Source: an uncultured Cohaesibacter sp.
GTDB lineage: Bacteria; Pseudomonadota; Alphaproteobacteria; Rhizobiales; Cohaesibacteraceae
Assembly: GCF_963667045.1 (NCBI RefSeq)
Contig: NZ_OY762934.1
Coordinates: 1,419,501 to 1,483,500 of the forward strand
Direction: 5' to 3'
Length of the DNA stretch: 64,000 nucleotides
A model generated the notes under the pieces. That model was not told where the DNA came from and did not search any database. It saw only the letters and a list, made by a program, of their open reading frames with translations. The position numbers and the translations under genes were made by a program. Below, in pieces: positions 1 through 64,000 of this stretch (positions are counted from its first letter, which is position 1; every line of letters starts with the position of its first letter).

Positions 1-726
1 CGGGATCAGCACGGTTCCGATGACCAGATCAGCCTTGGCAACAAGGCGGGCGATGTTGCCCTTGTTGGAGTAGACTGTCTTGATCGCCGTACCGAAGCGA
101 TCAACTGCTGCACGCAAGGCGTTGGTGTTGCTGTCAACCATGGTCACGCTGGCACCCATGCCAAGAGCCACCCGGGCCGCGTTGGTGCCGGACACGCCAG
201 CACCGATGATGACGACTTCAGCCGGATCAACGCCCGGTACGCCGCCGAGCAGTATGCCCATGCCGCCACCGGTGTTTTCCAGAGCCTGTGCGCCGACCTG
301 CGGAGCCAGACGGCCAGCCACTTCGGACATTGGGAACAACAGCGGCAGAGCGCCGGTCGGGGATGTCACGGTCTCATAGGCAATGCAGGTTGCGCCGGAT
401 TTGACGAGGTCTGCAGTCTGGGCCGGATCCGGAGCCAGATGCAGGTATGTGAAGAGAAGCTGGCCGGGGCGCAGTTTGGCGCGCTCGACAGCAAGCGGTT
501 CCTTCACCTTGACGACCATTTCGGCCTTGGCGAAGATTTCGTCCGGGGTAGCGACGATCGTGGCTCCTGCTGCAGCATAGTCTTCGTCGGCACAGCCGAT
601 ACCAGCGCCAGCGCCAGTTTCAATCATGACTTCATGGCCGCAGGCGACCAGTTCCTGAACAGAGGACGGGACAAGACCAACGCGGTCTTCGTGGTCCTTG
701 ATCTCTTTTGGGCATCCGATAAGCAT
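1..726 (-). CDS. ald: Alanine dehydrogenase, N-terminal two thirds (cut by window edge)
   Basis: Reading the minus strand from ATG at 726 gives MLIGCPKEIKDHEDRVGLVP, the N-terminus typical of NAD-dependent L-alanine dehydrogenase, which interconverts L-alanine with pyruvate and ammonia in the cytosol. About 242 of roughly 370 residues are present. The stretch VVIIGAGVSGTNAARVALGM is the nucleotide-binding loop of the Rossmann domain, and KVKEPLAVE and TYLHLAPD are family-typical. The reading frame runs off the window at base 1, so the C-terminus cannot be seen. It is divergent from an Lrp/AsnC regulator 220 bp away. Two copies of an ATAATTTGCGCAAT-like site lie between them, which suggests local control by that regulator. 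Confidence 0.95.
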   Translation of the reverse strand, partial: MLIGCPKEIKDHEDRVGLVPSSVQELVACGHEVMIETGAGAGIGCADEDYAAAGATIVATPDEIFAKAEMVVKVKEPLAVERAKLRPGQLLFTYLHLAPDPAQTADLVKSGATCIAYETVTSPTGALPLLFPMSEVAGRLAPQVGAQALENTGGGMGILLGGVPGVDPAEVVIIGAGVSGTNAARVALGMGASVTMVDSNTNALRAAVDRFGTAIKTVYSNKGNIARLVAKADLVIGTVLIP

Positions 727-856
727 TGTTTGGTTCTCCGTGGTGTATTGCCGCCAATGCGCCTCCTTGTTGGGCGTGCACCGCCTTTCTGAGGGGCCGT
801 TCACACGCTGTGCGGGACGCTTTTGGGTCTTCGAATTACCTATCAATGATGAACCA

Positions 857-927
857 TAATTTGCGCAATGTGCGGCGAAAGGATCTTGTTTTACCGACAG
901 TTTTTCGCATATAATTGCGCAAATTAT
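857..927. promoter_or_regulatory. Paired inverted sites in the ald-lrp divergent promoter
   Basis: ATAATTTGCGCAAT (857-870) and ATAATTGCGCAAATTAT (911-927) are near-identical when one is reverse-complemented, and the second is itself almost palindromic. Their centres are about 55 bp apart, close to five helical turns. This arrangement fits an Lrp/AsnC (AldR-type) octamer controlling ald and its own gene. That function is inferred from position and symmetry. Confidence 0.6.
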
Positions 928-945
928 CAAAATCATCGAATTTTC

Positions 946-1413
946 ATGACACTCGAGAAACTCGACAAAAGAGACCGCCAAATCCTCAATCTGTTGCAGG
1001 ACAACGGACGGCTGAGCAATGCGGAGCTGGCAGAGAAGGTGAACCTTTCCGCTTCCGCCTGCCTCCGTCGCGTCAAGCAGCTCGAAGACAGCGGGCTGGT
1101 GGAAGGCTATCACATGCAGCTGGACATGAAGGCCTGCGGCATGTCGGGGGTTGCTTTCGTGTTCGTGACGCTGGATGGACAGGGACGGGATTCCCTGGCG
1201 CGCTTCGAGCGAGCAATCAAGGAAATCAACGAGATACAGGACTGCTACCTGCTCGCCGGACAATATGATTATCTCTTGCGGGTCATCTATCGCAATGCGT
1301 CCGATCTGGAGCGCGTTCACCACGACATCCTGACCAACCTGCCCGGCGTTGTCAGGGTCAACTCCACCCTGACACTGAGAGCGGTCAAGCACACCGGCAA
1401 GCTCGAAGTCTGA
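946..1413 (+). CDS. Lrp/AsnC family transcriptional regulator, probable ald regulator
   Basis: The 155-residue protein has the full Lrp/AsnC plan. An N-terminal winged helix-turn-helix covers residues about 8-60, with LSNAELAEKVNLSASACLRR as the recognition region. A C-terminal RAM/AsnC ligand-binding domain covers residues 70-150 and includes the GQYDYLLRV strand. The ATG at 946 gives the usual family length, whereas an upstream ATG at 868 would add 26 residues unlike the family. Divergent placement from ald matches AldR-type regulators, which sense amino acids such as alanine and activate ald. The ligand is inferred from the neighbour. Both genes share the paired sites at 857-927. Confidence 0.9.
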   Translation: MTLEKLDKRDRQILNLLQDNGRLSNAELAEKVNLSASACLRRVKQLEDSGLVEGYHMQLDMKACGMSGVAFVFVTLDGQGRDSLARFERAIKEINEIQDCYLLAGQYDYLLRVIYRNASDLERVHHDILTNLPGVVRVNSTLTLRAVKHTGKLEV

Positions 1414-1428
1414 GAAAATCCGACGCGA

Positions 1429-2859
1429 TCACCTAGCCAGCGGGAAGCGCACGATCACGGTGAGACCACCGCCTTCGGTCTCGGCCATCTCTATGGTGGC
1501 GTCATGATTTTCGGCCACCTTGCGAGCAATTGCAAGGCCAAGACCGAAGCCGGACGTGTCGTCCATGGTCCGCGCCTTGTCGCCGCGGGCGAAGGGCTCC
1601 TGCAGCAAAAACCGGTCTTCCTGAGCAATGCCCGGGCCATGATCGATCACCAGCAAGCAGGCAAAGTCGCCTTCCTGTCTCAGCGCAATTTCGCACGCCC
1701 CGGCATATTTGACGGCATTGTCGATCAGGTTGTCAATCAGCCGAATGAGAGCGTTGGGACGAGCCAGAATGGTCAGGCTCGTATAATCGGCCAACTCGAC
1801 CGCTTCGCCAGCGTCGCTCCACTCATAGGCCAGACTGTCTACCAGACTGCTCAGGTCCAGACGGACCGGTTTCTCTCCAGTTTCCCCCTTGCTGAAATAG
1901 GTCATCAATCGGGTCAGCAATCCGTCCATCATCGTAAGATCACGCAGAAAGGCCTTGCGCAGCTCTTCCGGTTCGACCGTATCGGCCCTGAGGCGCAGGC
2001 GTGTAACCGGGGTGCGCAAATCATGGCCAACGGCGGCCAGCATGCGCGTGCGATCCTCGATCAGTTGGTGGATACGATCCTGCATCTTGTTGAGCGCGAT
2101 GGATGCCACACGCAGCTCTGTGGGGCCGGCAACTTCTGCCATCTGCGGCTTGGCGTTTTCCTTGGCGATGTTGTTGGTCACCTGCGCCAAACGCCGCAGG
2201 GGCCGGATCAGGAAGATGATGGCCCACAGCAGCAACAGCAGGGTGCAACCAAGGGAGTAGATCAGGACATTTTCAAGCCCATGATTGGGCATCTCCGGTG
2301 TCCTTAGGGTAATACTGGCACTCAGGACACGCTGATCCGGCAGCCGGGAATAGACCGTCACCTCCGACTGATTGTCTTCAATTTGATGAACCGAGCGCGC
2401 AAAGTACAATCCGATTGCCTGAGGATTGGCAAAACCCTTTGCTATATCGGCACTAGAAGGAGGTTCTCCAAGAGGAGAAAGCAGTCGCAAAAGAAAGCCT
2501 ATGGAGTCGGCAGGAGGGGCTGGTGGCAGATCAGCGACACCAATGTTGCGGCGGATCCACTCAAGAGGCGCGACAACGGGGTCCGTGCCGGAGAGTAGCA
2601 AGTAGGTGACGTTCGGGTGCTTAATTCTCAGCTGTTGCAGGACTGGCTCGACAGTATCTGGCGGCAACTGCGCAAGGGCCTCCGCTATACCGATCTGACG
2701 TTCGGAATAGAGCATGATGGGTGGAGCCAGCGGCGCTACGCGCGCCGCCTGCACCGAAATATAGATGCCGGTCAAAAACATGCCCATTGCCAGAATCAGA
2801 AGAATCAACAACTGACCGGCAATGGAGTTGACAAAGTTGAACCAGCGAGCCTCTCTCAT
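1429..2859 (-). CDS. Sensor histidine kinase (EnvZ-like)
   Basis: This 476-residue inner-membrane kinase has a first membrane segment at about 12-36, a periplasmic sensor region to about 195, a second segment at about 197-218, and a HAMP linker to about 270. The phosphoacceptor box is GHDLRTPVTRLRLR, with His279. The HATPase domain shows NLIDNAVKYAG (N box), DHGPGI (G1) and GFGLGLAIA (G2). The start codon overlaps the end of the response-regulator gene by four bases (ATGA), so the two are translationally coupled. The OmpR-type partner and the short H-box suggest the EnvZ/RstB class. The signal is unknown because the periplasmic part resembles nothing I can name. Confidence 0.93.
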   Translation of the reverse strand: MREARWFNFVNSIAGQLLILLILAMGMFLTGIYISVQAARVAPLAPPIMLYSERQIGIAEALAQLPPDTVEPVLQQLRIKHPNVTYLLLSGTDPVVAPLEWIRRNIGVADLPPAPPADSIGFLLRLLSPLGEPPSSADIAKGFANPQAIGLYFARSVHQIEDNQSEVTVYSRLPDQRVLSASITLRTPEMPNHGLENVLIYSLGCTLLLLLWAIIFLIRPLRRLAQVTNNIAKENAKPQMAEVAGPTELRVASIALNKMQDRIHQLIEDRTRMLAAVGHDLRTPVTRLRLRADTVEPEELRKAFLRDLTMMDGLLTRLMTYFSKGETGEKPVRLDLSSLVDSLAYEWSDAGEAVELADYTSLTILARPNALIRLIDNLIDNAVKYAGACEIALRQEGDFACLLVIDHGPGIAQEDRFLLQEPFARGDKARTMDDTSGFGLGLAIARKVAENHDATIEMAETEGGGLTVIVRFPLAR

Positions 2860-3587
2860 ACAGTCTCACGCTGTTCGTGAACTTCTGCGATGAACTCATA
2901 GCCACCGGAACGAACGGTGTGAATGAGCTTCTGACTATTCGGCCCGTTTTCCAGCTTGCGGCGCAAACGGGAGATCAGGATGTCGATACTACGTTCAGTC
3001 GCGCCTGAGCTCGGGCCTTGAGTCAAGTCAATCAACTGTTCACGGGTCAACGTCAGTCCGGGTCTTTCGCAGAAAACACGCAGCAGATCGAACTCGGCAG
3101 GCGTCAGATGGATCTGCACGCCATTATAGTCGTTTAACTCTCGTTTTCGAATGTCGAGCTGCCATTTGCCTCCGAAATAGAGAACTGGTGCCTGCATACG
3201 GCTGTCCCTGACTGACATGCGGCTGCGACGCAACATTGCCTTGATGCGGGCTTCCAGTTCCCTGGGATTGAAGGGCTTGGCCATGTAATCGTCAGCGCCC
3301 AGTTCCAACCCGACCACTCTGTCGATATCTTCGCTCTTGGCAGAGAGAATCATGATGGGCACTGTTGAAATGGACCGTATGCGGGCGCAAATGCTCAACC
3401 CGTCTTCACCAGGAAGCATGACATCCAAAAGAATCAGGTCGATATTGCAGCGAGCCAAAATGGCGTCCGCTTCGCGCCCGTTGGAAGCCAACGAGGCCAT
3501 CCAGCCATTGCGCTGCAACAATGCAGCCAGCAGCGACTGAATTTCAGTGTCATCTTCGATGACCAGGATGTGCGTTGTGTTCTGCAT
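2856..3587 (-). CDS. OmpR-family response regulator
   Basis: The 243-residue protein has a receiver domain with acidic pocket EDD (11-13), phosphoacceptor Asp55 in LILLDVMLPGEDGL, and Lys104 in the MAKPF motif. A winged helix-turn-helix output domain occupies about 145-236 (LTPAEFDLLRVF, SIDILISRLRRKLE, VRSGGYEF). It is the first gene of a two-gene operon with the kinase, overlapping it by four bases. It should be phosphorylated by that kinase and bind direct repeats. Two 10-bp direct repeats lie 124-153 bp upstream and are a candidate autoregulatory site. The target genes are unknown. Confidence 0.95.
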   Translation of the reverse strand: MQNTTHILVIEDDTEIQSLLAALLQRNGWMASLASNGREADAILARCNIDLILLDVMLPGEDGLSICARIRSISTVPIMILSAKSEDIDRVVGLELGADDYMAKPFNPRELEARIKAMLRRSRMSVRDSRMQAPVLYFGGKWQLDIRKRELNDYNGVQIHLTPAEFDLLRVFCERPGLTLTREQLIDLTQGPSSGATERSIDILISRLRRKLENGPNSQKLIHTVRSGGYEFIAEVHEQRETV

Positions 3588-3710
3588 GGCGTTTCTTCTG
3601 GTTCAAGTGGAATCATGTTTGCGGGCTTGTTGAGAAAAATCAAAGGAACCTTCAGCTTTTGCGCAGCTTTTCTCACCTTTCTATTCCCTGCCATGTCTAT
3701 ATCAGAATCC

Positions 3711-3740
3711 GAAATACGCAGACATTGTTAGAAATATGCA
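3711..3740. promoter_or_regulatory. Direct repeat GAAATAYGCA x2, possible response-regulator site
   Basis: GAAATACGCA (3711-3720) and GAAATATGCA (3731-3740) repeat with a 20-bp period, two helical turns. They lie upstream of the response-regulator gene. OmpR-family proteins bind same-face direct repeats, so this could be an autoregulatory site. The assignment is inferred. Confidence 0.3.
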
Positions 3741-4052
3741 AGAGCACGTGTAATTGCATATTATCCCAGCTTATGAGGCACCATGCGCGGGACAATCGCT
3801 CACCATTCACCCCGATGCCCCAACGAAAAACTCAGCATCAGGCTGACCCCCGGCAAAACAGCAGGAAAACGGCGACCATGCACGGCACGTCATTTCGGCA
3901 GGAGAATAGGTCCGGGACCGCAACTTCCTCTGCCCTTCGGATTTCAGACGATCCGGAAAGATGTGAGCGCGTGCCTAACAGGAAAGGCAAGCAACAAAAG
4001 GAGCTGCTGAATTTTCATTCTTTGAGGGGTGATTAAGATAAAAAGGTGGGCG

Positions 4053-4073
4053 AGAGCCTCTGGGGCTCTTTTG
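4053..4073 (+). terminator. Intrinsic terminator-like hairpin without an upstream gene
   Basis: AGAGCC (4053-4058) pairs with GGCTCT (4064-4069) around the loop TCTGG, followed by TTTTG. On the plus strand nothing annotated ends nearby, since the two-component genes run away on the minus strand. It may end a small RNA starting somewhere in 3600-4050. Confidence 0.45.
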
Positions 4074-4555
4074 TTGGAGGGAAAGAGAGGCCGCAGGCCA
4101 ACATTCTCCACCTCACGGAACAGCTCTGACAGGCTCCCCTCCTCATGACGTTTCAAACACCGCAAGGCTACGATTCGAAAGGCTCCAAAGTGAAAGGTGC
4201 CTTAGAGTAGATGGTTCCTGATGCCAATAACCATGGAGAACAAATGTTTGGTCAGAATTCCGATAGCCGTCAAAAATAACATTTTGCGCATAATATAAAC
4301 CTCATTAACAGAGCTTTCACTCTCATAACTCTCAAGAGAGAACTTTGTTCCATCGCTATCGAAGTTTTCTCTTTTTCATATAGTGGCATTTTCGATCGCT
4401 TCAACTGGCCTTCTCGCCCTGTCCTGTCGGTTCATCAGAATTCCGGCCCGGCATTCGGGGCTTTTGCCCATCCAGTCGTCTCAACAGAAATTTCCTGTCG
4501 CGCAAACGGGTCGCTCTGCTTGGCCAATTCCTCATTGTCCGGTCAGATCATCAAT

Positions 4556-4598
4556 CCCGATTTGACACTGGCCCGATTTGACACTGGCCCGATTTGAC
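4556..4598. repeat. 16-bp tandem repeat, about 2.7 copies
   Basis: The unit CCCGATTTGACACTGG occurs at 4556-4571 and 4572-4587, with a partial third copy from 4588. The two full copies are identical, so the duplication is recent or selected. It lies in non-coding sequence. Confidence 0.85.
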
Positions 4599-5132
4599 CC
4601 AGGTCCACTGTCGCCGTAGTCCAAATTCAGACCATCATCGAGTTTTCAAATTCACGTCAGAATTTCTCTTGCCCCAGAAAGATACGCACAAAATCCCTCA
4701 AAATTATGGCATCAGGTAACGTTGCCGCCGCAAATTGTATCTAACTGTAACGCAGGGCAAAGCGACAAATCGAGAACCCTCCGATAGCGATTTGCGACCA
4801 CTGCGGGTAAAGCAAAACCGTAAAATTCTTTTGATCTATTTAATTTCACCAAGAACACAAAAAGAACAAAAATCAAACAAATGAATCACACCCGGAACAC
4901 CGGAATTCCAAAGAGAACATACAGAAAACAAATATACGTAGATCCATTTGATTTCTAATGGGTTTTTGGTAAATACGCACTACTTAACCCATCGTTAATT
5001 TTTTTCTGACAATCGGCTCTATCAACTGCGCACAGGGTCAATCGCATTTGCGGATCAGGCAGTTGCTTTGTTGGCGGAAATCTGCCTAATCATCGCCAAA
5101 GACAGCATCCGTTACCGAAAGGCTCACAAGCC

Positions 5133-5810
5133 ATGTCAATCACTCAGCCCCTGTTGATGGCACCCGAGTTGTTCCTCGACACAATCGTGCCGATTTTCTT
5201 TTATGCCGGGTTGATTGTCTTTGCCATGACCGGCGGTCTGCGGGCTCTGCAGTCGGAAATGGATTTCTTCGGCGTGCTGATGGTCGGCTTTGTCACGGCC
5301 ACTGGCGGCGGCACTTTGCGCGACATCCTCATCGGCGCATTGCCCGTCAATTGGGTCAGCGACCCGACGCCGCTGGCCATCGTCATGCCAGCGTCCCTTC
5401 TGGCATACGCGGTCGAGCGCATCGGCTGGTCTCAGCGCCAGATCTTCAACTGGATCGATGCCATCGGCATGGCCATCTTCTCGGTGACAGGAACCGTGCT
5501 GACCCTGGAGCTTGGCCACCATCCGGCAATCTGCATCATGATGGGCGTAATCACGGCAACCTTTGGCGGACTGATCCGCGACATTCTGTGCAATGTGGTG
5601 CCCTTCCTGCTCCGACAGGAAATCTATGCCACGGCGGCGCTTCTTGGTTCTTGCCTGTTCGTCGGCTTCCACTATCTGGAGGTGGATCCGGCGGTCAGCG
5701 CCATCATCTCGATGGGCGCGGCGCTGTTGCTGCGTGGGTTGGCGATCCGCTACAAGTTCAATATGCGGGATGAAGACCAGAAAGCCTCCCCCCGCATTAT
5801 CCAGCGCTGA
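5133..5810 (+). CDS. TRIC-like (UPF0126/YicG family) membrane channel protein
   Basis: The 225-residue integral membrane protein has about seven hydrophobic segments and two internal repeats carrying glycine-rich motifs: VTATGGGTLRDILIG (about 52-66) and ITATFGGLIRDILC (about 138-151). This duplicated GGG/GGLxRD pattern marks bacterial trimeric intracellular cation channel homologues, historically UPF0126 with YicG. The family conducts potassium-like cations, and some members have been linked to glycine uptake, so the substrate is open. The gene stands alone after a 1.5 kb gap. The ATG at 5133 follows AAAGG and opens directly into the first segment. Confidence 0.88.
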   Translation: MSITQPLLMAPELFLDTIVPIFFYAGLIVFAMTGGLRALQSEMDFFGVLMVGFVTATGGGTLRDILIGALPVNWVSDPTPLAIVMPASLLAYAVERIGWSQRQIFNWIDAIGMAIFSVTGTVLTLELGHHPAICIMMGVITATFGGLIRDILCNVVPFLLRQEIYATAALLGSCLFVGFHYLEVDPAVSAIISMGAALLLRGLAIRYKFNMRDEDQKASPRIIQR

Positions 5811-5855
5811 TCGCCCACCCGCCAGCTCTGCAAGACAGACCTGCCAGCACCAGTC

Positions 5856-6377
5856 TCAAAGGGCGTGCACCATTTGCACGCGCAAGGGCTGGAAACCAAG
5901 CTGCTCATAAAACCGCTTTGCACCTTCATTGAAGTCATAGACGTTGAGCAGCATTTCCTTGGCGCCATTGCTGCGTGCCCAGGTCTCCGCATCCCCAAGC
6001 AGGGCCCGCGCCACACCCTGCCGCCGCATGGTTTCGTCAACCACCAGATTGTCGACTTCGAAAATGACCCGCACCGGGTAGACCGGGCCCGGCGGGCAGG
6101 TTCTCAGCGTCACGAGGCACAGGCCGATCAGCCGCGTTGCATCGCCCTCGAGGCTGGGGCAGCTTTCCGCCAGCAGCAGCGCCCGGTCGGCACAATGGAT
6201 AACCTCGGCGATATAGTCACGGGAGCGCGGCGCCTCGTCCTTCTTGTGCGGAAAGCGCTGCGGGTCGCGGGCCTGATGGTAGCCGTCGAGCTGACGCCAC
6301 AGCGGTGCCATGGCCGCGAAATCATCAAGGCGCGCCTGTCGTATGGTGAAGGGTCGTATCTTTGAAAGATGGGTCAT
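5856..6377 (-). CDS. GNAT-family N-acetyltransferase
   Basis: The 173-residue protein has a GNAT fold: strand FEVDNLVVDETMRRQGVARA holds the acetyl-CoA pyrophosphate loop (R/Q-x-x-G-x-A), then NVYDFNEGAKRFYEQLGFQP gives the conserved C-terminal N...FYE..GF motif. The start at 6377 is preferred over an upstream in-frame ATG (6455) because GGAGAGA lies just before it and the N-terminus then begins at IRPFTIRQARLDDF, as GNATs do. The substrate is unknown. It is convergent with the TRIC-like gene. Confidence 0.88.
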   Translation of the reverse strand: MTHLSKIRPFTIRQARLDDFAAMAPLWRQLDGYHQARDPQRFPHKKDEAPRSRDYIAEVIHCADRALLLAESCPSLEGDATRLIGLCLVTLRTCPPGPVYPVRVIFEVDNLVVDETMRRQGVARALLGDAETWARSNGAKEMLLNVYDFNEGAKRFYEQLGFQPLRVQMVHAL

Positions 6378-6448
6378 GTCGTCTCTCCTGGCCTCGGTCT
6401 TTGAACGAGGGCGTTTCAGGGTGCGGAGATCAGACATCAGAAACAAGA

Positions 6449-6470
6449 AGACCACCGAACCCGGTGGTCT
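6449..6470 (-). terminator. Hairpin between marR-type gene and GNAT
   Basis: AGACCACC (6449-6456) and GGTGGTCT (6463-6470) form a perfect 8-bp stem around GAACCC. On the minus strand it is followed by TCTTGTTTCTG. It probably ends the MarR-type transcript before the GNAT gene. The U-tract is interrupted. Confidence 0.5.
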
Positions 6471-6716
6471 GTCTTAAGCACGCAAAAGCCAACCACCCAT
6501 CTAACAGGATGGGTACCAATAGGATACGGTAGCGATGGTCAGGTTTATGCTCATGCAGGCAAAATAAGCGCAGGAGCGGCATCGGTCAAGAGACATCTTG
6601 CCACCGACGGCCGGGAACTCACGCTTTCCGCAAAGGCTGGAGCGCCCATCCTGCGCCCTTTCTCCAAAAGACCTGCCCGGTCAGCCATTGCCGACCGGCC
6701 TTGCCTCATGCCGTCC

Positions 6717-7205
6717 TCAGATTTCATCCATCGCCTTGATGGCCTCGTTAAAGCGGATGACGTGATCGGCAAACTGGCAAAGATCCTCGCCCGGCCAGTC
6801 TTTCATCATGGTCTGTAGGCCCCGGCGACGGGCAAGCTGCATCTGCTGGAACAGCTCCAACCCCTTTGCCTCGATCTCGATCATGATCCCGCGGCCATCA
6901 TCGGGATTGCTTTTGCGTACAACATATCCCTTCTTCTCCATGGCCACGATCTGTCTGGTCACCGTGGACTGGTCGAGCCCGAGCATGGTGGCCAGCTCTC
7001 CACTGGAATGGGCTCGTTCCTTGAGCACCATCAGGGCGAGATAGTGCGCCCGTTCAAGTGGATAGCGTCTTTTCCGATAGATCGAATCCAGCCGCCGGAT
7101 CATGAAGGCGATTTCCCGTTCCAGCTGGGAAATCGCATCAGTAGAACAAGCACCCGGCTCGCCTGTGCCCTCGTCCTGTCCGTTGGTATCACTATGCTCA
7201 GTCAT
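6717..7205 (-). CDS. MarR-family transcriptional regulator
   Basis: The 162-residue protein has a central winged helix-turn-helix (SSGELATMLGLDQSTVTRQI at about 67-86, then a wing RKSNPDDGRGIMIEIEAKG), flanked by helices used for dimerisation, as in the MarR family. The acidic N-terminal tail of about 25 residues is not conserved in character. It is divergent from the MFS-USP transporter with 142 bp between them. The usual MarR logic is repression of such a transporter until a small aromatic or toxic ligand is bound. An inverted repeat at 7231-7243 next to its start is a plausible operator. AAAGGA precedes the ATG. Confidence 0.9.
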   Translation of the reverse strand: MTEHSDTNGQDEGTGEPGACSTDAISQLEREIAFMIRRLDSIYRKRRYPLERAHYLALMVLKERAHSSGELATMLGLDQSTVTRQIVAMEKKGYVVRKSNPDDGRGIMIEIEAKGLELFQQMQLARRRGLQTMMKDWPGEDLCQFADHVIRFNEAIKAMDEI

Positions 7206-7230
7206 GCATATCCTTTGTCATTTTATTTTC

Positions 7231-7243
7231 TTGTACCATACAA
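7231..7243. promoter_or_regulatory. Inverted repeat, candidate MarR operator
   Basis: TTGTA-CCA-TACAA is a perfect interrupted palindrome 26 bp upstream of the marR-type start, inside the divergent promoter. Its size and place fit a MarR-dimer operator. Binding is inferred. Confidence 0.45.
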
Positions 7244-7347
7244 CTTGATTTCCATACGGGCTATCTGTAGCTTCTCCAAACTTGTTTCCTCCCCATCGAT
7301 GACAGCATCGATTGTGTTTCCTCCCATTTCACTTCTGCGAGTAATCC

Positions 7348-8997
7348 ATGTCTGCGACAGAGTCCCATCTTTCCATTGCCACCCCCAAGGCGGCATGCAG
7401 TTTCAGGGATCAGCCGATTGCCGTTTGGGCCACTGCATTTGCCTGCGTTGTCGGCTTCATGTCAATTGGTCTGGTTGATCCAATCTTGACAGCCATCGCG
7501 GCGGGCCTTCATGCGTCGGCCAGTCAGGTGTCCCTGCTCTTCACGTCCTACTTCTTCGTCACCTCGATCATGATGCTGATCACCGGCTTCGTTTCCAGCC
7601 GACTTGGCAGCCGCGTCACCCTGCTGATCGGCGCTGCCCTGATCATCGTCTTTGCCGCATTGGCGGGCACCTCCCAATCGGTTGCCGAGCTGATCGGCTT
7701 CCGGGCCGGTTGGGGGCTGGGCAACGCCTTCTTCGTGGTGACGGCCCTGTCGGTTCTGGTGGCTGTCACCCGCGGTGGTACGGGCAAGGCCGTGCTGATC
7801 TATGAGGCCGCCATCGGGCTTGGCTTATCGGGTGGCCCACTCGTCGGGGCGCTGCTCGGTGCCCAGTCCTGGCGCTATCCCTTTTTCGGTACGGCGACCC
7901 TGATGGGAATCGGCTTTGTGTCGATCCTGCTGTTCCTGCCGAAATTGCCGAAACCTGACAAGAAGATAGCCATCAGCGCGCCAATCAGGGCCCTTGGCCA
8001 TCCGGGCCTGTTCACCGTTTCGCTAGCGTCCTTCTTCTACTTCTTCGCCTTTTTCACCGTGCTCGCCTTTGCCCCCTTTGTGCTGGATTTGTCGGCCTAT
8101 GCAGTTGGCGGCATCTTCTTTGGCTGGGGCGTTTTACTGGCGATCTTTTCGGTGTTTGTCGCGCCGCGCGTCGATGCCCGCTTTGGCATCCTGCCGGTCA
8201 TTTCGGTCTGCCTCGTCCTGCTGGCGGCGATGCTGATTGCCATGGGCTTAGGCAGCAAGCTGGTGGTGGCAGTCTGCGTCATTCTTTCCGGCGCGGTCAT
8301 GGGGGTGTGCAACACGCTGTTTACCGAACTGGCACTGGAAGTGTCGGACGTTCCGCGCCCTGTTGCCTCGGCCGGTTACAATTTCCTGCGCTGGTTTGCC
8401 GGTGTCATCGCTCCGTTCGCCGTCCCGCATCTGGCTGAAGCGTTCGGTGTTCTGCCTGCCTTCTCTGTTGCCGCTGTCGCCGCCCTTCTGGCACCGGTCA
8501 TCATGGGCCTTCGGCGGGCCAGCATCGCCCCCGCCGAGCATGAGGCCTGCCCCGCAGCAGATGTGCAGCAGGCATCGGTCATCATCGCCGTTGATGGCAG
8601 CGACCGGGATGGCCGTGTAATCGAACAGGCCATTGCGCTGGCGCGGTCATCAGCCATCAGCACGGTCACTGCCTTGCATGTGCGGATGCGGGAAGTTGTC
8701 GAAGGAGAGGAAGCAGCTCTGGAAAGCGCAGAAAGGGCAAGGCGCATTCTGGCCAATGCCAGCAGCAAACTGGCAGCAGGCGGGCTCGAGGTCAATGAGC
8801 TGCTGCTCGATGCACCAGCAGGTCAGGCAGCCCGCAGGGCCGTTGATCATGCCCGTGCGGCAGGGGCACGGCATCTGGTGCTCGGAGCACCGCACGCCCA
8901 TGAGATCGAGGATCTCCTCCACGGCAGCTTTGCCCTGACGGCAGAAGCTCTGGTGCACACCGTGAAAGACGGCCCGTCGGTATTCTTCGCCTACTGA
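7348..8997 (+). CDS. MFS transporter with C-terminal universal stress (UspA) domain
   Basis: This 549-residue fusion has residues about 15-390 as a 12-helix major facilitator drug-efflux-type transporter, with the loop-2/3 motif ITGFVSSRLGSRVTLLIGAA. After a short linker, residues about 408-549 form a UspA domain: SVIIAVDGSDRDGRVIEQA opens the nucleotide-binding fold, and ARHLVLGAPHAHEIEDLLHG followed by GSFALTAEALVH corresponds to the GxxGxnnn-GS region. The canonical G-2x-G-9x-G spacing is blurred, so ATP binding is uncertain. Standalone MFS pumps are near 400 residues, so the tail is a true extension in the same frame. The divergent MarR suggests induced export of a toxic compound, with the Usp part sensing energy or stress (inferred). 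Confidence 0.9.
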   Translation: MSATESHLSIATPKAACSFRDQPIAVWATAFACVVGFMSIGLVDPILTAIAAGLHASASQVSLLFTSYFFVTSIMMLITGFVSSRLGSRVTLLIGAALIIVFAALAGTSQSVAELIGFRAGWGLGNAFFVVTALSVLVAVTRGGTGKAVLIYEAAIGLGLSGGPLVGALLGAQSWRYPFFGTATLMGIGFVSILLFLPKLPKPDKKIAISAPIRALGHPGLFTVSLASFFYFFAFFTVLAFAPFVLDLSAYAVGGIFFGWGVLLAIFSVFVAPRVDARFGILPVISVCLVLLAAMLIAMGLGSKLVVAVCVILSGAVMGVCNTLFTELALEVSDVPRPVASAGYNFLRWFAGVIAPFAVPHLAEAFGVLPAFSVAAVAALLAPVIMGLRRASIAPAEHEACPAADVQQASVIIAVDGSDRDGRVIEQAIALARSSAISTVTALHVRMREVVEGEEAALESAERARRILANASSKLAAGGLEVNELLLDAPAGQAARRAVDHARAAGARHLVLGAPHAHEIEDLLHGSFALTAEALVHTVKDGPSVFFAY

Positions 8998-9174
8998 CGG
9001 GTGCGCGCACGCGTTCTTATCGCCATGAATGGACAAGGCGAGCCGGATACTTCTCACAAAAGCCCTCATCGACCGTGCTCATGGCCGGTGACGGGGCGGG
9101 TGTCAATAGATAATGGAGGATGCGGGCCAGCAGGCAAGCCGCTCGCATGGATCAAATTCAAGCCAGAAGGCTGA

Positions 9175-9285
9175 TCAGTTTACGGTAAGCCAGAACAGGC
9201 CATAGGCGACCAGCCCCAGACTCAGCATTGCTGCATATTTGGCGACATCAATGGTAGCGCTTTTTGCGGTTGCTTTTTTTGCCAT
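9175..9285 (-). CDS. Small single-pass membrane protein, 36 residues
   Basis: ATG at 9285 is preceded by AGGTGG at good spacing. The frame starts MAKKATAKSATIDVAK and continues as one hydrophobic segment, YAAMLSLGLVAYGLFWLTVN, before TGA. A lysine-rich cytoplasmic start followed by one membrane helix is typical of regulatory micropeptides or small respiratory subunits. I do not recognise the family. It lies between the MFS-USP gene and a PepSY-TM gene and is read opposite to both. The strong ribosome site and coherent topology support it despite its size. Confidence 0.6.
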   Translation of the reverse strand: MAKKATAKSATIDVAKYAAMLSLGLVAYGLFWLTVN

Positions 9286-9683
9286 TTTTTCCACCTGTTC
9301 CTAAGACCATTGGTCAAGTGTAAGAAGCAAAAGTGAATCAGATGTGAACTTTTGCTTTTCCTTATACTTAGGCACACCAGCGAAGAGTTCAAATGGTTCC
9401 AAAGATTAATTTATCCTTTAGAGCCAGAAATCTGTTCCGTTTGCCCCTTCTTACCGCCGAACGGGCATTTTTTGCGCGCGCCTCCTTCCAAAGAACAATA
9501 CTCCGTAGTGTTGAAAAGCACTCTTCCGCCCCGCTTCAGGCAGGAAGAGTGTATCGAAATGTAACCAGAAAGGAGACTGCGACATTTCATGACAATTGCG
9601 GGAATTATCGAGATTTTTTTAGCCAAAAGCTGCAGTATGCTTGACAATTGTATCGATAAAATCTCTTGAGCGGAGACGCTGAA
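9286..9683. other. Non-coding stretch upstream of the PepSY-TM gene
   Basis: No gene is seen. It contains a strong hairpin at 9519-9551: CACTCTTCC pairs with GGAAGAGTG, and GCC pairs with GGC inside with one bulged base. A TTGACA hexamer lies at 9641-9646. The hairpin would be in the leader if transcription starts upstream of it. Confidence 0.5.
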
Positions 9684-10847
9684 ATGTCTTTCAGACGCAT
9701 TATTTTTTGGGCTCACCTCGTCGTGGGCGTAGCCACCGGCCTTGTCATTTTTGCGCTGGCCTTTACGGGCGTCATGTTGACCTATGAGGCGCAGATCAAG
9801 GCAGCCTTTGATCCATCGGTTGTTCCGACAGCCGAATACACCGAGATGATGTCGGCTGACGATATCATGAAGATCGCCCGACCGGCCTTTCCGGGCGAGA
9901 CTGCAACGCTCAACTTCTACAGCGATGCGTCAAAGCCGATCTCTGTTTCTGCCGGACGGCATGAAGCCAAGCTGATTGATCCCTATAGCGGTGCATTCAT
10001 CGAGGCCGACAGCAATCCGACCGAAGGCTTCTTCGGGCTGATGGAAAGCATTCACCGCAATCTGGCGATGGGCTTTGACTCCGCCGGTAGCCAGATGGTC
10101 AAGATCAGCAACGTCGCCTTCCTGTTCATCATCCTGTCGGGTATCTATCTTTGGCTGCCACGCAAATGGAAATGGTCCTTCATCAAGCAGAAGATCTTCT
10201 TCCAGAAGATGCCGACCGCCAAAGCGCGCGACTTCAACTGGCACCATGTCTTCTCCTTCTGGGTGGTGATCCCGCTGGTGGCGGTGGTCGGCTCTGGGGC
10301 CGTGCTGTCCTATCCGTGGGCCAGCAATCTGGTGTTTGCCGCAGCCGGCCTTGAAGCGCCGCAAGGGCGTGGTCAGGGCAAGGGCATGTGGGCCAAGAGC
10401 TCCGGCGGCGGCACCTCCTCGCTGCCTGCCGAGCAGCTTGTTTCCTTCCAGTCCATTCTGGACAAGGCAGAGGGTGTGGAAAGCAACTGGAAGACCATTT
10501 CCATCATCGTTCCGGCCTCTGATCAGGCCAAGACGGTCGATGTGCTGATCGACACCGGCAATGGCAAACAGGGCGCAGCCCAGCAGACCATCACCTATGA
10601 TCGCGAGAGCGGCGCGGTCGCTTCGGTCAAGGGGCCGAATGAAATGGCAACCCCGACCCAGTCGCTGCGGCGCTACATTCGCTTCCTGCACACCGGCGAG
10701 GTCTATGGAGTGGTCGGGCAGACCCTTGCGGGTATCGCGTCTCTGGCCTGCCTGTTCCTCGTCTGGACCGGCTTTGCCCTGGCCTGGCGCCGTCTCATCT
10801 CGCCGCTGTTCCGGCCAAAGGCCAAACCGACTCTCGGCGTGCGTTAG
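9684..10847 (+). CDS. PepSY-associated TM helix protein, probable iron-uptake reductase (PiuB/FoxB-like)
   Basis: The 387-residue membrane protein has a first helix near residues 8-33, a large periplasmic PepSY-type domain, helices around 142-162 and 195-218, a second periplasmic part, and a final helix near 350-370 followed by a basic tail. The HRNL (residue about 118) and RFLHTGEVYG (about 330) histidine motifs are typical of PepSY_TM proteins, which are thought to bind haem and reduce ferric-siderophore iron at the inner membrane. The ATG at 9684 has GGAG eight bases upstream, whereas an in-frame TTG at 9666 does not. It is followed by a strong terminator. An iron role is family knowledge. 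Confidence 0.85.
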   Translation: MSFRRIIFWAHLVVGVATGLVIFALAFTGVMLTYEAQIKAAFDPSVVPTAEYTEMMSADDIMKIARPAFPGETATLNFYSDASKPISVSAGRHEAKLIDPYSGAFIEADSNPTEGFFGLMESIHRNLAMGFDSAGSQMVKISNVAFLFIILSGIYLWLPRKWKWSFIKQKIFFQKMPTAKARDFNWHHVFSFWVVIPLVAVVGSGAVLSYPWASNLVFAAAGLEAPQGRGQGKGMWAKSSGGGTSSLPAEQLVSFQSILDKAEGVESNWKTISIIVPASDQAKTVDVLIDTGNGKQGAAQQTITYDRESGAVASVKGPNEMATPTQSLRRYIRFLHTGEVYGVVGQTLAGIASLACLFLVWTGFALAWRRLISPLFRPKAKPTLGVR

Positions 10848-10913
10848 ACCGTCTGACAGTTTGAGAGACCCTTCCGCACAAGCGGGTGGGCAAGCGAAAC
10901 CCACAGAGTGTTA

Positions 10914-10949
10914 AACCCGCAGAGTGTTTCAGGGCTCTGCGGGTTTTTC
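10914..10949 (+). terminator. Rho-independent terminator after PepSY-TM gene
   Basis: AACCCGCAGAG (10914-10924) and CTCTGCGGGTT (10935-10945) form a perfect 11-bp stem followed by a T run. It ends the PepSY-TM transcript and may also stop ribB transcripts from the other side. Confidence 0.9.
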
Positions 10950-10981
10950 ATTGTCTCTCAATGGCGGCCGGACGGGTCTGC

Positions 10982-12085
10982 TCAGATGATATCCGTGCCC
11001 GAAATCTCAAGGCCAAAGCCATCCAGACCAACATAGGTACGCTCGCGAGACGACAGCAGGCGGATAGAGGAAATGCCAAGATCTTTCAGGATCTGCGCAC
11101 CAAGCCCAATGTCGCGCCAGCTGTTCTCGCGGCCTTTTGCACTTTTATGCTCTTCATTCTGGGCCAGTTCCAGAGCGTCACGCGGGCGCATGGAGCCAGT
11201 GGCAACACAAGGCGAACCATCACGCAAATAGACAAGAACGCCACGATCAGCGGCAAATCTCTCGGAAATCTTGTCCAGTGTGCCGGACGTGCCGAAGATA
11301 TCGGCCAACACATTTTCCTGATGAATACGCACCGGAATGTCCTTGCCATCGCGGATATCACCAAAGATCAGGGCAACATGTTCCATGTCGTCAAATTTGG
11401 CTTTGAAGGTCACAGCGCGGGCCGGGCCGAAACGGGTGTCGATCTGGAACTCCTCGATCCGGTCAACCAGACGTTCGATGCGCTGACGATAGGCGATGAG
11501 ATCAGCGACGGATACATGGGTGATGCCATGCTCTTTGGCAAAGGCGATAATGTCCGGGCCCTTCTTGACCGTGCCATCATCATTGACCAGTTCGGAAATA
11601 ACACCAACCGGAGGCAGGCCAGCCAGATTGCAAAGGTCAACCGCAGCTTCTGTGTGACCGGAACGGACCAACACGCCGCCTTCCTTGGCGATCAGCGGGA
11701 AAATATGGCCAGGACGCACGAAGTCGGCGGCCGCCGAATTGCCGTTGGCAAGGCCATGCACGGTGATGCTGCGTTCTTCGGCGGAAATGCCCGTGGTGGT
11801 GCCATGTCTGAAATCCACCGACACGGTGAAGGCCGTCGAGAGCGGCGCATCATTGTGCGCGACCATCGGAGTCAGGTTGAGACGGCGGGCATTTTCGCCC
11901 GTCATTGGCGCACAGACGATGCCTGAGCTGTGGCGAATGATGAAACCCATCTGTTCAGGGGTGATCTTGGTCGCGGCTACGATCAGATCGCCTTCGTTTT
12001 CACGATCGTCATCGTCAGTGACGACCACCATTTCCCCTTTTTCAAATGCGCGAATGGCTTGCGCAACCCGTTCCATGTCGGCCAT
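10982..12085 (-). CDS. ribB: 3,4-dihydroxy-2-butanone 4-phosphate synthase with decayed GTP cyclohydrolase II domain
   Basis: Residues 1-200 are a complete RibB domain: DDDDRENEGDLIVAA carries the acidic metal/substrate loop, and RSGHTEAAVDL the second conserved block. It converts ribulose 5-phosphate to the four-carbon precursor of riboflavin. Residues about 208-367 align with GTP cyclohydrolase II, but the three zinc cysteines are absent: the region usually reading C-L-T-G-D...C-D-C here reads QENVLADIFGTSG. That half is therefore unlikely to open GTP, and a separate ribA would be needed. Such RibBA proteins with an inactive second half are common in Rhizobiales. It is upstream of nothing co-directional until the PepSY terminator. 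Confidence 0.93.
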   Translation of the reverse strand: MADMERVAQAIRAFEKGEMVVVTDDDDRENEGDLIVAATKITPEQMGFIIRHSSGIVCAPMTGENARRLNLTPMVAHNDAPLSTAFTVSVDFRHGTTTGISAEERSITVHGLANGNSAAADFVRPGHIFPLIAKEGGVLVRSGHTEAAVDLCNLAGLPPVGVISELVNDDGTVKKGPDIIAFAKEHGITHVSVADLIAYRQRIERLVDRIEEFQIDTRFGPARAVTFKAKFDDMEHVALIFGDIRDGKDIPVRIHQENVLADIFGTSGTLDKISERFAADRGVLVYLRDGSPCVATGSMRPRDALELAQNEEHKSAKGRENSWRDIGLGAQILKDLGISSIRLLSSRERTYVGLDGFGLEISGTDII

Positions 12086-12256
12086 GTCGTTACAGTCCTC
12101 GTTGTTGTTATCCGTTGTCCGGAGCTGGTTTGCTCTTGCTGTTACTCTTCTTGAGTTGGGGGGCCTCGGCCCTGCGTGATGACCCTGAACCGGTCAACGA
12201 GAGAGTGACAGTGTTTCTGCGGCCTAGACATAGTCCATGCCGGAGAAAAAACAATC

Positions 12257-13351
12257 CTACATTCCGCCCTGTTGTGCCCTATGCAGCAGCGTGTGGTCAG
12301 CCAGGACCAGCGCCAGCATGGCCTCACCAACCGGCACTGCGCGGATGCCCACACAAGGATCGTGGCGCCCCCTGGTCATGACATCCACCTCCTCGCCGGA
12401 GCGGGTGATCGACTTTTTCGGGGTCAGGATGGAACTGGTCGGCTTGATGGCAAAACGCACGACGACATCCTGCCCGCTGGCGATACCGCCAAGGATACCA
12501 CCTGCGTGATTGGTGAGAAACGCCGGCAGTCCGTCCGGCCCGATGCGCATTTCATCGGCATTCTCTTCACCTGTCAGGCTGGCAGCATTGAACCCTTCAC
12601 CGATCTCGACACCCTTGACCGCGTTGATCGACATCATCGCACTGGCAATATCCTGATCAAGCTTGGCATAGATCGGAGCCCCCAGACCGGCAGGCACGCC
12701 GGAGGCGACAATCTCGATCACCGCGCCGATGGACGAGCCGGATTTGCGGATGCCGTCAAGATACTCGGCAAAGAAGGCCGCAGCCTCCTTGTCCGGGCAG
12801 AAGAAGGGATTGTTGCCCACCTCGTCCCAGTCCCAGTTGGCGCGATTGATCTTGTGCGGGCCCATCTGCACGAGGGCGCCACGGATCGTAATGCCGGGAA
12901 TGACCTTGCGGGCAACAGCACCGGCAGCGACTCGCATGGCGGTTTCACGCGCCGAGGAACGGCCACCGCCACGATAGTCACGGATGCCATATTTGGCATC
13001 ATAGGTAAAGTCGGCATGACCGGGTCGATAGCGCTCGGCAATGTCGCCATAGTCCTTGGAGCGCTGGTCGGTGTTGTGAATGATGAGGCTGATCGAGGTG
13101 CCGGTGGTCACCTGCTCGCCGGTCTGGGGATGGGCGAAGACGCCGGACAGGATCTCCACCTGATCGGCTTCCTGCCGCTGGGTGGTATAGCGCGACTGGC
13201 CCGGGCGACGACGGTCCAGATCCTTCTGGATTTCCTCGCGGGTCAGGCCTATCAACGAAGGGCAACCGTCGACGGTGCAGCCAATGGCCGGTCCATGGCT
13301 TTCCCCCCAGGTGGTAACGCGAAAGAGATGTCCGAAACTGTTATGTGACAT
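12257..13351 (-). CDS. aroC: Chorismate synthase
   Basis: The 364-residue enzyme of normal length begins [20 protein letters not shown], the first chorismate synthase signature. [19 protein letters not shown] is the second signature and [16 protein letters not shown] the third. It makes chorismate from EPSP with reduced FMN as cofactor, the last shared step of aromatic amino acid and folate/ubiquinone synthesis. It lies 171 bp upstream of ribB on the same strand, and the RibB pathway supplies its flavin cofactor. A shared transcript is possible but not shown. Confidence 0.97.
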
Positions 13352-13759
13352 GTGTGGCGGGCTTCCCGTTTCTAGCGATCATCCGAGACCGTGGCATATC
13401 GACACCAATGGGAACCCTGTTCCCGAGGGCCCATGCCCATGCACGGAATTTCGCGACCGGGCGTACCGCAGCCGTTGCCGGGCACGCCAAGATAAATCCA
13501 ACGAAACTGTCATAAAGAGCAAGGAGGGAAAGGTCAAACGCCAGAGCACATTTTAGCGCATATTTAGGAGCGTATTTATGCGCATGTCAGCTCTGGCCTG
13601 CGGTCGGGGCTGGATCGGTCGCCAAGCCCCCCCCCAGCCACCTCAGGCTCCGAGAGTGCATGGACCGCCATCACGGCCTCGATATCACGGGGAGGAGAAA
13701 GACGCCCGCCCTTGCGACGTCTTCCGATTTTCAAACCAGGCCCAGAGCGTCAGTGCATG
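13352..13759. other. Non-coding gap between aroC and the secreted protein gene
   Basis: There is no supported gene in these 408 bases. An open frame on the plus strand lacks a ribosome site and has irregular composition. It presumably holds the aroC promoter. Confidence 0.5.
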
Positions 13760-14287
13760 CTATTTGGCAAAGGTCGTAGACCAGTAACGATTGCCCTTGC
13801 CAATAATCTTGTTGCCCGCCTTCTGGCCACAGTCCCGCGTGGTCTTGTGTGTCCAGTCACGGGCACCACTGACGCCATTGTAGAGCACCATGGTGATGCG
13901 ATCATCGCTCTTGTAGAACTCATAGGTCGTATAGATATGGCGGCTCTGTTTGGGGCTTCGCATGGACACCCGCTCATAAAGATGAACGCGCCCGCCGCGC
14001 GTATCACTCAGGGTTTCGTAGCTCCAGTAATCACCCAGCTGGCCCTTGTTGGCGCTGCCGATGTTGAACACCACTTCCTTGCCGGGAAAGCGCTGATCAA
14101 TCCGGGAGATGGATCCCGACTCGGCCTTGAAGTAGTAGTCGCGCCCCGATGATTCATTACCACCGCTGCAATAAAAGGATCTTCCCGCCAAGGCACTGAC
14201 AATATCCTCGGCAGCAGCCGAGGCACCATGCGTGACCATGACACCACACACCAGTATCATGCTGGCAAGTTTCTTAGATATTTTCAT
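13760..14287 (-). CDS. Secreted protein of unknown function
   Basis: The 175-residue product starts MKISKKLASMILVCGVMVTHGASAAAEDI, a clear Sec signal peptide with cleavage after ASA or SAA near residue 25. The mature part is about 150 residues with two cysteines (in SFYCSGG near the start and TRDCGQK near the end), suggesting one disulfide, and is rich in aromatic beta-strand-like segments (RVHLYERVSM, IYTTYEFYKSDDRITMVLYNG). I do not recognise the family; the pattern resembles small periplasmic beta-barrel proteins. The ATG at 14287 is chosen over an in-frame TTG at 14293 because it is spaced from GGGGAAG. Confidence 0.75.
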   Translation of the reverse strand: MKISKKLASMILVCGVMVTHGASAAAEDIVSALAGRSFYCSGGNESSGRDYYFKAESGSISRIDQRFPGKEVVFNIGSANKGQLGDYWSYETLSDTRGGRVHLYERVSMRSPKQSRHIYTTYEFYKSDDRITMVLYNGVSGARDWTHKTTRDCGQKAGNKIIGKGNRYWSTTFAK

Positions 14288-14548
14288 TTCCAAGCTTCCC
14301 CAGACACACGGGTTGGAAACCGTGTTTCAAGCTAAATTTGTTCAGGTTCCCGTTTGCCGGGAAACTTTACCAAAAGCTTCCTAAATCTTCGTCAGGAGCC
14401 GGGGACAAATTTGAGAAAGATTTATCGACAATTTGAATCAACGAGAGAGTGCACCGCAGAAATCTGTGCGTTCTCACCTGCCCTTCTATTCAAACATTTG
14501 CACAAACAGAAGAAATATGTTCCACGCGATCAGGCGGGAACACCATGA

Positions 14549-15145
14549 TCAGATCCAGCTGGCCTTCTGACCATTCCAGAAATAAATCTTGTCTTGTGGG
14601 GTTTTCAGCATCGGCGCTTCGAGTTCAGGCACTTTTTCCAGTAAATAGCGCACGATACGCAACACGCCGCCATGACCGATGACCACCGTCGGCTTGTCCA
14701 GATTATAGAACCATTCGCCGACCCGCTCGGATAGCATCTGATAGCTTTCGCCGTTGGGCATGCAGGTGCGCCACTTGTCCTTTTCGCGTTCCCAATAGAG
14801 TTCAGGCTCGCGTTCCTTGATCTCCTCCAGTGTCCAGCCTTCCCAGTCGCCAAAGGAAAATTCGATCAGCTTGTTCTCGAAAGTGACGCTCTCAGCCCAC
14901 GCACTGCCTGTCCAGCCAGCCTCTTCCATGACCAGCGCCAGCGTCTGGCGGGTACGGGTCATCGGGCTGCAGAACAGATTGGCACCGGAAGGATCAGGAA
15001 GAATTTCGGCCAGTACTCGCCCGTTTCGACGCGCCTGCCCCTCACCCTTCTCATTGAGCGGAATGTCCTTCTGGCCCTGATAGCGGTATTCAGCGTTCCA
15101 GTCGGTTTCACCATGGCGAATGTAATAAATGGGCGGGATCGGCAT
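14549..15145 (-). CDS. Histidine phosphatase family protein (phosphoglycerate mutase-like)
   Basis: The 198-residue protein starts MPIPPIYYIRHGETDWN. The RHGETDWN motif contains the phosphoacceptor histidine. SPMTRTRQTL supplies a second arginine, and VIGHGGVLRIVRYL contains the second catalytic histidine. The lack of the long insertions of glycolytic mutases and the 198-residue length point to a broad phosphatase of the GpmB/CobC type; the substrate is unknown. GGAG lies five bases before the ATG at 15145, while the longest frame would start 37 codons earlier with unlikely basic sequence. It is downstream of fabI on the same strand but separated from it by a terminator. Confidence 0.88.
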   Translation of the reverse strand: MPIPPIYYIRHGETDWNAEYRYQGQKDIPLNEKGEGQARRNGRVLAEILPDPSGANLFCSPMTRTRQTLALVMEEAGWTGSAWAESVTFENKLIEFSFGDWEGWTLEEIKEREPELYWEREKDKWRTCMPNGESYQMLSERVGEWFYNLDKPTVVIGHGGVLRIVRYLLEKVPELEAPMLKTPQDKIYFWNGQKASWI

Positions 15146-15295
15146 CATCTCTCCTTGGTGCATGCGGTTGGCGCATTCGGTTGCGGCCAAAGCTCGGTTT
15201 CGGGTCCAGCGCCGGTTGCAACGGGGGGCTCGCCCTACGCCCTGCGCTCTGGTCACCCTTGAGGGCCCTTCAGCCTGATGCCGTCTTTAGGCCAC

Positions 15296-15341
15296 AAAAA
15301 AACATCCGTGGTCAACTGCCAAATTTGGCAGACCACGGATG
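15296..15341 (-). terminator. Rho-independent terminator downstream of fabI
   Basis: CATCCGTGGTC (15303-15313) pairs perfectly with GACCACGGATG (15331-15341), and the enclosed TGCCAAATTTGGCA is itself a palindrome. On the minus strand the stem is followed by a run of seven T (15302-15296). This ends the fabI transcript. Confidence 0.9.
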
Positions 15342-15360
15342 CATAATGCAGCTGCTAAAG

Positions 15361-15386
15361 CAAGGCCCGGACGAAACCGGGCCTTG
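15361..15386 (-). terminator. Second GC-rich hairpin downstream of fabI
   Basis: CAAGGCCCGG and CCGGGCCTTG form a perfect 10-bp stem around ACGAAA. It lies between the fabI stop and the stronger terminator. It has only CTTT after it on the minus strand, so it may stabilise the 3' end or be part of a two-hairpin terminator. Confidence 0.5.
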
Positions 15387-15409
15387 AAAGACGGAAGGGA
15401 CGACAGCGC

Positions 15410-16219
15410 CTAAACGGTAATGTCCGGCGCATCGACAGCCTTCATGCCGACGACATGGTAGCCAGCGTCCACATGGTGGATTTCGCCGGTCACACCGCGT
15501 GCAAAATCGGACAGCAGATAGACGGCAGAATCACCGACTTCCTCGATGGAAACAACACGACGCAGCGGCGAGTTGTATTCGTTCCATTTGAGGATATAGC
15601 GGAAGTCGCCGATGCCGGAAGCGGCAAGGGTTTTGATCGGCCCTGCAGAGATGGCATTGACGCGAATGTTGTTCTTGCCCAGATCTTCGGCCAGATATTT
15701 GACCGAGGTTTCCAGAGCAGACTTGGCAACGCCCATGACGTTGTAGTGCGGCATGACCTTTTCAGCACCATAATAGGTGAGGGTCAACAGCGAGCCGCCT
15801 TCCGGCATGAGCTTTTCGGCGCGCTGGGCGATTGCCGTGAAGGAATAGGCGGAAATGAACATCGACTGGGTGAAGTTTTCGGCCGTGGTGTCGATGTAGC
15901 GGCCGGTCAGTTCGTCCTTGTCGGAGAAAGCGATGCAGTGCACGACAAAGTCGATCGTACCCCATTCTTCGGCCAGATTGGAGAAAACGGCATCGATCGT
16001 TTCGCCTTCGGTCACATCGCAATGTCCCACCACAAGGGCACCGAGCTGCTCGGCGAGCGGCTCTACGCGCTTTTTCATTGCATCGCCCTGATAGGTCAGG
16101 GCCAGCTCAGCACCGGCATCCTTGCAGGCTTTGGCGATGCCCCAGGCGATGGAACGGTTGTTGGCAACACCCATAATCAGGCCGCGTTTGCCCTTCATCA
16201 ATTGTGGTTTGTCTGACAT
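15410..16219 (-). CDS. fabI: Enoyl-[acyl-carrier-protein] reductase (NADH)
   Basis: The 269-residue protein is a FabI-type short-chain dehydrogenase. GVANNRSIAWGIA (17-29) is the characteristic FabI cofactor loop, and catalytic Tyr149, Tyr159 and Lys166 sit in YYGAEKVMPHYNVMGVAKSA. VRVNAISAGPIKTLAASGI (with IRVN) completes the fold. It reduces trans-2-enoyl-ACP in the last step of fatty acid elongation and is the usual triclosan target. AGAGGG precedes the ATG. It is followed by two hairpins that separate it from the histidine phosphatase gene. Confidence 0.96.
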   Translation of the reverse strand: MSDKPQLMKGKRGLIMGVANNRSIAWGIAKACKDAGAELALTYQGDAMKKRVEPLAEQLGALVVGHCDVTEGETIDAVFSNLAEEWGTIDFVVHCIAFSDKDELTGRYIDTTAENFTQSMFISAYSFTAIAQRAEKLMPEGGSLLTLTYYGAEKVMPHYNVMGVAKSALETSVKYLAEDLGKNNIRVNAISAGPIKTLAASGIGDFRYILKWNEYNSPLRRVVSIEEVGDSAVYLLSDFARGVTGEIHHVDAGYHVVGMKAVDAPDITV

Positions 16220-16743
16220 AGGAACCCTCTTGATTCTGTCGCGAGTGTCTCGCGTAAATTCTGTGCCCCGCAGCCATCAGCAGTCAGGGCCAAGTAAGCC
16301 GGATGGTTACAGTTGAAACCCAGCCAAGGCCTGTTCCTGAAGCAGCCCTGATAAAATTACCAGAAATGAATGCTGGAAACAGTGATCGGCGGAAGGTTGA
16401 CAGGGCAATTTCCTGCCTCCATGGCCCCCCACCATGGCCTTCGTGCAAACCATCACGAGATATGTGTGGCCTTTATCAACCATGTTGCAACAAAATTGCA
16501 ATGCCTAAATTCGGGTGCGATCATGCGGCTGTGCTCAATATTTGTTACAGATTCTTAACCGCGCGGTATGTCAAAGCCCTATTTATGACGCACGGTTCGG
16601 GCGGCTCCGTTCCTGCGGAATAATGACAGGCATGAAAATACGCTTGTGGCGCCCACCCTAGTGAGGCGAGCTGCATGCACACCGTCGGCATCAACCAGCC
16701 AGGCGGCACAGCAGAGGCAGCCGGGCGAGACCGACCAAAAGCA

Positions 16744-16820
16744 GACATGAGACAGGCGCAAAACTGGCGCAAAACTGGCGTGAGACTGGCACAAAACCCG
16801 CATAAAACCGGCACAAAAAG
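16744..16820. repeat. 11-bp helically phased repeat array, about 7 copies
   Basis: Consecutive 11-mers start at 16755: GGCGCAAAACT twice, then GGCGTGAGACT, GGCACAAAACC, CGCATAAAACC and GGCACAAAAAG, with a degenerate copy GACATGAGACA before them (16744-16754). The period equals about one DNA turn, so the A-runs face the same side. It sits just past the TetR terminator. Confidence 0.8.
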
Positions 16821-16849
16821 ACAGGGCACCCACCGACGCGGGCACCCTG
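16815..16849 (-). terminator. Terminator of the TetR-family gene
   Basis: As minus-strand RNA, CAGGGUGCCC pairs with GGGUGCCCUG over 10 bp including two G-U pairs (16840-16849 with 16822-16831), then UUUUUGUG. It lies about 60 bp after the TetR stop codon. The T-run is inside the last unit of the 11-bp repeat. Confidence 0.75.
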
Positions 16850-16907
16850 CCTCTGATTGTCGTCACGCCCTCCTGCCAGTTGAGCCCGGAAGGAAAGCGG
16901 CTATGCT

Positions 16908-17606
16908 TCAGGCGATGGCCGAGATCTGCATGCGGCTTCCGGGCTGGTCCGGCAGAAATTGATATCCTGCAAGGACACCCTCCAACGCGACACCAAGACG
17001 CTGCTGCAAATCGAAACTGCGTTCACTATTCAGCCACAACTGCCCCATCCCGAAGAGGATGGACAGCATGATGTTGCTGATATCTTGCGGTTTCAAGAGA
17101 TCGCTAACCTGATCCTTGTCCCGGGCGGCAGAAACCAGCCGTTCCAGAGTGTAGGCCAGTTGCGAAATGGCGCATTTGTTGCCCCGTCCCGATGCTTCGG
17201 CCATCGGCAGTTCTGCCTCTGCGGCAATACTGCGCTGGCAGATCAAGGTCAGCCACACACCCGGCGAACGCTCGAAACTGGCCCCCATCTGGAAGATGAC
17301 ATCCTGAAGCAGATTGATCGGATCACTCCACATTTCGGAGCGACTGATCAGCAGCTTCAGTTCATCAATCACCCGCAGGTTTGCTTCCTCGAGAATTGCC
17401 CGATGCAATTGCTGCTTTGATCGAAAATGCCGGAAAATTGCCGGCTGAGAAATGCCTACCTTGTAGGCAAGTTCCGTTGTTGACAGCGACAAGTGTCCTG
17501 ACGCGGCGATACAATCGAACGCAGCATTCACGATCTCAAGCTGTCTTCTGGCGCTGTTCATACGTTGAACAGGCCTCTTTCTTGAAGATGCACCCATATT
17601 AGGCAT
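16908..17606 (-). CDS. TetR-family transcriptional regulator
   Basis: The 232-residue protein has an N-terminal TetR helix-turn-helix (residues about 18-65): QLEIVNAAFDCIAASGH, then STTELAYKVGISQPAIFRHF, the usual TetR recognition helix ending in RHFRSKQQL. The C-terminal helical ligand domain is not recognisable. The ATG at 17606 follows a GGGGA motif, whereas a longer frame to 17708 would add a hydrophobic stretch foreign to the family. No obvious target is adjacent: upstream is a 500-bp non-coding gap and then a plus-strand oxidoreductase. It could regulate that gene or itself. Confidence 0.88.
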   Translation of the reverse strand: MPNMGASSRKRPVQRMNSARRQLEIVNAAFDCIAASGHLSLSTTELAYKVGISQPAIFRHFRSKQQLHRAILEEANLRVIDELKLLISRSEMWSDPINLLQDVIFQMGASFERSPGVWLTLICQRSIAAEAELPMAEASGRGNKCAISQLAYTLERLVSAARDKDQVSDLLKPQDISNIMLSILFGMGQLWLNSERSFDLQQRLGVALEGVLAGYQFLPDQPGSRMQISAIA

Positions 17607-18115
17607 CCAGCTGTCCCCTTGCTGTGATGCAGAAAAATAGCAATAAGCAATATTATATACATATTTTACAAATGCTATGGGGTAAGCAAATATGTTTCCG
17701 AATATCATGGGTCCTGCGTCATTTTGGGCAGTATCAAACGATTTACCTGTGTGTAACTCCCCTCCAAAAGTATGGTTTACCTTGGACGTTTACCCCTCTG
17801 ACCGGCGCATGAGTCGCAGATAGGTGCCATTTTTTACAATGCTCACCGATATTCCACTTGGCTTTCGGGACCAAGAAATCATCAAGACTAGACAGTAGTA
17901 TTTCTTCCAAAGTCCAGAACTGGCCCTGGCAGCCGGATAGTGCGCGGCGGCAGCCCACAACTCCGCCAGCCAACCGCCTTCCCTCATATTCCTCCCCTGC
18001 GTCCAAGCTGCTTTTCAGCCTGGGTGACTTCTGATAAGTTGGCCGCAATAGACCCACCCCGAGGACCAACGACAGCGCTTGTTGTCTGGCCCCTCTCTAT
18101 CAAGCGAAGCTGCCA
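17607..18115. other. Non-coding divergent region, TetR gene / FAD oxidoreductase
   Basis: These 509 bases carry no supported gene. The part next to the TetR gene (about 17625-17720) is AT-rich and presumably contains the promoter and operator, but I cannot single out a clean palindrome. Confidence 0.5.
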
Positions 18116-19606
18116 GTGAAGAATCCCACCCTATCGCCAAACACGTCAGGGCATAGCTCTGTCAATCAAGCCGTCATCGATCAGTTCAAGGCCCTGCTGG
18201 GCGATCACCATTGCCTGACGAACCATGCCGACACCGATCCCTATTGCCACGAATGGCGCGACAAGTTTGTCGGCAAGACAGCACTGGTGCTGAAGCCGGG
18301 CAGCACAGACGAGGTAAGCGCGGTTATGAAGCTGGCCTACAGCCTCGATCTGGCCATCGTACCGCAGGGGGGAAACACCGGACTGGTTGGCGGGCAGATC
18401 CCGGACCAGAGCGGCAACCAGATCATTCTCTCCACCGAGCGTCTCAACCGCATCCGTCTGCTCGATCCGGAAAGCAATGTCGCCATTGTCGAGGCGGGTG
18501 TCATTCTCGAGCAGCTACAACGCGCAGCGGAAGAAGCCGACAGGCTGTTCCCGCTGACTCTTGGTGCGCAGGGGTCCTGTCAGATTGGCGGCAATCTTTC
18601 CACCAATGCTGGTGGCACCAGTGTGCTTTCCTATGGCAACAGCCGTGACATGGTGTTGGGGATCGAAGTCGTCCTGCCCGATGGGCGGATCCTCAACAGT
18701 CTACGCACCCTGCGCAAGGACAATACCGGCTATGATCTCAAGCATCTGTTCATTGGGGCAGAAGGTACGCTGGGCATCATCACCGCCGCATCGCTGAAGC
18801 TCTATCCACGCCCCATCGACCAGCAGGTCGCAATGTTCGGCGTGGCGACGCCGGAAGATGCCTTTTCACTCTTCATGCTGGCACGTCGCCATGCTGGCTC
18901 CATGCTGACGGGCTTCGAGCTGATGCCGCGCATCGGCGTCGAGTTTGCCATCAGGCACGCTCAGGGCGCCCGGGACATGATGGCCGAGCCACACCCGTGG
19001 TATTGCCTCATGGAGCTGTCGATCAACTCGCCCGCCGCAAATGGGCGGGCTCTGATCGAGGCGATATTTGAAGAGGCATTCGAAGCAGCCATCGTTGAAG
19101 ACGCGGCGCTGGCGGAGAGCAGCCAACAGGCGGCGGACTTCTGGCGACTGCGCCATGGCATGAGCGAGGTGCAGAAGCATGAAGGCGGTTCGATCAAGCA
19201 CGACATTTCCGTGCCGGTGAGCGCTGTTCCTGCGTTTCTGAGGCGGGCGATCCCGGCCTGCGAGGCAGCCATTCCGGGCTGCCGTCCCGTGCCCTTCGGC
19301 CACATGGGTGATGGCAACCTGCACTTCAACATCTCCCAGCCGATTGGCGCCGACCAGGCAACCTTTCTTGCCCGTTGGGAAGAAATCAACGAGATGGTCC
19401 ACGCCATTGTTACGGACATGGGTGGCTCCATCTCGGCAGAGCATGGCATCGGCACTCTCAAGAGGGACCATCTGCCCGATGTCAAAGACCCGGTGGAAAT
19501 GGACCTGATGCGACAGATCAAGGACCTTTTCGATCCCAAGGGGTTGATGAACCCTGACAAGCTGCTCAAGGCCGTTGCTGCCACGAAGAAGGAAACCAAC
19601 CAATGA
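18116..19606 (+). CDS. FAD-binding oxidoreductase, GlcD/D-2-hydroxyacid dehydrogenase type
   Basis: The 496-residue flavoprotein has an N-terminal FAD_binding_4 domain (PP-loop region IVPQGGNTGLVGGQIPD and GGNLSTNAGGTSVLSYGNSR) and a C-terminal FAD-oxidase domain with GHMGDGNLHFNIS and SAEHGIGTLKRD. These are hallmarks of the GlcD/D-lactate/D-2-hydroxyglutarate dehydrogenase group, which oxidises 2-hydroxyacids and passes electrons on to quinone, cytochrome or ETF. Length and the lack of an iron-sulfur extension favour a D-lactate or D-2-hydroxyglutarate enzyme; I cannot decide which. The start is a GTG with only a weak ribosome site. Its last codons overlap the next gene by four bases (ATGA). 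Confidence 0.88.
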   Translation: MKNPTLSPNTSGHSSVNQAVIDQFKALLGDHHCLTNHADTDPYCHEWRDKFVGKTALVLKPGSTDEVSAVMKLAYSLDLAIVPQGGNTGLVGGQIPDQSGNQIILSTERLNRIRLLDPESNVAIVEAGVILEQLQRAAEEADRLFPLTLGAQGSCQIGGNLSTNAGGTSVLSYGNSRDMVLGIEVVLPDGRILNSLRTLRKDNTGYDLKHLFIGAEGTLGIITAASLKLYPRPIDQQVAMFGVATPEDAFSLFMLARRHAGSMLTGFELMPRIGVEFAIRHAQGARDMMAEPHPWYCLMELSINSPAANGRALIEAIFEEAFEAAIVEDAALAESSQQAADFWRLRHGMSEVQKHEGGSIKHDISVPVSAVPAFLRRAIPACEAAIPGCRPVPFGHMGDGNLHFNISQPIGADQATFLARWEEINEMVHAIVTDMGGSISAEHGIGTLKRDHLPDVKDPVEMDLMRQIKDLFDPKGLMNPDKLLKAVAATKKETNQ

Positions 19607-20049
19607 TACCTTTAGTCGTCTCGGATATTCAGGAAGACGAAATCGAGACTGTCGTTGCCCTGTGGCAGGACTGTGGTCTGACGCGCCCATGGAACAACCC
19701 TTATAACGATATTGCCTTTGCCCGCTCCCAACCCAATTCGTCCGTGCTGGTCGCCCGTCTCGAAGATGGCGGGCCGATTGTCGCGGCGGCGATGGCCGGC
19801 CATGACGGTCACCGCGGCTGGACCTACTATCTCGCGGTTGCTCCGGATCACCAGAGTGCAGGTCTCGGCAAGGCGATGATGAAGGCGGTTGAGGAATGGC
19901 ATCTGGCGCAAGGCATCTGGAAATCCCAGTTGATGGTGCGCACAGGCAACGAAAAGGTCATCAGCTTCTATGAAACACTGGGCTACAACGTTTCTGCAAC
20001 CCAGCTGCTGGAGCGCTGGATCGACTCGTCAAAGCGCGGCGACGTCTGA
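19603..20049 (+). CDS. GNAT-family acetyltransferase, YpeA-like
   Basis: The 148-residue protein is a compact GNAT with the conserved acetyl-CoA loop in YLAVAPDHQSAGLGKAMMKA and the C-terminal MVRTGNEKVISFYETLGY. The opening, IETVVALWQDCGLTRPWNNP, is characteristic of the YpeA group. It overlaps the oxidoreductase gene by ATGA, so the two are coupled and probably one operon. The acceptor is unknown. Confidence 0.88.
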   Translation: MIPLVVSDIQEDEIETVVALWQDCGLTRPWNNPYNDIAFARSQPNSSVLVARLEDGGPIVAAAMAGHDGHRGWTYYLAVAPDHQSAGLGKAMMKAVEEWHLAQGIWKSQLMVRTGNEKVISFYETLGYNVSATQLLERWIDSSKRGDV

Positions 20050-20266
20050 ACAAGCACGAATGATCGCCCGAACAGTAGGAATACCGTTTGGGTTCGTTCA
20101 AATGGTGTTCTTGAAAAGGAAAGTCCTTGAGAGCAGGAAGAGACAGGGGGACGCGCAACGTCCTCTTACCTGCCGCCTCTTCTTGCACACTGATGACAGG
20201 TTATTTCCGGGCCGGATCGTCAGGCAGCCGATTGTCAGATAGCTGACTCTTTGGCTCCCGGCTTCT

Positions 20267-20524
20267 TTAGCGTCTGGGGCCAAAGAGGACCAGAATGATC
20301 CAGATCGGCACGATAATCACCATCCCGACGAGAATATTGGGGACCACCCAGATCACCAGCCAGTTGACCGTGAGCTCAATCGCATCGGTCAGCTGATCGA
20401 TGTAGCTTGCCATGCCGGGAAAGATATCGCGGCTGGTGACACCAAGAAACCCCAGCACCGTGCCGGTAATCAACGAGGCAAGCAGGGCCTTGCCCAACCC
20501 AGACAGCATTCTGGCAAATCGCAT
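20267..20524 (-). CDS. Small membrane protein, DUF6460-like
   Basis: The 85-residue product has two membrane segments, about 12-32 and 52-80. GVTSRDIFPGM between them and the end VPIWIILVLFGPRR match my memory of DUF6460, a family restricted mostly to Rhizobiales. No function is known. GGAG sits six bases before the ATG. It is followed by 217 bp to the convergent GNAT and preceded by the AsmA gene on the same strand. Confidence 0.78.
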   Translation of the reverse strand: MRFARMLSGLGKALLASLITGTVLGFLGVTSRDIFPGMASYIDQLTDAIELTVNWLVIWVVPNILVGMVIIVPIWIILVLFGPRR

Positions 20525-20774
20525 GCTTTTCTCCTCGCGGTCTCCCGTTGGCGAAGAACGGAACTCGCCTGCCCGGCAAACCTATCTCGGGCCAGCATCG
20601 GACAGGATAACTCATCAGCTATCGCACAGCCCCCGGGAACTGTTCACGTTTCCGGCTTCGGTCCACCTTCTTGTTCCGATTCCACTGCAGATGTCAATTT
20701 CTCAAGTCTGCCCCGATCCGCCCGCCAGTGCCATAAGACCAAAGGCTCTCACATCGCCTCATCACCTGCTGCCC

Positions 20775-22919
20775 TCAAGGCTTGAGGCTGAGGCCTGTGT
20801 CAGGGTTGGCAAGAGGGAAGCCAGTGATAGGCCCTTCCAGAGGGAAGGACAAGGGAGGCTTGCTCGGAGTTGACCCTGACGGATCGACAGGATCCGGCGA
20901 CGGGGTGCCCGCGGGCTCCTTCGTGACGGTCATCCCTTCGGCCTGCGTCCCGACACCACTCTCAGCAGAAGGCTGCTCCGAGGCAGCGTCAGCTGCAGGT
21001 TGAGTGGTATCTGCCCCTTGCGGTGTCACAGCGGGGGCAAGGGCCGGATTGACGCCTTGATTGATGGTCTGAGGCACACCGGGCGCCAGAATATCCTTAT
21101 TGTCGGGCACCACATTTTCCTTGACCTTGCGCAGGGAAATACGGGGCGCATCAAACGAGCCACTCATCAGGAACGGAATTTCCCGCTCGGGTGCCTCCGT
21201 CGAATGGCTGGCAGGGTCCGAGCTTCGGTAGATCGCCAGCGTTCCGGGGAAGTCCAACTCACCATTTTCAAAGCCATAGCGCGCGGTCCCCAACAGGGCC
21301 CGCTTGCCAGATGTCATCCGCAGGCCTTCAATATCCAGCGCCAGGTCGGCCAACTGGCCGCGGATCGAAAGCACATCGAACTCCGACTTGCCCTGCCGCA
21401 ACTTTTCGCTGTCGATGTCGCGCCCTTCCTGCAAGGCATTCTGGAACAGGCCCAGATCGAAATGATTGAGCTCGCCGTCGGTCAGCACCACCGACAGGGT
21501 GCCGTGCGCATCGGACAGCGTCTCATCAACATGAGTGCCCCGTGCCTGCAGGTCCAGTTCCATCAAGGCAGTGCCTGTCAGCAGTTCGTCTCCGGACAGC
21601 TCCCGCGTCACACCGGCGGCTGAGATGCCGTTGGCCTTGGCACGCAGGCTGGTGTTCATCCGGGTTGGGTCCTCGTTGTCCTGCTTCATGTCAAGGGTGG
21701 CTTCCAGCCGTCCGCCATAAGCATAAGCCTCGCCAATGGACACGGAAACCTGATTGTCACGGGTCATCAGAGAGGCCGCAGCCCGCCCCAGATTGACAGG
21801 CCCGAGCTTCAGATCCGTTGCAGACAGCCGGATGTCGAAGTCGACGGATGCGGCCTTGCTCCGGGTGAGATCATAGTGCATCAGTTCATCGATGCTTTCG
21901 GGCATGCGCACATACTGGGCCAGATCGAGCACGTCGCTTGCCAGCGTTCCCTGAACCATCGGGCGGCTCTGGCGGAAGTCAAGTTGCAGCACGCCGTTGA
22001 TCTGGTTCTTGTCGAGGCTGGCGTCCAGATCCGAAAGAGCAATGGAGGCTCCAACCAGATTGGCACGCGCCGACAGGGATGCGGGTCCCAGATCGCGGCC
22101 GGAGGGCAGATCTCGCCCCGACCAGTGCATGAAGTTGCTGAGCGACGAGGTGCTGAAGGAAAAGTCCCCTTCGAACTGGAAGTTCGACATGGTCGCCGCC
22201 GAGCCATCCAGTGAGACCTTGAAGAGCGGCGACGACAGATCGAGAGACAGCGGCGACAGCCCACCAGCAAACAACTCCATCGGTTTGCCGGAGCTTGCCT
22301 GCAGTTCGACCGTTTCGTCACGCCACAACGCTGTCCCCTTGATTGAGGCGGTCTTTTCGGTGCGCGGCCAGTCAAACACCATGTTGATATCGGAAACCCG
22401 TTCCTCACTGCCAGAAACATCGTCCTTGAAATGGGCGGCGCCTTGGCTGATCTGAAAATTGCCCAAGGTCAAGTCTGACAGAGTGAGACGCCCGTTGTCA
22501 GTCTTGAACAGGGAGCCGCCACGCAGGTCCCAGGAGAAGGCCCCCTCCTTCTGGCGAGCCAGTTCGAACACCGGCTCGATCAGATGGAACCGGCGCACCT
22601 CGAATTTGCCAATGAGCAACGGTAGCCAGTACATCTGCGCCCGCAGGGTCTGCATCGAGACCAGTGGCGGTTCATCCTCTCCAAGACTGGAGGCGATTTC
22701 GATGTCCTTCAGCTTGACTGTCAGATAAGGGAAAATCGTGACGACAGGCTCGCCGTTCACCGTCACGGGAAGCCCCAACCAATCCGAAATCTGCTGGGAA
22801 ATCTGGTTCTTGACCAGTCTGGTGTTGATCAGATAGGGCGTAGCCATGACCAACCCGACCAGAAAAGCCAGAAATGCCAGTGTACTCCACAGGATACGGA
22901 TCCGCATGGTCCTTGTCAT
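20775..22919 (-). CDS. AsmA-family envelope protein
   Basis: The 714-residue protein opens with a basic N-terminus and a single membrane anchor (MRIRILWSTLAFLAFLVGLV), followed by the AsmA N-terminal block: TPYLINTRLVKNQISQQISD, LPVTVNGEPVVTIFPYLTVK, LKDIEIASSLG. The C-terminal AsmA_2-like region near 430-580 includes TGTALMELDLQARG. The last 100 residues are Pro/Ala/Glu-rich and disordered. AsmA proteins are periplasmic, bridge-like and related to lipid transport between the membranes. The family size range is wide, so the length is unremarkable. It is monocistronic. Confidence 0.88.
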   Translation of the reverse strand: MTRTMRIRILWSTLAFLAFLVGLVMATPYLINTRLVKNQISQQISDWLGLPVTVNGEPVVTIFPYLTVKLKDIEIASSLGEDEPPLVSMQTLRAQMYWLPLLIGKFEVRRFHLIEPVFELARQKEGAFSWDLRGGSLFKTDNGRLTLSDLTLGNFQISQGAAHFKDDVSGSEERVSDINMVFDWPRTEKTASIKGTALWRDETVELQASSGKPMELFAGGLSPLSLDLSSPLFKVSLDGSAATMSNFQFEGDFSFSTSSLSNFMHWSGRDLPSGRDLGPASLSARANLVGASIALSDLDASLDKNQINGVLQLDFRQSRPMVQGTLASDVLDLAQYVRMPESIDELMHYDLTRSKAASVDFDIRLSATDLKLGPVNLGRAAASLMTRDNQVSVSIGEAYAYGGRLEATLDMKQDNEDPTRMNTSLRAKANGISAAGVTRELSGDELLTGTALMELDLQARGTHVDETLSDAHGTLSVVLTDGELNHFDLGLFQNALQEGRDIDSEKLRQGKSEFDVLSIRGQLADLALDIEGLRMTSGKRALLGTARYGFENGELDFPGTLAIYRSSDPASHSTEAPEREIPFLMSGSFDAPRISLRKVKENVVPDNKDILAPGVPQTINQGVNPALAPAVTPQGADTTQPAADAASEQPSAESGVGTQAEGMTVTKEPAGTPSPDPVDPSGSTPSKPPLSFPLEGPITGFPLANPDTGLSLKP

Positions 22920-24066
22920 CTATCAAACCATTCCTTCTTAGTGGATCGCGGCGCGCTCACGGTCGTCAGGGGCGTGGTGACCTTCAGCCCCAGACTTTCG
23001 ACCCCAGACTTTCGATGTCGAGCCCTTCGATGTCAAGATCCAGGCCATGAACTGCCAACTGCGGACGGAAGCCCATGGAAGACAGCCTGAGGGGGGGGGG
23101 CGAAGAGGCATGTTGCTGCCTCACCCCTCCTCGTCCCGTTGTCGCCAGCAAAAACCGGTAACGACTGCGCACCGTGTGTCATACTGCGTACCCCGCAGCC
23201 CCATCGAACCGGTCTGAGCCGATATCAACGTCAGTCTGGCAACCATGGTTGTACATGCCGTTTGCCCTCAGCCGGAATTCTCTTCCGTGTAACAAGCAAA
23301 TGGTGTAACGGCCTCACCGCGATTAAAATTCTCTTCTAAAGGCATAAATCTGCCCATATTTCGAGCACATACTATCGAGCCGCGGGAAGATTGTACAAAT
23401 TAAAATGCGACAGGTGGTTGGTTAACAACAGGGAAAGAAAAGGCTGCGGATGCCGCGCGCCACCCACAAGGATAAATAGCAGAAACCAGCGTGATGAAAT
23501 CGACCGTGTGGCCCTTAATGCTGATGCCACCCCATGTCAAAAGGCAAACCAGGCAGGCTTTCATATACGGCAACTCACTGATTTCACGTTGACATTGAGA
23601 AATATGCCTCATCCTCCAACGTTCTCTCCATCATAAATCTCCAAATCATGCACCCTTCCAATAACTTTCACAAACAAACTTTCAACTAATAAATATTTCC
23701 AACTAATAATTACGATTAAAAAGTTTAGCAATAATATTTTCAATTCCACCATTGCTCTTCATCAATTAATTAATACACCCAATAGGAGAAAAACACTCAA
23801 CGAATCCTCATACAATATGAACCATTTAACTGATGTTGATGAATTAATTAACTTATAATTACGATTCCCGATCAATTTAATAAAATAGTACTTCATTTCT
23901 CATTCGAAGACACGATATGTATAGGAGACAGCTTCGGTGTGAGGCTCTTTGCCCAAGCGCCTTTTTTGGGCGGGAGGCTCACCCGAGACCAAGCGAGCGA
24001 CGATAAGCCCGCGAATTCCGCCAACTATCCCGGCTTTGCCGGGACCCTTTCATTCGCTCCGCACGA
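22920..24066. other. Gene-free stretch of 1.15 kb with AT-rich core
   Basis: No gene is supported. Next to the AsmA start lie two short tandem duplications (22988-23040) and a run of ten G (23091-23100). From about 23640 to 23935 the sequence is strongly AT-rich and unlike its surroundings, with a 12-bp direct repeat (ATAATTACGATT) at 23706-23717 and 23855-23866. Near the permease gene, TCCCGGC-TTT-GCCGGGA (about 24030-24046) is a short hairpin after the stop. Confidence 0.6.
22988..23040. repeat. Short tandem duplications
   Basis: CCCCAGACTTTCGA occurs twice in tandem (22988-23001 and 23002-23015), followed by a related pair beginning TTCGATGTC. Both lie upstream of the AsmA gene in non-coding sequence. 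Confidence 0.75.
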
Positions 24067-25794
24067 TCACTCGTGCATGGACCGCCCCGACGTGCGGGAG
24101 AGCAGAATGACCGGCACAACTCCCACCAGCACGATCATCAGCGCCGCAAGAGCCCCTTTCTCGAATGCCTCCAGCGAGGCCTGCCCATAGACAAGGGTTG
24201 CCAGCGTGTCGAAATTGAACGGACGCAGCAGGATGGTTGCAGGCAGCTCTTTCATCACATCGACGAAAACCAGCAATGCACCGGACATGAGCGCCGGGCG
24301 GATCATCGGCAGATCGATTTCCGCCAGCGTCTGCCCAGGGGTACGACCGAGCGTGCGGGCTGCGGCTTCCAGATTGGGAGAGACCCGCTGCAATCCGGTT
24401 TCCCCTGCCCCATAGGACATGGCCATGAAGCGAACGCAGTAGGCATAGAGCATCGCAGCGCCGGAACTGATCAGGATGAGCCCGGACGCGATGCCAAACC
24501 ATTCCTTCATGCCGGAGGCAATGAGATTGTCGAGCCGCGCCACCGGAATAAGGATTCCCACGGCCAGAACGGTGCCCGGCACCGCATAGCCGATTGAAGA
24601 TAGCCGTGTGACAGCCTTCACCAGCGGGCTTTTCTGGCTGCGGGCGAAATAGGCAAGCGCCGTGCCGAGAGATGCGGTGAGCAAGGCGGCAACCGACGCC
24701 AGCAGCAGCGAGTTGCCCGCTGCGGCCAGAAAGTCGCTGTTGATGTTGTCGCGCCAGTGGAACAGGACCGAGCGCATCAGAACCGATGCTGGCAGGACAA
24801 AGCCGAGCAGGATGGGCAGGAAGCAAACCAGAAAGGCCGCTCCTGCCTGCCAGCCTCTGAGCCGGAAGCTCGGCAGGGACTGATAGCGACGGGTTGTCGT
24901 GGCAAAGCGCTGCTCGCGTCGGCCGCGTCGCTCGAGCCACAGCAGCAACAGCACCACCACCAGCATGACTGTCGAAATCTGCGCAGCCCCCGCAAGGCTG
25001 GCCCGGTTGAGCCAGGTGTCATAGACACTGAAGGTGAGCGTCTTGACGCCGAAGAATTCCACCGCCCCGATATCATTGAGGCATTCCATCATGGCCAGCG
25101 TCACCCCGACGACAATTGCCGGCCGCGCCAGTGGCAAGGCTACGGCAAAGAACAGCCGCACCGGTCCGGCCCCAAGGGTCCGCGCCACATCAAGGGCACA
25201 GGCTGACTGCATCAGGAAGGTCGCCCGCGTTGTCAGGAAGACATAGGGATAGAGCACGAAGCTCATCACCAGAATGCTGCCGGGCAGCGATCTTACCTCG
25301 GGAAACCAGTAGTCACGGGCACTCCTGAAGCCGAACAGCCAGCGAACGAGCGTTTGCGCAGGGCCGGAATAGTCCAGAAGATCAACCGCCGTATAGGCGA
25401 CGATATAGGTGGGGATGGCCAGCGGCAGCAGCAACGCCCACAGGAACAGCCCCCGACCGGGAAACCGGCACATAGTCACAAGCCATGCGGAGGACACCCC
25501 GAGAAGACTGGTCAGCCCCCCAACCCCCAGCATCAACCAGACAGTCGTCGCGATAGAGCGCGGCAGCACCGTTGACAGGAGATGTGGCCAGACGTCGCCT
25601 GCGTCGCCGAACGCAATGACCAGCAGAGAAAGCACCGGAGCAATGACCAGCAGCAGCACCAGCAACAACAGCCAGTAGCCAAGACGCGAGCCGCCACCGG
25701 TGCGGGGAGGCAAGATCAAGCGAGCGAGGCGTATCGCCTCTACCACCAGCCTTCTGGCGCCTGATGCCTTGGTCGCATCTGCGGTTTCGGACAT
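24067..25794 (-). CDS. Iron(III)-type ABC transporter permease (FbpB-like)
   Basis: The 575-residue protein fuses two permease domains of about six helices each. Each half carries an EAA-type loop: SACALDVARTLGAGPVRLFF in the first and NLEAAARTLGRTPGQTLAEI in the second. This duplicated arrangement is typical of ferric-ion permeases of the FbpB/SfuB type. AAGGAGG sits just before the ATG. The matching binding protein is at 27837-28880 on the same strand, with a plus-strand MFS gene between them. No ATP-binding subunit (FbpC) is seen in the window, so it must be elsewhere. Ferric iron as substrate is inferred from the family. Confidence 0.9.
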   Translation of the reverse strand: MSETADATKASGARRLVVEAIRLARLILPPRTGGGSRLGYWLLLLVLLLVIAPVLSLLVIAFGDAGDVWPHLLSTVLPRSIATTVWLMLGVGGLTSLLGVSSAWLVTMCRFPGRGLFLWALLLPLAIPTYIVAYTAVDLLDYSGPAQTLVRWLFGFRSARDYWFPEVRSLPGSILVMSFVLYPYVFLTTRATFLMQSACALDVARTLGAGPVRLFFAVALPLARPAIVVGVTLAMMECLNDIGAVEFFGVKTLTFSVYDTWLNRASLAGAAQISTVMLVVVLLLLWLERRGRREQRFATTTRRYQSLPSFRLRGWQAGAAFLVCFLPILLGFVLPASVLMRSVLFHWRDNINSDFLAAAGNSLLLASVAALLTASLGTALAYFARSQKSPLVKAVTRLSSIGYAVPGTVLAVGILIPVARLDNLIASGMKEWFGIASGLILISSGAAMLYAYCVRFMAMSYGAGETGLQRVSPNLEAAARTLGRTPGQTLAEIDLPMIRPALMSGALLVFVDVMKELPATILLRPFNFDTLATLVYGQASLEAFEKGALAALMIVLVGVVPVILLSRTSGRSMHE

Positions 25795-26125
25795 GCGACC
25801 TCCTTGGGGCTGGTGCCGAACTCAGGGGAAAACCGTATTCTTGAGAATTAAACACATATTTTAGTCAGGCCACAAAATCAAGCGTTCCCTAGGACTGAAC
25901 CAGTTGCATATGAGCCATGTGGGCCGTCTTCGCGATCAGATTGTTCTTGTGCTTGGCGTTAAATTAAGTATTTTCCTTCACTATAGACCCAATATCCCAA
26001 GTCTCCCCCGATCGCTTCTCTCGTTTCAGTCTCGTCTCAAGCACGGGCTCGTCTCAAGCGCGGGGCTTTTCCGATTCCTGAAATTTGAACTGCATGGCGC
26101 CTTGCGGGTGCCTGCAAGCCTGTAA
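25795..26125. other. Non-coding divergent region, permease / MFS
   Basis: These 331 bases hold the two promoters. The only marked feature is a 17-bp tandem duplication, CTCGTCTCAAGCACGGG, at 26031-26047 and with small changes at 26048-26065. Confidence 0.5.
26031..26065. repeat. 17-bp tandem duplication
   Basis: CTCGTCTCAAGCACGGG is followed directly by CTCGTCTCAAGCGCGGG. It is 60 to 95 bp upstream of the MFS start and could alter its promoter or leader. Confidence 0.75.
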
Positions 26126-27322
26126 GTGTCCACCGTTATGCCCAATCAATATCTTGTTCTCGTGCTGGTTTTTGTCGGCTCCTTCTCCAATGCCGCGACC
26201 GTCCCCTTCATGGGACTGTTCATCATTGAAGATCTCCAGAAGTCGCCGATGATGATCAGCGTCTACTCCCTTGTGGCCACGGTTCTGGCTGTTGCGGCGA
26301 ACCGCTTCGTGGGGCACAAGATCGATCAGGGTTGGGACATCCGCAAGCTCCTCCTCGCCTCCATCCTTGCCTATCTTGCTGCGATGAGCTCGCTGCTGTT
26401 CGTCACCAGCTACTGGACGCTTGTGACGATGTTCGCGGCCTGTCTGGCGATCGCCAACACCGCCATCGGCACCATCCTCAGCTTTGCCCGCTTCTATGCA
26501 GACCAGAGCCATCTGGACTCGGCCAAGTTCAATTCCCGTGTGCGCGCCATGATGTCCCTTGCCTGGATGGTCGCTCCGGCGCTCTGCTTTGCACTTGCCA
26601 GCGTTTATGACCACATGATCGTGTTCCAGCTGGCTGTCGCAATCGGCTGCGTCTGGTTGCTGGTGTGGAGCATCACGCTGAAGCAGCCATTTCGCCGCAC
26701 CCATCCAGCCCATCAGGATTCGGCGGCGGCCAGTGCGGCTGCGGCCAGCAATTTCAACTTCCCGCTCTGGGCCGCCACGGTCGCCTGCTTCTTCATTGCC
26801 CTTGGCAACTCGCTGGCGCTGTCCTCGGCACCGCTGTTCATGATCAAGGAAGTACATTTGCCCGACTATGCGCCGGGGCTGGCGATCACCGTCAAGTGCT
26901 TCTTTGAAGTGGTGGTCATTCTGGGCACGCCGGGGCTGCTGAAAAAGATGGGCGCCCGCAACGCGATGATCCTGGCCAGCCTGATGGCCGTTGTCTGCTA
27001 TGGCTATCTCTCAACCATCACGTCGCTGACGGAAATGTCCATAGCTTCGGCCATCGAAGGCACCTATTTCGGCATTTTCGCGGCGGTCAGCATTTCCTTC
27101 ATGCAGTCCTTTGCCCGTGGCTTCATCGGCAACTCCATGGCTCTTTACACCAATTCGATGTTCCTTTCGGGGCTGGTGGGTGGCTCGCTGATGGGCATCA
27201 TCGCCAGCTACAGCGACTATCGCACGGCCGTGCTGTCCGCCTCGCTTGCTGCGGTTGCCGGTATCATCACGCTGGTGGCGACCCGTCGTGCCGACAGGGA
27301 AGCGGAAGAACTGCCAGCCTGA
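26126..27322 (+). CDS. MFS transporter, SET-like (sugar efflux) group
   Basis: The 398-residue protein has 12 hydrophobic segments. The order ANTAIGTILSFARFYADQSH then FNSRVRAMMSLAWMVAPALC resembles the SetA/SetB sugar-efflux proteins, which share a NTA...LFALAREYAD motif and a SxxRAQxSLAWxxGPP motif. Substrates in that group are sugars and analogues, so the substrate here is inferred only. The frame opens at GTG 26126; ATG at 26138 (MPNQYLVLVLV) is an equally good start, and neither has a clear ribosome site. It lies between the two halves of the iron ABC system and is read oppositely, which looks like an insertion into that locus. Confidence 0.82.
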   Translation: MSTVMPNQYLVLVLVFVGSFSNAATVPFMGLFIIEDLQKSPMMISVYSLVATVLAVAANRFVGHKIDQGWDIRKLLLASILAYLAAMSSLLFVTSYWTLVTMFAACLAIANTAIGTILSFARFYADQSHLDSAKFNSRVRAMMSLAWMVAPALCFALASVYDHMIVFQLAVAIGCVWLLVWSITLKQPFRRTHPAHQDSAAASAAAASNFNFPLWAATVACFFIALGNSLALSSAPLFMIKEVHLPDYAPGLAITVKCFFEVVVILGTPGLLKKMGARNAMILASLMAVVCYGYLSTITSLTEMSIASAIEGTYFGIFAAVSISFMQSFARGFIGNSMALYTNSMFLSGLVGGSLMGIIASYSDYRTAVLSASLAAVAGIITLVATRRADREAEELPA

Positions 27323-27380
27323 GACGGTTCTCTCATGAGACTTTCAGCGGGAGAAACTCCCTGCCCCCCCCAAATGAAAG

Positions 27381-27406
27381 TGCCACGACGGGGAGCCGTC
27401 GTGGCA
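27381..27406 (-). terminator. Strong 11-bp hairpin
   Basis: TGCCACGACGG and CCGTCGTGGCA pair perfectly around GGAG. On the minus strand it is followed by CTTTCATTTG, a moderate terminator; on the plus strand there is no T-run. It may end a minus-strand transcript crossing the hairpin array, or protect the 3' end of the MFS transcript. Confidence 0.45.
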
Positions 27407-27442
27407 CAATCCATTAAAGGCAATCGGACAGGCGGAGAGTAA

Positions 27443-27726
27443 ACAAGGGACCAGCTTGTCCACTATTTTGGCCGAATGCCTTCATGTCCAATCCCGCATT
27501 CTTGTCTTGCGAGCAAAAGCCCGGTATGCGTAAGACTGTATCGTTCGATGACGCGCATAATAAAGGGACCAGCTTTATTGTCATGCCACCGAATGCGGGA
27601 CCGTTTGGGGGTGCGCTCCTTACAGTCGGTCGACGCGAGAGGACCAGTATCGCATCTGCCGTCTGCCAAGCGCTTATTGGGTGAAGGGTCGCCTAACGGC
27701 CATGGACTGTAGGACCAGTACAGTCC
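27443..27726. ncRNA. Candidate structured RNA: four hairpins with invariant GGACCAG loop
   Basis: Four hairpins share the 7-nt loop GGACCAG with different stems. Hairpin 1 (27443-27459) is ACAAG/CTTGT. Hairpin 2 (27559-27579) is AATAAAG/CTTTATT, with ATGAC/GTCAT outside it after a 6-nt bulge. Hairpin 3 (27635-27653) is GCGAGA/TATCGC with one mismatch. Hairpin 4 (27704-27726) is GGACTGTA/TACAGTCC. The stems are unrelated in sequence yet pair, so structure rather than sequence is kept. Loops are 118, 75 and 71 bases apart. Strand is undetermined; on the minus strand the loop reads CTGGTCC. I do not recognise a known family. Confidence 0.6.
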
Positions 27727-27807
27727 GCCTCGGCTAGCCACTGGGGGCAAATCGGCTTGCCTTCAACCAATTCGGTAAAATTCCTTTTTTCTTTCTGTTC
27801 AAACCAC

Positions 27808-27826
27808 CCGGATCATGCCGATCCGG
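27808..27826 (-). terminator. Hairpin after the iron-binding protein gene
   Basis: CCGGATC (27808-27814) pairs with GATCCGG (27820-27826) ten bases after the stop. The following minus-strand sequence, GTGGTTTGAAC, has only a short T run, so termination is plausible but weak. Confidence 0.45.
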
Positions 27827-27836
27827 TCAGAGGTCT

Positions 27837-28880
27837 CTAGTTGGCACCAGCATCAAAATCCACGATGTCGACCAGCTCTGACGCCTTCTTGCGCGCATCA
27901 GCAATCTTGCCGAGGGCAACGCTATCGGGCGTGAAACTGCCCCAGCTCTTGACGATGGCTGACGGCTCGACACCATCCAGCACAGGATATTCGAAGTTGC
28001 CTTCCGCATAGATCTGCTGGGCTTCGGCTGAAGACAGGAACTCCATCAGCTTGATGGCATTGTCCCGGTTGGGCGCGTGCCTGGCCAACAGCATGCCGGA
28101 GATGTTGACATGGGTGCCGCGCCCGTCGGTGTTTGGAAACAGAATGCGAACCGAAGCGGCCCATTCCTTCTGTTCGGGCTCCTTGTCGTTGGTTTGCATC
28201 TGACCCATGTAGTAGGTGTTGCCGAGTGAGAGATCACATTCACCCGCATAGACGGCCTTGACCTGGGCGCGATCATTGCCGGTTGGGCGACGCGCCAGAT
28301 TGGCCTTCAGCCCTTCCAGCCATGTACGGGTTTCTTCTTCACCGTGATGCACGATCATCGAGGCGATCAGGCCGATGGTGTAGTCATGCTGGCCGGAACG
28401 GGTGCAGATGCGGCCCTTCCATTTCGGATCGGCCAGGTTTTCATAGGTGATACTATCCTGCTTGACCCGTTCTTTCGAGGCGTAGACCACCCGTGCCCTC
28501 GTGGTAAGACCAAACCACTGGTCGTCAGCATCACGGTATCGGGCGGGAATGTTTGCCTTGAGAATATCGGAAGCCACAGGCTGGGCGATGCCCTGCTGCT
28601 TTGCAGCCTGAAGACGACCAACATCGGTACTGAGCAGCAGGTCGGCGGGGGAGTTCTCCCCTTCTGCCTCGATACGAGTCTCCAGCCCCTGCTTGGCAAA
28701 GATCAGATTGGCGCGAATGCCCGTCTCCTTCTGGAAGGCTTCCAGAAGCGGCTCAATCAGGAACGGCTGGCGGTAAGAGTAGATATTCACTTCGCTGGCA
28801 GCATGGCTGGCGTTTGCGGATATCGTGAGCAGGGCGGCAACGGATACCGTCGCCCGCAAGACCCGGTAGGAATGTCTCAT
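27837..28880 (-). CDS. Iron(III) ABC transporter substrate-binding protein (FbpA-like)
   Basis: The 347-residue protein has a signal peptide (RVLRATVSVAALLTISANAS, cleaved after SHA) and then EVNIYSYRQPFLIEPLLEAF, the opening of ferric-binding proteins of the FbpA/FutA type. TTRARVVYASKERV, GLIASMIVHHGE and GECDLSLGNTYYMGQM are family blocks, and paired tyrosines in NTYYMG are the usual ferric ligands. The ATG at 28880 is preceded by GGAGACAGAC; an in-frame TTG at 28904 is not. It pairs functionally with the permease at 24067-25794 although the genes are not adjacent. A palindrome at 28939-28951 upstream may be its control site. Confidence 0.92.
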   Translation of the reverse strand: MRHSYRVLRATVSVAALLTISANASHAASEVNIYSYRQPFLIEPLLEAFQKETGIRANLIFAKQGLETRIEAEGENSPADLLLSTDVGRLQAAKQQGIAQPVASDILKANIPARYRDADDQWFGLTTRARVVYASKERVKQDSITYENLADPKWKGRICTRSGQHDYTIGLIASMIVHHGEEETRTWLEGLKANLARRPTGNDRAQVKAVYAGECDLSLGNTYYMGQMQTNDKEPEQKEWAASVRILFPNTDGRGTHVNISGMLLARHAPNRDNAIKLMEFLSSAEAQQIYAEGNFEYPVLDGVEPSAIVKSWGSFTPDSVALGKIADARKKASELVDIVDFDAGAN

Positions 28881-29292
28881 GTCTGTCTCCAATGGTGGGT
28901 TCAAGGCCCAAGATCGGTTGTTATGCGCTGAACTTGATGCGAAACGTTCGCAAAGTCAACGCAAAAGCTGTAACAAAACAGTGAGTTAGGCATGGACAGG
29001 CCGTTACAGTTCTTAGAATCTTTCAAATTGTCATTGGTAAGTGGCTTGAATTGTTGCATTTCATTCTCAAAAATTGAATACGAAATTGGCTGCATTTAAT
29101 TGTTGAAAATTATTTTCATATTTTAAGTCCCAGCCCCGTTTCCCAATGCGATGGGCGACATGGACCACTGCTCGGTCCGCACGATTGCTTGCGCATGAAA
29201 TTGTCGTGACATCCTCGGATTTTCCATACCAATGACAGGCCGATTGGTTTAGGTCATGACTAAACACGCCCAGCCAAGATTTGGAGACTGAC
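28881..29292. other. Divergent non-coding region with a palindrome
   Basis: This 412-bp gap between the iron-binding protein and the HD gene carries both promoters and the palindrome GCGAA-ACG-TTCGC (28939-28951), which is framed by TTGA (28934-28937) and TCAA (28956-28959). Nothing else is recognisable. Confidence 0.5.
28934..28959. promoter_or_regulatory. Palindrome upstream of iron-binding protein gene
   Basis: GCGAA-ACG-TTCGC is a perfect interrupted palindrome nested in TTGA...TCAA, 54 to 79 bp before the ATG at 28880. It is a likely operator, but it does not match a RirA, Irr or Fur consensus that I can recall. Confidence 0.35.
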
Positions 29293-29901
29293 ATGGCCCT
29301 TAAATCCGAAGCCCCCCGTGCCTGGCAGCGCATGCTTTCCGGACGGCGGCTTGATTTGCTCGATCCGTCACCGCTTGACATCGAGATCGAGGATATCGCC
29401 CATGGCCTCGCCCGCGTCGCCCGCTGGAATGGCCAGACCATCGGCGAGCATCCCTTCTCCGTAGCCCAGCATTGCCTGATCGTCGAGATGATCATGCGAG
29501 AGAAGTTTCCCGCACTGCCGGTCGCAGCCTTGATGATGGGGCTTTTGCATGACGGGGCGGAATATGTGGTCGGCGACATGATCTCGCCTTTCAAGTCGGC
29601 AATCGGTGCCGATTACAAGCGCATTGAAGAGAGGCTTGAGGCCGCCATTCACATCCGGTTCGGCCTTGCCCCCCATCCCACGGCTGCCCTCAAGAAGCAG
29701 ATCAAGCAGGCTGACCGGATCTCGGCCTATTTCGAGGCGGTTCATCTGGCCGGCTTCGAGGCAACAGAGGCCCGACAGCTGTTCGGGGCGCCCGATGGCC
29801 TTGATGAAGAGGCGCTGCCGATCACGCCATGGAGCACCGGTGAGGCCGAAGAGGCCTTTCTTCAACGGTTTCATAGCCTGCACCAGGCTCTGGGTGCCTG
29901 A
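29293..29901 (+). CDS. HD-domain phosphohydrolase, YfbR-like
   Basis: The 202-residue protein has the HD metal-binding pattern: His60 in FSVAQHCLIV, the HD pair at residues 86-87 in GLLHDGAEYV, and Asp in KQADRISAYF. The segment SPLDIEIEDIAHGLARVARW is typical of the YfbR-like group, whose E. coli member is a 5'-deoxynucleotidase. The start at ATG 29293 is fixed by GGAG in the preceding bases; the frame is also open from TTG 29281. It heads a run of four co-directional genes ending with rnhB. A role in nucleotide pool upkeep would fit rnhB but is inferred. Confidence 0.88.
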   Translation: MALKSEAPRAWQRMLSGRRLDLLDPSPLDIEIEDIAHGLARVARWNGQTIGEHPFSVAQHCLIVEMIMREKFPALPVAALMMGLLHDGAEYVVGDMISPFKSAIGADYKRIEERLEAAIHIRFGLAPHPTAALKKQIKQADRISAYFEAVHLAGFEATEARQLFGAPDGLDEEALPITPWSTGEAEEAFLQRFHSLHQALGA

Positions 29902-30096
29902 GGGATGGCAATCCCGCAAATTCCCGGGCCTGAGACGAAGGGTTTGCGACCAAATGGTAAGCGCCGGTTGAGCGCAAGGGACATGAAAAGCTGCTAGTCT
30001 TGATCTGTCCTTCAAGGGCAGCCATCAAAGCGCCTCCCGCAGCGCCAGCGATTGAAGTCCGGTCAGGGAATCGGCAGGAAAGGTACGGTTCGTTCG

Positions 30097-30606
30097 ATGC
30101 TCTATGTTTGCTCCCTATCCAAGCTCGACAGGGTGGTCGAGGCGGTCAAGGCCTCTCATCTGGTCAGCGTGGTCAATCCTGACATGGAGGTCATCCGTCC
30201 GAAACGCATCGCACCTGAAAACCATCTGTTTCTGGGCATGAACGATATTGCTGCCACCATCCCCGGTTTCACGCTCAGCACCGGACAGCAGGTCGCGCAG
30301 CTGATTGCCTTTCTGCACAAATGGGACCGCAGCGCGCCGATGGTCATCCACTGCTGGGCCGGGGTCAGTCGGTCAACCGCATCAGCCTATATCGCGGCAT
30401 GCGCCTTACGGCCCGATCTTGACGAGATGCTGCTGGCCGAGGATCTGCGCAAGGCCTCGCCGCCCGCAACGCCCAACCGGCGGCTGGTGGAGCTGGCTGA
30501 CGAGCTGCTGGGGCGCGAAGGGCGCATGAATGAAGCGATCAGGAGCATCGGCCGCGGCGCCGACTGCTATGAAGGCAATGTCTTTGCCATGCCCCACATC
30601 GACTGA
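30097..30606 (+). CDS. Tyrosine/dual-specificity-like protein phosphatase
   Basis: The 169-residue protein carries the cysteine-phosphatase P-loop HCWAGVSRSTA, with Cys86 nucleophile and Arg92. It lacks an obvious WPD-type loop, though FLGMNDIAATIPGF could supply the general acid (Asp50). The size fits small bacterial phosphatases of the DSP-like family found beside NAD-regulator genes in alphaproteobacteria. The ATG at 30097 is preferred because the upstream extension (to 30052) is not phosphatase-like. The natural substrate is unknown. Confidence 0.82.
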   Translation: MLYVCSLSKLDRVVEAVKASHLVSVVNPDMEVIRPKRIAPENHLFLGMNDIAATIPGFTLSTGQQVAQLIAFLHKWDRSAPMVIHCWAGVSRSTASAYIAACALRPDLDEMLLAEDLRKASPPATPNRRLVELADELLGREGRMNEAIRSIGRGADCYEGNVFAMPHID

Positions 30607-30735
30607 TTGTGCTGCTGCTTCGCTCCGTTCTAACGGTGGTGCTATGTTGCGCGCGGAAATGGTTTTCTTCCTCCTCCCGATGCTGTAACCATAATCGATA
30701 GACCTTTGACCGAATTCTGAGAACAAGGGCAAATC

Positions 30736-31830
30736 GTGGATCAGGACGCCGATAACACATCAGTGGTTTCCATCGCCATCGGGCTCAATGCCGCCATCCT
30801 TGCCGTGCGGGCGCTGACGCCGATGGTGCTGGAAGTGTATCTGCCCGAAGATCGCCGCAGTGACAACGCCCCTGCCCTTCAGCCCCATCATCCAGCCACG
30901 CCAGAAGCGAAGATGACCACCGGTATCATTGGCAATCAGGCCTCGCTGCCGTTCGGCCCGTTTGAACCGGCCCGGCATCGCACGCTGGAAGCCGGGTTGC
31001 GCGCCTGGGTACGTCGCCAGACCGGCCTGCGCCTTGGCTATGTGGAGCAGCTCTACACGTTCGGCGACCGGGGTCGCAGAGTGGAAACCGATGCGGGAGA
31101 CCTGCACGAGGTATCGATCGGCTATCTGGCCCTGACGCATCTGGCGGAGACCACTGACACCGGCAATGGTGAGCAACTGAACGGCTTCGGCGGACGCTGG
31201 CGTAGCTGGTACAGCCATTTCCCCTGGGAAGACTGGCGCGATGATCGCCCCCCGATGCTTGATGGCCAACTGATCCCGGCGCTGCGAGACTGGGCCGCCA
31301 CAGCAACCGACGACGGCAACAAGGCGCTGAGCCCGATGCAGCGGCTGCGGCTGTTCTTCGGCATTGATGGCGCGGTCTGGGATGAGGAACGGGTGCTGGA
31401 ACGCTACGAGCTGCTTTACGAAGCCGGTCTGGTGCTTGAGCATTTTCGTGATCGCGGTAAAAACACCGTTGCTGGCACGCAACTGTTCGGCCTGCCGATG
31501 CAGATGGACCATCGGCGCATCCTCGCAACAGCCATTTCACGTCTGCGCAGCAAGCTCAAATATCGGCCGGTGATCTTCGAGCTGCTGCCCGACAGTTTCA
31601 CGCTCACCGAACTTCAAGCAACGGTAGAGGCGATATCAGGGCGCCATCTGCATAAGCAGAATTTCCGCCGACTGGTGGAACAGGGCCAGCTGGTCGAGCC
31701 GACCGGGGCATCCTCGACCAGCACTGGCGGCAGGCCGGCCAAGCTGTTCCGTTTCCGGCGGTCAGTATTGGTCGAGCGACCGGCGCCGGGGCTGCGTGTT
31801 GGTAACGTCAACAAGATGGACGCCGGATAG
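30736..31830 (+). CDS. NrtR-like NAD-metabolism regulator (Nudix plus winged helix)
   Basis: This 364-residue protein starts with GTG. An N-terminal Nudix-like domain covers about 10-180 (IAIGLNAAILAVRA, LEAGLRAWVRRQTGLRLGYV, EQLYTFGDRGR). A long middle follows, and a C-terminal winged helix lies at about 285-345 (LTELQATVEAISGRHLHKQN, FRRLVEQGQL). The Nudix box is missing its REx2EE core, so it should bind rather than hydrolyse its ligand, as in NrtR regulators sensing ADP-ribose. This combination is known in alphaproteobacteria as the NAD regulator. No NAD biosynthesis gene is visible nearby, so its targets must lie elsewhere. Confidence 0.8.
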   Translation: MDQDADNTSVVSIAIGLNAAILAVRALTPMVLEVYLPEDRRSDNAPALQPHHPATPEAKMTTGIIGNQASLPFGPFEPARHRTLEAGLRAWVRRQTGLRLGYVEQLYTFGDRGRRVETDAGDLHEVSIGYLALTHLAETTDTGNGEQLNGFGGRWRSWYSHFPWEDWRDDRPPMLDGQLIPALRDWAATATDDGNKALSPMQRLRLFFGIDGAVWDEERVLERYELLYEAGLVLEHFRDRGKNTVAGTQLFGLPMQMDHRRILATAISRLRSKLKYRPVIFELLPDSFTLTELQATVEAISGRHLHKQNFRRLVEQGQLVEPTGASSTSTGGRPAKLFRFRRSVLVERPAPGLRVGNVNKMDAG

Positions 31831-31840
31831 GAACAGCGCC

Positions 31841-32551
31841 GTGAAACGCAAGCAATCATCCTCAGGCGGCAAAGCCGCACAAGGCGGTCTGTTCGATCTG
31901 TCCCGCAACGGACCGGACTATTCGCTCGAAGAAGAGATCATCAAGCAGATCGGTGGACCGGTCGCCGGGCCGATTGCCGGGGTTGACGAGGTGGGGCGCG
32001 GGCCGCTGGCCGGTCCTGTGGTAACGGCTGCGGTGATCCTCGACCCTGAGGCCATTCCCGACGGGCTCAACGATTCAAAGAAGCTGTCGGAAGCAAAGCG
32101 CGAGAGGCTGTTCAAGGAAATTTGCACCAGCGCCCATGTATCGGTTGCCTCGGCCTCTCCGGCCCAGATCGACGCCCTCAATATTCGCGGGGCAACGCTG
32201 TGGGCGATGGCACGGGCTCTGGAAGGCTTGCCGGTGCGGCCAGCCTTTGCGCTGTTTGACGGGCGCGATGTCGCCCCGGCGTCGCCCTGCTCCGGACGCC
32301 ATGTCATCAAGGGAGACAGCCGGTCGCTCTCCATTGCGGCGGCGTCCATCGTTGCCAAGGTCACCCGCGATCACCTGATGATGCGCATGGGGCGCGCCTT
32401 CCCCGGCTATGGCTTTGAGAACCACATGGGCTATGGCACGAAACAGCATCTGGACGCGCTGGACCGGTTGGGGGTCACCATCCACCACCGGCGCAGTTTC
32501 CGTCCCATATTCGAACGCCTTCCAATAACCGGGACAGCGGCTGAGGACTGA
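31841..32551 (+). CDS. rnhB: Ribonuclease HII
   Basis: The 236-residue enzyme has the motif IAGVDEVGRGPLAGPVV with catalytic Asp49 and Glu50, a further catalytic Asp in FALFDGRDV, and a later SIAAASIVAKVTRDHLM block. It removes RNA from DNA-RNA hybrids, including single ribonucleotides. The GTG start at 31841 is 11 bp after the previous stop and has AGGA upstream; a longer frame from 31796 would overlap the NrtR-like gene. The N-terminal tail of about 40 residues is basic and Gly/Ser-rich. It closes the four-gene run that begins with the HD gene. Confidence 0.95.
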   Translation: MKRKQSSSGGKAAQGGLFDLSRNGPDYSLEEEIIKQIGGPVAGPIAGVDEVGRGPLAGPVVTAAVILDPEAIPDGLNDSKKLSEAKRERLFKEICTSAHVSVASASPAQIDALNIRGATLWAMARALEGLPVRPAFALFDGRDVAPASPCSGRHVIKGDSRSLSIAAASIVAKVTRDHLMMRMGRAFPGYGFENHMGYGTKQHLDALDRLGVTIHHRRSFRPIFERLPITGTAAED

Positions 32552-32602
32552 AGCCCTGCGCTTCAGACCAACGGAAGTGCAGGGAAAACGGTCGCGAGGC
32601 AA

Positions 32603-34588
32603 TTACCAGCCGCCGCCACCACCGCCACCGCCGCCACCACCCGACGAACCACCGCCAGAGGAGCCCGAGGACGAGGAGGCTGGCGGCGTCATTGCGCTCT
32701 TGAGGTTGGTGCCGATGGCATCGGTGACCTGCGCCAGCGAGGCAGTTGGTCGCGATGTATCGAAGTGCCCAGCATACCAGATCGGTTGATAGGACTGTCC
32801 GGGAGGCATCTGCGAGAAAACCTTCTTTTCAAAGATCTTGGACCATTTGCGTTCAACCCCCAGCGCAATGGCATAGGGCAGCAGATCTTCGTAGAGTTTG
32901 GGTGTCAGCTCTGGCATGCCTGCCGCGCTGGCCTGATAGGCCTGCTCGCTCGCCGTCACGGTCATGAACAGCTTGAGCCCCTCAACCTTGTCCATGATCT
33001 CGCGGCCCTTGAGGGTCGGCGCCTTCATCCAGTGATAGAAGGCAATCGCCAACAGCCACATGAAAACGGCCAGCAACGTTGGCCCGACTGCAAAGAAATC
33101 GGATCCTGGCATCACATCGGTCTTTTCACTGACCATGATCAAGATGGCAACAATGGCCAGGCCAGCGAGGATGATGGCTTTCAGGCCATTGCTGATCCTC
33201 TCCGGCAGCAGAGCTCCCGCAAAGACAAAGAACAGGGTCATGAACACGCCAAGGAAGACTGCGGTTGCCACTTCCAGAATAGGAAACTCGAAGGGAGGCG
33301 CCAGAAAGGTCCGCAACAGAACGAACAACACCATCGACACGACGGCAATCATGAGGCCTACAAAGCTCTTACCCATATTCTCGTGGAAATAGGTTTCGCC
33401 GGTCTCCTTGTCGATGGCGCTGGTAAAGGCCGACATGATCTTGCTCATCTGCTCATATTGCATGGTCTTCAGTTTGACCACATCACGCCCCTTGAACAGC
33501 GCCTTGAACAGGGCCTTCTCGCCAGCAGGCAAGCTCTTGACCCGACTGTCCATCTGTTTTCTGCCCGAAGCCGTGCTGCCCGGATTGTCGGTGCGATGAA
33601 GCTCGACGCTCTTGCCTTCCTCCTTGATGGAAATGAGGCCCTTGGTGCCCAGCGAGATCAGGGCCGCCATAAAGGAGGTCTGGTCGCCTTCCTCAAAGGT
33701 GCCCATGCCATAGATGTAGCTGGCGATGGCGGGCGACATGGTGTCGGGGGCCCGGAACAGGGGAATGACGGTGCCACGCTCGGGGTCCTTGCCGACCTTG
33801 ATCCACGAGTAGACCAGCCAGATGAATTGCAGCACGGCGCCGAGTATGATCACCATCATCGGACTGTTGTCGAGGACGCTGCCCAAGGCCTGTTCGGTTT
33901 GCGTTGGCTCTGCCACGATGCCCTTTGGCCAGCCCACGGCGACAGTCATGCCTTCGCCGACATCAAACCGGCGGGTCGCCTCGAAGGCAATCGCATTATT
34001 GCTCTGACCAGCCACCCGATAGCTGTTGCCCTTCTCGCCTTGGCTGCCGGTATAGACGGCGTATTGCAGAACGCTCGCCCCGTCGGGCAATTGCACAACC
34101 ACACGAGCCGCATCAATGGGAAAGGCCCACTCCGTGCCGATAGCGTTCCAGTAGATTTCGTCATAGTCATCGAAAAAGCCGATAGAATCGTCGACGCTGT
34201 AGGAGATCTCGTAGGTGTGGACGCCATTCTGCAGAAGCACGTCAGCGTCGCCGATGCGCAGGCGGAAATAGCGCCCCTCATGGCTGGTCTGGTATGGCTC
34301 GCTCCGTCCATCACGCAGCACGGCCCTGACCGTGGGATTGATGTGAACATAGGTTCCACGCCTGCCACGGTAACTCTCGGGGATATCGCGCAGCAGGCCG
34401 CGCTTGATCTGATCCCCCTCGACATTGACCGAAATGACCTCGGTGATATCAACCGTGCGGTCCGTGTTGACGGTGATGGCAACCTGATAATCGGTAATGC
34501 GCTCGCGGGCAAACGCCTCGGGGCTTCCCATTCCGAACAGCAGACAAAGGGTTGCGATGACTGAATAGAACAGGCTACGAAGCATCAT
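32603..34588 (-). CDS. DUF2207 predicted membrane protein with Gly-rich tail
   Basis: The 661-residue protein has a signal peptide (MMLRSLFYSVIATLCLLFGM), then a long extracytoplasmic DUF2207 domain with blocks ITDYQVAITVNTDRTVDITE and GLLRDIPESYRG and DEIYWNAIGTEWAFPI. Membrane segments lie near 260-285, 425-450, 460-480, 490-510 and 520-540. The C-terminus ends in Ser/Gly-rich repeats and a long Gly run with a final Trp. DUF2207 has no established function. Downstream of LemA on the same strand, the pair is a common gene neighbourhood in bacteria. The double ATG at 34588/34585 follows GGAAGGTGG. Confidence 0.85.
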   Translation of the reverse strand: MMLRSLFYSVIATLCLLFGMGSPEAFARERITDYQVAITVNTDRTVDITEVISVNVEGDQIKRGLLRDIPESYRGRRGTYVHINPTVRAVLRDGRSEPYQTSHEGRYFRLRIGDADVLLQNGVHTYEISYSVDDSIGFFDDYDEIYWNAIGTEWAFPIDAARVVVQLPDGASVLQYAVYTGSQGEKGNSYRVAGQSNNAIAFEATRRFDVGEGMTVAVGWPKGIVAEPTQTEQALGSVLDNSPMMVIILGAVLQFIWLVYSWIKVGKDPERGTVIPLFRAPDTMSPAIASYIYGMGTFEEGDQTSFMAALISLGTKGLISIKEEGKSVELHRTDNPGSTASGRKQMDSRVKSLPAGEKALFKALFKGRDVVKLKTMQYEQMSKIMSAFTSAIDKETGETYFHENMGKSFVGLMIAVVSMVLFVLLRTFLAPPFEFPILEVATAVFLGVFMTLFFVFAGALLPERISNGLKAIILAGLAIVAILIMVSEKTDVMPGSDFFAVGPTLLAVFMWLLAIAFYHWMKAPTLKGREIMDKVEGLKLFMTVTASEQAYQASAAGMPELTPKLYEDLLPYAIALGVERKWSKIFEKKVFSQMPPGQSYQPIWYAGHFDTSRPTASLAQVTDAIGTNLKSAMTPPASSSSGSSGGGSSGGGGGGGGGGGW

Positions 34589-34717
34589 ACCGACCACCTT
34601 CCGATCATGTACGGCAAATGGGAAAGCCCGACGCCGCACCGGGCATCGGCACGCTGCGGCAGGCAGCAAATTGGCAACCCGGTTTTGTCAGATGACCGGG
34701 CACGAAATGGACTTTGA

Positions 34718-35278
34718 TCAGAACTTGACCTGCGGCGTTGCGCGATCTTCCTCGTTGTCCAACTCAAAATAGTCCTTCTTGGCATAGGAGAAGAAGCCGG
34801 CAACGATGTTGGACGGGAACTGGTCGATCATCGTGTTGAGATTGCGGACTGTGCCGTTGTAGTAGCGGCGGGCAAGCTGGATTTCGTCCTCGGCCTTGGC
34901 CAGCTCCTGCTGCAGGTTCTGAAAGCCCTCGTTTGCCTTGAGGTCGGGGTAGTTTTCAGCAACAGCCATAAGATTGACCAGAGCCTTGGACAGGTTGCCT
35001 TCAGCCTGTGCGCGCTCCATGGCTCCACCGCCAGAGGCGTTGGCAGCACGGGCACGCATTTCGGTGACCTTTTCAAGGGTCTCGCGTTCATGGCCCATAT
35101 AGCCTTTCACGGCTTCGACAAGGTTTGGAATGAGATTGGCCCGGCGCTTCAACTGCACATCAATGCCCGACCATCCTTCGTTGACCATCTGCCGGGTCTT
35201 GACCAGCTTGTTGTAGATGGCGATGGCGTAGAGGCCCAAAAGAACCACGATCCCGAGAAGGACCCAACTGATAGCCAT
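34718..35278 (-). CDS. LemA family protein
   Basis: The 186-residue protein has one N-terminal membrane segment (SWVLLGIVVLLGLYAIAIY) followed by a long helical domain: YNKLVKTRQMVNEGWSGIDV, QLKRRANLIPNLVEAVKGY and ENYPDLKANEGFQNLQQEL, all LemA hallmarks. GGGAG eight bases before the ATG at 35278 fixes the start; a longer frame adds a spurious N-terminus. LemA proteins are membrane-anchored with unknown mechanism. It is 129 bp upstream of the DUF2207 gene, and the two are likely co-transcribed. Confidence 0.93.
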   Translation of the reverse strand: MAISWVLLGIVVLLGLYAIAIYNKLVKTRQMVNEGWSGIDVQLKRRANLIPNLVEAVKGYMGHERETLEKVTEMRARAANASGGGAMERAQAEGNLSKALVNLMAVAENYPDLKANEGFQNLQQELAKAEDEIQLARRYYNGTVRNLNTMIDQFPSNIVAGFFSYAKKDYFELDNEEDRATPQVKF

Positions 35279-35585
35279 TATCATGTCTCCCATACTATAA
35301 ATTCGTATTCCTGTGAGCCAGGTTTGTTTCCGGAGATTAACCCACAGAAGGCAAAGTGCAAGCAAGAGTTGGCCACGGCCACAGTATTTACCCCTTACCT
35401 ACCTCTTTCGACCAACGGCGCAGCGTGGCCGCTGTACTCGCTGGCGAGATGGTTTAAAATGGCTGCTCGCCGTCACCGCAACCAGTCGCCGGAAAGGATT
35501 GCAGCTCAAAAGCGCGAAGCCGGATGCCCCTCGCTATCAGGAGCGGGCATCTTGGACCGGCATCAGGAAATGAGGAGGAGAGCCG

Positions 35586-36737
35586 ATGACCCATGGTAGA
35601 CGCCATGATACAAAGCATGAGAAGCCACCGCAGCGCTCACTCGCACGCCGTGTCTTTGTCTTCATCCTGTTTGCTGTCATTCTGGCATTCCTGTTTATCC
35701 TCGTCCTGTTTTTCGCCATTGGTTTCTTCGCCGCTCCACCGCTTGCACAGGCAGCAAACGCATCCGCAACAGGAAACAGCGAGCAGTCCATGATACTGAC
35801 AGACCATCCTCTCTCCGACAGCCTCTGGAACACCCGAACCGGACAGAAAGCCTCGGTGCGGGCGCTTGCCGAGGCCATCGCTGGAGCCCGTTATCTGTTG
35901 CTCGGTGAAAAACACGACAATCCCCGCCATCATACGTTGCAGGCCCGGATACTGGAGGAGGCCGCCACACGGATCGCCCAGAGCGAACGCAAGGGGCATG
36001 TGATCCTTGAAATGCTGGAGCCGCATCATCAGCCCGCTCTCGATGCCATCACGCAAAAGGTCGGCGAAACCATCGTTTCCGGCCCTGAGGCGCAGAAAAT
36101 CTCGGAAATCCTGACAAAACCCCTGGGGCAGGCGCTGGAATGGGAGAAGCGAGGCTGGCCGGACTGGACACTCTACCAGCCGATTTTTACCATAGCTCTT
36201 GCCCATCGCATGACCTTGCACGCAGGCAATCCGGAACGGGACGACCTGCTGGCAGCTGGCCGCAAGGGGATCCTGTCTGATGATTTGGAGAAGGATCTCA
36301 GGTGGGAGCTGGACTATGACGCCAGCCAGCGCGACAGCCTCACCGAGGAATTGGTCGCCGCCCACTGTGGCATGATGGGACCGGGTTCGGTCGGTCCGCT
36401 GATGACGATGCAGCGGCTCAAGGACGCCCACATGGCGCGGGCCATGCGGCAGGCTGGCACTGCAGACGATCTTTCGATCCTCATCGCCGGTAACGGTCAC
36501 ACCCGAAAGGACCGCGGCGTGCCGATGTTTCTGGCACCCGGCAAGGACGTGGTCTCCATCGCCTTATTGGAGGTCGTGAGGGACAGCAACGACCCGGCCG
36601 CCTACCCCGGTTTTGATGCTGCACTCTATGATTTTGTCTGGTTCACACCCCGCGTTGATGAGATTGACCCTTGCGAGAAGTTCAAGGAGCAACTGAAGGC
36701 TATGCAACACGGACAGACGTCTTCAAACATGCAGTAA
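35586..36737 (+). CDS. ChaN-like membrane-anchored protein
   Basis: The 383-residue protein begins with a basic segment and one membrane helix (RVFVFILFAVILAFLFILVL). The periplasmic domain matches ChaN: ARYLLLGEKHDNPRHHTLQA, DWTLYQPIFTIA and ILIAGNGHTRKDRGVP. ChaN binds haem-iron in some bacteria; GNGHTRKDRGVP and GEKHDNP are the haem/metal-contacting family blocks. Most ChaN proteins are lipoproteins, and this one has no lipobox and seems held by the uncleaved helix. GAGGAG precedes the ATG. It is divergent from LemA across a 307-bp gap. Confidence 0.82.
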   Translation: MTHGRRHDTKHEKPPQRSLARRVFVFILFAVILAFLFILVLFFAIGFFAAPPLAQAANASATGNSEQSMILTDHPLSDSLWNTRTGQKASVRALAEAIAGARYLLLGEKHDNPRHHTLQARILEEAATRIAQSERKGHVILEMLEPHHQPALDAITQKVGETIVSGPEAQKISEILTKPLGQALEWEKRGWPDWTLYQPIFTIALAHRMTLHAGNPERDDLLAAGRKGILSDDLEKDLRWELDYDASQRDSLTEELVAAHCGMMGPGSVGPLMTMQRLKDAHMARAMRQAGTADDLSILIAGNGHTRKDRGVPMFLAPGKDVVSIALLEVVRDSNDPAAYPGFDAALYDFVWFTPRVDEIDPCEKFKEQLKAMQHGQTSSNMQ

Positions 36738-36913
36738 AGCACCATTAACGTTCGCTTAACCGACTTGGACACTTTTGCTCACCATTGTAATAATTGCCCC
36801 CGTTTTGATCATTGCATTAATCTCACGTTCAGACGGATGCCATTACATACAATAAATCGAATATATTTTATGTCGCTTCTTGCCTGATCTCCAAATCCCA
36901 AGGATATGCAGTG

Positions 36914-38086
36914 ATGCATCGCATTGCCTTTATTCTCGTGCTCTTTTTGCTCTTTCCGTCCGAAGCCTTCACCCAGACGACCGCGAGCTGGACCGTGCAG
37001 AAAATTACCGGTCTTGCCTATATTGCCGAAAAGGGTGTTGCCGCGATCAAGGTGCGTCAAGGCTCGATACTGGCTCCGGGGCAGACTCTCTCGACATCGA
37101 ACCGGACGCGTCTGTTGCTCACCAGAGGCAAGGAGCGCATTCAGGTTGGACCGGGGACGATCATGGCGATCCCGCCGGAGAAATATATCAAGCCGGGCAA
37201 AACCCTTATCCTTCAGCAAAGCGGGCAACTGCAGCTTTCCGTGAACAAGAAGGATGTGCAGCATTTTGCGGTTAGAACTCCCTATCTGACTGCCGTGGTC
37301 AAGGGCACCACTTTCACCGTCGATGTGGAGAAGAACCGCTCCAATGTATCCGTTCGCAACGGACGCGTGGAAGTCACCGACGGGGCGACCGGAAACACCA
37401 CGGAGATCACCCGCGGCCAGACAGCATCCGTCACGCAGAATGCCACCGGCAAGACGCAGATGAGCGTCACGGCAGCGGGACCGAAACCCGCCGTGCGCAC
37501 CATCCGCTCCAAGATCACCAAGCCGAATTTCTATGCGACAGTAAAGATCGAGGGCAAAAAGGTTGCTCTCCGGCCAGGAACCAAGCTCGAAACCACCTCC
37601 ATCGAGGAGGTGCGTGAGGAAGTCACCACAGCGACCTCCGGCAACGCAAGCGCCAACACCACCTCGAGCAACAGTTCCTATGCGTCACGGGACGTCAGCA
37701 TCGATAAGGGAAGCAACAAGAACAGCAGCCGAAGCAGCGAGAGCAACAGCAGCTCCTCTTCCAACAATTTATCGGCCTCGACGGCTGGTCCGGGCAACAG
37801 CAATGGCGCGGGCAACTCGCAGAACTCTAACGCCAGCAATACCGCAACAGGAACCAGCTCAAGCTCTTCGTCTTCCAACACGTCCACTTCGACAACGAGT
37901 CCGGGCAACAGCAATGGAGCGGGAAACTCGCAGAACTCCAACGCCAGCAATACCGCAACAGGAACCAGCTCAAGCTCTTCGTCTTCCGATACAACCACCT
38001 CAACGACCAGTCCGGGCAACAGTAACGGTGCTGGCAACTCGGAAAACTCCAACGCCAGCGATACAGCTCTCGGCAACGGCAAGTAG
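36914..38086 (+). CDS. Secreted FecR-domain protein with Ser/Asn-rich repeats
   Basis: The 390-residue protein has a signal peptide (MHRIAFILVLFLLFPSEAFT), then a FecR-type beta domain at about 25-190 (QGSILAPGQTLSTSNRTRLL, FAVRTPYLTAVVKGTTFTVD, NGRVEVTDGATG). The C-terminal 140 residues are low-complexity, with three copies of a 37-residue unit starting PGNSNGAGNS and rich in Ser/Thr. Classical FecR relays a signal to an ECF sigma factor; no sigma factor or TonB receptor is adjacent, and the protein is secreted without the N-terminal anti-sigma part, so it is more likely a surface or periplasmic protein. GTG at 36911 is an alternative start. A bidirectional terminator follows. Confidence 0.85.
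   Translation: MHRIAFILVLFLLFPSEAFTQTTASWTVQKITGLAYIAEKGVAAIKVRQGSILAPGQTLSTSNRTRLLLTRGKERIQVGPGTIMAIPPEKYIKPGKTLILQQSGQLQLSVNKKDVQHFAVRTPYLTAVVKGTTFTVDVEKNRSNVSVRNGRVEVTDGATGNTTEITRGQTASVTQNATGKTQMSVTAAGPKPAVRTIRSKITKPNFYATVKIEGKKVALRPGTKLETTSIEEVREEVTTATSGNASANTTSSNSSYASRDVSIDKGSNKNSSRSSESNSSSSSNNLSASTAGPGNSNGAGNSQNSNASNTATGTSSSSSSSNTSTSTTSPGNSNGAGNSQNSNASNTATGTSSSSSSSDTTTSTTSPGNSNGAGNSENSNASDTALGNGK
37790..38080 (+). repeat. 111-bp in-frame repeat of the FecR-like gene, about 2.6 copies
   Basis: The unit begins CCGGGCAACAG at 37790, 37901 and 38012, exactly 111 bp apart, encoding 37 residues. Synonymous changes (GGCGCG / GGAGCG) show moderate age. Such repeats can expand or contract by slippage. 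Confidence 0.9.
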
Positions 38087-38120
38087 GATCTGCGAAGGCA
38101 GGTTGCCTGATGGGCTCACG

Positions 38121-38155
38121 AAAAAACCGGCTTCATTTGATGAAGCCGGTTTTTT
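38121..38155. terminator. Bidirectional Rho-independent terminator
   Basis: AAAAAACCGGCTTCA (38121-38135) pairs with TGAAGCCGGTTTTTT (38141-38155) around TTTGA. A-run and T-run on both sides make it work in both directions, ending the FecR-like gene and glyQ. Confidence 0.95.
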
Positions 38156-38191
38156 GATATCGGGTGTCAATCGCCTGAGTATTGCGAAGGA

Positions 38192-39139
38192 TCAACCTTC
38201 GTAACCAAGGCCACCGGCCTTGGTCTTGAGGAATGCTTCGCCGCAGGCCTTGGCCAGCTCGCGCACGCGCAAAATGTAGCTCTGACGCTCGGTCACGGAA
38301 ATCACGCCACGGGCGTCGAGCAGGTTGAAGACGTGGGATGCCTTGATGCACTGGTCATAGGCCGGGAAGACGCAATAATGCATGCCGGCTTCGCTGCCAG
38401 CCTTCTCGCCCTGCTCCAGCAGTGCCTTGCATTCGCCTTCGGCATCCTTGAAATGCTGGAAGAGCATTTCTGTGTTGGCATATTCGAAGTTATGGCGGGA
38501 ATATTCCTGCTCTGTCTGCAGGAAGACATCGCCATAGGTGATGCGCTCGTCGCCGTCGCGGCCGTTGAAGTTGAGGTCGTAGACATTGTCGACGCCCTGA
38601 ACATACATCGCAATGCGTTCCAGACCATAGGTCAGTTCACCGGCAACCGGCGCGCACTCGATGCCTGCCACCTGCTGGAAATAGGTGAACTGGCTGACTT
38701 CCATGCCATCGCACCAGCATTCCCAGCCAAGGCCCCAAGCACCAAGGGTCGGGCTTTCCCAGTCGTCCTCGACAAAGCGGATGTCATGGACAGAGCTGTC
38801 GATGCCGATGGCCTTGAGAGACCCCAGATAGAGATCCTGCAAGTTTTCCGGGCTCGGCTTCAGAAGCACCTGAAACTGATAATAGTGCTGGAGACGGTTC
38901 GGGTTCTCACCATAGCGGCCATCGGTCGGACGGCGCGAAGGCTGCACATAGGCAGCGCGCCATGGGCGCGGACCAAGCGCGCGCAGGGTGGTTGACGGAT
39001 GGAACGTACCGGCACCGACTTCCATGTCATAGGGCTGAAGAACTGCGCAGCCGTAATCGGCCCAGTATTTCTGCAGCGCAAGGATCATGCCCTGAAAAGA
39101 GCGTGCAGGCTGCATGTGGGGGGCAAGAATGTCGGTCAT
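38192..39139 (-). CDS. glyQ: Glycine-tRNA ligase alpha subunit
   Basis: The 315-residue subunit of normal length starts [20 protein letters not shown]. Blocks [33 protein letters not shown] and [20 protein letters not shown] are class II GlyRS-alpha signatures. It forms an alpha2beta2 enzyme with GlyS, which holds the tRNA-binding parts. Downstream on the same strand is only the shared terminator, so glyS is not in the window, although the two are often neighbours in Rhizobiales. The gene upstream starts 780 bp away and points the other way, so glyQ has its own promoter. Confidence 0.97.
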
Positions 39140-39922
39140 CTTCCTAAGTGTCTCGTTCGAAGTGAAAAATTCAATGCTCGATTGTCCCGAAGGCTCGAGC
39201 GGACCCTAATGCAATCGAACCCATAAGAAAAGCGGGTTTTTGCGCTGTGACTATCTTCTGCAGGTCCCGTTCCGGCGTTCCCCCGGTTGTCATTCTCTGT
39301 AAGATAAAGACAAATTCCGCTGGACCGACGTGAATATATCCCCTACGATCTCATTCAGGCATCAGTTCATTGGCCTTGTTTGTCAATATGAACGGAATAT
39401 GAATGAGCCGCTCAGGCTGCATTCATATCAGCTGCTGTATAAGCCCGCGCATCGGCCTCAGGAGATGCGACTTGGTCCTGCGCCACAAGGAAATGAATTC
39501 CCTAAATCCATAATCAAATCGGTTCGGTTGTCTTTTTGATGGCTGGACCCGCGATCTGCCTTTGACATCACGCTGTCGGGCTCTCCGCCTTCCTTGTCCC
39601 CACTCGAAGGCTGGAAGTTCATGGTTTCGTGATGAAATTGCTCTTGCGTCCCCCAACGCGCAATTTGTTCAAAGGCGGATCGCATTTCCTTTCCCCCCTC
39701 ACCTCTTCCATCTACCGTTGCCAGTACCCCGGCGATCTTCTGGGTTTATTGGCAACACGATTGCAAAGCGTAGCCCTGCCACTAGCGCCCTTCATTGGCT
39801 ACGCGTTCCGAGCAACCCTGCCGTGACTCACGTCCTTTTTGAATTTTTCCACTGGCATCCTGACGACGAGTTCTTTAGATGCAGGCCATCGATCCGTCGA
39901 GCCAAAGGGATGGCATATAAAG
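39140..39922. other. Non-coding divergent region, glyQ / YitT
   Basis: Nothing coding is supported in 783 bases. It should contain the glyQ promoter near 39200 and the YitT promoter. Open frames here end in or overlap the YitT start and have no ribosome site. Confidence 0.5.
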
Positions 39923-40543
39923 ATGACAAAGACCGACTCTGTTAAAAGCAGCGACAAGCACAGTCTTCTGGAAGATGTTCAGGGCCTCGCCTTCGGGGTG
40001 TTCGCCTGCGCGCTGGGCATGGTGTTCCTGACCCAACTGGGCTTTCTGACGGGCCAGACGGCGGGCCTTGCCCTGCTGATCACCTATCTGACGGGATACG
40101 ACTTCGGCACGGTGTTCTTTCTGGTCAACATTCCCTTCTACTGGTTCACCTATCACCGCATGGGGTTGCGTTTCACCATCAAGTCCGTCATCTGCGTCGT
40201 TGCCATGTCTGGGATGATGAAGTTTGTCAGCCCGGCCATCAGCTTCGAACATCTGGACCCATTGGTGGGCATGTTGGCCTTTGGTGCCATGGTCGGCGCG
40301 GGGCTACTGGCCATTATCCGCCACGAGGGCAGCCTCGGCGGTGTGGGCGCGATGGCGGTGACCATTCAGGAGTTCACCGGTTTCCGCGCAGGCTATGTGC
40401 AGCAATTGCTGGATTTGGTGATCTTTGCAACCGCCCTGTTCTTTTTCTCGTGGCAGACCGTGGCCTGGTCGGTCTTCGGCTCCATCGTGCTCAATTCCAT
40501 CATTGCCATCAACCACCGCCGCGACCGCTATATCGGCCGATGA
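39923..40543 (+). CDS. YitT family membrane protein
   Basis: The 206-residue protein has about five to six hydrophobic segments from residue 20 to 190. The pattern GFLTGQTAGLALLITYLTGY, LVNIPFYWFTYHRMG and GLLAIIRHEGSLGGVGAMAV matches YitT-type proteins (formerly DUF161). The C-terminus is basic (NHRRDRYIGR). No substrate is established for the family. The ATG at 39923 starts a normal-length protein; a longer frame is unsupported. It lies 129 bp before moaB on the same strand. Confidence 0.88.
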   Translation: MTKTDSVKSSDKHSLLEDVQGLAFGVFACALGMVFLTQLGFLTGQTAGLALLITYLTGYDFGTVFFLVNIPFYWFTYHRMGLRFTIKSVICVVAMSGMMKFVSPAISFEHLDPLVGMLAFGAMVGAGLLAIIRHEGSLGGVGAMAVTIQEFTGFRAGYVQQLLDLVIFATALFFFSWQTVAWSVFGSIVLNSIIAINHRRDRYIGR

Positions 40544-40671
40544 GCGGAGCATCGGGCCAACAGCTGAGGCACGATTGCTCCGGGGCTGCGGCTTGACAGG
40601 ATGGAGGGAAAAGCTGATAGATCAGGTTCCGGTTTCAATCACCCCGCATCCAACTCAACAGGACTGACGCC

Positions 40672-41232
40672 ATGGCCCATGCCCCTTCTGATCGCCCGCT
40701 CGCTTTCATTCCCCTGAAAATCGCGATCCTGACCGTCTCCGACACCCGGACAATGGCTGACGACAAGTCCGGCCAGACGCTGGTTGATCGCCTTGAAGCG
40801 GCGGGGCACATTCTGGCAGACCGGGCCATCGTCAAGGACGACGTTGAGGCCATTCAGGCGCAAACCAAGGCATGGATTGCCAATGAGAGCATCGATGTGA
40901 TCATTTCGACCGGCGGCACCGGCTTTACCGGTCGTGACGTGACCCCGGAGGCAATGACGCCGCTGTTCGACAAGCATATGGACGGCTTTTCCTGGCTGTT
41001 TCACAAGATCTCATTCGAGACTATCGGCACGTCGACCATCCAGTCACGTGCAACAGCCGGGCTTGCCGGAACGACCTTCATTTTCAGCATCCCCGGTTCA
41101 ACAGGTGCCTGCAAGGACGCTTGGGACGGTATTTTCGCCCCTCAGCTCGATTATCGCCACCGCCCCTGCAATTTCGTCGAGATCATGCCGCGGCTTGATG
41201 AGCATCTGAAAAGAGAAAAAGCCCGCACCTGA
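40672..41232 (+). CDS. moaB: Molybdenum cofactor biosynthesis protein B
   Basis: The 186-residue protein has the MogA/MoaB fold signature [20 protein letters not shown] and the [19 protein letters not shown] nucleotide-loop segment. MoaB/MogA adenylates molybdopterin before metal insertion. The length and the C-terminal NFVEIMPRL favour MoaB over MogA. No other moa gene is near. Initiation is at an ATG following GGACTGACGCC, a poor ribosome site. Confidence 0.92.
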
Positions 41233-41245
41233 GCCGTCCATGCAA

Positions 41246-41265
41246 GCGGCTCCTCCGGGAGCCGC
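41246..41265 (+). terminator. Hairpin after moaB
   Basis: GCGGCTCC and GGAGCCGC form a perfect 8-bp stem around TCCG, 14 bp after the moaB stop. There is no T-run, so it may be Rho-linked or only a 3' stabiliser. Confidence 0.4.
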
Positions 41266-41370
41266 ACGGGAACACTGCCGCATTTTGCAACAGCACGCGT
41301 AACGACCCCATCATTGACGCGATGGGGCGATGTAGCAGCGGGTGTTTGAAAGGCGATAGACGGCGGCGGC

Positions 41371-41706
41371 TCAGGCCACCTCACGCAACGAGGCGCCCAG
41401 ACGGCGGATGGCATCGAAATCGCTGAGTGCCGTGTTCATCCGCGGGAAGGTTTCCATGCTGGCGGCCGTCATGGCGACATAGAAGCTGTCCAGCTGCTCG
41501 TCCTGATCCAGATCGCGCAATTTCTGCAGGGCGTCGATGATATTCTGACAATCAGAGTAGCATGGTGTGCCAGACTGGGTGCACCACGCCAGTTTCACAT
41601 ATGCGCCGAAACGCGGCCCCGAAAGGTTGCCTTCCTCAAGCTGCCTTTTGGCATAAGCTGCCAAGTCCTCAACCAATGAATCCAACACAAACAAGTCTGT
41701 CGACAT
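41371..41706 (-). CDS. Hypothetical protein
   Basis: The 111-residue protein has no signal peptide or membrane segment. It looks helical, with a CTQSGTPCYSDC segment holding three cysteines that could bind a metal, and LQKLRDLDQDEQLDSFYVAM with acidic residues. AAGGAAC precedes the ATG. I do not recognise it. It lies between moaB (convergent) and the YgfZ-like gene (same strand, ending 161 bp upstream). Confidence 0.65.
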   Translation of the reverse strand: MSTDLFVLDSLVEDLAAYAKRQLEEGNLSGPRFGAYVKLAWCTQSGTPCYSDCQNIIDALQKLRDLDQDEQLDSFYVAMTAASMETFPRMNTALSDFDAIRRLGASLREVA

Positions 41707-41866
41707 CTGATTGTTCCTTCGTCCCCACTGGACTCCAGACTAGACAGAGATGCTTAATAAAGGATTGAGGGGGCGAGGGCTGATTGTATTTTTGTTAAGC
41801 ATAGACCAAAAGTGATATTCGACCCGTACCGCCTTGCCCGTTGATCACACAGGCTTTTCGGCGATC

Positions 41867-42706
41867 TCAGCTATCGAGGGAAAAATCGGCATAATCCGGC
41901 AGCTCAACGCGCACGGGAATGCCTTTCACCGTCAGGGGCACCGTTTCCTTGAGGGCTTCGCCGACACGATCAAGGCGCACCACGGCCAGAGCCCGCTTGT
42001 CAAGCACGGCTCCCACGGTTCCGACGGGCTTACCATCTGCCTCGATCGCGGCTCCGCTGGTCGGGATCGCTACATCGGCCTCAATGCGCACCAGCCGCCT
42101 GCGTGCCGTGCCGCGATGATGCATGCGGGAGACCACTTCCTGACCGACATAGCATCCCTTGTCAAAAAACAGCCCACCCAGAAAGTCCATATTGATGTCG
42201 TAGGGGAAGGCATCTTCCAGCATGAAATCCAGCCCGGACTGAGGCACGATGGCGGCGATGTGGCGTGCCAGATAGTCGCTCTTTTGCGCGTCTGTTGCCT
42301 GCCAGCCCTCGCCCTTGCCATAGAGGCGCCAGCCAAGCAGGTCCGACCGGATATCCCGCACGGCAAGCGCGTCCGGATCGGCATCGGCCCTGAAGGCGAC
42401 CCCGACCCTCTCGTCGCTCTCTTTGATCGTGACATCGGAGCGCATGCGATAGAGCGTCATCTTCTTGATGAAGGACGCAACGATGGCCTGGTCGAGGTCG
42501 AACAGCACCGCGTCTCCATCCCGGCAGATCAGGAAATCCATGGCAATCTTGCCCTGCGGTGTCAGCAAGGCACCGTGGCGCACTTCACCCGCCTTGAGCT
42601 CGTCCATGTCGATGGTCACAAGCCGTTGCAGCAGACTCTCCGTGTCAGCCCCGGACAGGCGCACGACGGTACGGTTGGCAAGATGGAGGATTGCATCTTC
42701 GGACAT
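41867..42706 (-). CDS. ygfZ: YgfZ/GcvT-type folate-binding protein
   Basis: The 279-residue protein has the YgfZ signature DKGCYVGQEVVSRMHHRG, with the conserved cysteine, and a GcvT-like N-terminus (LANRTVVRLSGADTESLLQR). YgfZ helps assembly or repair of certain iron-sulfur enzymes, using a tetrahydrofolate-type pocket. GGGAAC precedes the ATG at 42706; the longer frame to 42763 is less likely. It is downstream of a HAD gene on the same strand. Confidence 0.9.
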   Translation of the reverse strand: MSEDAILHLANRTVVRLSGADTESLLQRLVTIDMDELKAGEVRHGALLTPQGKIAMDFLICRDGDAVLFDLDQAIVASFIKKMTLYRMRSDVTIKESDERVGVAFRADADPDALAVRDIRSDLLGWRLYGKGEGWQATDAQKSDYLARHIAAIVPQSGLDFMLEDAFPYDINMDFLGGLFFDKGCYVGQEVVSRMHHRGTARRRLVRIEADVAIPTSGAAIEADGKPVGTVGAVLDKRALAVVRLDRVGEALKETVPLTVKGIPVRVELPDYADFSLDS

Positions 42707-42851
42707 GGGCAAGTTCCCTTTTCGGCGGAAGCGGCGGGCAGCAGCGATCTTCTCTTCTGACAAGATATAGGCTCAGAGCGTCATCAATCCAACCCTGACG
42801 CGCAGCAAGCCCTGTACCGGATCAAGCAGGATAGCGTTGTGACAGGCGCGC

Positions 42852-43712
42852 CTACCAGGCAAGCCGGGTCATGAAGCCGACGGTTTCCACGTCCTCGTGG
42901 GTCAGGCGCAGATTGACACGCTCATCGTCCGGCGCATCGTGCGGACCGAAGTCCAGCGCATGAATGCCTGCGGTAATGAACAACGCGTCGATTTTCTGAT
43001 AATGCGCACCGCGCATGTCGGTCGGCAGCGCATCGCCGACAATGAGGATATCGTTTTTGGCCAGCGGCGCGCCGTTGTTGAGCGCGGCAAAGCGGGCAAG
43101 CGAGGCTTCGTAGATGGGGGCTTCCGGTTTGCCTGCCATGAAGATCTCACCACCATAGGCTTCATAGCGGTCCGCCAGAGCACCGGCACAATAGACCAGC
43201 TGCCCCCCCTGATCGGCAATCCGGTCCGGGTTGGCACAGACAAACGGCAGTTGACGCCGGGCAAGACGGCGCAGCAGGTCATCATAGTCATCCGGCGTTT
43301 CGGTCAGATTGTCCAGAAGGCTGGTGCAGCAGACCATCTCGGCGCTGTCCTCATCGACCATCTCCAGATCCAGCCCTTCAAAGAGCGTCAGATTGCGCTC
43401 ATGGCCCAGATGATAGACCCGTTTCTTGCCGGAACTGCGCAAGACATCCCGCGTTACGTCGCCGGATGTGACCACGGCGTCATAGGCGCTGCGCGGTACT
43501 CCCAGCATGTCGAGCTGGTCACAGATCTTGGCAGAGGGGCGCGGCGCGTTGGTGATCAGGATGACCGGCCCGTTCTGCTTGCGAAAATTGCACAGAGCAG
43601 CGACCGTGCAGTCGTTGACGGTCTCGCCATCGTGCAGGACCCCCCAGATATCCGAAAGCAGTCCCTTGTAGTTTGACGCGATGGTGGAAAGGCCGGCAAG
43701 GCGGGAAGACAT
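42852..43712 (-). CDS. HAD-superfamily class IIA hydrolase, TIGR01459-like
   Basis: The 286-residue protein has HAD motifs: SDIWGVLHDG (motif I, Asp nucleophile), ILITNAPRPS (motif II), GKPEAPIYEASLARFA (motif III, Lys) and ILIVGDALPTDMRGAHYQKI (motif IV). Class IIA HADs include nucleotide phosphatases and NagD; TIGR01459 is an alphaproteobacterial subgroup without a firm substrate. It is followed by YgfZ with a 145-bp gap, so the two may be cotranscribed. AGGGA precedes the ATG. Confidence 0.88.
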   Translation of the reverse strand: MSSRLAGLSTIASNYKGLLSDIWGVLHDGETVNDCTVAALCNFRKQNGPVILITNAPRPSAKICDQLDMLGVPRSAYDAVVTSGDVTRDVLRSSGKKRVYHLGHERNLTLFEGLDLEMVDEDSAEMVCCTSLLDNLTETPDDYDDLLRRLARRQLPFVCANPDRIADQGGQLVYCAGALADRYEAYGGEIFMAGKPEAPIYEASLARFAALNNGAPLAKNDILIVGDALPTDMRGAHYQKIDALFITAGIHALDFGPHDAPDDERVNLRLTHEDVETVGFMTRLAW

Positions 43713-43892
43713 GACAATCCCTTCAGATCAAGAGCAATTTCGAGGTTCCTCCCCTTGTCTCTTGTTAAAAATACAAGGTCAAGAGGCAGCCCCTTCATCT
43801 GGCTCAAACATGTGTGCAAAGGCTGGCAAAGGGTCACGGCCACACGAACAAAAGCAGATCATCCAATGTCGCCCCGGCGAGACCTTGATATG

Positions 43893-45923
43893 CTAGATCT
43901 CGATATACTGACCCCGATCGGTTCCGGTCTGAAGACCAAAGTCATCGGCTGCTGGCAGGCGGTCGGCAAGAGATTGCGCCCTTGGCTGCGGCGCGGCCAC
44001 GCGCTGTTGACGCGGCACAGAAACCGGGTCTTGTGTTTCGGCGGAGCCAAGCAGGCCTGCGGCTTCAGCGAGAGCCGTACGGAAATGATCGCGGGTTTCG
44101 CTATTGTTGCCATCTTCAGCCGCCATCGCGCGCAGGGCTTCTGCGATGCGTGGATTCTGGGCCAGAGTGCGGGACGGCTCATCTGGTTCCTGCCTCAGGC
44201 CGTACGCTGGCTGAGTGGCAACTGCCGGAGCGGAAGACGGCCTTTGTGGTCGCTGCGCTGCACGGACAGGAGGGCCGGCCCTCTGCGGCTGCGCCGGGGC
44301 TACGCCCTGTTGCGGCTGGGGCCGCTGGACTGCACGCCCTTGGGCGACAGGAGCAGGTCTCTGCTGTGTCTGAGGGGGCATTTCGCGGCGCTGCGGCTGC
44401 CCGGCGGCGGCCTGCTGCTGCTGGGCGATGGTGCCGGACTGTTCACCCCCGCGCAAGGCCGTATCAGTTGAAGGGGCCTTGAGAGCCTTGGCCGGGGCGA
44501 AATGATTACCCTGTGCCAGATGAATATTGAAATCGATGAGGTTGACCAGATCACGCTCACTCTCAACGTGGGTGACGATGAGATCCATGCCCTTGCGCGA
44601 GAGAAGGCGCGAGAAATCGGCGGGATGGATATCCAGCCCGCGCCCGGCTTCCCGATGGGTCAGGATTGGCGCAGCGATCTTGGCAAATTTCACGCCTTTC
44701 TGGGCAAAGTCGTCAAACCCGGCTGCCAGATTGGTCACCCGATCAACAGAGAAGCGGAAGCCCATGGAGGCGAGCAGCTTGAGAGTTTCGTCTTCCAACA
44801 GGCCAAAGGACCGCATGTCCGCCTGAGAGAACTCAAGGACCACATGGGACGACAGATCGCGGTTCTGATCGAACAGATCACGCATCAGGTTGAAGAAATC
44901 AACGTCGGCAAGGCTGTCGAGCGACAGGTTGCAGAACAGGTCAACCGCATGACCACGGTCTGTCAAGCGACGCAACAGACGGAAGGCCTCGTTGATCGCC
45001 AGGCGATCAAGCATTGGCAGAAAATTGTTCTTACGGCAGACAGGCAGGAAGATATCCGGGGTGATGATGCGATCATCATCGGTCTTGAGGCGCGTCAGAG
45101 CTTCATAGAACTGCGGCTTGCGCATGGGCAGAGAGACAATCGGCTGCATGAACAGCTCGATGTGGCCAAGGGCCAGAGCACGCCGCACGTCTGTTTCATC
45201 CTGCGGATTGATCGGCTTTTCCGGGCGTGATGCCAAGGTCGGGCGAGGAGCGGCGACAGCGGGTTCTGCGGCCATCGACGCGGGTCTTTCCTGTACGGCT
45301 GGGGCTGTTGCCACAGCAGCTTCAAACGGCGCCGGCTCCATCTGTCTCACCCCGAAAGGGACGTCCGCCCCAGCGAGGTCTCCGCTTTCTCGGGCAACAG
45401 GCGCCATCGGCCGGTCACCTCTGGCAGCCAAAGAGCGCGCACTGGCGCGCAGGTGCTCTTCAAGCTGCTTGACCGAACTGGTTGCCGCTATCAACTGAGC
45501 GTTGACTTCGGCCACACGGCGGTCACCCTTCTGGACGCGGTCATCCAACTCGGCGCAGCTCTCGGCCAATTGCTTGACCAGCGTACCGATCACATCAAGT
45601 TCTGCCAGAAAGGGCTCCATCTCCTTTTCGAGACGCTCGGCAACCGAGGCATTGAGCTGACGCGCCATATCGCGCACGTCCTGCACTTCCTTGGTCAGGG
45701 AGAGTTTGAGCCGCGTCATGTCGTCCATCTGCTCATCGAGCATCAAGCGATCACGCACACGGCTGATCTGGTAGTGCACCAGCAGCAGGGTCAGCAAGAC
45801 GCCAAAGGAAAAGGGAGACGCCTCCGTGATCGACAGGCCGAACTTGAAATGCAACATGGCGCCGACAGACGCAGAGATGGCTACCATACAAATGGCGATA
45901 AAAACGGCCCCTAGCCTTTGCAT
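43893..45923 (-). CDS. TipF-like EAL-domain protein, probably catalytically inactive
   Basis: The 676-residue protein has two N-terminal membrane segments (about 5-22 and 37-52), a coiled coil at about 65-160, and an Ala/Pro linker. An EAL domain at about 245-480 keeps YEALTRLK (Glu274-Leu276), but the DDFGTG loop is replaced by RFSVDRVTN and AEGVE by THVESERD. A Pro/Gln-rich tail of about 180 residues follows. Active phosphodiesterases need those metal ligands, so it likely binds rather than cleaves c-di-GMP. The plan matches TipF, which in Caulobacter places the flagellum at the pole. No flagellar gene is nearby. GGAG precedes the ATG. Confidence 0.78.
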   Translation of the reverse strand: MQRLGAVFIAICMVAISASVGAMLHFKFGLSITEASPFSFGVLLTLLLVHYQISRVRDRLMLDEQMDDMTRLKLSLTKEVQDVRDMARQLNASVAERLEKEMEPFLAELDVIGTLVKQLAESCAELDDRVQKGDRRVAEVNAQLIAATSSVKQLEEHLRASARSLAARGDRPMAPVARESGDLAGADVPFGVRQMEPAPFEAAVATAPAVQERPASMAAEPAVAAPRPTLASRPEKPINPQDETDVRRALALGHIELFMQPIVSLPMRKPQFYEALTRLKTDDDRIITPDIFLPVCRKNNFLPMLDRLAINEAFRLLRRLTDRGHAVDLFCNLSLDSLADVDFFNLMRDLFDQNRDLSSHVVLEFSQADMRSFGLLEDETLKLLASMGFRFSVDRVTNLAAGFDDFAQKGVKFAKIAAPILTHREAGRGLDIHPADFSRLLSRKGMDLIVTHVESERDLVNLIDFNIHLAQGNHFAPAKALKAPSTDTALRGGEQSGTIAQQQQAAAGQPQRREMPPQTQQRPAPVAQGRAVQRPQPQQGVAPAQPQRAGPPVRAAQRPQRPSSAPAVATQPAYGLRQEPDEPSRTLAQNPRIAEALRAMAAEDGNNSETRDHFRTALAEAAGLLGSAETQDPVSVPRQQRVAAPQPRAQSLADRLPAADDFGLQTGTDRGQYIEI

Positions 45924-46363
45924 GTTTTCATCTCCGTTGCAGGCGTCTTGTCGCGCCCGTTTTCTTACTGTTACTTCATCAGCATCAAGACACGCAGATC
46001 ACGCTGTGCTTGTCGCCATACTCTAGCTGGTCTCTCTCAGGGCAGATTTCAACGAATGGAAGCATCCGGGCTTGCGGGCCAATCCGAGAGCTTTTCAGCG
46101 CAAAAGCGCCGAATCATGCATTTAACCTTTTGTTAGGGTAATATGCCCGGGCGGGAGTGGAAAGTGCTTCACGCGAGGATGTGGGCTATTTTGCGCCCTA
46201 CAAAGTTCCGCAAGCATCCCCGACGCCCCGTAGCTGGCCCGCAGCTATCTCCAAAAGGGTGCATTTCCCACTCTCGGGGCACGACTTTGCGGCCTCCCGC
46301 TCGATGATGGGCCGGGCTTTGGCAGAAACGCAAAACACCAACCTTGATCGCTTGCTGGATGCA

Positions 46364-46431
46364 TCATCCTGAAGAGATTGGCTGCATCCCGAAGAGATTG
46401 GTGACGGCTGACATGGATCCTGAAAAATAGG
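46364..46431. repeat. Imperfect 20-bp repeats
   Basis: GAAGAGATTG recurs at 46371-46380 and 46391-46400 with similar upstream bases (GCATCATCCT and GCTGCATCCC), and a third weak copy, GGATCCTGAAAAATAG, lies near 46415-46430. The period of the strong pair is 20 bp. Confidence 0.6.
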
Positions 46432-46474
46432 CTGCCCCGCTCAAACCGCTTGGCAGCGACAGAAACGGGGCAGC
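46424..46474 (-). terminator. Minus-strand Rho-independent terminator
   Basis: GCTGCCCCG (46431-46439) pairs with CGGGGCAGC (46466-46474), enclosing CGCT-TGGC-AGCG. On the minus strand it is followed by CTATTTTTC. It is about 320 bases after the radical-SAM stop, so it ends either a long 3' UTR or a separate small RNA. Confidence 0.75.
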
Positions 46475-46794
46475 TAGAGGCGCGGTGAAGGGAAGCCACA
46501 TTCACCACGCAGCAGGAACGATGCGGCGTGTTCCTGCAAAGTGCGATCAAGCTCAACCTACGCGCTGAAGGCCTAAACAGTTGGGCTCGCTACGTGATTC
46601 CATGGCAATTCCAATTGATCTTGATCAAAATCGATGTATACCGAACCAATTATGTCCAGTTGTATCTAATTTCTTCGAGTAGGGCACCAATTGCTTGTCG
46701 GTTATACGCATCTGGTTCAGATCAGTTGCCATGTCTCACGCAGGAATGTCTCGCGACTGAATCTGTGGACTTCCAGTTGGCGTCAAAAACTGCG

Positions 46795-47952
46795 TCAAAA
46801 TAATGATAACTGATCCTCATTTCTCTTTGGACTCACAAAATGTTTCAAGGATAGGCGCGTCCTTCTGGTGTTATAGCCAATATTTCTACAGGCGAGGTCC
46901 ATTCTTTTATGAAGAAGTTCAGCAAAAGGACCTGTTCCACGCATCCGTTGACCGGCTCGACTGTCGTAATCCTTGCCTCCCCGCATTGATCGCAAGACAT
47001 TCATCACATGTCTGTATCGATCCGGATAGTTATGCAGCAACCAGTCCTGAAACAGCGGGCTGACTTCATGAGGCAGGCGCAGAAGAATTGTTCCGGCTTC
47101 ACGGGCTCCGGCCTCATAGGCCGCCTTGAGGATGGCTTCCAGTTCGCTATCGTTGAGTGCCGGGATGATCGGCGCAACCATGACTGCGGTGGGAATGCCC
47201 GCCTCGGCCAGCCGCGCGATTGTCTCAAGACGCCGCTGCGGGCTCGCGGCACGAGGCTCCATCGCCCGCGAAAGCTTGTTATCGAGTGTGGTGACCGACA
47301 AGGCGACCTTGACCAGACCACGCTCGTTGAGCTTCTTGAGCTTGTCGATGTCCCTGAGGATCAACCCGGACTTGGTGACGATCCCCACCGGATGGCCGGT
47401 CTCTTCCAGAACATCCAGAATGTCCGACATAAGCCGATAGGTCCGCTCCACCGGCTGATAGGGGTCGGTGTTGGTGCCAATTGCGATAGGTCGCGGACGA
47501 TAGCCGGGAGCTGACAGCTCACGCCGGAGCTGATTTGCCGCATCCGGTTTGACGAACAGCTTGCTTTCAAAATCCAGTCCCGCCGACAGGCCCATGTAGG
47601 CATGTGTCGGGCGGGCGAAGCAATAGACGCAGCCGTGTTCGCAGCCTCTGTAGGGATTGATGGAGCGGTCAAAGGGGATGTCGGGCGAGTCATTGCGCGT
47701 GATGATCGTGCGCGACTTCTCCTCCTGCACTTCCGTGCGCAGGGGCGGCAACGCCTCTTCTTCGGTGAAATCGGACCACCCGTCATTGACGGGCTCTGTC
47801 TGATAAGGCTCGAATCGACCGGTCTGGTTGGTGCGCGTTCCCCGACCTCGGATGCGTTTGCCCTTGTGCAGATCGGGGTCGACCTGAAAGCCGACAAAAG
47901 GGTCGGCATCTTCCTTAGCGGCTTGGTGAGCAGTTGCCCTGGCGGCTGCCAT
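46795..47952 (-). CDS. Radical SAM protein, PA0069-like
   Basis: The 385-residue protein has the iron-sulfur motif in NPYRGCEHGCVYCFARPTHA (CxxxCxxC), then GTNTDPYQPVERTYRLMSDI and TKSGLILRDIDKLK as in the PA0069/Rv2578c group of SplB-related radical SAM enzymes. The start at ATG 47952 has GGAG eight bases upstream, while GTG 47961 and ATG 47958 are too close to it. Its reaction is unknown. The N-terminal 60 residues are hydrophilic. Confidence 0.9.
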   Translation of the reverse strand: MAAARATAHQAAKEDADPFVGFQVDPDLHKGKRIRGRGTRTNQTGRFEPYQTEPVNDGWSDFTEEEALPPLRTEVQEEKSRTIITRNDSPDIPFDRSINPYRGCEHGCVYCFARPTHAYMGLSAGLDFESKLFVKPDAANQLRRELSAPGYRPRPIAIGTNTDPYQPVERTYRLMSDILDVLEETGHPVGIVTKSGLILRDIDKLKKLNERGLVKVALSVTTLDNKLSRAMEPRAASPQRRLETIARLAEAGIPTAVMVAPIIPALNDSELEAILKAAYEAGAREAGTILLRLPHEVSPLFQDWLLHNYPDRYRHVMNVLRSMRGGKDYDSRAGQRMRGTGPFAELLHKRMDLACRNIGYNTRRTRLSLKHFVSPKRNEDQLSLF

Positions 47953-48179
47953 CGTCATCACTCCATCGCTTGTCGAAGTCAGGCAGTTGCGCTTTGCCTT
48001 CGATTCTGTTAGCGGTTTGTTCTGCTGGAATGATGCGGCAGTAAAAGGAACATAGCAAGAACAAATTTGAATTGTCCGCTATCAGCTGGGAACGGAAAGC
48101 GGAGGGAGAGTTTCCCCCCAACACACAGGAAGCTGCGCGGCGGTCAGGGAACCACGGCGGCTACTGATCGCTTCAGATG

Positions 48180-48509
48180 CTATTCGTTGAAGGTGAAGGT
48201 CCCGATCTTGCAAACATCGACATCTTCCTTGGTGAGCTGATCGCCATCTTCGAACACGGCAAGAAAATCAAACATGCAGTTTCCGGTTCCGTCATCGAAG
48301 TTGACATCGATGGAATCGCCATGATTGAGACGCTGACCTGCGAGAATATTCTCTTCCCAATCATCGGCCCCGCTGTTGGATCCATAGAATTCAACAATCG
48401 CATAGCCGGTTTCGTTCTTGATCGTAACCTTACGGTCTGCGGCCAAGGCGGAAGCGCTTGAAGCAATGGTCAGCCCAAGAAGGGAGGCTGCGAGGATGTA
48501 GTTTTTCAT
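48180..48509 (-). CDS. Small secreted protein
   Basis: The 109-residue product has a signal peptide (MKNYILAASLLGLTIASSAS, then ALAADRKV). The mature part is acidic and beta-rich: KVTIKNETGYAIVEFYGSNS, DDWEENILAGQRLNHGDSID and TGNCMFDFLAVFEDG. Two cysteines, in GTGNCMF and VDVCKIG, suggest one disulfide. I recall similar unnamed proteins in Rhizobiales but no function. GGAG sits nine bases before the ATG at 48509. Confidence 0.75.
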   Translation of the reverse strand: MKNYILAASLLGLTIASSASALAADRKVTIKNETGYAIVEFYGSNSGADDWEENILAGQRLNHGDSIDVNFDDGTGNCMFDFLAVFEDGDQLTKEDVDVCKIGTFTFNE

Positions 48510-48910
48510 GAAAAGGGTCTCCAATTCCTTCGCAAAGCGCACCAAAGCCACCTTGCCCGGGTCCTTTGACATATCAGACAGGTCTCCACAGAAGAACAGA
48601 TGTGTGGATTAAAAGTGTTTTAAACTCTGCGACTTAGCGGAGGTTGCATTGATTAGATTCCACAAAACCGAACATTCGGCAACCAGTTTTGCCGGTTTCT
48701 CCTCTGTAGACCCTCGTGCAGGCATGCGGCCTTGTGTCCCTTTCTGCAACCAACGTCCTGCAGATTTCGCAATGAGCCATTTTGTTGCATTCATAAAAGG
48801 ACTTGTTCACGTGTTGTTATTAAGGTGGGCGCGAACTATGTTTGATTCGACGCCCGGTTTGAGCCAGATGCCAAAAGGGCATAGTCAATTGCCATATGGG
48901 AGTTCGCGCC
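48510..48910. other. Non-coding divergent region, secreted protein / ClpP paralogue
   Basis: This 401-base gap contains both promoters and a perfect AT palindrome, TTAAAA-GTG-TTTTAA (48609-48623). No gene is supported. Confidence 0.5.
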
Positions 48911-49492
48911 ATGAGCGAAGAAAATGAAAAAAAGTCGGAAGACTCGATGGGCAAGGATGCGGCCGAGGCCCTGTTCAAATCCCGCTCCGTCTTCATTTAC
49001 GGTGAAGTCACGCAGGAAATGGCCCAGAAGGTCAGCGCCCAGTTGATCGCCCTTGCCGCAACAGGAGACGAGGACATCAAGGTCTTCATCAACTCCCCCG
49101 GCGGCCATGTCGAATCTGGCGACTGCATGCATGACATCATCAAGTTCATCAAGCCAAAGGTCTGGGTCATCGGCACCGGCTGGGTCGCATCCGCTGGCGC
49201 GCTGATCTATATCTCGGTGCCGGTCGAGCGTCGTCTCTGCTTGCCTAACACCCGCTTCCTGCTGCATCAACCGTCAGGCGGCGCAAGGGGCATGGCTTCG
49301 GATATCGAAATTCAGGCCCGCGAGATCATCAAGATGAACGGGCGCCTCAACAAGCTGTTCTCCGAGGCAACCGGCCAGCCGATCGAAAAGATCGCAGCCG
49401 ATACCGACCGCGATTACTGGCTTTCTGCCGAAGAGGCCAAGAATTACGGCCTCGTATCCAGAATCATCACCTCGCACGCCGAAATCGGCTAA
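48911..49492 (+). CDS. ClpP-family serine protease paralogue
   Basis: The 193-residue protein keeps the ClpP triad: Ser94 in [10 protein letters not shown], His119 in [13 protein letters not shown] and Asp168 in [32 protein letters not shown] is the usual ClpP block. Instead of a propeptide it has an acidic, charged start ([20 protein letters not shown]). The oligomeric handle helix is present. Rhizobiales normally carry clpP beside clpX; this standalone copy looks like a second ClpP with its own role. GGGAG fixes the ATG at 48911. No Clp ATPase is adjacent. Confidence 0.88.
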
Positions 49493-49562
49493 GTCGGGGG
49501 ACCTGCCTTGCGCAACGATCCGGGGTGCGAGGCGATGAATTCAGAATGCTGTCTCAAATGCC

Positions 49563-49589
49563 TTCTGGCAGGCCTCAGGCCTGCCAGAA
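49563..49589 (+). terminator. 12-bp hairpin spanning the DUF1127 stop codon
   Basis: TTCTGGCAGGCC and GGCCTGCCAGAA pair perfectly around TCA, which is the reverse-complemented stop of the DUF1127 gene. On the plus strand it is followed by ATGTTTTG, so it could terminate the ClpP paralogue transcript about 70 bases after its stop. Confidence 0.55.
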
Positions 49590-49835
49590 ATGTTTTGCGG
49601 CTTCCTTTTCCGCCTGTTGCCGGGTCAGCCCGAAGTCTTCCAGTACGGCGTCGGTAAAGCCGACCGAATTGAGATCCCGCGCCATCCGCCGACGCTGCCT
49701 GTAGCGCCCGAGCCAGAATACAAGCCTTTCCCGCATCGTTACTGGTTTATCGGACCGTCCCGCTGCCTTTTCGATAAGCGCCAGCACTTCCCTATCGCCG
49801 AACCGGTTAAACTCGCCCTCAAACGTTGCCTTCAT
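49575..49835 (-). CDS. DUF1127-type small protein
   Basis: The 86-residue protein ends with the DUF1127 motif: RYRQRRRMARDLNSVGFTDA, VLEDFGLTRQQAEKEAAKHF. The family consists of short Arg-rich helical proteins common in alphaproteobacteria and linked in some to RNA or phosphate/stress responses. The N-terminal 40 residues, GDREVLALIEKAAGRSDKPV among them, are an extension over the minimal 45-residue form. AAGGAG precedes the ATG. It is divergent from the LysR gene and convergent with the ClpP paralogue. Confidence 0.88.
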   Translation of the reverse strand: MKATFEGEFNRFGDREVLALIEKAAGRSDKPVTMRERLVFWLGRYRQRRRMARDLNSVGFTDAVLEDFGLTRQQAEKEAAKHFWQA

Positions 49836-49996
49836 GGCCTTCTCCTTGATTGTTATTGTTATCCATCGCCCGTGCGATGCCGACAGGATTTGTCCTGATG
49901 CAATTATTGCGCTTTTTGCACTGTAATAAAATTGAAAAATAGAAACCTTATATGTGAGAAAAAGTGACATGCCCGCCTCTATCGGAGCCTCTTTCC

Positions 49997-50926
49997 ATGG
50001 CGCACCTGCCCCCGCTTGCCTCATTGCTGGCCTTTGACGCCCTCTATCACAGCGGATCGGTGACCGGCGCGGCCCATCAGCTCGGACGAACCCACAGCGC
50101 GGTAAGCAAGCAATTGCACCAGTTGCAGGATCTCGCGGGCGTCGCATTGTTCGAGAAGCATGGATCGGGCCTCCGGTTGACGCAGGAGGGACAGAAATTC
50201 GCCACTGTGGTGTCTGCAAGCCTTGCCGACATCCGCCGGGGCTATGACGAGGTGACGCGCAGCCGGAAGCAGCAGACAGTTTCCATCAAGGTCAGTTCGA
50301 CCTTTGCCCGCGTCTGGGCAATACCGATCGTCGCCCGGTTCAACCAGCATCATCCCGATATCGAGATCCAGATTACCCTGACTGTGCCGCAGAATTCCCA
50401 TGCCATTGATGGCTCTGTCGATCTGGTGCTCAGCTGGGACCGGCTGGTAAGCCCGATGGAGGCCCACCCGAATGCGACCACCTTGGGAGATGTGCATATC
50501 GGGCCCGTGCTTTCGCCGACCTATGGCTACAGCATCGAGGGCGATGCCTTCCGCTTTCGCACCCGGATCAACCGGCGCGGATCGGAAGCCGGGTGGGAGC
50601 GCTGGTCCGAACTGACCGACCTCAGGATCGCGAGCGAAAACCAGCAGACCTTTGAGCTGGCAGGACTGGCCTATGAAGCGGCTGAGCGAGGCATGGGCGT
50701 AGCGCTCGCGCCGAAATTTCTGGTCGAGAAGGAGCTGAAGTCGGGAACCCTCGTCGCCCCTGCCGGTTTCTACTGCTTCCGGGAAGGACTGGTGGTGCGC
50801 CCCTCCTCGGAGCGCCCTCAGCCCAGCCCCGCAGCCCGGATCTTTCTGGACTGGCTGTCGACCCACGGCCGATTGGGTGACGACGGCTATCTGGCCGCTG
50901 ACGTACTAGACCCGGTTTGGGGCTAG
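49997..50926 (+). CDS. LysR-family transcriptional regulator
   Basis: The 309-residue protein has the LysR N-terminal helix-turn-helix (LLAFDALYHSGSVTGAAHQL, HSAVSKQLHQLQDLAGVALF) and a substrate-binding C-terminal domain (about 90-300). The order of blocks is like GcvA-type regulators. The ATG at 49997 gives the proper MAHLPPLASLLAFDALY start with GGAG upstream. It is divergent from the DUF1127 gene with 161 bp between and may regulate it. The co-inducer is unknown. Confidence 0.9.
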   Translation: MAHLPPLASLLAFDALYHSGSVTGAAHQLGRTHSAVSKQLHQLQDLAGVALFEKHGSGLRLTQEGQKFATVVSASLADIRRGYDEVTRSRKQQTVSIKVSSTFARVWAIPIVARFNQHHPDIEIQITLTVPQNSHAIDGSVDLVLSWDRLVSPMEAHPNATTLGDVHIGPVLSPTYGYSIEGDAFRFRTRINRRGSEAGWERWSELTDLRIASENQQTFELAGLAYEAAERGMGVALAPKFLVEKELKSGTLVAPAGFYCFREGLVVRPSSERPQPSPAARIFLDWLSTHGRLGDDGYLAADVLDPVWG

Positions 50927-50980
50927 AGCCATGGTCTCACAGACAAGCATCACACAGGCACCGTGCAAGGGAAACAGGCG

Positions 50981-51784
50981 ATGACATTCACCATCCTGGA
51001 ACAGTTCAGTTGCGGCAAGTCCGTCAGCGGATACACCGAGGACCGCGTTGTGCTGTCCGACCATCATTTCGGCATATTGGATGGCTCACGCGGACCAGCG
51101 GTTTCCGGCCCGGATGTCATCACAGCCCTGCTCGACGCAGCCAAAGCCTTCATCGAGACAATGCCATCAGACATCACGCTGCCCGTTTTGGCAGAGGCGT
51201 TGACCGCATTGGCCGCTGACCACAAGAAGGCGGCGGGACTAAAAGACTTTCGGACAACCGGCGGCTTTGTCTTCTGTCTCTTCTCGCACCATCACAAAGA
51301 AATCTGGCGGATTGGCGACTGCAAATTTCGCAATGCGGGAAAGGAGAACGCGGTATTCTGGCAGACGGAGGAGATCTGCGCCAAAGCACGCGCGCTCAAG
51401 ATCAATGCGCTGTTGCAAGATGGCCATGACGCCGATGCCATCATGGCCCGCCCTGACTATGATCATCTGATCGATGATCTGCTGCTGGACGAGGCGCGCT
51501 TCTTGAACCGGCAGGACAATGCCTTCAGCTTTGGCGCGATCAACGGGCAAGGCGTGCCGGACGAGTATGAAGAGAGGTTCCCCGCCCGATCCGGGAAGCT
51601 GGTCATAACGTCGGACGGCTACCCCAGAGTTTTTGACACGCTCGATGAATGTGAGCAGGAACTGTCCCGCCTGCTGGAGAGCGACCCGCTCTGCATCGCC
51701 GAAAACCTGCAATGCAAGGGGCTCGGTCCGGCACGCCATTCCTTCGATGACCGGTCGCTGATTGCCGCCGATCTGGTGCTCTGA
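50981..51784 (+). CDS. PP2C-like protein
   Basis: The 267-residue protein shows a PP2C-like order: TEDRVVLSDHHFGILDGSRG (Asp34-Gly35 metal site), GGFVFCLF and IWRIGDCKFR (about 109-118), LVITSDGY (207-213) and SFDDRSLIAADL (254-265). In PP2C phosphatases these correspond to the VxDGxGG, xGDS, SDGl and DN motifs. Several residues differ (CKF instead of SR, DDRS instead of DNxt), so phosphatase activity is uncertain. It starts 54 bases after the LysR stop and may be in one operon with it. The ATG at 50981 is preceded by AGGGAAA. Confidence 0.55.
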   Translation: MTFTILEQFSCGKSVSGYTEDRVVLSDHHFGILDGSRGPAVSGPDVITALLDAAKAFIETMPSDITLPVLAEALTALAADHKKAAGLKDFRTTGGFVFCLFSHHHKEIWRIGDCKFRNAGKENAVFWQTEEICAKARALKINALLQDGHDADAIMARPDYDHLIDDLLLDEARFLNRQDNAFSFGAINGQGVPDEYEERFPARSGKLVITSDGYPRVFDTLDECEQELSRLLESDPLCIAENLQCKGLGPARHSFDDRSLIAADLVL

Positions 51785-51817
51785 GCCCATCCCCTATCGG
51801 CTCTTTCCAACGGCCCA

Positions 51818-52756
51818 TCACAGCGTGGGATGGAAGCCCAGATAGATGGCGAAAATCACCAGACTGACCACCGTCGAGACCGCCAGTGCGTTGATCACAT
51901 AGGCCCTCTCGTGCTCGGTTGCCTTCTGCATGAACAGCGGAATGATGAAGGGCGGTGGCAGGATCATCAAGGTGAAGAAAGCCATCTGGAAGGGCGCACC
52001 GAGCCCGAGCAGGCCGTCAAGCACAAGGCTGTTGAGCAGCAGGGCCAGCGGCACCAGAATGCCATAGCGCAAGGTGACCAGTTTCAGCACATCGCCAAGG
52101 CCTTCACGATGGATGCGAATACCATAGCCCACCACCAGCAGGATGAGCGGAATGGCCATGCCCGCCAGCAGCTTCATGGTGCCATAGAGGCTGGCCAGCA
52201 CCGGCGTGGTCTTGACCGCCTCTGACAGGCCGAGCCCGTTGCAGACAAGACCAGCCACCAGCCCGATAACCACTGGCGAGGTCGCGAACATCTTCAGGAT
52301 GGTTGCCGGATCGCTCCGGCCATCGCGGCGGATCATCAGCATGGGGGCGAAGATGAACCAGATGAACAGCTCGTGCGCCAGATCAACCACCGCGATATAG
52401 CCCACGGCCTGCAGGCCATAGGCGCCACCGAACAGGCTCACGCCAAGCATGCCATATTCAAAGCCGGTCATCAGGAAGGGGAAATAGGGGTGTCTGGGTG
52501 CGAGCCTTGGGCCGACCAGACGCCCAAGAGCATAGAGCCCGCCGCAGATGGCTGCCGTTACCACAAACATCCCCAGATAGGATGCCTTCATCTCCATGTC
52601 GAGGAAAACCGTGAACAGCACGCTGGGCAAGACCAGATTGACCACCAGCCGGGTCAGTCCTTCCATGATCTCAGCGGACAGAACCTTGAGCAGGCGCAAA
52701 GACATGCCTGCCAAAATAAGAAACAGAATAGGCAGGATCTGATCGAGCACAGACAT
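51818..52756 (-). CDS. AEC-family transporter (auxin efflux carrier type)
   Basis: The 312-residue protein has about ten hydrophobic segments split by a central loop. The opening MSVLDQILPILFLILAGMSL and the TFVLPSVLF-like stretch RLVVNLVLPSVLFTVFLDM match the AEC family. The second half has GMAIPLILLVVGYGIRIHRE and NALAVSTVVSLVIFAIYLGF. Substrates in bacteria include malate and other organic acids. The GGAGGGG before the ATG at 52756 is a strong ribosome site. It is convergent with the PP2C-like gene with 33 bp between. Confidence 0.9.
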   Translation of the reverse strand: MSVLDQILPILFLILAGMSLRLLKVLSAEIMEGLTRLVVNLVLPSVLFTVFLDMEMKASYLGMFVVTAAICGGLYALGRLVGPRLAPRHPYFPFLMTGFEYGMLGVSLFGGAYGLQAVGYIAVVDLAHELFIWFIFAPMLMIRRDGRSDPATILKMFATSPVVIGLVAGLVCNGLGLSEAVKTTPVLASLYGTMKLLAGMAIPLILLVVGYGIRIHREGLGDVLKLVTLRYGILVPLALLLNSLVLDGLLGLGAPFQMAFFTLMILPPPFIIPLFMQKATEHERAYVINALAVSTVVSLVIFAIYLGFHPTL

Positions 52757-52874
52757 GACAACACCCCTCCCCCGGGCGGCCTTTCCCGCCATGCGTGCGG
52801 GGTGGTATCAATGCTAGTGTCTGGAATGGCCTCTTGGCAAGGGGTTAACACTCACCTTCCCCTGCCCTGTCCCA

Positions 52875-53087
52875 TTAACGCCTCTCTCGGAAATCGCCGG
52901 TCTCCGGGTCCTCTTCAAGGTCGATAATGTCGGCTTCACGCTCTTCCTTTGCCTGTTTCTGTTTCAGGGCCTCAGCCTCGCGACGCCGGTTGAGCTCGGT
53001 CCCCTGGGCGCGGATCTTGACCAGCAGTTTCGATATGATCCAGAGCGCGGCCAGTGCGGCCAGCATTACCATCAGTTTCGCGATCAA
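52875..53087 (-). CDS. Small membrane protein with charged tail
   Basis: TTG at 53087 is preceded by AGGGAG and gives a 70-residue protein: one membrane segment (LMVMLAALAALWIISKLLVK), then a charged helix (NRRREAEALKQKQAKEERE) and an acidic end (DIIDLEEDPETGDF). ATG codons a few residues in are alternative starts. I do not recognise a named family. It sits downstream of the SppA-type gene on the same strand, a position where such a protein is common in Rhizobiales (from memory). Confidence 0.65.
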   Translation of the reverse strand: MIAKLMVMLAALAALWIISKLLVKIRAQGTELNRRREAEALKQKQAKEEREADIIDLEEDPETGDFRERR

Positions 53088-53274
53088 CGGCGCTCTCCCT
53101 TTCTCGGCGGACAATCCAGATGAACAGCACCGCGTTAGCAAACTGCAAGCGCCCTGTCCAGCAGATGTCCTTCAGATGACAAAGCTGGTCAACAGAGGCG
53201 GGTCAACAGGGCATGTCTGAATTTTTCTGCATAATCCGGTCGGAAGGCAGCGGTGTGCAAAGATCCGCCAATCA

Positions 53275-53302
53275 TTCCCGACTGATCATCGGGAACGATC
53301 AG
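53275..53302 (-). terminator. Overlapping hairpins after the SppA-type gene
   Basis: TTCCCGA (53275-53281) pairs with TCGGGAA (53289-53295); alternatively CTGATC (53282-53287) pairs with GATCAG (53297-53302). The two cannot form together. They lie just past the stop of the peptidase gene. No T-run follows. Confidence 0.4.
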
Positions 53303-53308
53303 TAAGGA

Positions 53309-54229
53309 TCAGAGGCCAATGCGCGACCAGAGGGCCCGCTCTTCAAGGCTCGCCAGAACCCGCTCGGCGGAGAGACCTTCGGCGATACGATCGACCGGAC
53401 CGCCTGCGCTGCCACTGTGGCTTGCTCCCATCGAAAGGGAGCTGGAGTGAAAGAGGCTGAAGAAACCGGACGGTGGCGCAATCAGCTTTGTCTTCATGTC
53501 TTCGCCATAGCGGCGCTTGAGATAGCTGTTCATGTCGCCCAGTTCGTCAACCAGACCGTAGTCGAGCGCTTTGTTGCCGGTCCAGAACGCACCGGTAAAG
53601 AGCTTGTCCTCCGGTTCGGTCAACTTGTCACCGCGACGCCTGCGCACGAGATCCTTGAAGCTTTCGAACAAATCCTGCAGCAGCTCATCAAGATGGGCCA
53701 CATGCTCGGGATTTTCCGGCTTGAACGGATCAAGCATCGCCTTCTGGGTGCCTGCGGTGTAGATCCGGCGCTCGATGCCGAGCTTGCCGATGGCGTCCAC
53801 GAAACCGAAGCCGCCGGACACGACGCCGATGGAGCCCACGATCGAGCTGGGATCGGCGACGATCACGTCACCGGCAACTGCGATCATGTAGCCGCCAGAG
53901 GCTGCCGCATCCTCACAGAAGACCAGCACGTCCTTGCCCTTTTCGACTGCGAGCTGGCGGATGCGCTCATGGATGAGGCGACTTTGCACGGGCGAGCCGC
54001 CGGGGCTGTTGATCGAAATAGCGACGGCCGGTGCGTCCTTCATGTCGAAGGCCTTCTGCAGCGGACCGGCAATGGAGGCCATGTTGAGGCTTGACCGCAT
54101 GTGGCCGCCGTTGCTGACCATGATCGGCCCGACCATGCGCACCACCGGAATGACCACAGGCTCTTTCAACCATTTTTCAGGCAGAATGCTCGAAGGAATG
54201 ACTTTCCTGAGATATTTCATGATTTTCAT
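53309..54229 (-). CDS. Signal peptide peptidase SppA-type serine protease (S49)
   Basis: The 306-residue protein has S49 features: AISINSPGGSPVQSRLIHER, the nucleophile Ser111 in CEDAAASGGYMIAVAGDVIV, and Lys163 in YTAGTQKAMLDPF as general base. It is the short SohB/SppA_36K form, not the 600-residue SppA. It has no strong signal peptide; residues 1-30 are basic with a weak hydrophobic stretch. It likely cleans up signal-peptide fragments at the inner membrane. The ATG at 54229 is preferred over 54250 because AGAGG is correctly spaced. Confidence 0.9.
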   Translation of the reverse strand: MKIMKYLRKVIPSSILPEKWLKEPVVIPVVRMVGPIMVSNGGHMRSSLNMASIAGPLQKAFDMKDAPAVAISINSPGGSPVQSRLIHERIRQLAVEKGKDVLVFCEDAAASGGYMIAVAGDVIVADPSSIVGSIGVVSGGFGFVDAIGKLGIERRIYTAGTQKAMLDPFKPENPEHVAHLDELLQDLFESFKDLVRRRRGDKLTEPEDKLFTGAFWTGNKALDYGLVDELGDMNSYLKRRYGEDMKTKLIAPPSGFFSLFHSSSLSMGASHSGSAGGPVDRIAEGLSAERVLASLEERALWSRIGL

Positions 54230-54512
54230 GGCAGGCATCCTCTGGTTCATGGTGATCGACGCGGATCGTTCGCCTTGTTTTATCTAGTCTTATCTGGGGC
54301 CGACGCCGCTGTATTTCCAGTGCGACGCATTCAATAATTATGTTGCCCATGCTCTAGCGCAGGAGCCGTTGAGGTTTGGTTGCGTTTTTCATCAATCTTG
54401 CACATTTCGGCCTTTTGCTCTCGCTTTTCCCCTTTTCTTTGCATCGGCGAGAGTCATAAGATGCGCGCGCCGATTGGCACCTACACGCAGACCAAGTTGG
54501 AATTTGGATATC

Positions 54513-55718
54513 ATGAGCACAGAGCTGACCAATGCCGAGATCAACCACCTGATCACCTTCCGGCAGGCACTGCACCGCCGACCCGACCTGTCGGGGCAGG
54601 AGATGGCGACCGCGCAAAGGGTCATCGCAGAGCTGGAACAGCTGTCGCCGGACCGGATCGTGACCGGGCTCGGCCCATGGACCGAACCGGATGGCACCGC
54701 CCTTGGCGGCACCGGCATTGCGGCCCTGTTCGAATCCGGCAAGGACGGTCCTACGCTGCTCTTTCGCTGCGAGCTCGACGGCCTGCCCATCGAGGAACGG
54801 TCCGACGTGTCCTATTGCTCGGAGCTTGAGACCAAGGCCCATCTGTGCGGTCATGACGGTCACATGGCCATCCTTCTGGCGCTAGCCATGCGCCTTGGCA
54901 AGCAACGCCCGGCCTCTGGCCGCGTGATACTGGTGTTCCAGCCTGCCGAGGAAACCGGCAAGGGCGCCAGAGCGCTGTTGCACGATGCGGAATTCGTCGC
55001 CCGTCTCCCCAGACCGGACATGGCCTTTGCCCTTCACAACCTGCCCGGCCTCGGGCTTGGCAGCGTGGCGCTGAAATCCGGTGCCATGTGCTGCGCCTCT
55101 CGCGGCATCCGCATTCAGCTGGAAGGCAAGACATCACATGCCTCGATGCCACAGGACGGGATCTCTCCGGTCGAAGCGATGATGACCATTGCCGCAGGTC
55201 TCAACGGCCTGTCGAACGGCCTTGATGCGGGGCAAGCGCTCAACGCCAGCTACAAGCTTGTAACCATCACCCACATGAGCGTCGGCGAACCCTGCTTCGG
55301 CGTGGCCCCCGGTGCGGGTGAAATCTGGGCGACGCTGCGCACGGTCACCGATGATGTGATGGGCGATCTGGTCAAGGCCGCCGAAACGCTCGCCAGCAAG
55401 GCCGCCGAGACCGCCGGTCTTTCCCTGCACATCGAGGAAGACGATGTCTTTGACGCCTGCACCAATGCACAAGAGACGACCGCGATGGTGGCACAGGCTC
55501 TTGCGGCGGAAGGCATCCGCACCGAGGAACAAACCGAACCGATGCGCTGGTCGGAAGACTTCGGCCAGTTCGGCCATCACTGTCCCTCCACCCTGTTCGT
55601 GCTCGGATCGGGCATCGATCAGCCACAGTTGCACAACCCGGATTTCGACTTTCCCGACGCACTGACCCCCATCGGTGCCCGCATTTTCGAACGCATCATC
55701 CGCGACCGGCTGGGCTGA
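54513..55718 (+). CDS. M20-family amidohydrolase
   Basis: The 401-residue protein has the M20D/amidohydrolase motifs: FRCELDGLPIEER, AHLCGHDGHMAILLALA (metal-binding Cys, His, Asp), ILVFQPAEETGKGARALL (Glu pair), FALHNLPGLGLG and WSEDFGQFGHHCPSTLF near the end. The family removes acyl groups from amino acids or related amides (hippurate, indole-acetyl or aminoacylase types). The start at ATG 54513 replaces an over-long frame from 54369. It overlaps the next GNAT gene by one base. The substrate is unknown. Confidence 0.9.
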   Translation: MSTELTNAEINHLITFRQALHRRPDLSGQEMATAQRVIAELEQLSPDRIVTGLGPWTEPDGTALGGTGIAALFESGKDGPTLLFRCELDGLPIEERSDVSYCSELETKAHLCGHDGHMAILLALAMRLGKQRPASGRVILVFQPAEETGKGARALLHDAEFVARLPRPDMAFALHNLPGLGLGSVALKSGAMCCASRGIRIQLEGKTSHASMPQDGISPVEAMMTIAAGLNGLSNGLDAGQALNASYKLVTITHMSVGEPCFGVAPGAGEIWATLRTVTDDVMGDLVKAAETLASKAAETAGLSLHIEEDDVFDACTNAQETTAMVAQALAAEGIRTEEQTEPMRWSEDFGQFGHHCPSTLFVLGSGIDQPQLHNPDFDFPDALTPIGARIFERIIRDRLG

Positions 55719-56239
55719 TGGTGATCAGGCCTGCAAACCCCGAGGACGCCAGCGCTCTAGCCGCCCTCAGCCTTGAAGTGTGGCTGCACACCTATTGCCG
55801 CCCCGGCATCCCGCCGGTCTTTGCCAGTTATGCGCTGGAGACATTCACAAAGGCCAATCTGGAAGCACAGATTGCCGATCCCGATCGCCATTTCCTGGTC
55901 GATGCCGTGCCCTACGCCGGGCAGGACGGACTGCGGGGCTATCTCAGTTGGTGCTGCCCGACCGACCTGCCACTGCCTGACTGTCCCGAGGGGGAGATCG
56001 ACACGCTCTATGTGCGGGAACGGCACAAGGGAGAAGGCATCGGGTCGGCGCTGCTCAAGGCCTGTTATCAGTCCATGGCGCGCGCCGGACATCAGGCGGC
56101 ATTCCTCCGGGTCAACGCGGAAAACCGCGAGGCCATCGCCTTTTATGAGAGCAGGGGCTTCAGGACAATCGGCGAAACATGGTTCGGGATAGAGGACGAG
56201 CGCTATCTCAACTTCGTCATGCGAAAAGAGTTTGTCTGA
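55718..56239 (+). CDS. GNAT-family acetyltransferase
   Basis: The 173-residue protein begins MVIRPANPEDASALAALSLE, as in GNATs. The acetyl-CoA loop is in YVRERHKGEGIGSALLKACY, and LRVNAENREAIAFYESRGFR is the C-terminal motif. It shares a base with the M20 stop (TGATG), so the two are coupled. An amidohydrolase with an acetyltransferase suggests balanced deacylation and acetylation of a shared substrate, but this is inferred. Confidence 0.9.
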   Translation: MVIRPANPEDASALAALSLEVWLHTYCRPGIPPVFASYALETFTKANLEAQIADPDRHFLVDAVPYAGQDGLRGYLSWCCPTDLPLPDCPEGEIDTLYVRERHKGEGIGSALLKACYQSMARAGHQAAFLRVNAENREAIAFYESRGFRTIGETWFGIEDERYLNFVMRKEFV

Positions 56240-56243
56240 AACT

Positions 56244-56633
56244 TCAGAAAAGTGGTTCGCCTGTGGCCGGGTCGGTTCGCAGTTCGGTGCTGCGCCGTGA
56301 TGTCGTTTCGCTCATGCATGACAGATGGGCAAGACCTGCCATTGTTCCACCGCGGAATGTGTCGGCCACGCGCGCGCATTCGGCATCGCGATAGGGGATC
56401 CATGCCCGCTGGGTATCGCGCAGCAACAACCTGCCCGGCTCATCAAGCATCGAACGCAGTTGCTGATAAACATCATTCAGCTCGTCATCAGCTTTCTGAT
56501 AGTCGATCGCCGCGCACTGGCTCATATCCACGGTGGTCACCGGGTTTTGACAGTCCAGCGCATAGGCAGATGCTGTCATGGTCAGACTGGATGCGAGTGC
56601 GAGAATAAACCGGGTTCGTCCATGGCCAGTCAT
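56244..56633 (-). CDS. LprI-like (DUF1311) secreted protein
   Basis: The 129-residue protein has a signal peptide (FILALASSLTMTASAYA), followed by LDCQNPVTTVDMSQCAAIDY and QKADDELNDVYQQL, the DUF1311 motif found in LprI lysozyme inhibitors and relatives. Four cysteines (DCQ, QCA, ECA, SCM) fit two disulfides. RDTQRAWIPYRDAECAR is the conserved second block. It likely acts in the periplasm. The ATG at 56633 follows GGGGCATGCA. It is convergent with the GNAT gene, 4 bp apart. Confidence 0.88.
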   Translation of the reverse strand: MTGHGRTRFILALASSLTMTASAYALDCQNPVTTVDMSQCAAIDYQKADDELNDVYQQLRSMLDEPGRLLLRDTQRAWIPYRDAECARVADTFRGGTMAGLAHLSCMSETTSRRSTELRTDPATGEPLF

Positions 56634-56746
56634 TGCATGCCCCTTTGCTGCAGTGCCCGTATTGGAGTTGTCTCTGTTCGATGCAATCCTATCACGCTCA
56701 GGGATGAACACATAGCGACAAAAGACGTGCTTGAGAATCCAGCCTC

Positions 56747-57592
56747 TCACCCCAGATCAATCGCCGCTCCGTGGCGGTGGGCCGCTTCAACGCGGGCACC
56801 GGGGGTGTCTGCACCCGCATCATGCAGGGCAATGGCTGGCAGCAGTCGGAACGGGGCGCGGGACTGTTTCTTGCCCTGAACCACCACGCGGTGGGCCGCC
56901 TCGCCTTCCCGAGGCGAGAAGGGCTGAACGGTGACCCCGCCAAAGCGGCCTTCCATCAGCTTGAGCAGGGCGGGCAATTCATCCGCACGCTGCACGACAG
57001 TGAAGGTGCCGCCGCTTTTGAGAATGGAAACAGCGGTGCGGAACCACGGCTCCATTCCCTCGTCGGTCAGCATGTGAGCCGTGGCACGGGCCTCATTGGG
57101 CGAGGTCTGAAAGCGCTCCGGCCGGTAATAGGGCGGATTGGCGATGACATGATGGGCGAGATTTTCCGTCAAGCCAGCCAGTTTGCGCGGCTCGCCACGC
57201 AAAGCCACATCACAACAGATGACCGATGCGGCGGCCAGATACTGTGCCGAGCGGGCTATGTTGGTGGCGGCGATGGCGGCAACGTCCGGGTCGATCTCTA
57301 CGGCCAGCAGCCGCAGCCCGCCGACGCGCGCCGCAACGCAGAGACCGGCGGCCCCAACCCCAGAGCCCAGATCGACCACCAACTCGCCCGGTCGGGCAGG
57401 TGTGCAGGCAGCCAGCAGCACGGCATCGGTTCCCGAGCGGTGATGGCCCTTTTTGGGCTGCAGCAGGGAGATCCGTCCGCCAAGAAAATCATCCTCGCTC
57501 ATCTCCACGTCCAAAGGCAGCGCATCGGCGGAAACAGTGGCCACATCCCCCAGCAAGGCGGGCGGCAGGCTTGGAACGGTCATTGAAGGCAT
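56747..57592 (-). CDS. TrmN6-like SAM-dependent methyltransferase
   Basis: The 281-residue enzyme has LVVDLGSGVGAAGLCVAARV (SAM-binding motif I), LAVEIDPDVAAIAATN (acidic loop) and HHVIANPPYYRPER with the NPPY motif of N6-adenine methyltransferases. Family members modify adenine 37 of tRNA-Val1 (TrmN6). It starts at ATG 57592 after AGGAAAG; a longer frame runs back over the DUF2007 gene and is not real. It is 61 bp downstream of the DUF2007 gene, and the two probably form one operon. Confidence 0.88.
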   Translation of the reverse strand: MPSMTVPSLPPALLGDVATVSADALPLDVEMSEDDFLGGRISLLQPKKGHHRSGTDAVLLAACTPARPGELVVDLGSGVGAAGLCVAARVGGLRLLAVEIDPDVAAIAATNIARSAQYLAAASVICCDVALRGEPRKLAGLTENLAHHVIANPPYYRPERFQTSPNEARATAHMLTDEGMEPWFRTAVSILKSGGTFTVVQRADELPALLKLMEGRFGGVTVQPFSPREGEAAHRVVVQGKKQSRAPFRLLPAIALHDAGADTPGARVEAAHRHGAAIDLG

Positions 57593-57653
57593 CGCGGGTC
57601 TTTCCTGAAAATCTTCCGGCATATTTGGGGAAGCGCACTCCCCGCCCTGATCT

Positions 57654-57896
57654 TCAGGGCCTGTCATCAACTGAACAGTCGAGCTCTTTTTCCAGCCCGG
57701 CGTCGCGCAACAATTGCCGGGCGCGCAGCAGATGCGCGTCATCGACCAGCACGCGGCGGGCGATTTGGTTGAGGATGCTGCCATAAAGGGTGCTCATGTT
57801 GTGGTCCAGAGACTGGAAAGGAATGTCCGCGTCCCTCAGCAAGGCTTCCACAAAGGAAAGGGTTATCGGATTGTTGGTCTTGATGAGTTCTTCCAC
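57654..57896 (-). CDS. DUF2007 small protein
   Basis: The 80-residue protein begins at GTG 57896 with TAGGA upstream: VEELIKTNNPITLSFVEALL, then RDADIPFQSLDHNMSTLYGS and RRVLVDDAHLLRARQLLRDA. The DUF2007 family is described as a putative signal-transducing domain. It precedes the methyltransferase. The longer frame to 57965 has no ribosome site. Confidence 0.85.
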   Translation of the reverse strand: MEELIKTNNPITLSFVEALLRDADIPFQSLDHNMSTLYGSILNQIARRVLVDDAHLLRARQLLRDAGLEKELDCSVDDRP

Positions 57897-58272
57897 GCAA
57901 TGTCCTACTGCTAAGTCGTCGTCATGGCCAATGGTCCATGCCTCATGAAAGGGCTCACAAACCATAAATAGATTTCAAGCCTCTGAAAAGAGCCTTCGCA
58001 GGCTTTCACCCAGCAACAGCCCCCGCAACCCAGCTGCGATTGCCAGTATGAAACGGAACAAAAGAAGGAGTTCAGACTGCTTGATCTGGACCATGAAAGG
58101 CCGATTTATTCGTGTTCTGATGGGCACCCACATCAAACTGGGCACAAAAGCCGTTGCGAAGCAGAAATTTGGCTTGATTAAGTAACATTCTTGCCCCCTC
58201 CCCCTTGTCGTTCCGGGGTGAGCCGCCTATTCTCGCGACCGAAATTTGAAGACACAAAATTGGAGCCGCCGC
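57897..58272. other. Divergent non-coding region, DUF2007 / polyprenyl synthase
   Basis: This 376-base gap holds both promoters. I see no repeat, palindrome or small gene that I can support. Confidence 0.45.
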
Positions 58273-59301
58273 GTGAGCGTTGTCCCTCCTCTCAATGAGG
58301 CAAACAAGTCCCAGGCCAGCATTCAACCCCTCATCGACCTCGTCAAACAGGACATGGGCCGGGTGAATGATCTTATTCTCGAGAAGGCTGGTTCGGACGT
58401 CGAGATGATTCCGGAAGTGGCCAAGCACCTGATTGATTCAGGTGGCAAGCGCCTGCGCCCGATGCTGACGCTGGCCGCCGCCAACATGTGCGGCTATGAA
58501 GACCCATCCGCAGCCGGGCACGTCAAGCTGGCTATGGCTGTGGAATTCATGCATACGGCCACCCTGCTGCATGACGATGTGGTCGACGAGAGCGACATGC
58601 GTCGCGGCAAGCTCGCCGCCCGCATGCTCTGGGGTAACCAGGCCAGCGTTCTGGTTGGCGACTTCCTGCTCGGGCAGGCTTTCCGCGTGATGGTTGATGT
58701 CGGCTCGATCCGGGCTCTTGATGTGCTCTCGACCGCCGCCTGTGTCATTGCCGAAGGCGAGGTGTTGCAGCTTTCTGTCGCTCAAAACATGAAGACCTCG
58801 GTCGCTGAATACATGCAGGTCATCCGCTCCAAGACGGCGGCCCTGTTCGCTGCGGCCTGCGAGGTCGGCCCGATCATCGCGGGCAGCGACGAGACCCGGA
58901 TTACGGCGCTGCGCGACTATGGCATGGAACTGGGCAATGCCTTCCAGCTGATTGACGATGCCCTCGATTATGGCGGCTCGGCAGCGGCACTGGGCAAGAA
59001 TGTCGGCGACGATTTCCGCGAAGGCAAGATCACCCTGCCGGTGATCCTGGCCTATGAACGGGGCTCGGCCGAGGACAAGGCCTTCTGGAAGCGGGTCATG
59101 GAAGAACGCAAGGATGTCACCGACGGTGCGCTTGATTATGCCATGGGGCTGCTGGTCAAGACCAATGCACTTGAAGACACTTTGAAACAGGCCCGAACCC
59201 ATGGTGCGACTGCCATTGCTTCGCTCGATGTGTTCGAGGACAGCCCCTACAAGGCGGCGCTCATTGATGCAGTGGAATTCTGCATCGCCCGCGGGCACTG
59301 A
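58273..59301 (+). CDS. Polyprenyl diphosphate synthase (octaprenyl/decaprenyl type)
   Basis: The 342-residue prenyltransferase has the two aspartate-rich motifs: LLHDDVVDESDMRRG (first) and LIDDALDYGGSAAALG (second). KHLIDSGGKRLRPMLTLAAA is the substrate-contact region before the first. It adds C5 units to make the C40-C50 tail of ubiquinone. The small residues preceding the first Asp motif (HTA) favour long-chain products. The GTG at 58273 follows GGAG; an upstream TTG (58246) is unlikely. The gene ends in a clear terminator. Confidence 0.93.
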   Translation: MSVVPPLNEANKSQASIQPLIDLVKQDMGRVNDLILEKAGSDVEMIPEVAKHLIDSGGKRLRPMLTLAAANMCGYEDPSAAGHVKLAMAVEFMHTATLLHDDVVDESDMRRGKLAARMLWGNQASVLVGDFLLGQAFRVMVDVGSIRALDVLSTAACVIAEGEVLQLSVAQNMKTSVAEYMQVIRSKTAALFAAACEVGPIIAGSDETRITALRDYGMELGNAFQLIDDALDYGGSAAALGKNVGDDFREGKITLPVILAYERGSAEDKAFWKRVMEERKDVTDGALDYAMGLLVKTNALEDTLKQARTHGATAIASLDVFEDSPYKAALIDAVEFCIARGH

Positions 59302-59330
59302 TCCTTTCGAGGCTCTGTAGACACGGTCGG

Positions 59331-59358
59331 AAGGCGCTGTTAATCCAGCGCCTTTTTT
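59331..59358 (+). terminator. Terminator after the polyprenyl synthase
   Basis: AAGGCGCTG (59331-59339) and CAGCGCCTT (59346-59354) form a 9-bp stem followed by T6. It lies 30 bases after the stop. Confidence 0.92.
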
Positions 59359-59757
59359 GTTGTGGCGATCGGACCTCATGGCCGATGCAGCCACGCGCCC
59401 CTTCTGGTGTTGCCATCTCCGGCGTTCTGGCAGATTTTTGGGATGGTCAAATTTCCGCCACCTCTTCCGGCTATGGTTTTGACAGTTTGTTTAATTGATC
59501 TTTACCGCGCTTTATTATGTACAGGACAAGACACGAGGGCTTGCGAGCAAGCCTCAAAAAAGCCATGCTACATTCCTAATTCGTAAAGAGCTTCAAAGAG
59601 GCGCGACGTCACTCTGGCTCTTTCTTGTCCGGATGGACTGGCGGACAACGCGTCGGATTTTTCGGTCGCAGGCAAGGGACGATGGCAAGGCGCAATTGCC
59701 GCGGCTCTGCTGTCCAGCCAATTATGCTTCGGATTGCGCAACAACAAGGCTGACTAA
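59359..59757. other. Non-coding region before the TPR gene
   Basis: There is no supported gene in these 399 bases. It probably holds the promoter for the TPR protein; no operator is apparent. Confidence 0.45.
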
Positions 59758-61683
59758 ATGCACTTTCGATTTTCCCTCAAGATGTTTAGACAACACCTCC
59801 TGACCGGCGTCGTAGGATTTGCCTTGTTGATGGGACCGGCAACGCTTGCCGGCGCTCAGACAGAAGCCCCCGATATCCCGGAGGAAACGGTGGTGGACGC
59901 GCTCGCGGACATCCCAACGACCCTCACCGGCACGTATCTTTCCGCCCTGCTCGCCCAGGATGAGGACGACCTCGAACTGGCCGCCCATTTCTATGCGCAA
60001 GCGCTGGAGAAGGATCCAGAGAATCCCCTGCTGCTGGAGCGCAATTTCGCCCTGACGCTGGCGGTGGGTGATCACGAACGCGCCTTTGCACTGGCCGACA
60101 AGATGGCAGCCCAGAGCAGCCACAAGGCAGGCGCCAGCAAGGAGGCCGAAGACAGCAAGGCGGACGAAGATGATTCGGCGGTGGATGCCGAAGGACTTGA
60201 TGGGCGGATCGCCCCGATGGTGCATATGGCCCTCGGCGTCAAGGCTCTGAAGGGCCGGAACTATTCGAGCGCAACCATCCAGTTCAAGAGTGGCATGGAC
60301 GTAATCCAGAACAATCCTGCACCGCTTCTCTCCCGTGCACCGCTGCGTCGCAATCTCAACGATCCACGTCTGCTCAGTGCCTCGGCGCAGTATGGGCCGT
60401 TCGCGCTGATTTCCCAAACCGTTCTGGATGCATGGGCGGTGATCGGGCAGGACAAAACCAAGCTAGACGACGTGATCAGCCTGCTCAAGGCAGATGATGA
60501 CAGCGAGGTCAACCAATTCTTCTTTTCGCTTCACGCCGGGCTGATTGCGGCCTACGCCAAGGATTACACCAAGGCAGCGACCTTGTTGCAGCAGAGCCTT
60601 GATGCGGATCCCAATTCGCTGGCAACGGCGACGGCGCTGGTCAACAACCTTTTGAAGGCCGGCAACGAAAAGCGCGCCAGCGAAGTCATCGACACCTTTG
60701 CGGCCAGTGCTGCCGACACCGAGGAAAAGGAATGGCTGCAGCAGTCCTTCAGCGCCATGAAGCCGATTGCCAATTCCATTCGTACGCCGCAAGACGGAGC
60801 TGCCGAGTTCTTCTCCACTCTGGGCAACGCGCTGACGGAAGAAGGCGCCATCGAAGGCGGGGCGCTCTATCTGCAATTTGCCGACTATCTACGACCGGAT
60901 AACGATTATACCGAGTTTTCTCTTGCCCGCCTGTTCGAGCGCATCAACAAGAATGAAGTGGCTCTTGCGCATTATGATTCCATCAAGCCAGACAGCGCGG
61001 TCTATCGCAAGGCTCAGCGGCGAGCAGCCTTTGTCGAGGCGAGGCTCGATCATCCGGATGAAGCCATCAAGCGGATGAAGACCCTGCTGGAAGGCAATTA
61101 CTCCGATCTCGAGACAGTGTCCGTTCTCTCGCGCATCTACCAGTCAGAACAGCGCTACAAGGAAACGGTCGATACTCTCAGCCGCGGCATCAACAGCATT
61201 CGTACCAAGCGCGATATTCACTGGTCGCTCTATTTCCTGCGTGGTTCTGCCTATGACCAGCTCAAGGACTGGCCAAACACGGAAAAAGACATGCTGTCCG
61301 CTCTCAAGCTGTTCCCTAACCAGCCGACAGTGCTGAACTATCTGGGCTATAGCTGGGTGGATCGCGGCATCCATCTGGACAAGGCCATCGAAATGATCCG
61401 GCAGGCGGTGGCACTGAGGCCATTCGACGGCTTCTTTGTCGATTCTCTTGGCTGGGCCCACTATCGCCTCAAGCAATATGAGGAAGCGGTTAACTTCCTT
61501 GAACGGGCCGTTGAACTGCGCCCCGAGGATCCGACCATCACCGATCATCTGGGCGATGCCTATTGGCGCGTTGGCCGCAAGAACGAGGCCACCTTCCAGT
61601 GGCAACGGGTCAAGACCATGCAGCCGGACGACAAGCTGATGCAATCGGTCGATGACAAGATTGCCAAGGGCCTCACGGACTGA
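59758..61683 (+). CDS. Secreted TPR-repeat protein
   Basis: The 641-residue protein has a signal peptide (MFRQHLLTGVVGFALLMGPA) and is built from tetratricopeptide repeats, clearest near the C-terminus: QPTVLNYLGYSWVDRG, DKAIEMIRQAVALRPFDGFF, DSLGWAHYRLKQYEEAVNFL and VDRAVELRPEDPTITDHLGD-like units. An acidic linker (EAEDSKADEDDSAVDAEG) lies near 130. TPR arrays mediate protein contacts at the envelope. Its place just before ispE is common in Rhizobiales. ATG 59782 is a possible alternative start. Confidence 0.88.
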   Translation: MHFRFSLKMFRQHLLTGVVGFALLMGPATLAGAQTEAPDIPEETVVDALADIPTTLTGTYLSALLAQDEDDLELAAHFYAQALEKDPENPLLLERNFALTLAVGDHERAFALADKMAAQSSHKAGASKEAEDSKADEDDSAVDAEGLDGRIAPMVHMALGVKALKGRNYSSATIQFKSGMDVIQNNPAPLLSRAPLRRNLNDPRLLSASAQYGPFALISQTVLDAWAVIGQDKTKLDDVISLLKADDDSEVNQFFFSLHAGLIAAYAKDYTKAATLLQQSLDADPNSLATATALVNNLLKAGNEKRASEVIDTFAASAADTEEKEWLQQSFSAMKPIANSIRTPQDGAAEFFSTLGNALTEEGAIEGGALYLQFADYLRPDNDYTEFSLARLFERINKNEVALAHYDSIKPDSAVYRKAQRRAAFVEARLDHPDEAIKRMKTLLEGNYSDLETVSVLSRIYQSEQRYKETVDTLSRGINSIRTKRDIHWSLYFLRGSAYDQLKDWPNTEKDMLSALKLFPNQPTVLNYLGYSWVDRGIHLDKAIEMIRQAVALRPFDGFFVDSLGWAHYRLKQYEEAVNFLERAVELRPEDPTITDHLGDAYWRVGRKNEATFQWQRVKTMQPDDKLMQSVDDKIAKGLTD

Positions 61684-62174
61684 CAGGCCAAGAGGCTTGA
61701 AACGACAGAACCATGGAACGCGCTGAGGCCTGCCCTTTGCGCGTTTTTCATTTCGCCATCATGCTTACGGCGCGCACCACGCAGGGTTTGCCTCAGCGGA
61801 CAGGCTCCGGGTCCAGACAATCTGAACTTGTGTCTAATACGTATCGGGCGAACTTCTCTGATGGGATCTGGACAAGCCGGGTGGATGTCCATATGCTTCT
61901 GATTTGAGGGAATTTTTCGTTGGCCTTCAAGGTCTGCCCCCATCGTCAACCATTCGTCAGGTTATGTGACTATCAGGAAGGCGACACAGGGTCGAGAATC
62001 GTCTTATGGTCAGACCAAGGCGGTCGGATCAGGGCAGACAGCTAGCGCCAAAGCGGATCGAGAGTCATCAGGACTGCGGTTCGGGCGCATCTTTCAAGTC
62101 CATCCTTCTGTTCCCCGCAGACGACAGACCCGATGCGATCAACACTGACAACCGCTTGAGACAGACAGCCAGCA
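61684..62174. other. Non-coding region between TPR gene and ispE
   Basis: No gene is supported in this 491-base gap. It begins with the terminator at 61717-61748 and should contain the ispE promoter further on. Confidence 0.5.
61717..61748 (+). terminator. Terminator after the TPR gene
   Basis: AACGCGC (61717-61723) pairs with GCGCGTT (61739-61745) around a 15-base loop, followed by TTTTT. It lies about 35 bases past the stop. Confidence 0.7.
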
Positions 62175-63059
62175 ATGACGAAACCGTCACAGGATCCAGA
62201 CATTCTCACCTTGGCTGCACCAGCCAAGATCAATCTTGCCTTGCATATCACGGGGCAGAGAGACGACGGATATCATCTTCTGGAATCGCTGGTGGTATTC
62301 GGCGGTGCGGCTGATCGCATCCAGTTCAAGCCCTCCAAGCATCTGCATCTATCGGTCAATGGCCCGTTTGCCGACAGCTTGCGGCAGGAGCCGGACAATC
62401 TGATGGTCCGCGCGGCGCGGCTCCTGGCAACAGAACTCAATTGCGCCGTCGCGGCAGACATGACGCTGGAAAAATTCCTGCCCATCTCCGCTGGCGTTGG
62501 CGGCGGGTCTTCCGATGCGGCGGCAACCCTGCTCGGCCTGCTGCGTCTCTGGCAGCGGACCATCAACGACGACAAGCTGCGCACCATAGCGCTCAAGCTC
62601 GGAGCCGACGTGCCCATGTGCCTTGAAGGCTCCTGCCTGATTGCGCGAGGCATCGGCGACGAGCTGTCCTCCGGCCCCCGGTTGCCCAAGGATCTGGGCA
62701 TGGTGCTGGTCAACCCGCGTGTGCCGATTTCGACACCGAATATCTTCCGTCGCCTCAAGAACCGTAGCAATCCCCCAATGGGCCCGGTGCCCTCGGCCTT
62801 CCTCTCGGCCATGGCACTGGCAGACTGGCTCGACAACCAGCGTAATGATCTGGAAATGGCCGCCATCGAACAGGCGCCGGTGATTGAAACTGTGCTGCAA
62901 GCGCTGGAAGATGATGGTGATTGCCTGTTTGCCCGCATGTCCGGTTCGGGCGCAACCTGCTTTGCGCTGTTCGCCACGGTCAAACATGCGGAGTATGCTG
63001 CGCGACGCATGGCCTTCACCCACCCCAACTGGTGGGTCAGCCACGGCGGCGTTCAATAG
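62175..63059 (+). CDS. ispE: 4-(cytidine 5'-diphospho)-2-C-methyl-D-erythritol kinase
   Basis: The 294-residue GHMP kinase has LAAPAKINLALHITGQRDDG at the start (substrate strand), the ATP loop LPISAGVGGGSSDAAATLLG, and the third motif MSGSGATCFALFATV. It phosphorylates CDP-methylerythritol in the non-mevalonate isoprenoid pathway, feeding the polyprenyl synthase 3 kb upstream. The length is normal. The ATG lacks a strong ribosome site. It is convergent with the DUF3422 gene. Confidence 0.95.
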   Translation: MTKPSQDPDILTLAAPAKINLALHITGQRDDGYHLLESLVVFGGAADRIQFKPSKHLHLSVNGPFADSLRQEPDNLMVRAARLLATELNCAVAADMTLEKFLPISAGVGGGSSDAAATLLGLLRLWQRTINDDKLRTIALKLGADVPMCLEGSCLIARGIGDELSSGPRLPKDLGMVLVNPRVPISTPNIFRRLKNRSNPPMGPVPSAFLSAMALADWLDNQRNDLEMAAIEQAPVIETVLQALEDDGDCLFARMSGSGATCFALFATVKHAEYAARRMAFTHPNWWVSHGGVQ

Positions 63060-63103
63060 GCTTCTTCCCCAAAAGCGCCTGCCCTTTCCGGTTCGGAGCT
63101 TCG

Positions 63104-64000
63104 TCAGTGATCCTTTGAGCCGGTCTTGTGGATCAGGCGTTGTTTGACCTTGTGCATGGAAAACCAGATGAAGCCGACCACCGGCACGACAAGCGCGGCG
63201 GACAGCGAGCTCTTGTCGAGATGGACGATCTTTGCCGCCGGTGCCAGCAGGTAGCTCAGCAGGTTGACCGCATAATAGGAGATCGCCACCACCGAAAGCC
63301 CTTCGACGGTTTCCTGCAACCGGATCTGCAGCGCAGCGCGGCGGTCCATCTGGGCCAGCAACTGCCGGTTCTGATCAGTTGTTGTCACCTGAACCCGTGT
63401 CCCCAGCAGCTCCGAGGCATGAGCGGCGCGGAACGTGAGATCATCAAGCTGGCTTTGCGCCGAGCGACAGGTGCGCATGCTGGGCTGATAGCGCCGCTTC
63501 ATGAATTCGGAGAATAGCTGCCGCTCGAGAATGCGTTGCTCGCGCAACAGACCAATGCGCTGCATAACCAGTTCCTCGTAGGCGCGGCCGGCATTGAACC
63601 GCGAGGAGCTGCTGGTTGACAGCATCGAAAGATCGGCCGAAATGCCAAGCAGCTTGTCCAGCACCACCTTGTCGCTTTCCTGCTCGTCGCCGATCCTTGC
63701 CACGGTCTCGCTGAGCTTGATGTTCAAGTCCCGAACGCTGCCCAAAACCTGCCGCGCCACCGGCAGGGTCAGCATTGACATCGCCCGGTAGGTTTCGACC
63801 TCAAGGAAGCGCTGAATGACTCGCCCCAGACGGCTGGCGCTGACATCGCGACAGGCCAGCACGGCAAGGCGAATCTGTCCGCGGTTATCGAGATCGAAGT
63901 CGGCGGCAATGGCGGCATCGCCGTCGCTGATATAGGCGGCAGCAAAACTGAATGGCGAACCGAACCAGTCGCGGACCACGCCGGACATCTGCTCCTCGAT
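63104..64000 (-). CDS. DUF3422 membrane protein, C-terminal part (cut by window edge)
   Basis: The minus-strand frame runs from the window edge to a stop at 63104, giving about 298 residues; the N-terminus lies outside. Blocks AISYYAVNLLSYLLAPAAKI and VPVVGFIWFSMHKVKQRLIH are two C-terminal membrane segments. The long soluble part, RVQVTTTDQNRQLLAQMDRR among it, matches the DUF3422 family. Family proteins are about 430 residues, so roughly 130 are missing. No function is established. Confidence 0.85.
   Translation of the reverse strand: MEEQMSGVVRDWFGSPFSFAAAYISDGDAAIAADFDLDNRGQIRLAVLACRDVSASRLGRVIQRFLEVETYRAMSMLTLPVARQVLGSVRDLNIKLSETVARIGDEQESDKVVLDKLLGISADLSMLSTSSSSRFNAGRAYEELVMQRIGLLREQRILERQLFSEFMKRRYQPSMRTCRSAQSQLDDLTFRAAHASELLGTRVQVTTTDQNRQLLAQMDRRAALQIRLQETVEGLSVVAISYYAVNLLSYLLAPAAKIVHLDKSSLSAALVVPVVGFIWFSMHKVKQRLIHKTGSKDH

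Follow-up and report, generated by a model that had tools for sequence, protein, structure and literature searches.

What is one short loop sequence doing four times over behind an iron-uptake gene? In the stretch of Cohaesibacter DNA analysed here (the window, 64,000 nt long), the heptamer GGACCAG occurs on the plus strand at 27448, 27566, 27641 and 27712, and every one of these copies is the loop of a hairpin. A preliminary description of the locus had reported the four sites on unrelated stems. Both the sites and the stems are found at the same positions, including the single mismatch in the stem of the third unit (loop at 27641).

The heptamer as such is not rare, as the window holds 11 copies (the four of the array included) against 8.3 expected. 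The rarity of the array comes from the clustering of the loops rather than from the frequency of the heptamer. In 800 kb of the chromosome that carries the window (5.24 Mb), only two heptamers form at least three such loops within a 400-nt span, where a loop is seven nucleotides directly closed by at least five pairs, G-U allowed. One is the GGACCAG array. The second comes from a simple tandem repeat of DNA (G000:C1, about 1215122-1215345), whose unit holds a hairpin with the loop CCTGTCG. Four hairpins with one loop are thus far above chance.

Conservation of the fold and its distribution

Homologues were recovered by BLAST within the genus and then by tracking fbpA orthologues, which added the four most divergent genomes. 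Each of the 18 Cohaesibacter genomes has the structured element once (a single match to model R1), with four (C/U)UGGUCC loops when read on the strand of fbpA. As these homologues indicate, it is a conserved folded RNA element of about 400 nt. UGGUCC is invariant at all four places in the 18-genome alignment, hence in every one of 72 loops. Nine of the 72 begin with U and the others with C, so the original claim of seven constant bases stands for UGGUCC and fails for the first position. The stems differ in the 17 other Cohaesibacter genomes while the loops stay constant.

Selection on RNA structure, which the preliminary description had proposed, is borne out by the pairing. Pairs were counted in alignment A4, which holds 14 genomes. 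The divergent genomes G004, G008, G010 and G017 were left out; in the 18-genome alignment A2 their 3' half aligns poorly, and G017 is misaligned at the 5' end of the element as well. Changes on both sides are seen in 36 of 70 pairs, compared with 5-13 when the 3' partners are slid, a control that favours a structure drawn, like this one, from the sequence of the window's own genome. Likewise, 92.0% of 955 pairing cells are paired, compared with 34.6-46.3% after sliding. None of 500 shuffles, which ignore relatedness, equals the observed value in any of five pairing measures. Neither the bias of a structure taken from a single sequence nor the ignored relatedness accounts for so many changes on both sides. 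RNAalifold, applied to all 18 genomes, gives 37 pairs, of which 22 are changed on both sides. For 27330-27836 the fold z is -4.6 on the minus strand and -3.9 on the plus strand, both better than shuffles. The homologous arrays with covarying stems that had been proposed as a check are therefore present in all 18 genomes, with the covariation measured in 14.

The four hairpins are real, and they belong to a longer fold that also comprises outer helices and a terminator. The parts are listed in Table 1. Support is weakest for helix PD and for the linker hairpin of three pairs. The loops have exactly seven nucleotides in the window, as first described; in other genomes the closure of the loop varies. 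Hairpin B is not directly closed in five genomes (G007, G015, G005, G016 and G012), where 3-4 unpaired nucleotides flank the heptamer on each side. Six genomes lack closure at seven in hairpin A: G005, G016 and the four divergent ones. The sequence AATTGG of the conserved fold start is also present in the four divergent genomes, though G017 is misaligned there. The AU-rich segment just 5' of this start could be an RNase E site.

Table 1. Features of the locus, with positions in the window; pair counts and paired cells refer to the 14-genome alignment
Feature	Positions	Strand	Pairs	Pairs changed on both sides	Cells paired	Remarks
fbpB-like permease gene	24067..25794	-				Pfam BPD_transp_1
MFS gene, SetB-like	26126..27322	+				below NCBIfam cut-off; between element and fbpB
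Whole structured RNA element	27368..27786	-				5' AU-rich segment to terminator tail; 18/18 Cohaesibacter genomes
Intrinsic terminator	27368..27407	-	12	8		hairpin 27407-27380 and T-rich tail
Outer helix PD	27419..27480	-	8	4	76.4%	27480-27472 pairs 27427-27419; around hairpin D
Hairpin D	27441..27461	-	7	4	97.9%	loop CUGGUCC 27454-27448
Hairpin C	27559..27579	-	7	3	95.9%	loop CUGGUCC 27572-27566
Small linker hairpin	27600..27612	-	3	1	81%	C-rich loop; weak support
Outer helix PB	27613..27673	-	6	3	100%	27673-27668 pairs 27618-27613; around hairpin B
Hairpin B	27632..27656	-	8	3	87.5%	loop CUGGUCC 27647-27641; mismatch near loop
Outer helix P0	27676..27771	-	11	4	95.5%	27771-27760 pairs 27687-27676; around hairpin A
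Hairpin A	27704..27726	-	8	6	87.6%	loop CUGGUCC 27718-27712
GAAUUGG, conserved fold start	27767..27773	-				invariant in the 14-genome alignment
fbpA, ferric-iron binding protein, parent gene	27837..28904	-				likely ATG 28880 (by inspection)
TGA-N9-TCA box	29104..29118	-				resembles RirA IRO box; 5' of fbpA in 14/14 genomes

Among the genomes sampled, no other genus yielded the element. At E<=0.1, model R1, which covers the core with hairpin B, matches every one of the 18 Cohaesibacter genomes; in the rest of the order it matches 3 of 379. These three are taken to be chance matches, because two lack TGGTCC and the third has two copies 401 nt apart. Among 385 genomes of the class, the window's own genome is the sole match at E<=0.001; the searches of order and class were run with the stricter filters, and diverged members may escape R1. 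Viral contigs and plasmids gave no matches to the element. A pattern scan of named genomes returned at least three records, all from Cohaesibacter, with a pattern that cannot match some members, for example G007.

The place 3' of fbpA was compared outside the genus as well. An fbpA match is present in 123 of 150 genomes, the genus included, and the best-scoring 26 loci outside the genus were examined. None of the 26 has GGTCC in a stem of more than four pairs, and none has a heptamer with two loops on stems of at least five. In 22 of them the next same-strand ORF starts within 385 nt past the fbpA stop. A sister genus offers a separate observation. At one of its loci (L048), the last 234 nt before the contig end hold, by inspection, one hairpin 3' of fbpA with GGUCC near its loop, followed by a GC-rich hairpin. 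This arrangement may be a relative in reduced form or a chance likeness. The fbpA match spans an in-frame TGA in G092, G126 and G156, three genomes that belong to a single genus (g34).

Coding sequence can be set aside as an explanation. No coding frame is common to all homologues, and their longest ORFs, of 35-99 amino acids, lie in differing frames. No Rfam family matches the window at gathering score, and for 27330-27900 an E value of up to 5 gives two matches only, both far below their gathering scores. A search of the literature on Cohaesibacter small RNA and on GGACCAG hairpin loops found no published account of the element. The RNA family is well supported and absent from Rfam 15. The lack of a common coding frame and of a known family agrees with the first description, which had seen no coding frame and recognised no known family.

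Strand, neighbouring genes and iron control

The first description had read the loop as a GGA motif on the plus strand. Two lines of evidence place the RNA on the other strand. The first is the side of the T-rich tail at the terminator. A terminator scan calls a terminator on the minus strand only. In the 12 nt past the hairpin, the minus side has 6-10 T and the plus side 1-6, and the minus side is richer in 18 of 18 genomes (141 T in all, compared with 59). In the first 8 nt it is richer in 17 genomes, with a tie in one; in G005 and G016, T is fairly abundant on either side. The second is the kind of pair that replaces a Watson-Crick pair. Read on the minus strand, the cells of the 70 pairs comprise 825 Watson-Crick, 54 G-U, 17 A-C and 59 other mismatches (14 genomes). 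A looser count over the first eight positions around each loop gives 38 G-U against 29 A-C, and alone is not decisive. From the tail and the excess of G-U over A-C, the RNA most likely has the sense of fbpA. The loop in the RNA would then be CUGGUCC, not GGACCAG.

The identity of fbpA is clear from its phmmer match to FbpA 1q35 (E 3e-110) and its Pfam SBP families; the name fbpB is our reading from the pairing with fbpA. In all 18 genomes the element lies directly 3' of fbpA on the same strand, with an intrinsic terminator at its end. It had been described as a free-standing unit between convergent genes. This arrangement does not hold: the element follows fbpA, and the opposite-strand MFS gene separates it from fbpB in 10 of the 14 genomes examined. 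In the remaining four (G007, G005, G016 and G012) there is no MFS gene at this place, and the element lies between fbpA and fbpB. The presence of the MFS gene in ten genomes and its absence in four point to an iron operon that was split, or rejoined, within the genus. The fold is kept with and without the intervening gene. Since it is intact where the MFS gene parts it from fbpB, the element is not simply a leader of fbpB.

One simple explanation of this position is that the element acts only in cis. The terminator and a stable fold would protect the fbpA mRNA, giving more binding protein than permease, and no trans partner would be involved. Its place 3' of the binding-protein gene, the terminator at its end, and the permease gene that comes next in four genomes all fit such a role. 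Stability needs no constant loop, however, and constant loops on changing stems would be left unexplained; the element is also kept where the MFS gene already parts fbpA from fbpB. A purely cis function is quite improbable.

There is no sign of a promoter of the element's own upstream of the fold, since fbpA shows no synonymous constraint towards its end and no promoter-like site precedes the fold. In the last two blocks of fbpA, synonymous-site conservation is 0.55 and 0.45 compared with a mean of 0.59, which is not unusual. This comparison, like that of the upstream box below, covers 14 genomes, without G004, G008, G010 and G017. Between fbpA and the fold, a consensus scan detects nothing promoter-like. 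Inside the element it gives two minus-strand sites, where 0.8 would be expected for the region; the better of these overlaps hairpin C and, by inspection, is not kept in the alignment. Most likely, the fbpA transcript of Cohaesibacter has this element as its structured 3' end.

Iron control in this bacterial group is known mainly through RirA and Irr. For fhuA, a RirA IRO box of the form TGA-N9-TCA is described (PMC10510648, available text). The similar box 5' of fbpA in 14 of 14 genomes makes iron control of fbpA and the element likely. The bare pattern is common, with 26 occurrences in the window against 18.4 expected. In the window's own genome the box is palindromic except at its centre, and in the 14 genomes a nearly invariant stretch follows it. 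The fbpA promoter region also holds an inverted repeat, TGCGAA-NNN-TTCGCA (28938-28952), beside a TTGAC-like box. It is largely kept in the alignment and may be a second operator.

Possible partners of the constant loop

Why should one loop be held constant on four drifting stems? The constant loop, present four times, probably serves to grip one partner molecule several times. The model preferred here is a 3'-end RNA of the fbpA mRNA that displays a single sequence in four copies to one partner in trans. When fbpA is expressed, in low iron, processing would probably release an sRNA of about 400 nt. Its four exposed CUGGUCC loops would base-pair in trans with one partner RNA, either an sRNA or a few mRNAs. 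With four equal docking sites it could be a sponge or regulator that acts multivalently and is linked to iron uptake. This model is put forward tentatively, with somewhat less than even confidence. Pairing is favoured over recognition by a protein because the letters of the loop are fixed and its geometry is not.

Candidate partners were sought through the complement of the loop. GGACCAG is not enriched around gene starts, as it occurs at 3 of 679 genes of the window's own genome and 4 of 658 genes of a second one (G011), while 210 permutations of the heptamer give means of 4.3 and 3.1. This search covered 0.8 Mb of each genome, with starts picked by a simple script. None of 297 orthologue pairs between the two has GGACCAG at the gene start in common. 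Within the iron genes, GGACC is absent from fbpA in 14 of 14 genomes, which counts for little, since 24% of 58 like-sized gene pairs also lack it in both genomes. In fbpB it is present in 8 of 13 genomes at differing places, with no conserved copy at the start site. Only 1 of 18 RNAs has GGACC as a site for loop pairing inside the same RNA. For tRNA partners, GGACC is present in none of the three tRNA genes of a 0.8 Mb sample, a set too small to carry weight. A likeness of the loop itself to a threonine anticodon loop (CU-GGU-CC) was set aside: by the rules for tRNA anticodon loops it would have C at position 37, and closure at seven nucleotides does not hold in every case.

Another possibility is a protein sponge or scaffold, in which the loops would be the target of an RNA-binding protein with sequence specificity, much as CsrB is for CsrA, but with another protein in CsrA's place. 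The fixed UGGUCC of every loop speaks for it, as does the lack of enrichment of loop complements at gene starts. CsrA itself, the partner first suggested, was rejected: its family (PF02599) is found in 0 of 18 Cohaesibacter genomes, with the positive control found in 3 of 14 named genomes. The size of the loop and its closing pairs also vary, most plainly in the flanked hairpin B of five genomes, which speaks against recognition of a hairpin by a protein. Nor do further copies occur between genes: two genomes, sampled over 0.8 Mb each, hold no further CUGGUCC or UUGGUCC hairpin with direct closure (at least four pairs) outside predicted genes, which counts against the pairing model as well. 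A protein partner seems unlikely.

The loops might instead bind each other. By inspection GGUCC is nearly self-complementary, with four G-C pairs around one U-U, so that loops could dock within one RNA or between RNAs and form an oligomer. Palindromic kissing loops are described for OLE and GOLLD in the available text (PMC12286853). Four of the 37 RNAalifold pairs join GG and CC of loops A and D; these pairs follow from the invariance of the loops and are no test of kissing. The near-palindrome is invariant in all loops and so has no covariation to score. A pure need for pairing should permit compensating changes, however, and none is seen in 72 loops. The central U-U mismatch counts against kissing as well, and the invariant U before GGUCC would be left without a role. 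Self-kissing is rather unlikely.

A broader proposal is a genus-specific RNA, made whenever the iron-capture protein is made, which would represent a new multivalent class. Its four identical near-palindromic loops would either join RNAs into an oligomer or bind one kind of partner in several copies. This proposal is doubtful. Under the preferred model of pairing in trans, iron uptake would be coupled to other genes through RNA. Because the loops are fixed on drifting stems, the question of the partner is directly testable.

Comparison with known RNAs

The sponge RNAs CsrB and RsmZ consist of many hairpins showing a short repeated motif, with GGA loops for CsrA. The element likewise has multiple hairpins with a short repeated motif. 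It differs in its transcribed loop, CUGGUCC, which contains no GGA, and in the absence of CsrA.

RNAs derived from 3' UTRs offer a parallel for its position. Like them, the element comes directly after a coding gene, shares its strand and ends at an intrinsic terminator in 18 of 18 genomes, a likeness read from sequence only. A specific example can be found in gltIJKL, where gltI is the binding-protein gene of the ABC transporter. SroC, a 163-nt RNA from gltIJKL of Salmonella and E. coli, is a known sponge of GcvB and ends at an early intrinsic terminator after gltI (PMC9438474, available text). The element resembles SroC in its location, ended by a terminator 3' of a binding-protein gene. The available text on SroC mentions no repeated loop, in contrast to the element (PMC9438474).

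Large structured RNAs provide a third comparison. In GOLLD and ROOL, two symmetric kissing loops are described as highly conserved (PMC12286853, available text). Like OLE, GOLLD and ROOL, the element is a large covarying RNA; its GGUCC is near-palindromic by inspection, and an oligomer would be hypothetical. Kinship with them finds no support in Rfam, where the element has no match.

The nearest likeness in architecture is to SmelA075 and SmelA099, sRNAs of Rhizobiales with 3-4 hairpins, one loop motif and diverged stems (PMC3927594, available text). The element shares with them several hairpins, a constant loop, variable stems and the same bacterial order. Their loop is CCUCCUCCC, an anti-Shine-Dalgarno sequence, and they occur in several copies per genome (PMC3927594, available text). 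The element, in contrast to these RNAs as there described, has (C/U)UGGUCC in 72 of 72 loops and is present as a single copy per genome, 3' of fbpA. By the tests made, it is a member neither of the SmelA075/SmelA099 group nor of CsrB. Its rare feature is that the stems drift while the same six letters stay fixed in each of the four loops, in every member. If the proposal of a new class is true, the element would represent a multivalent RNA class outside both CsrB and the RNAs with anti-Shine-Dalgarno loops.
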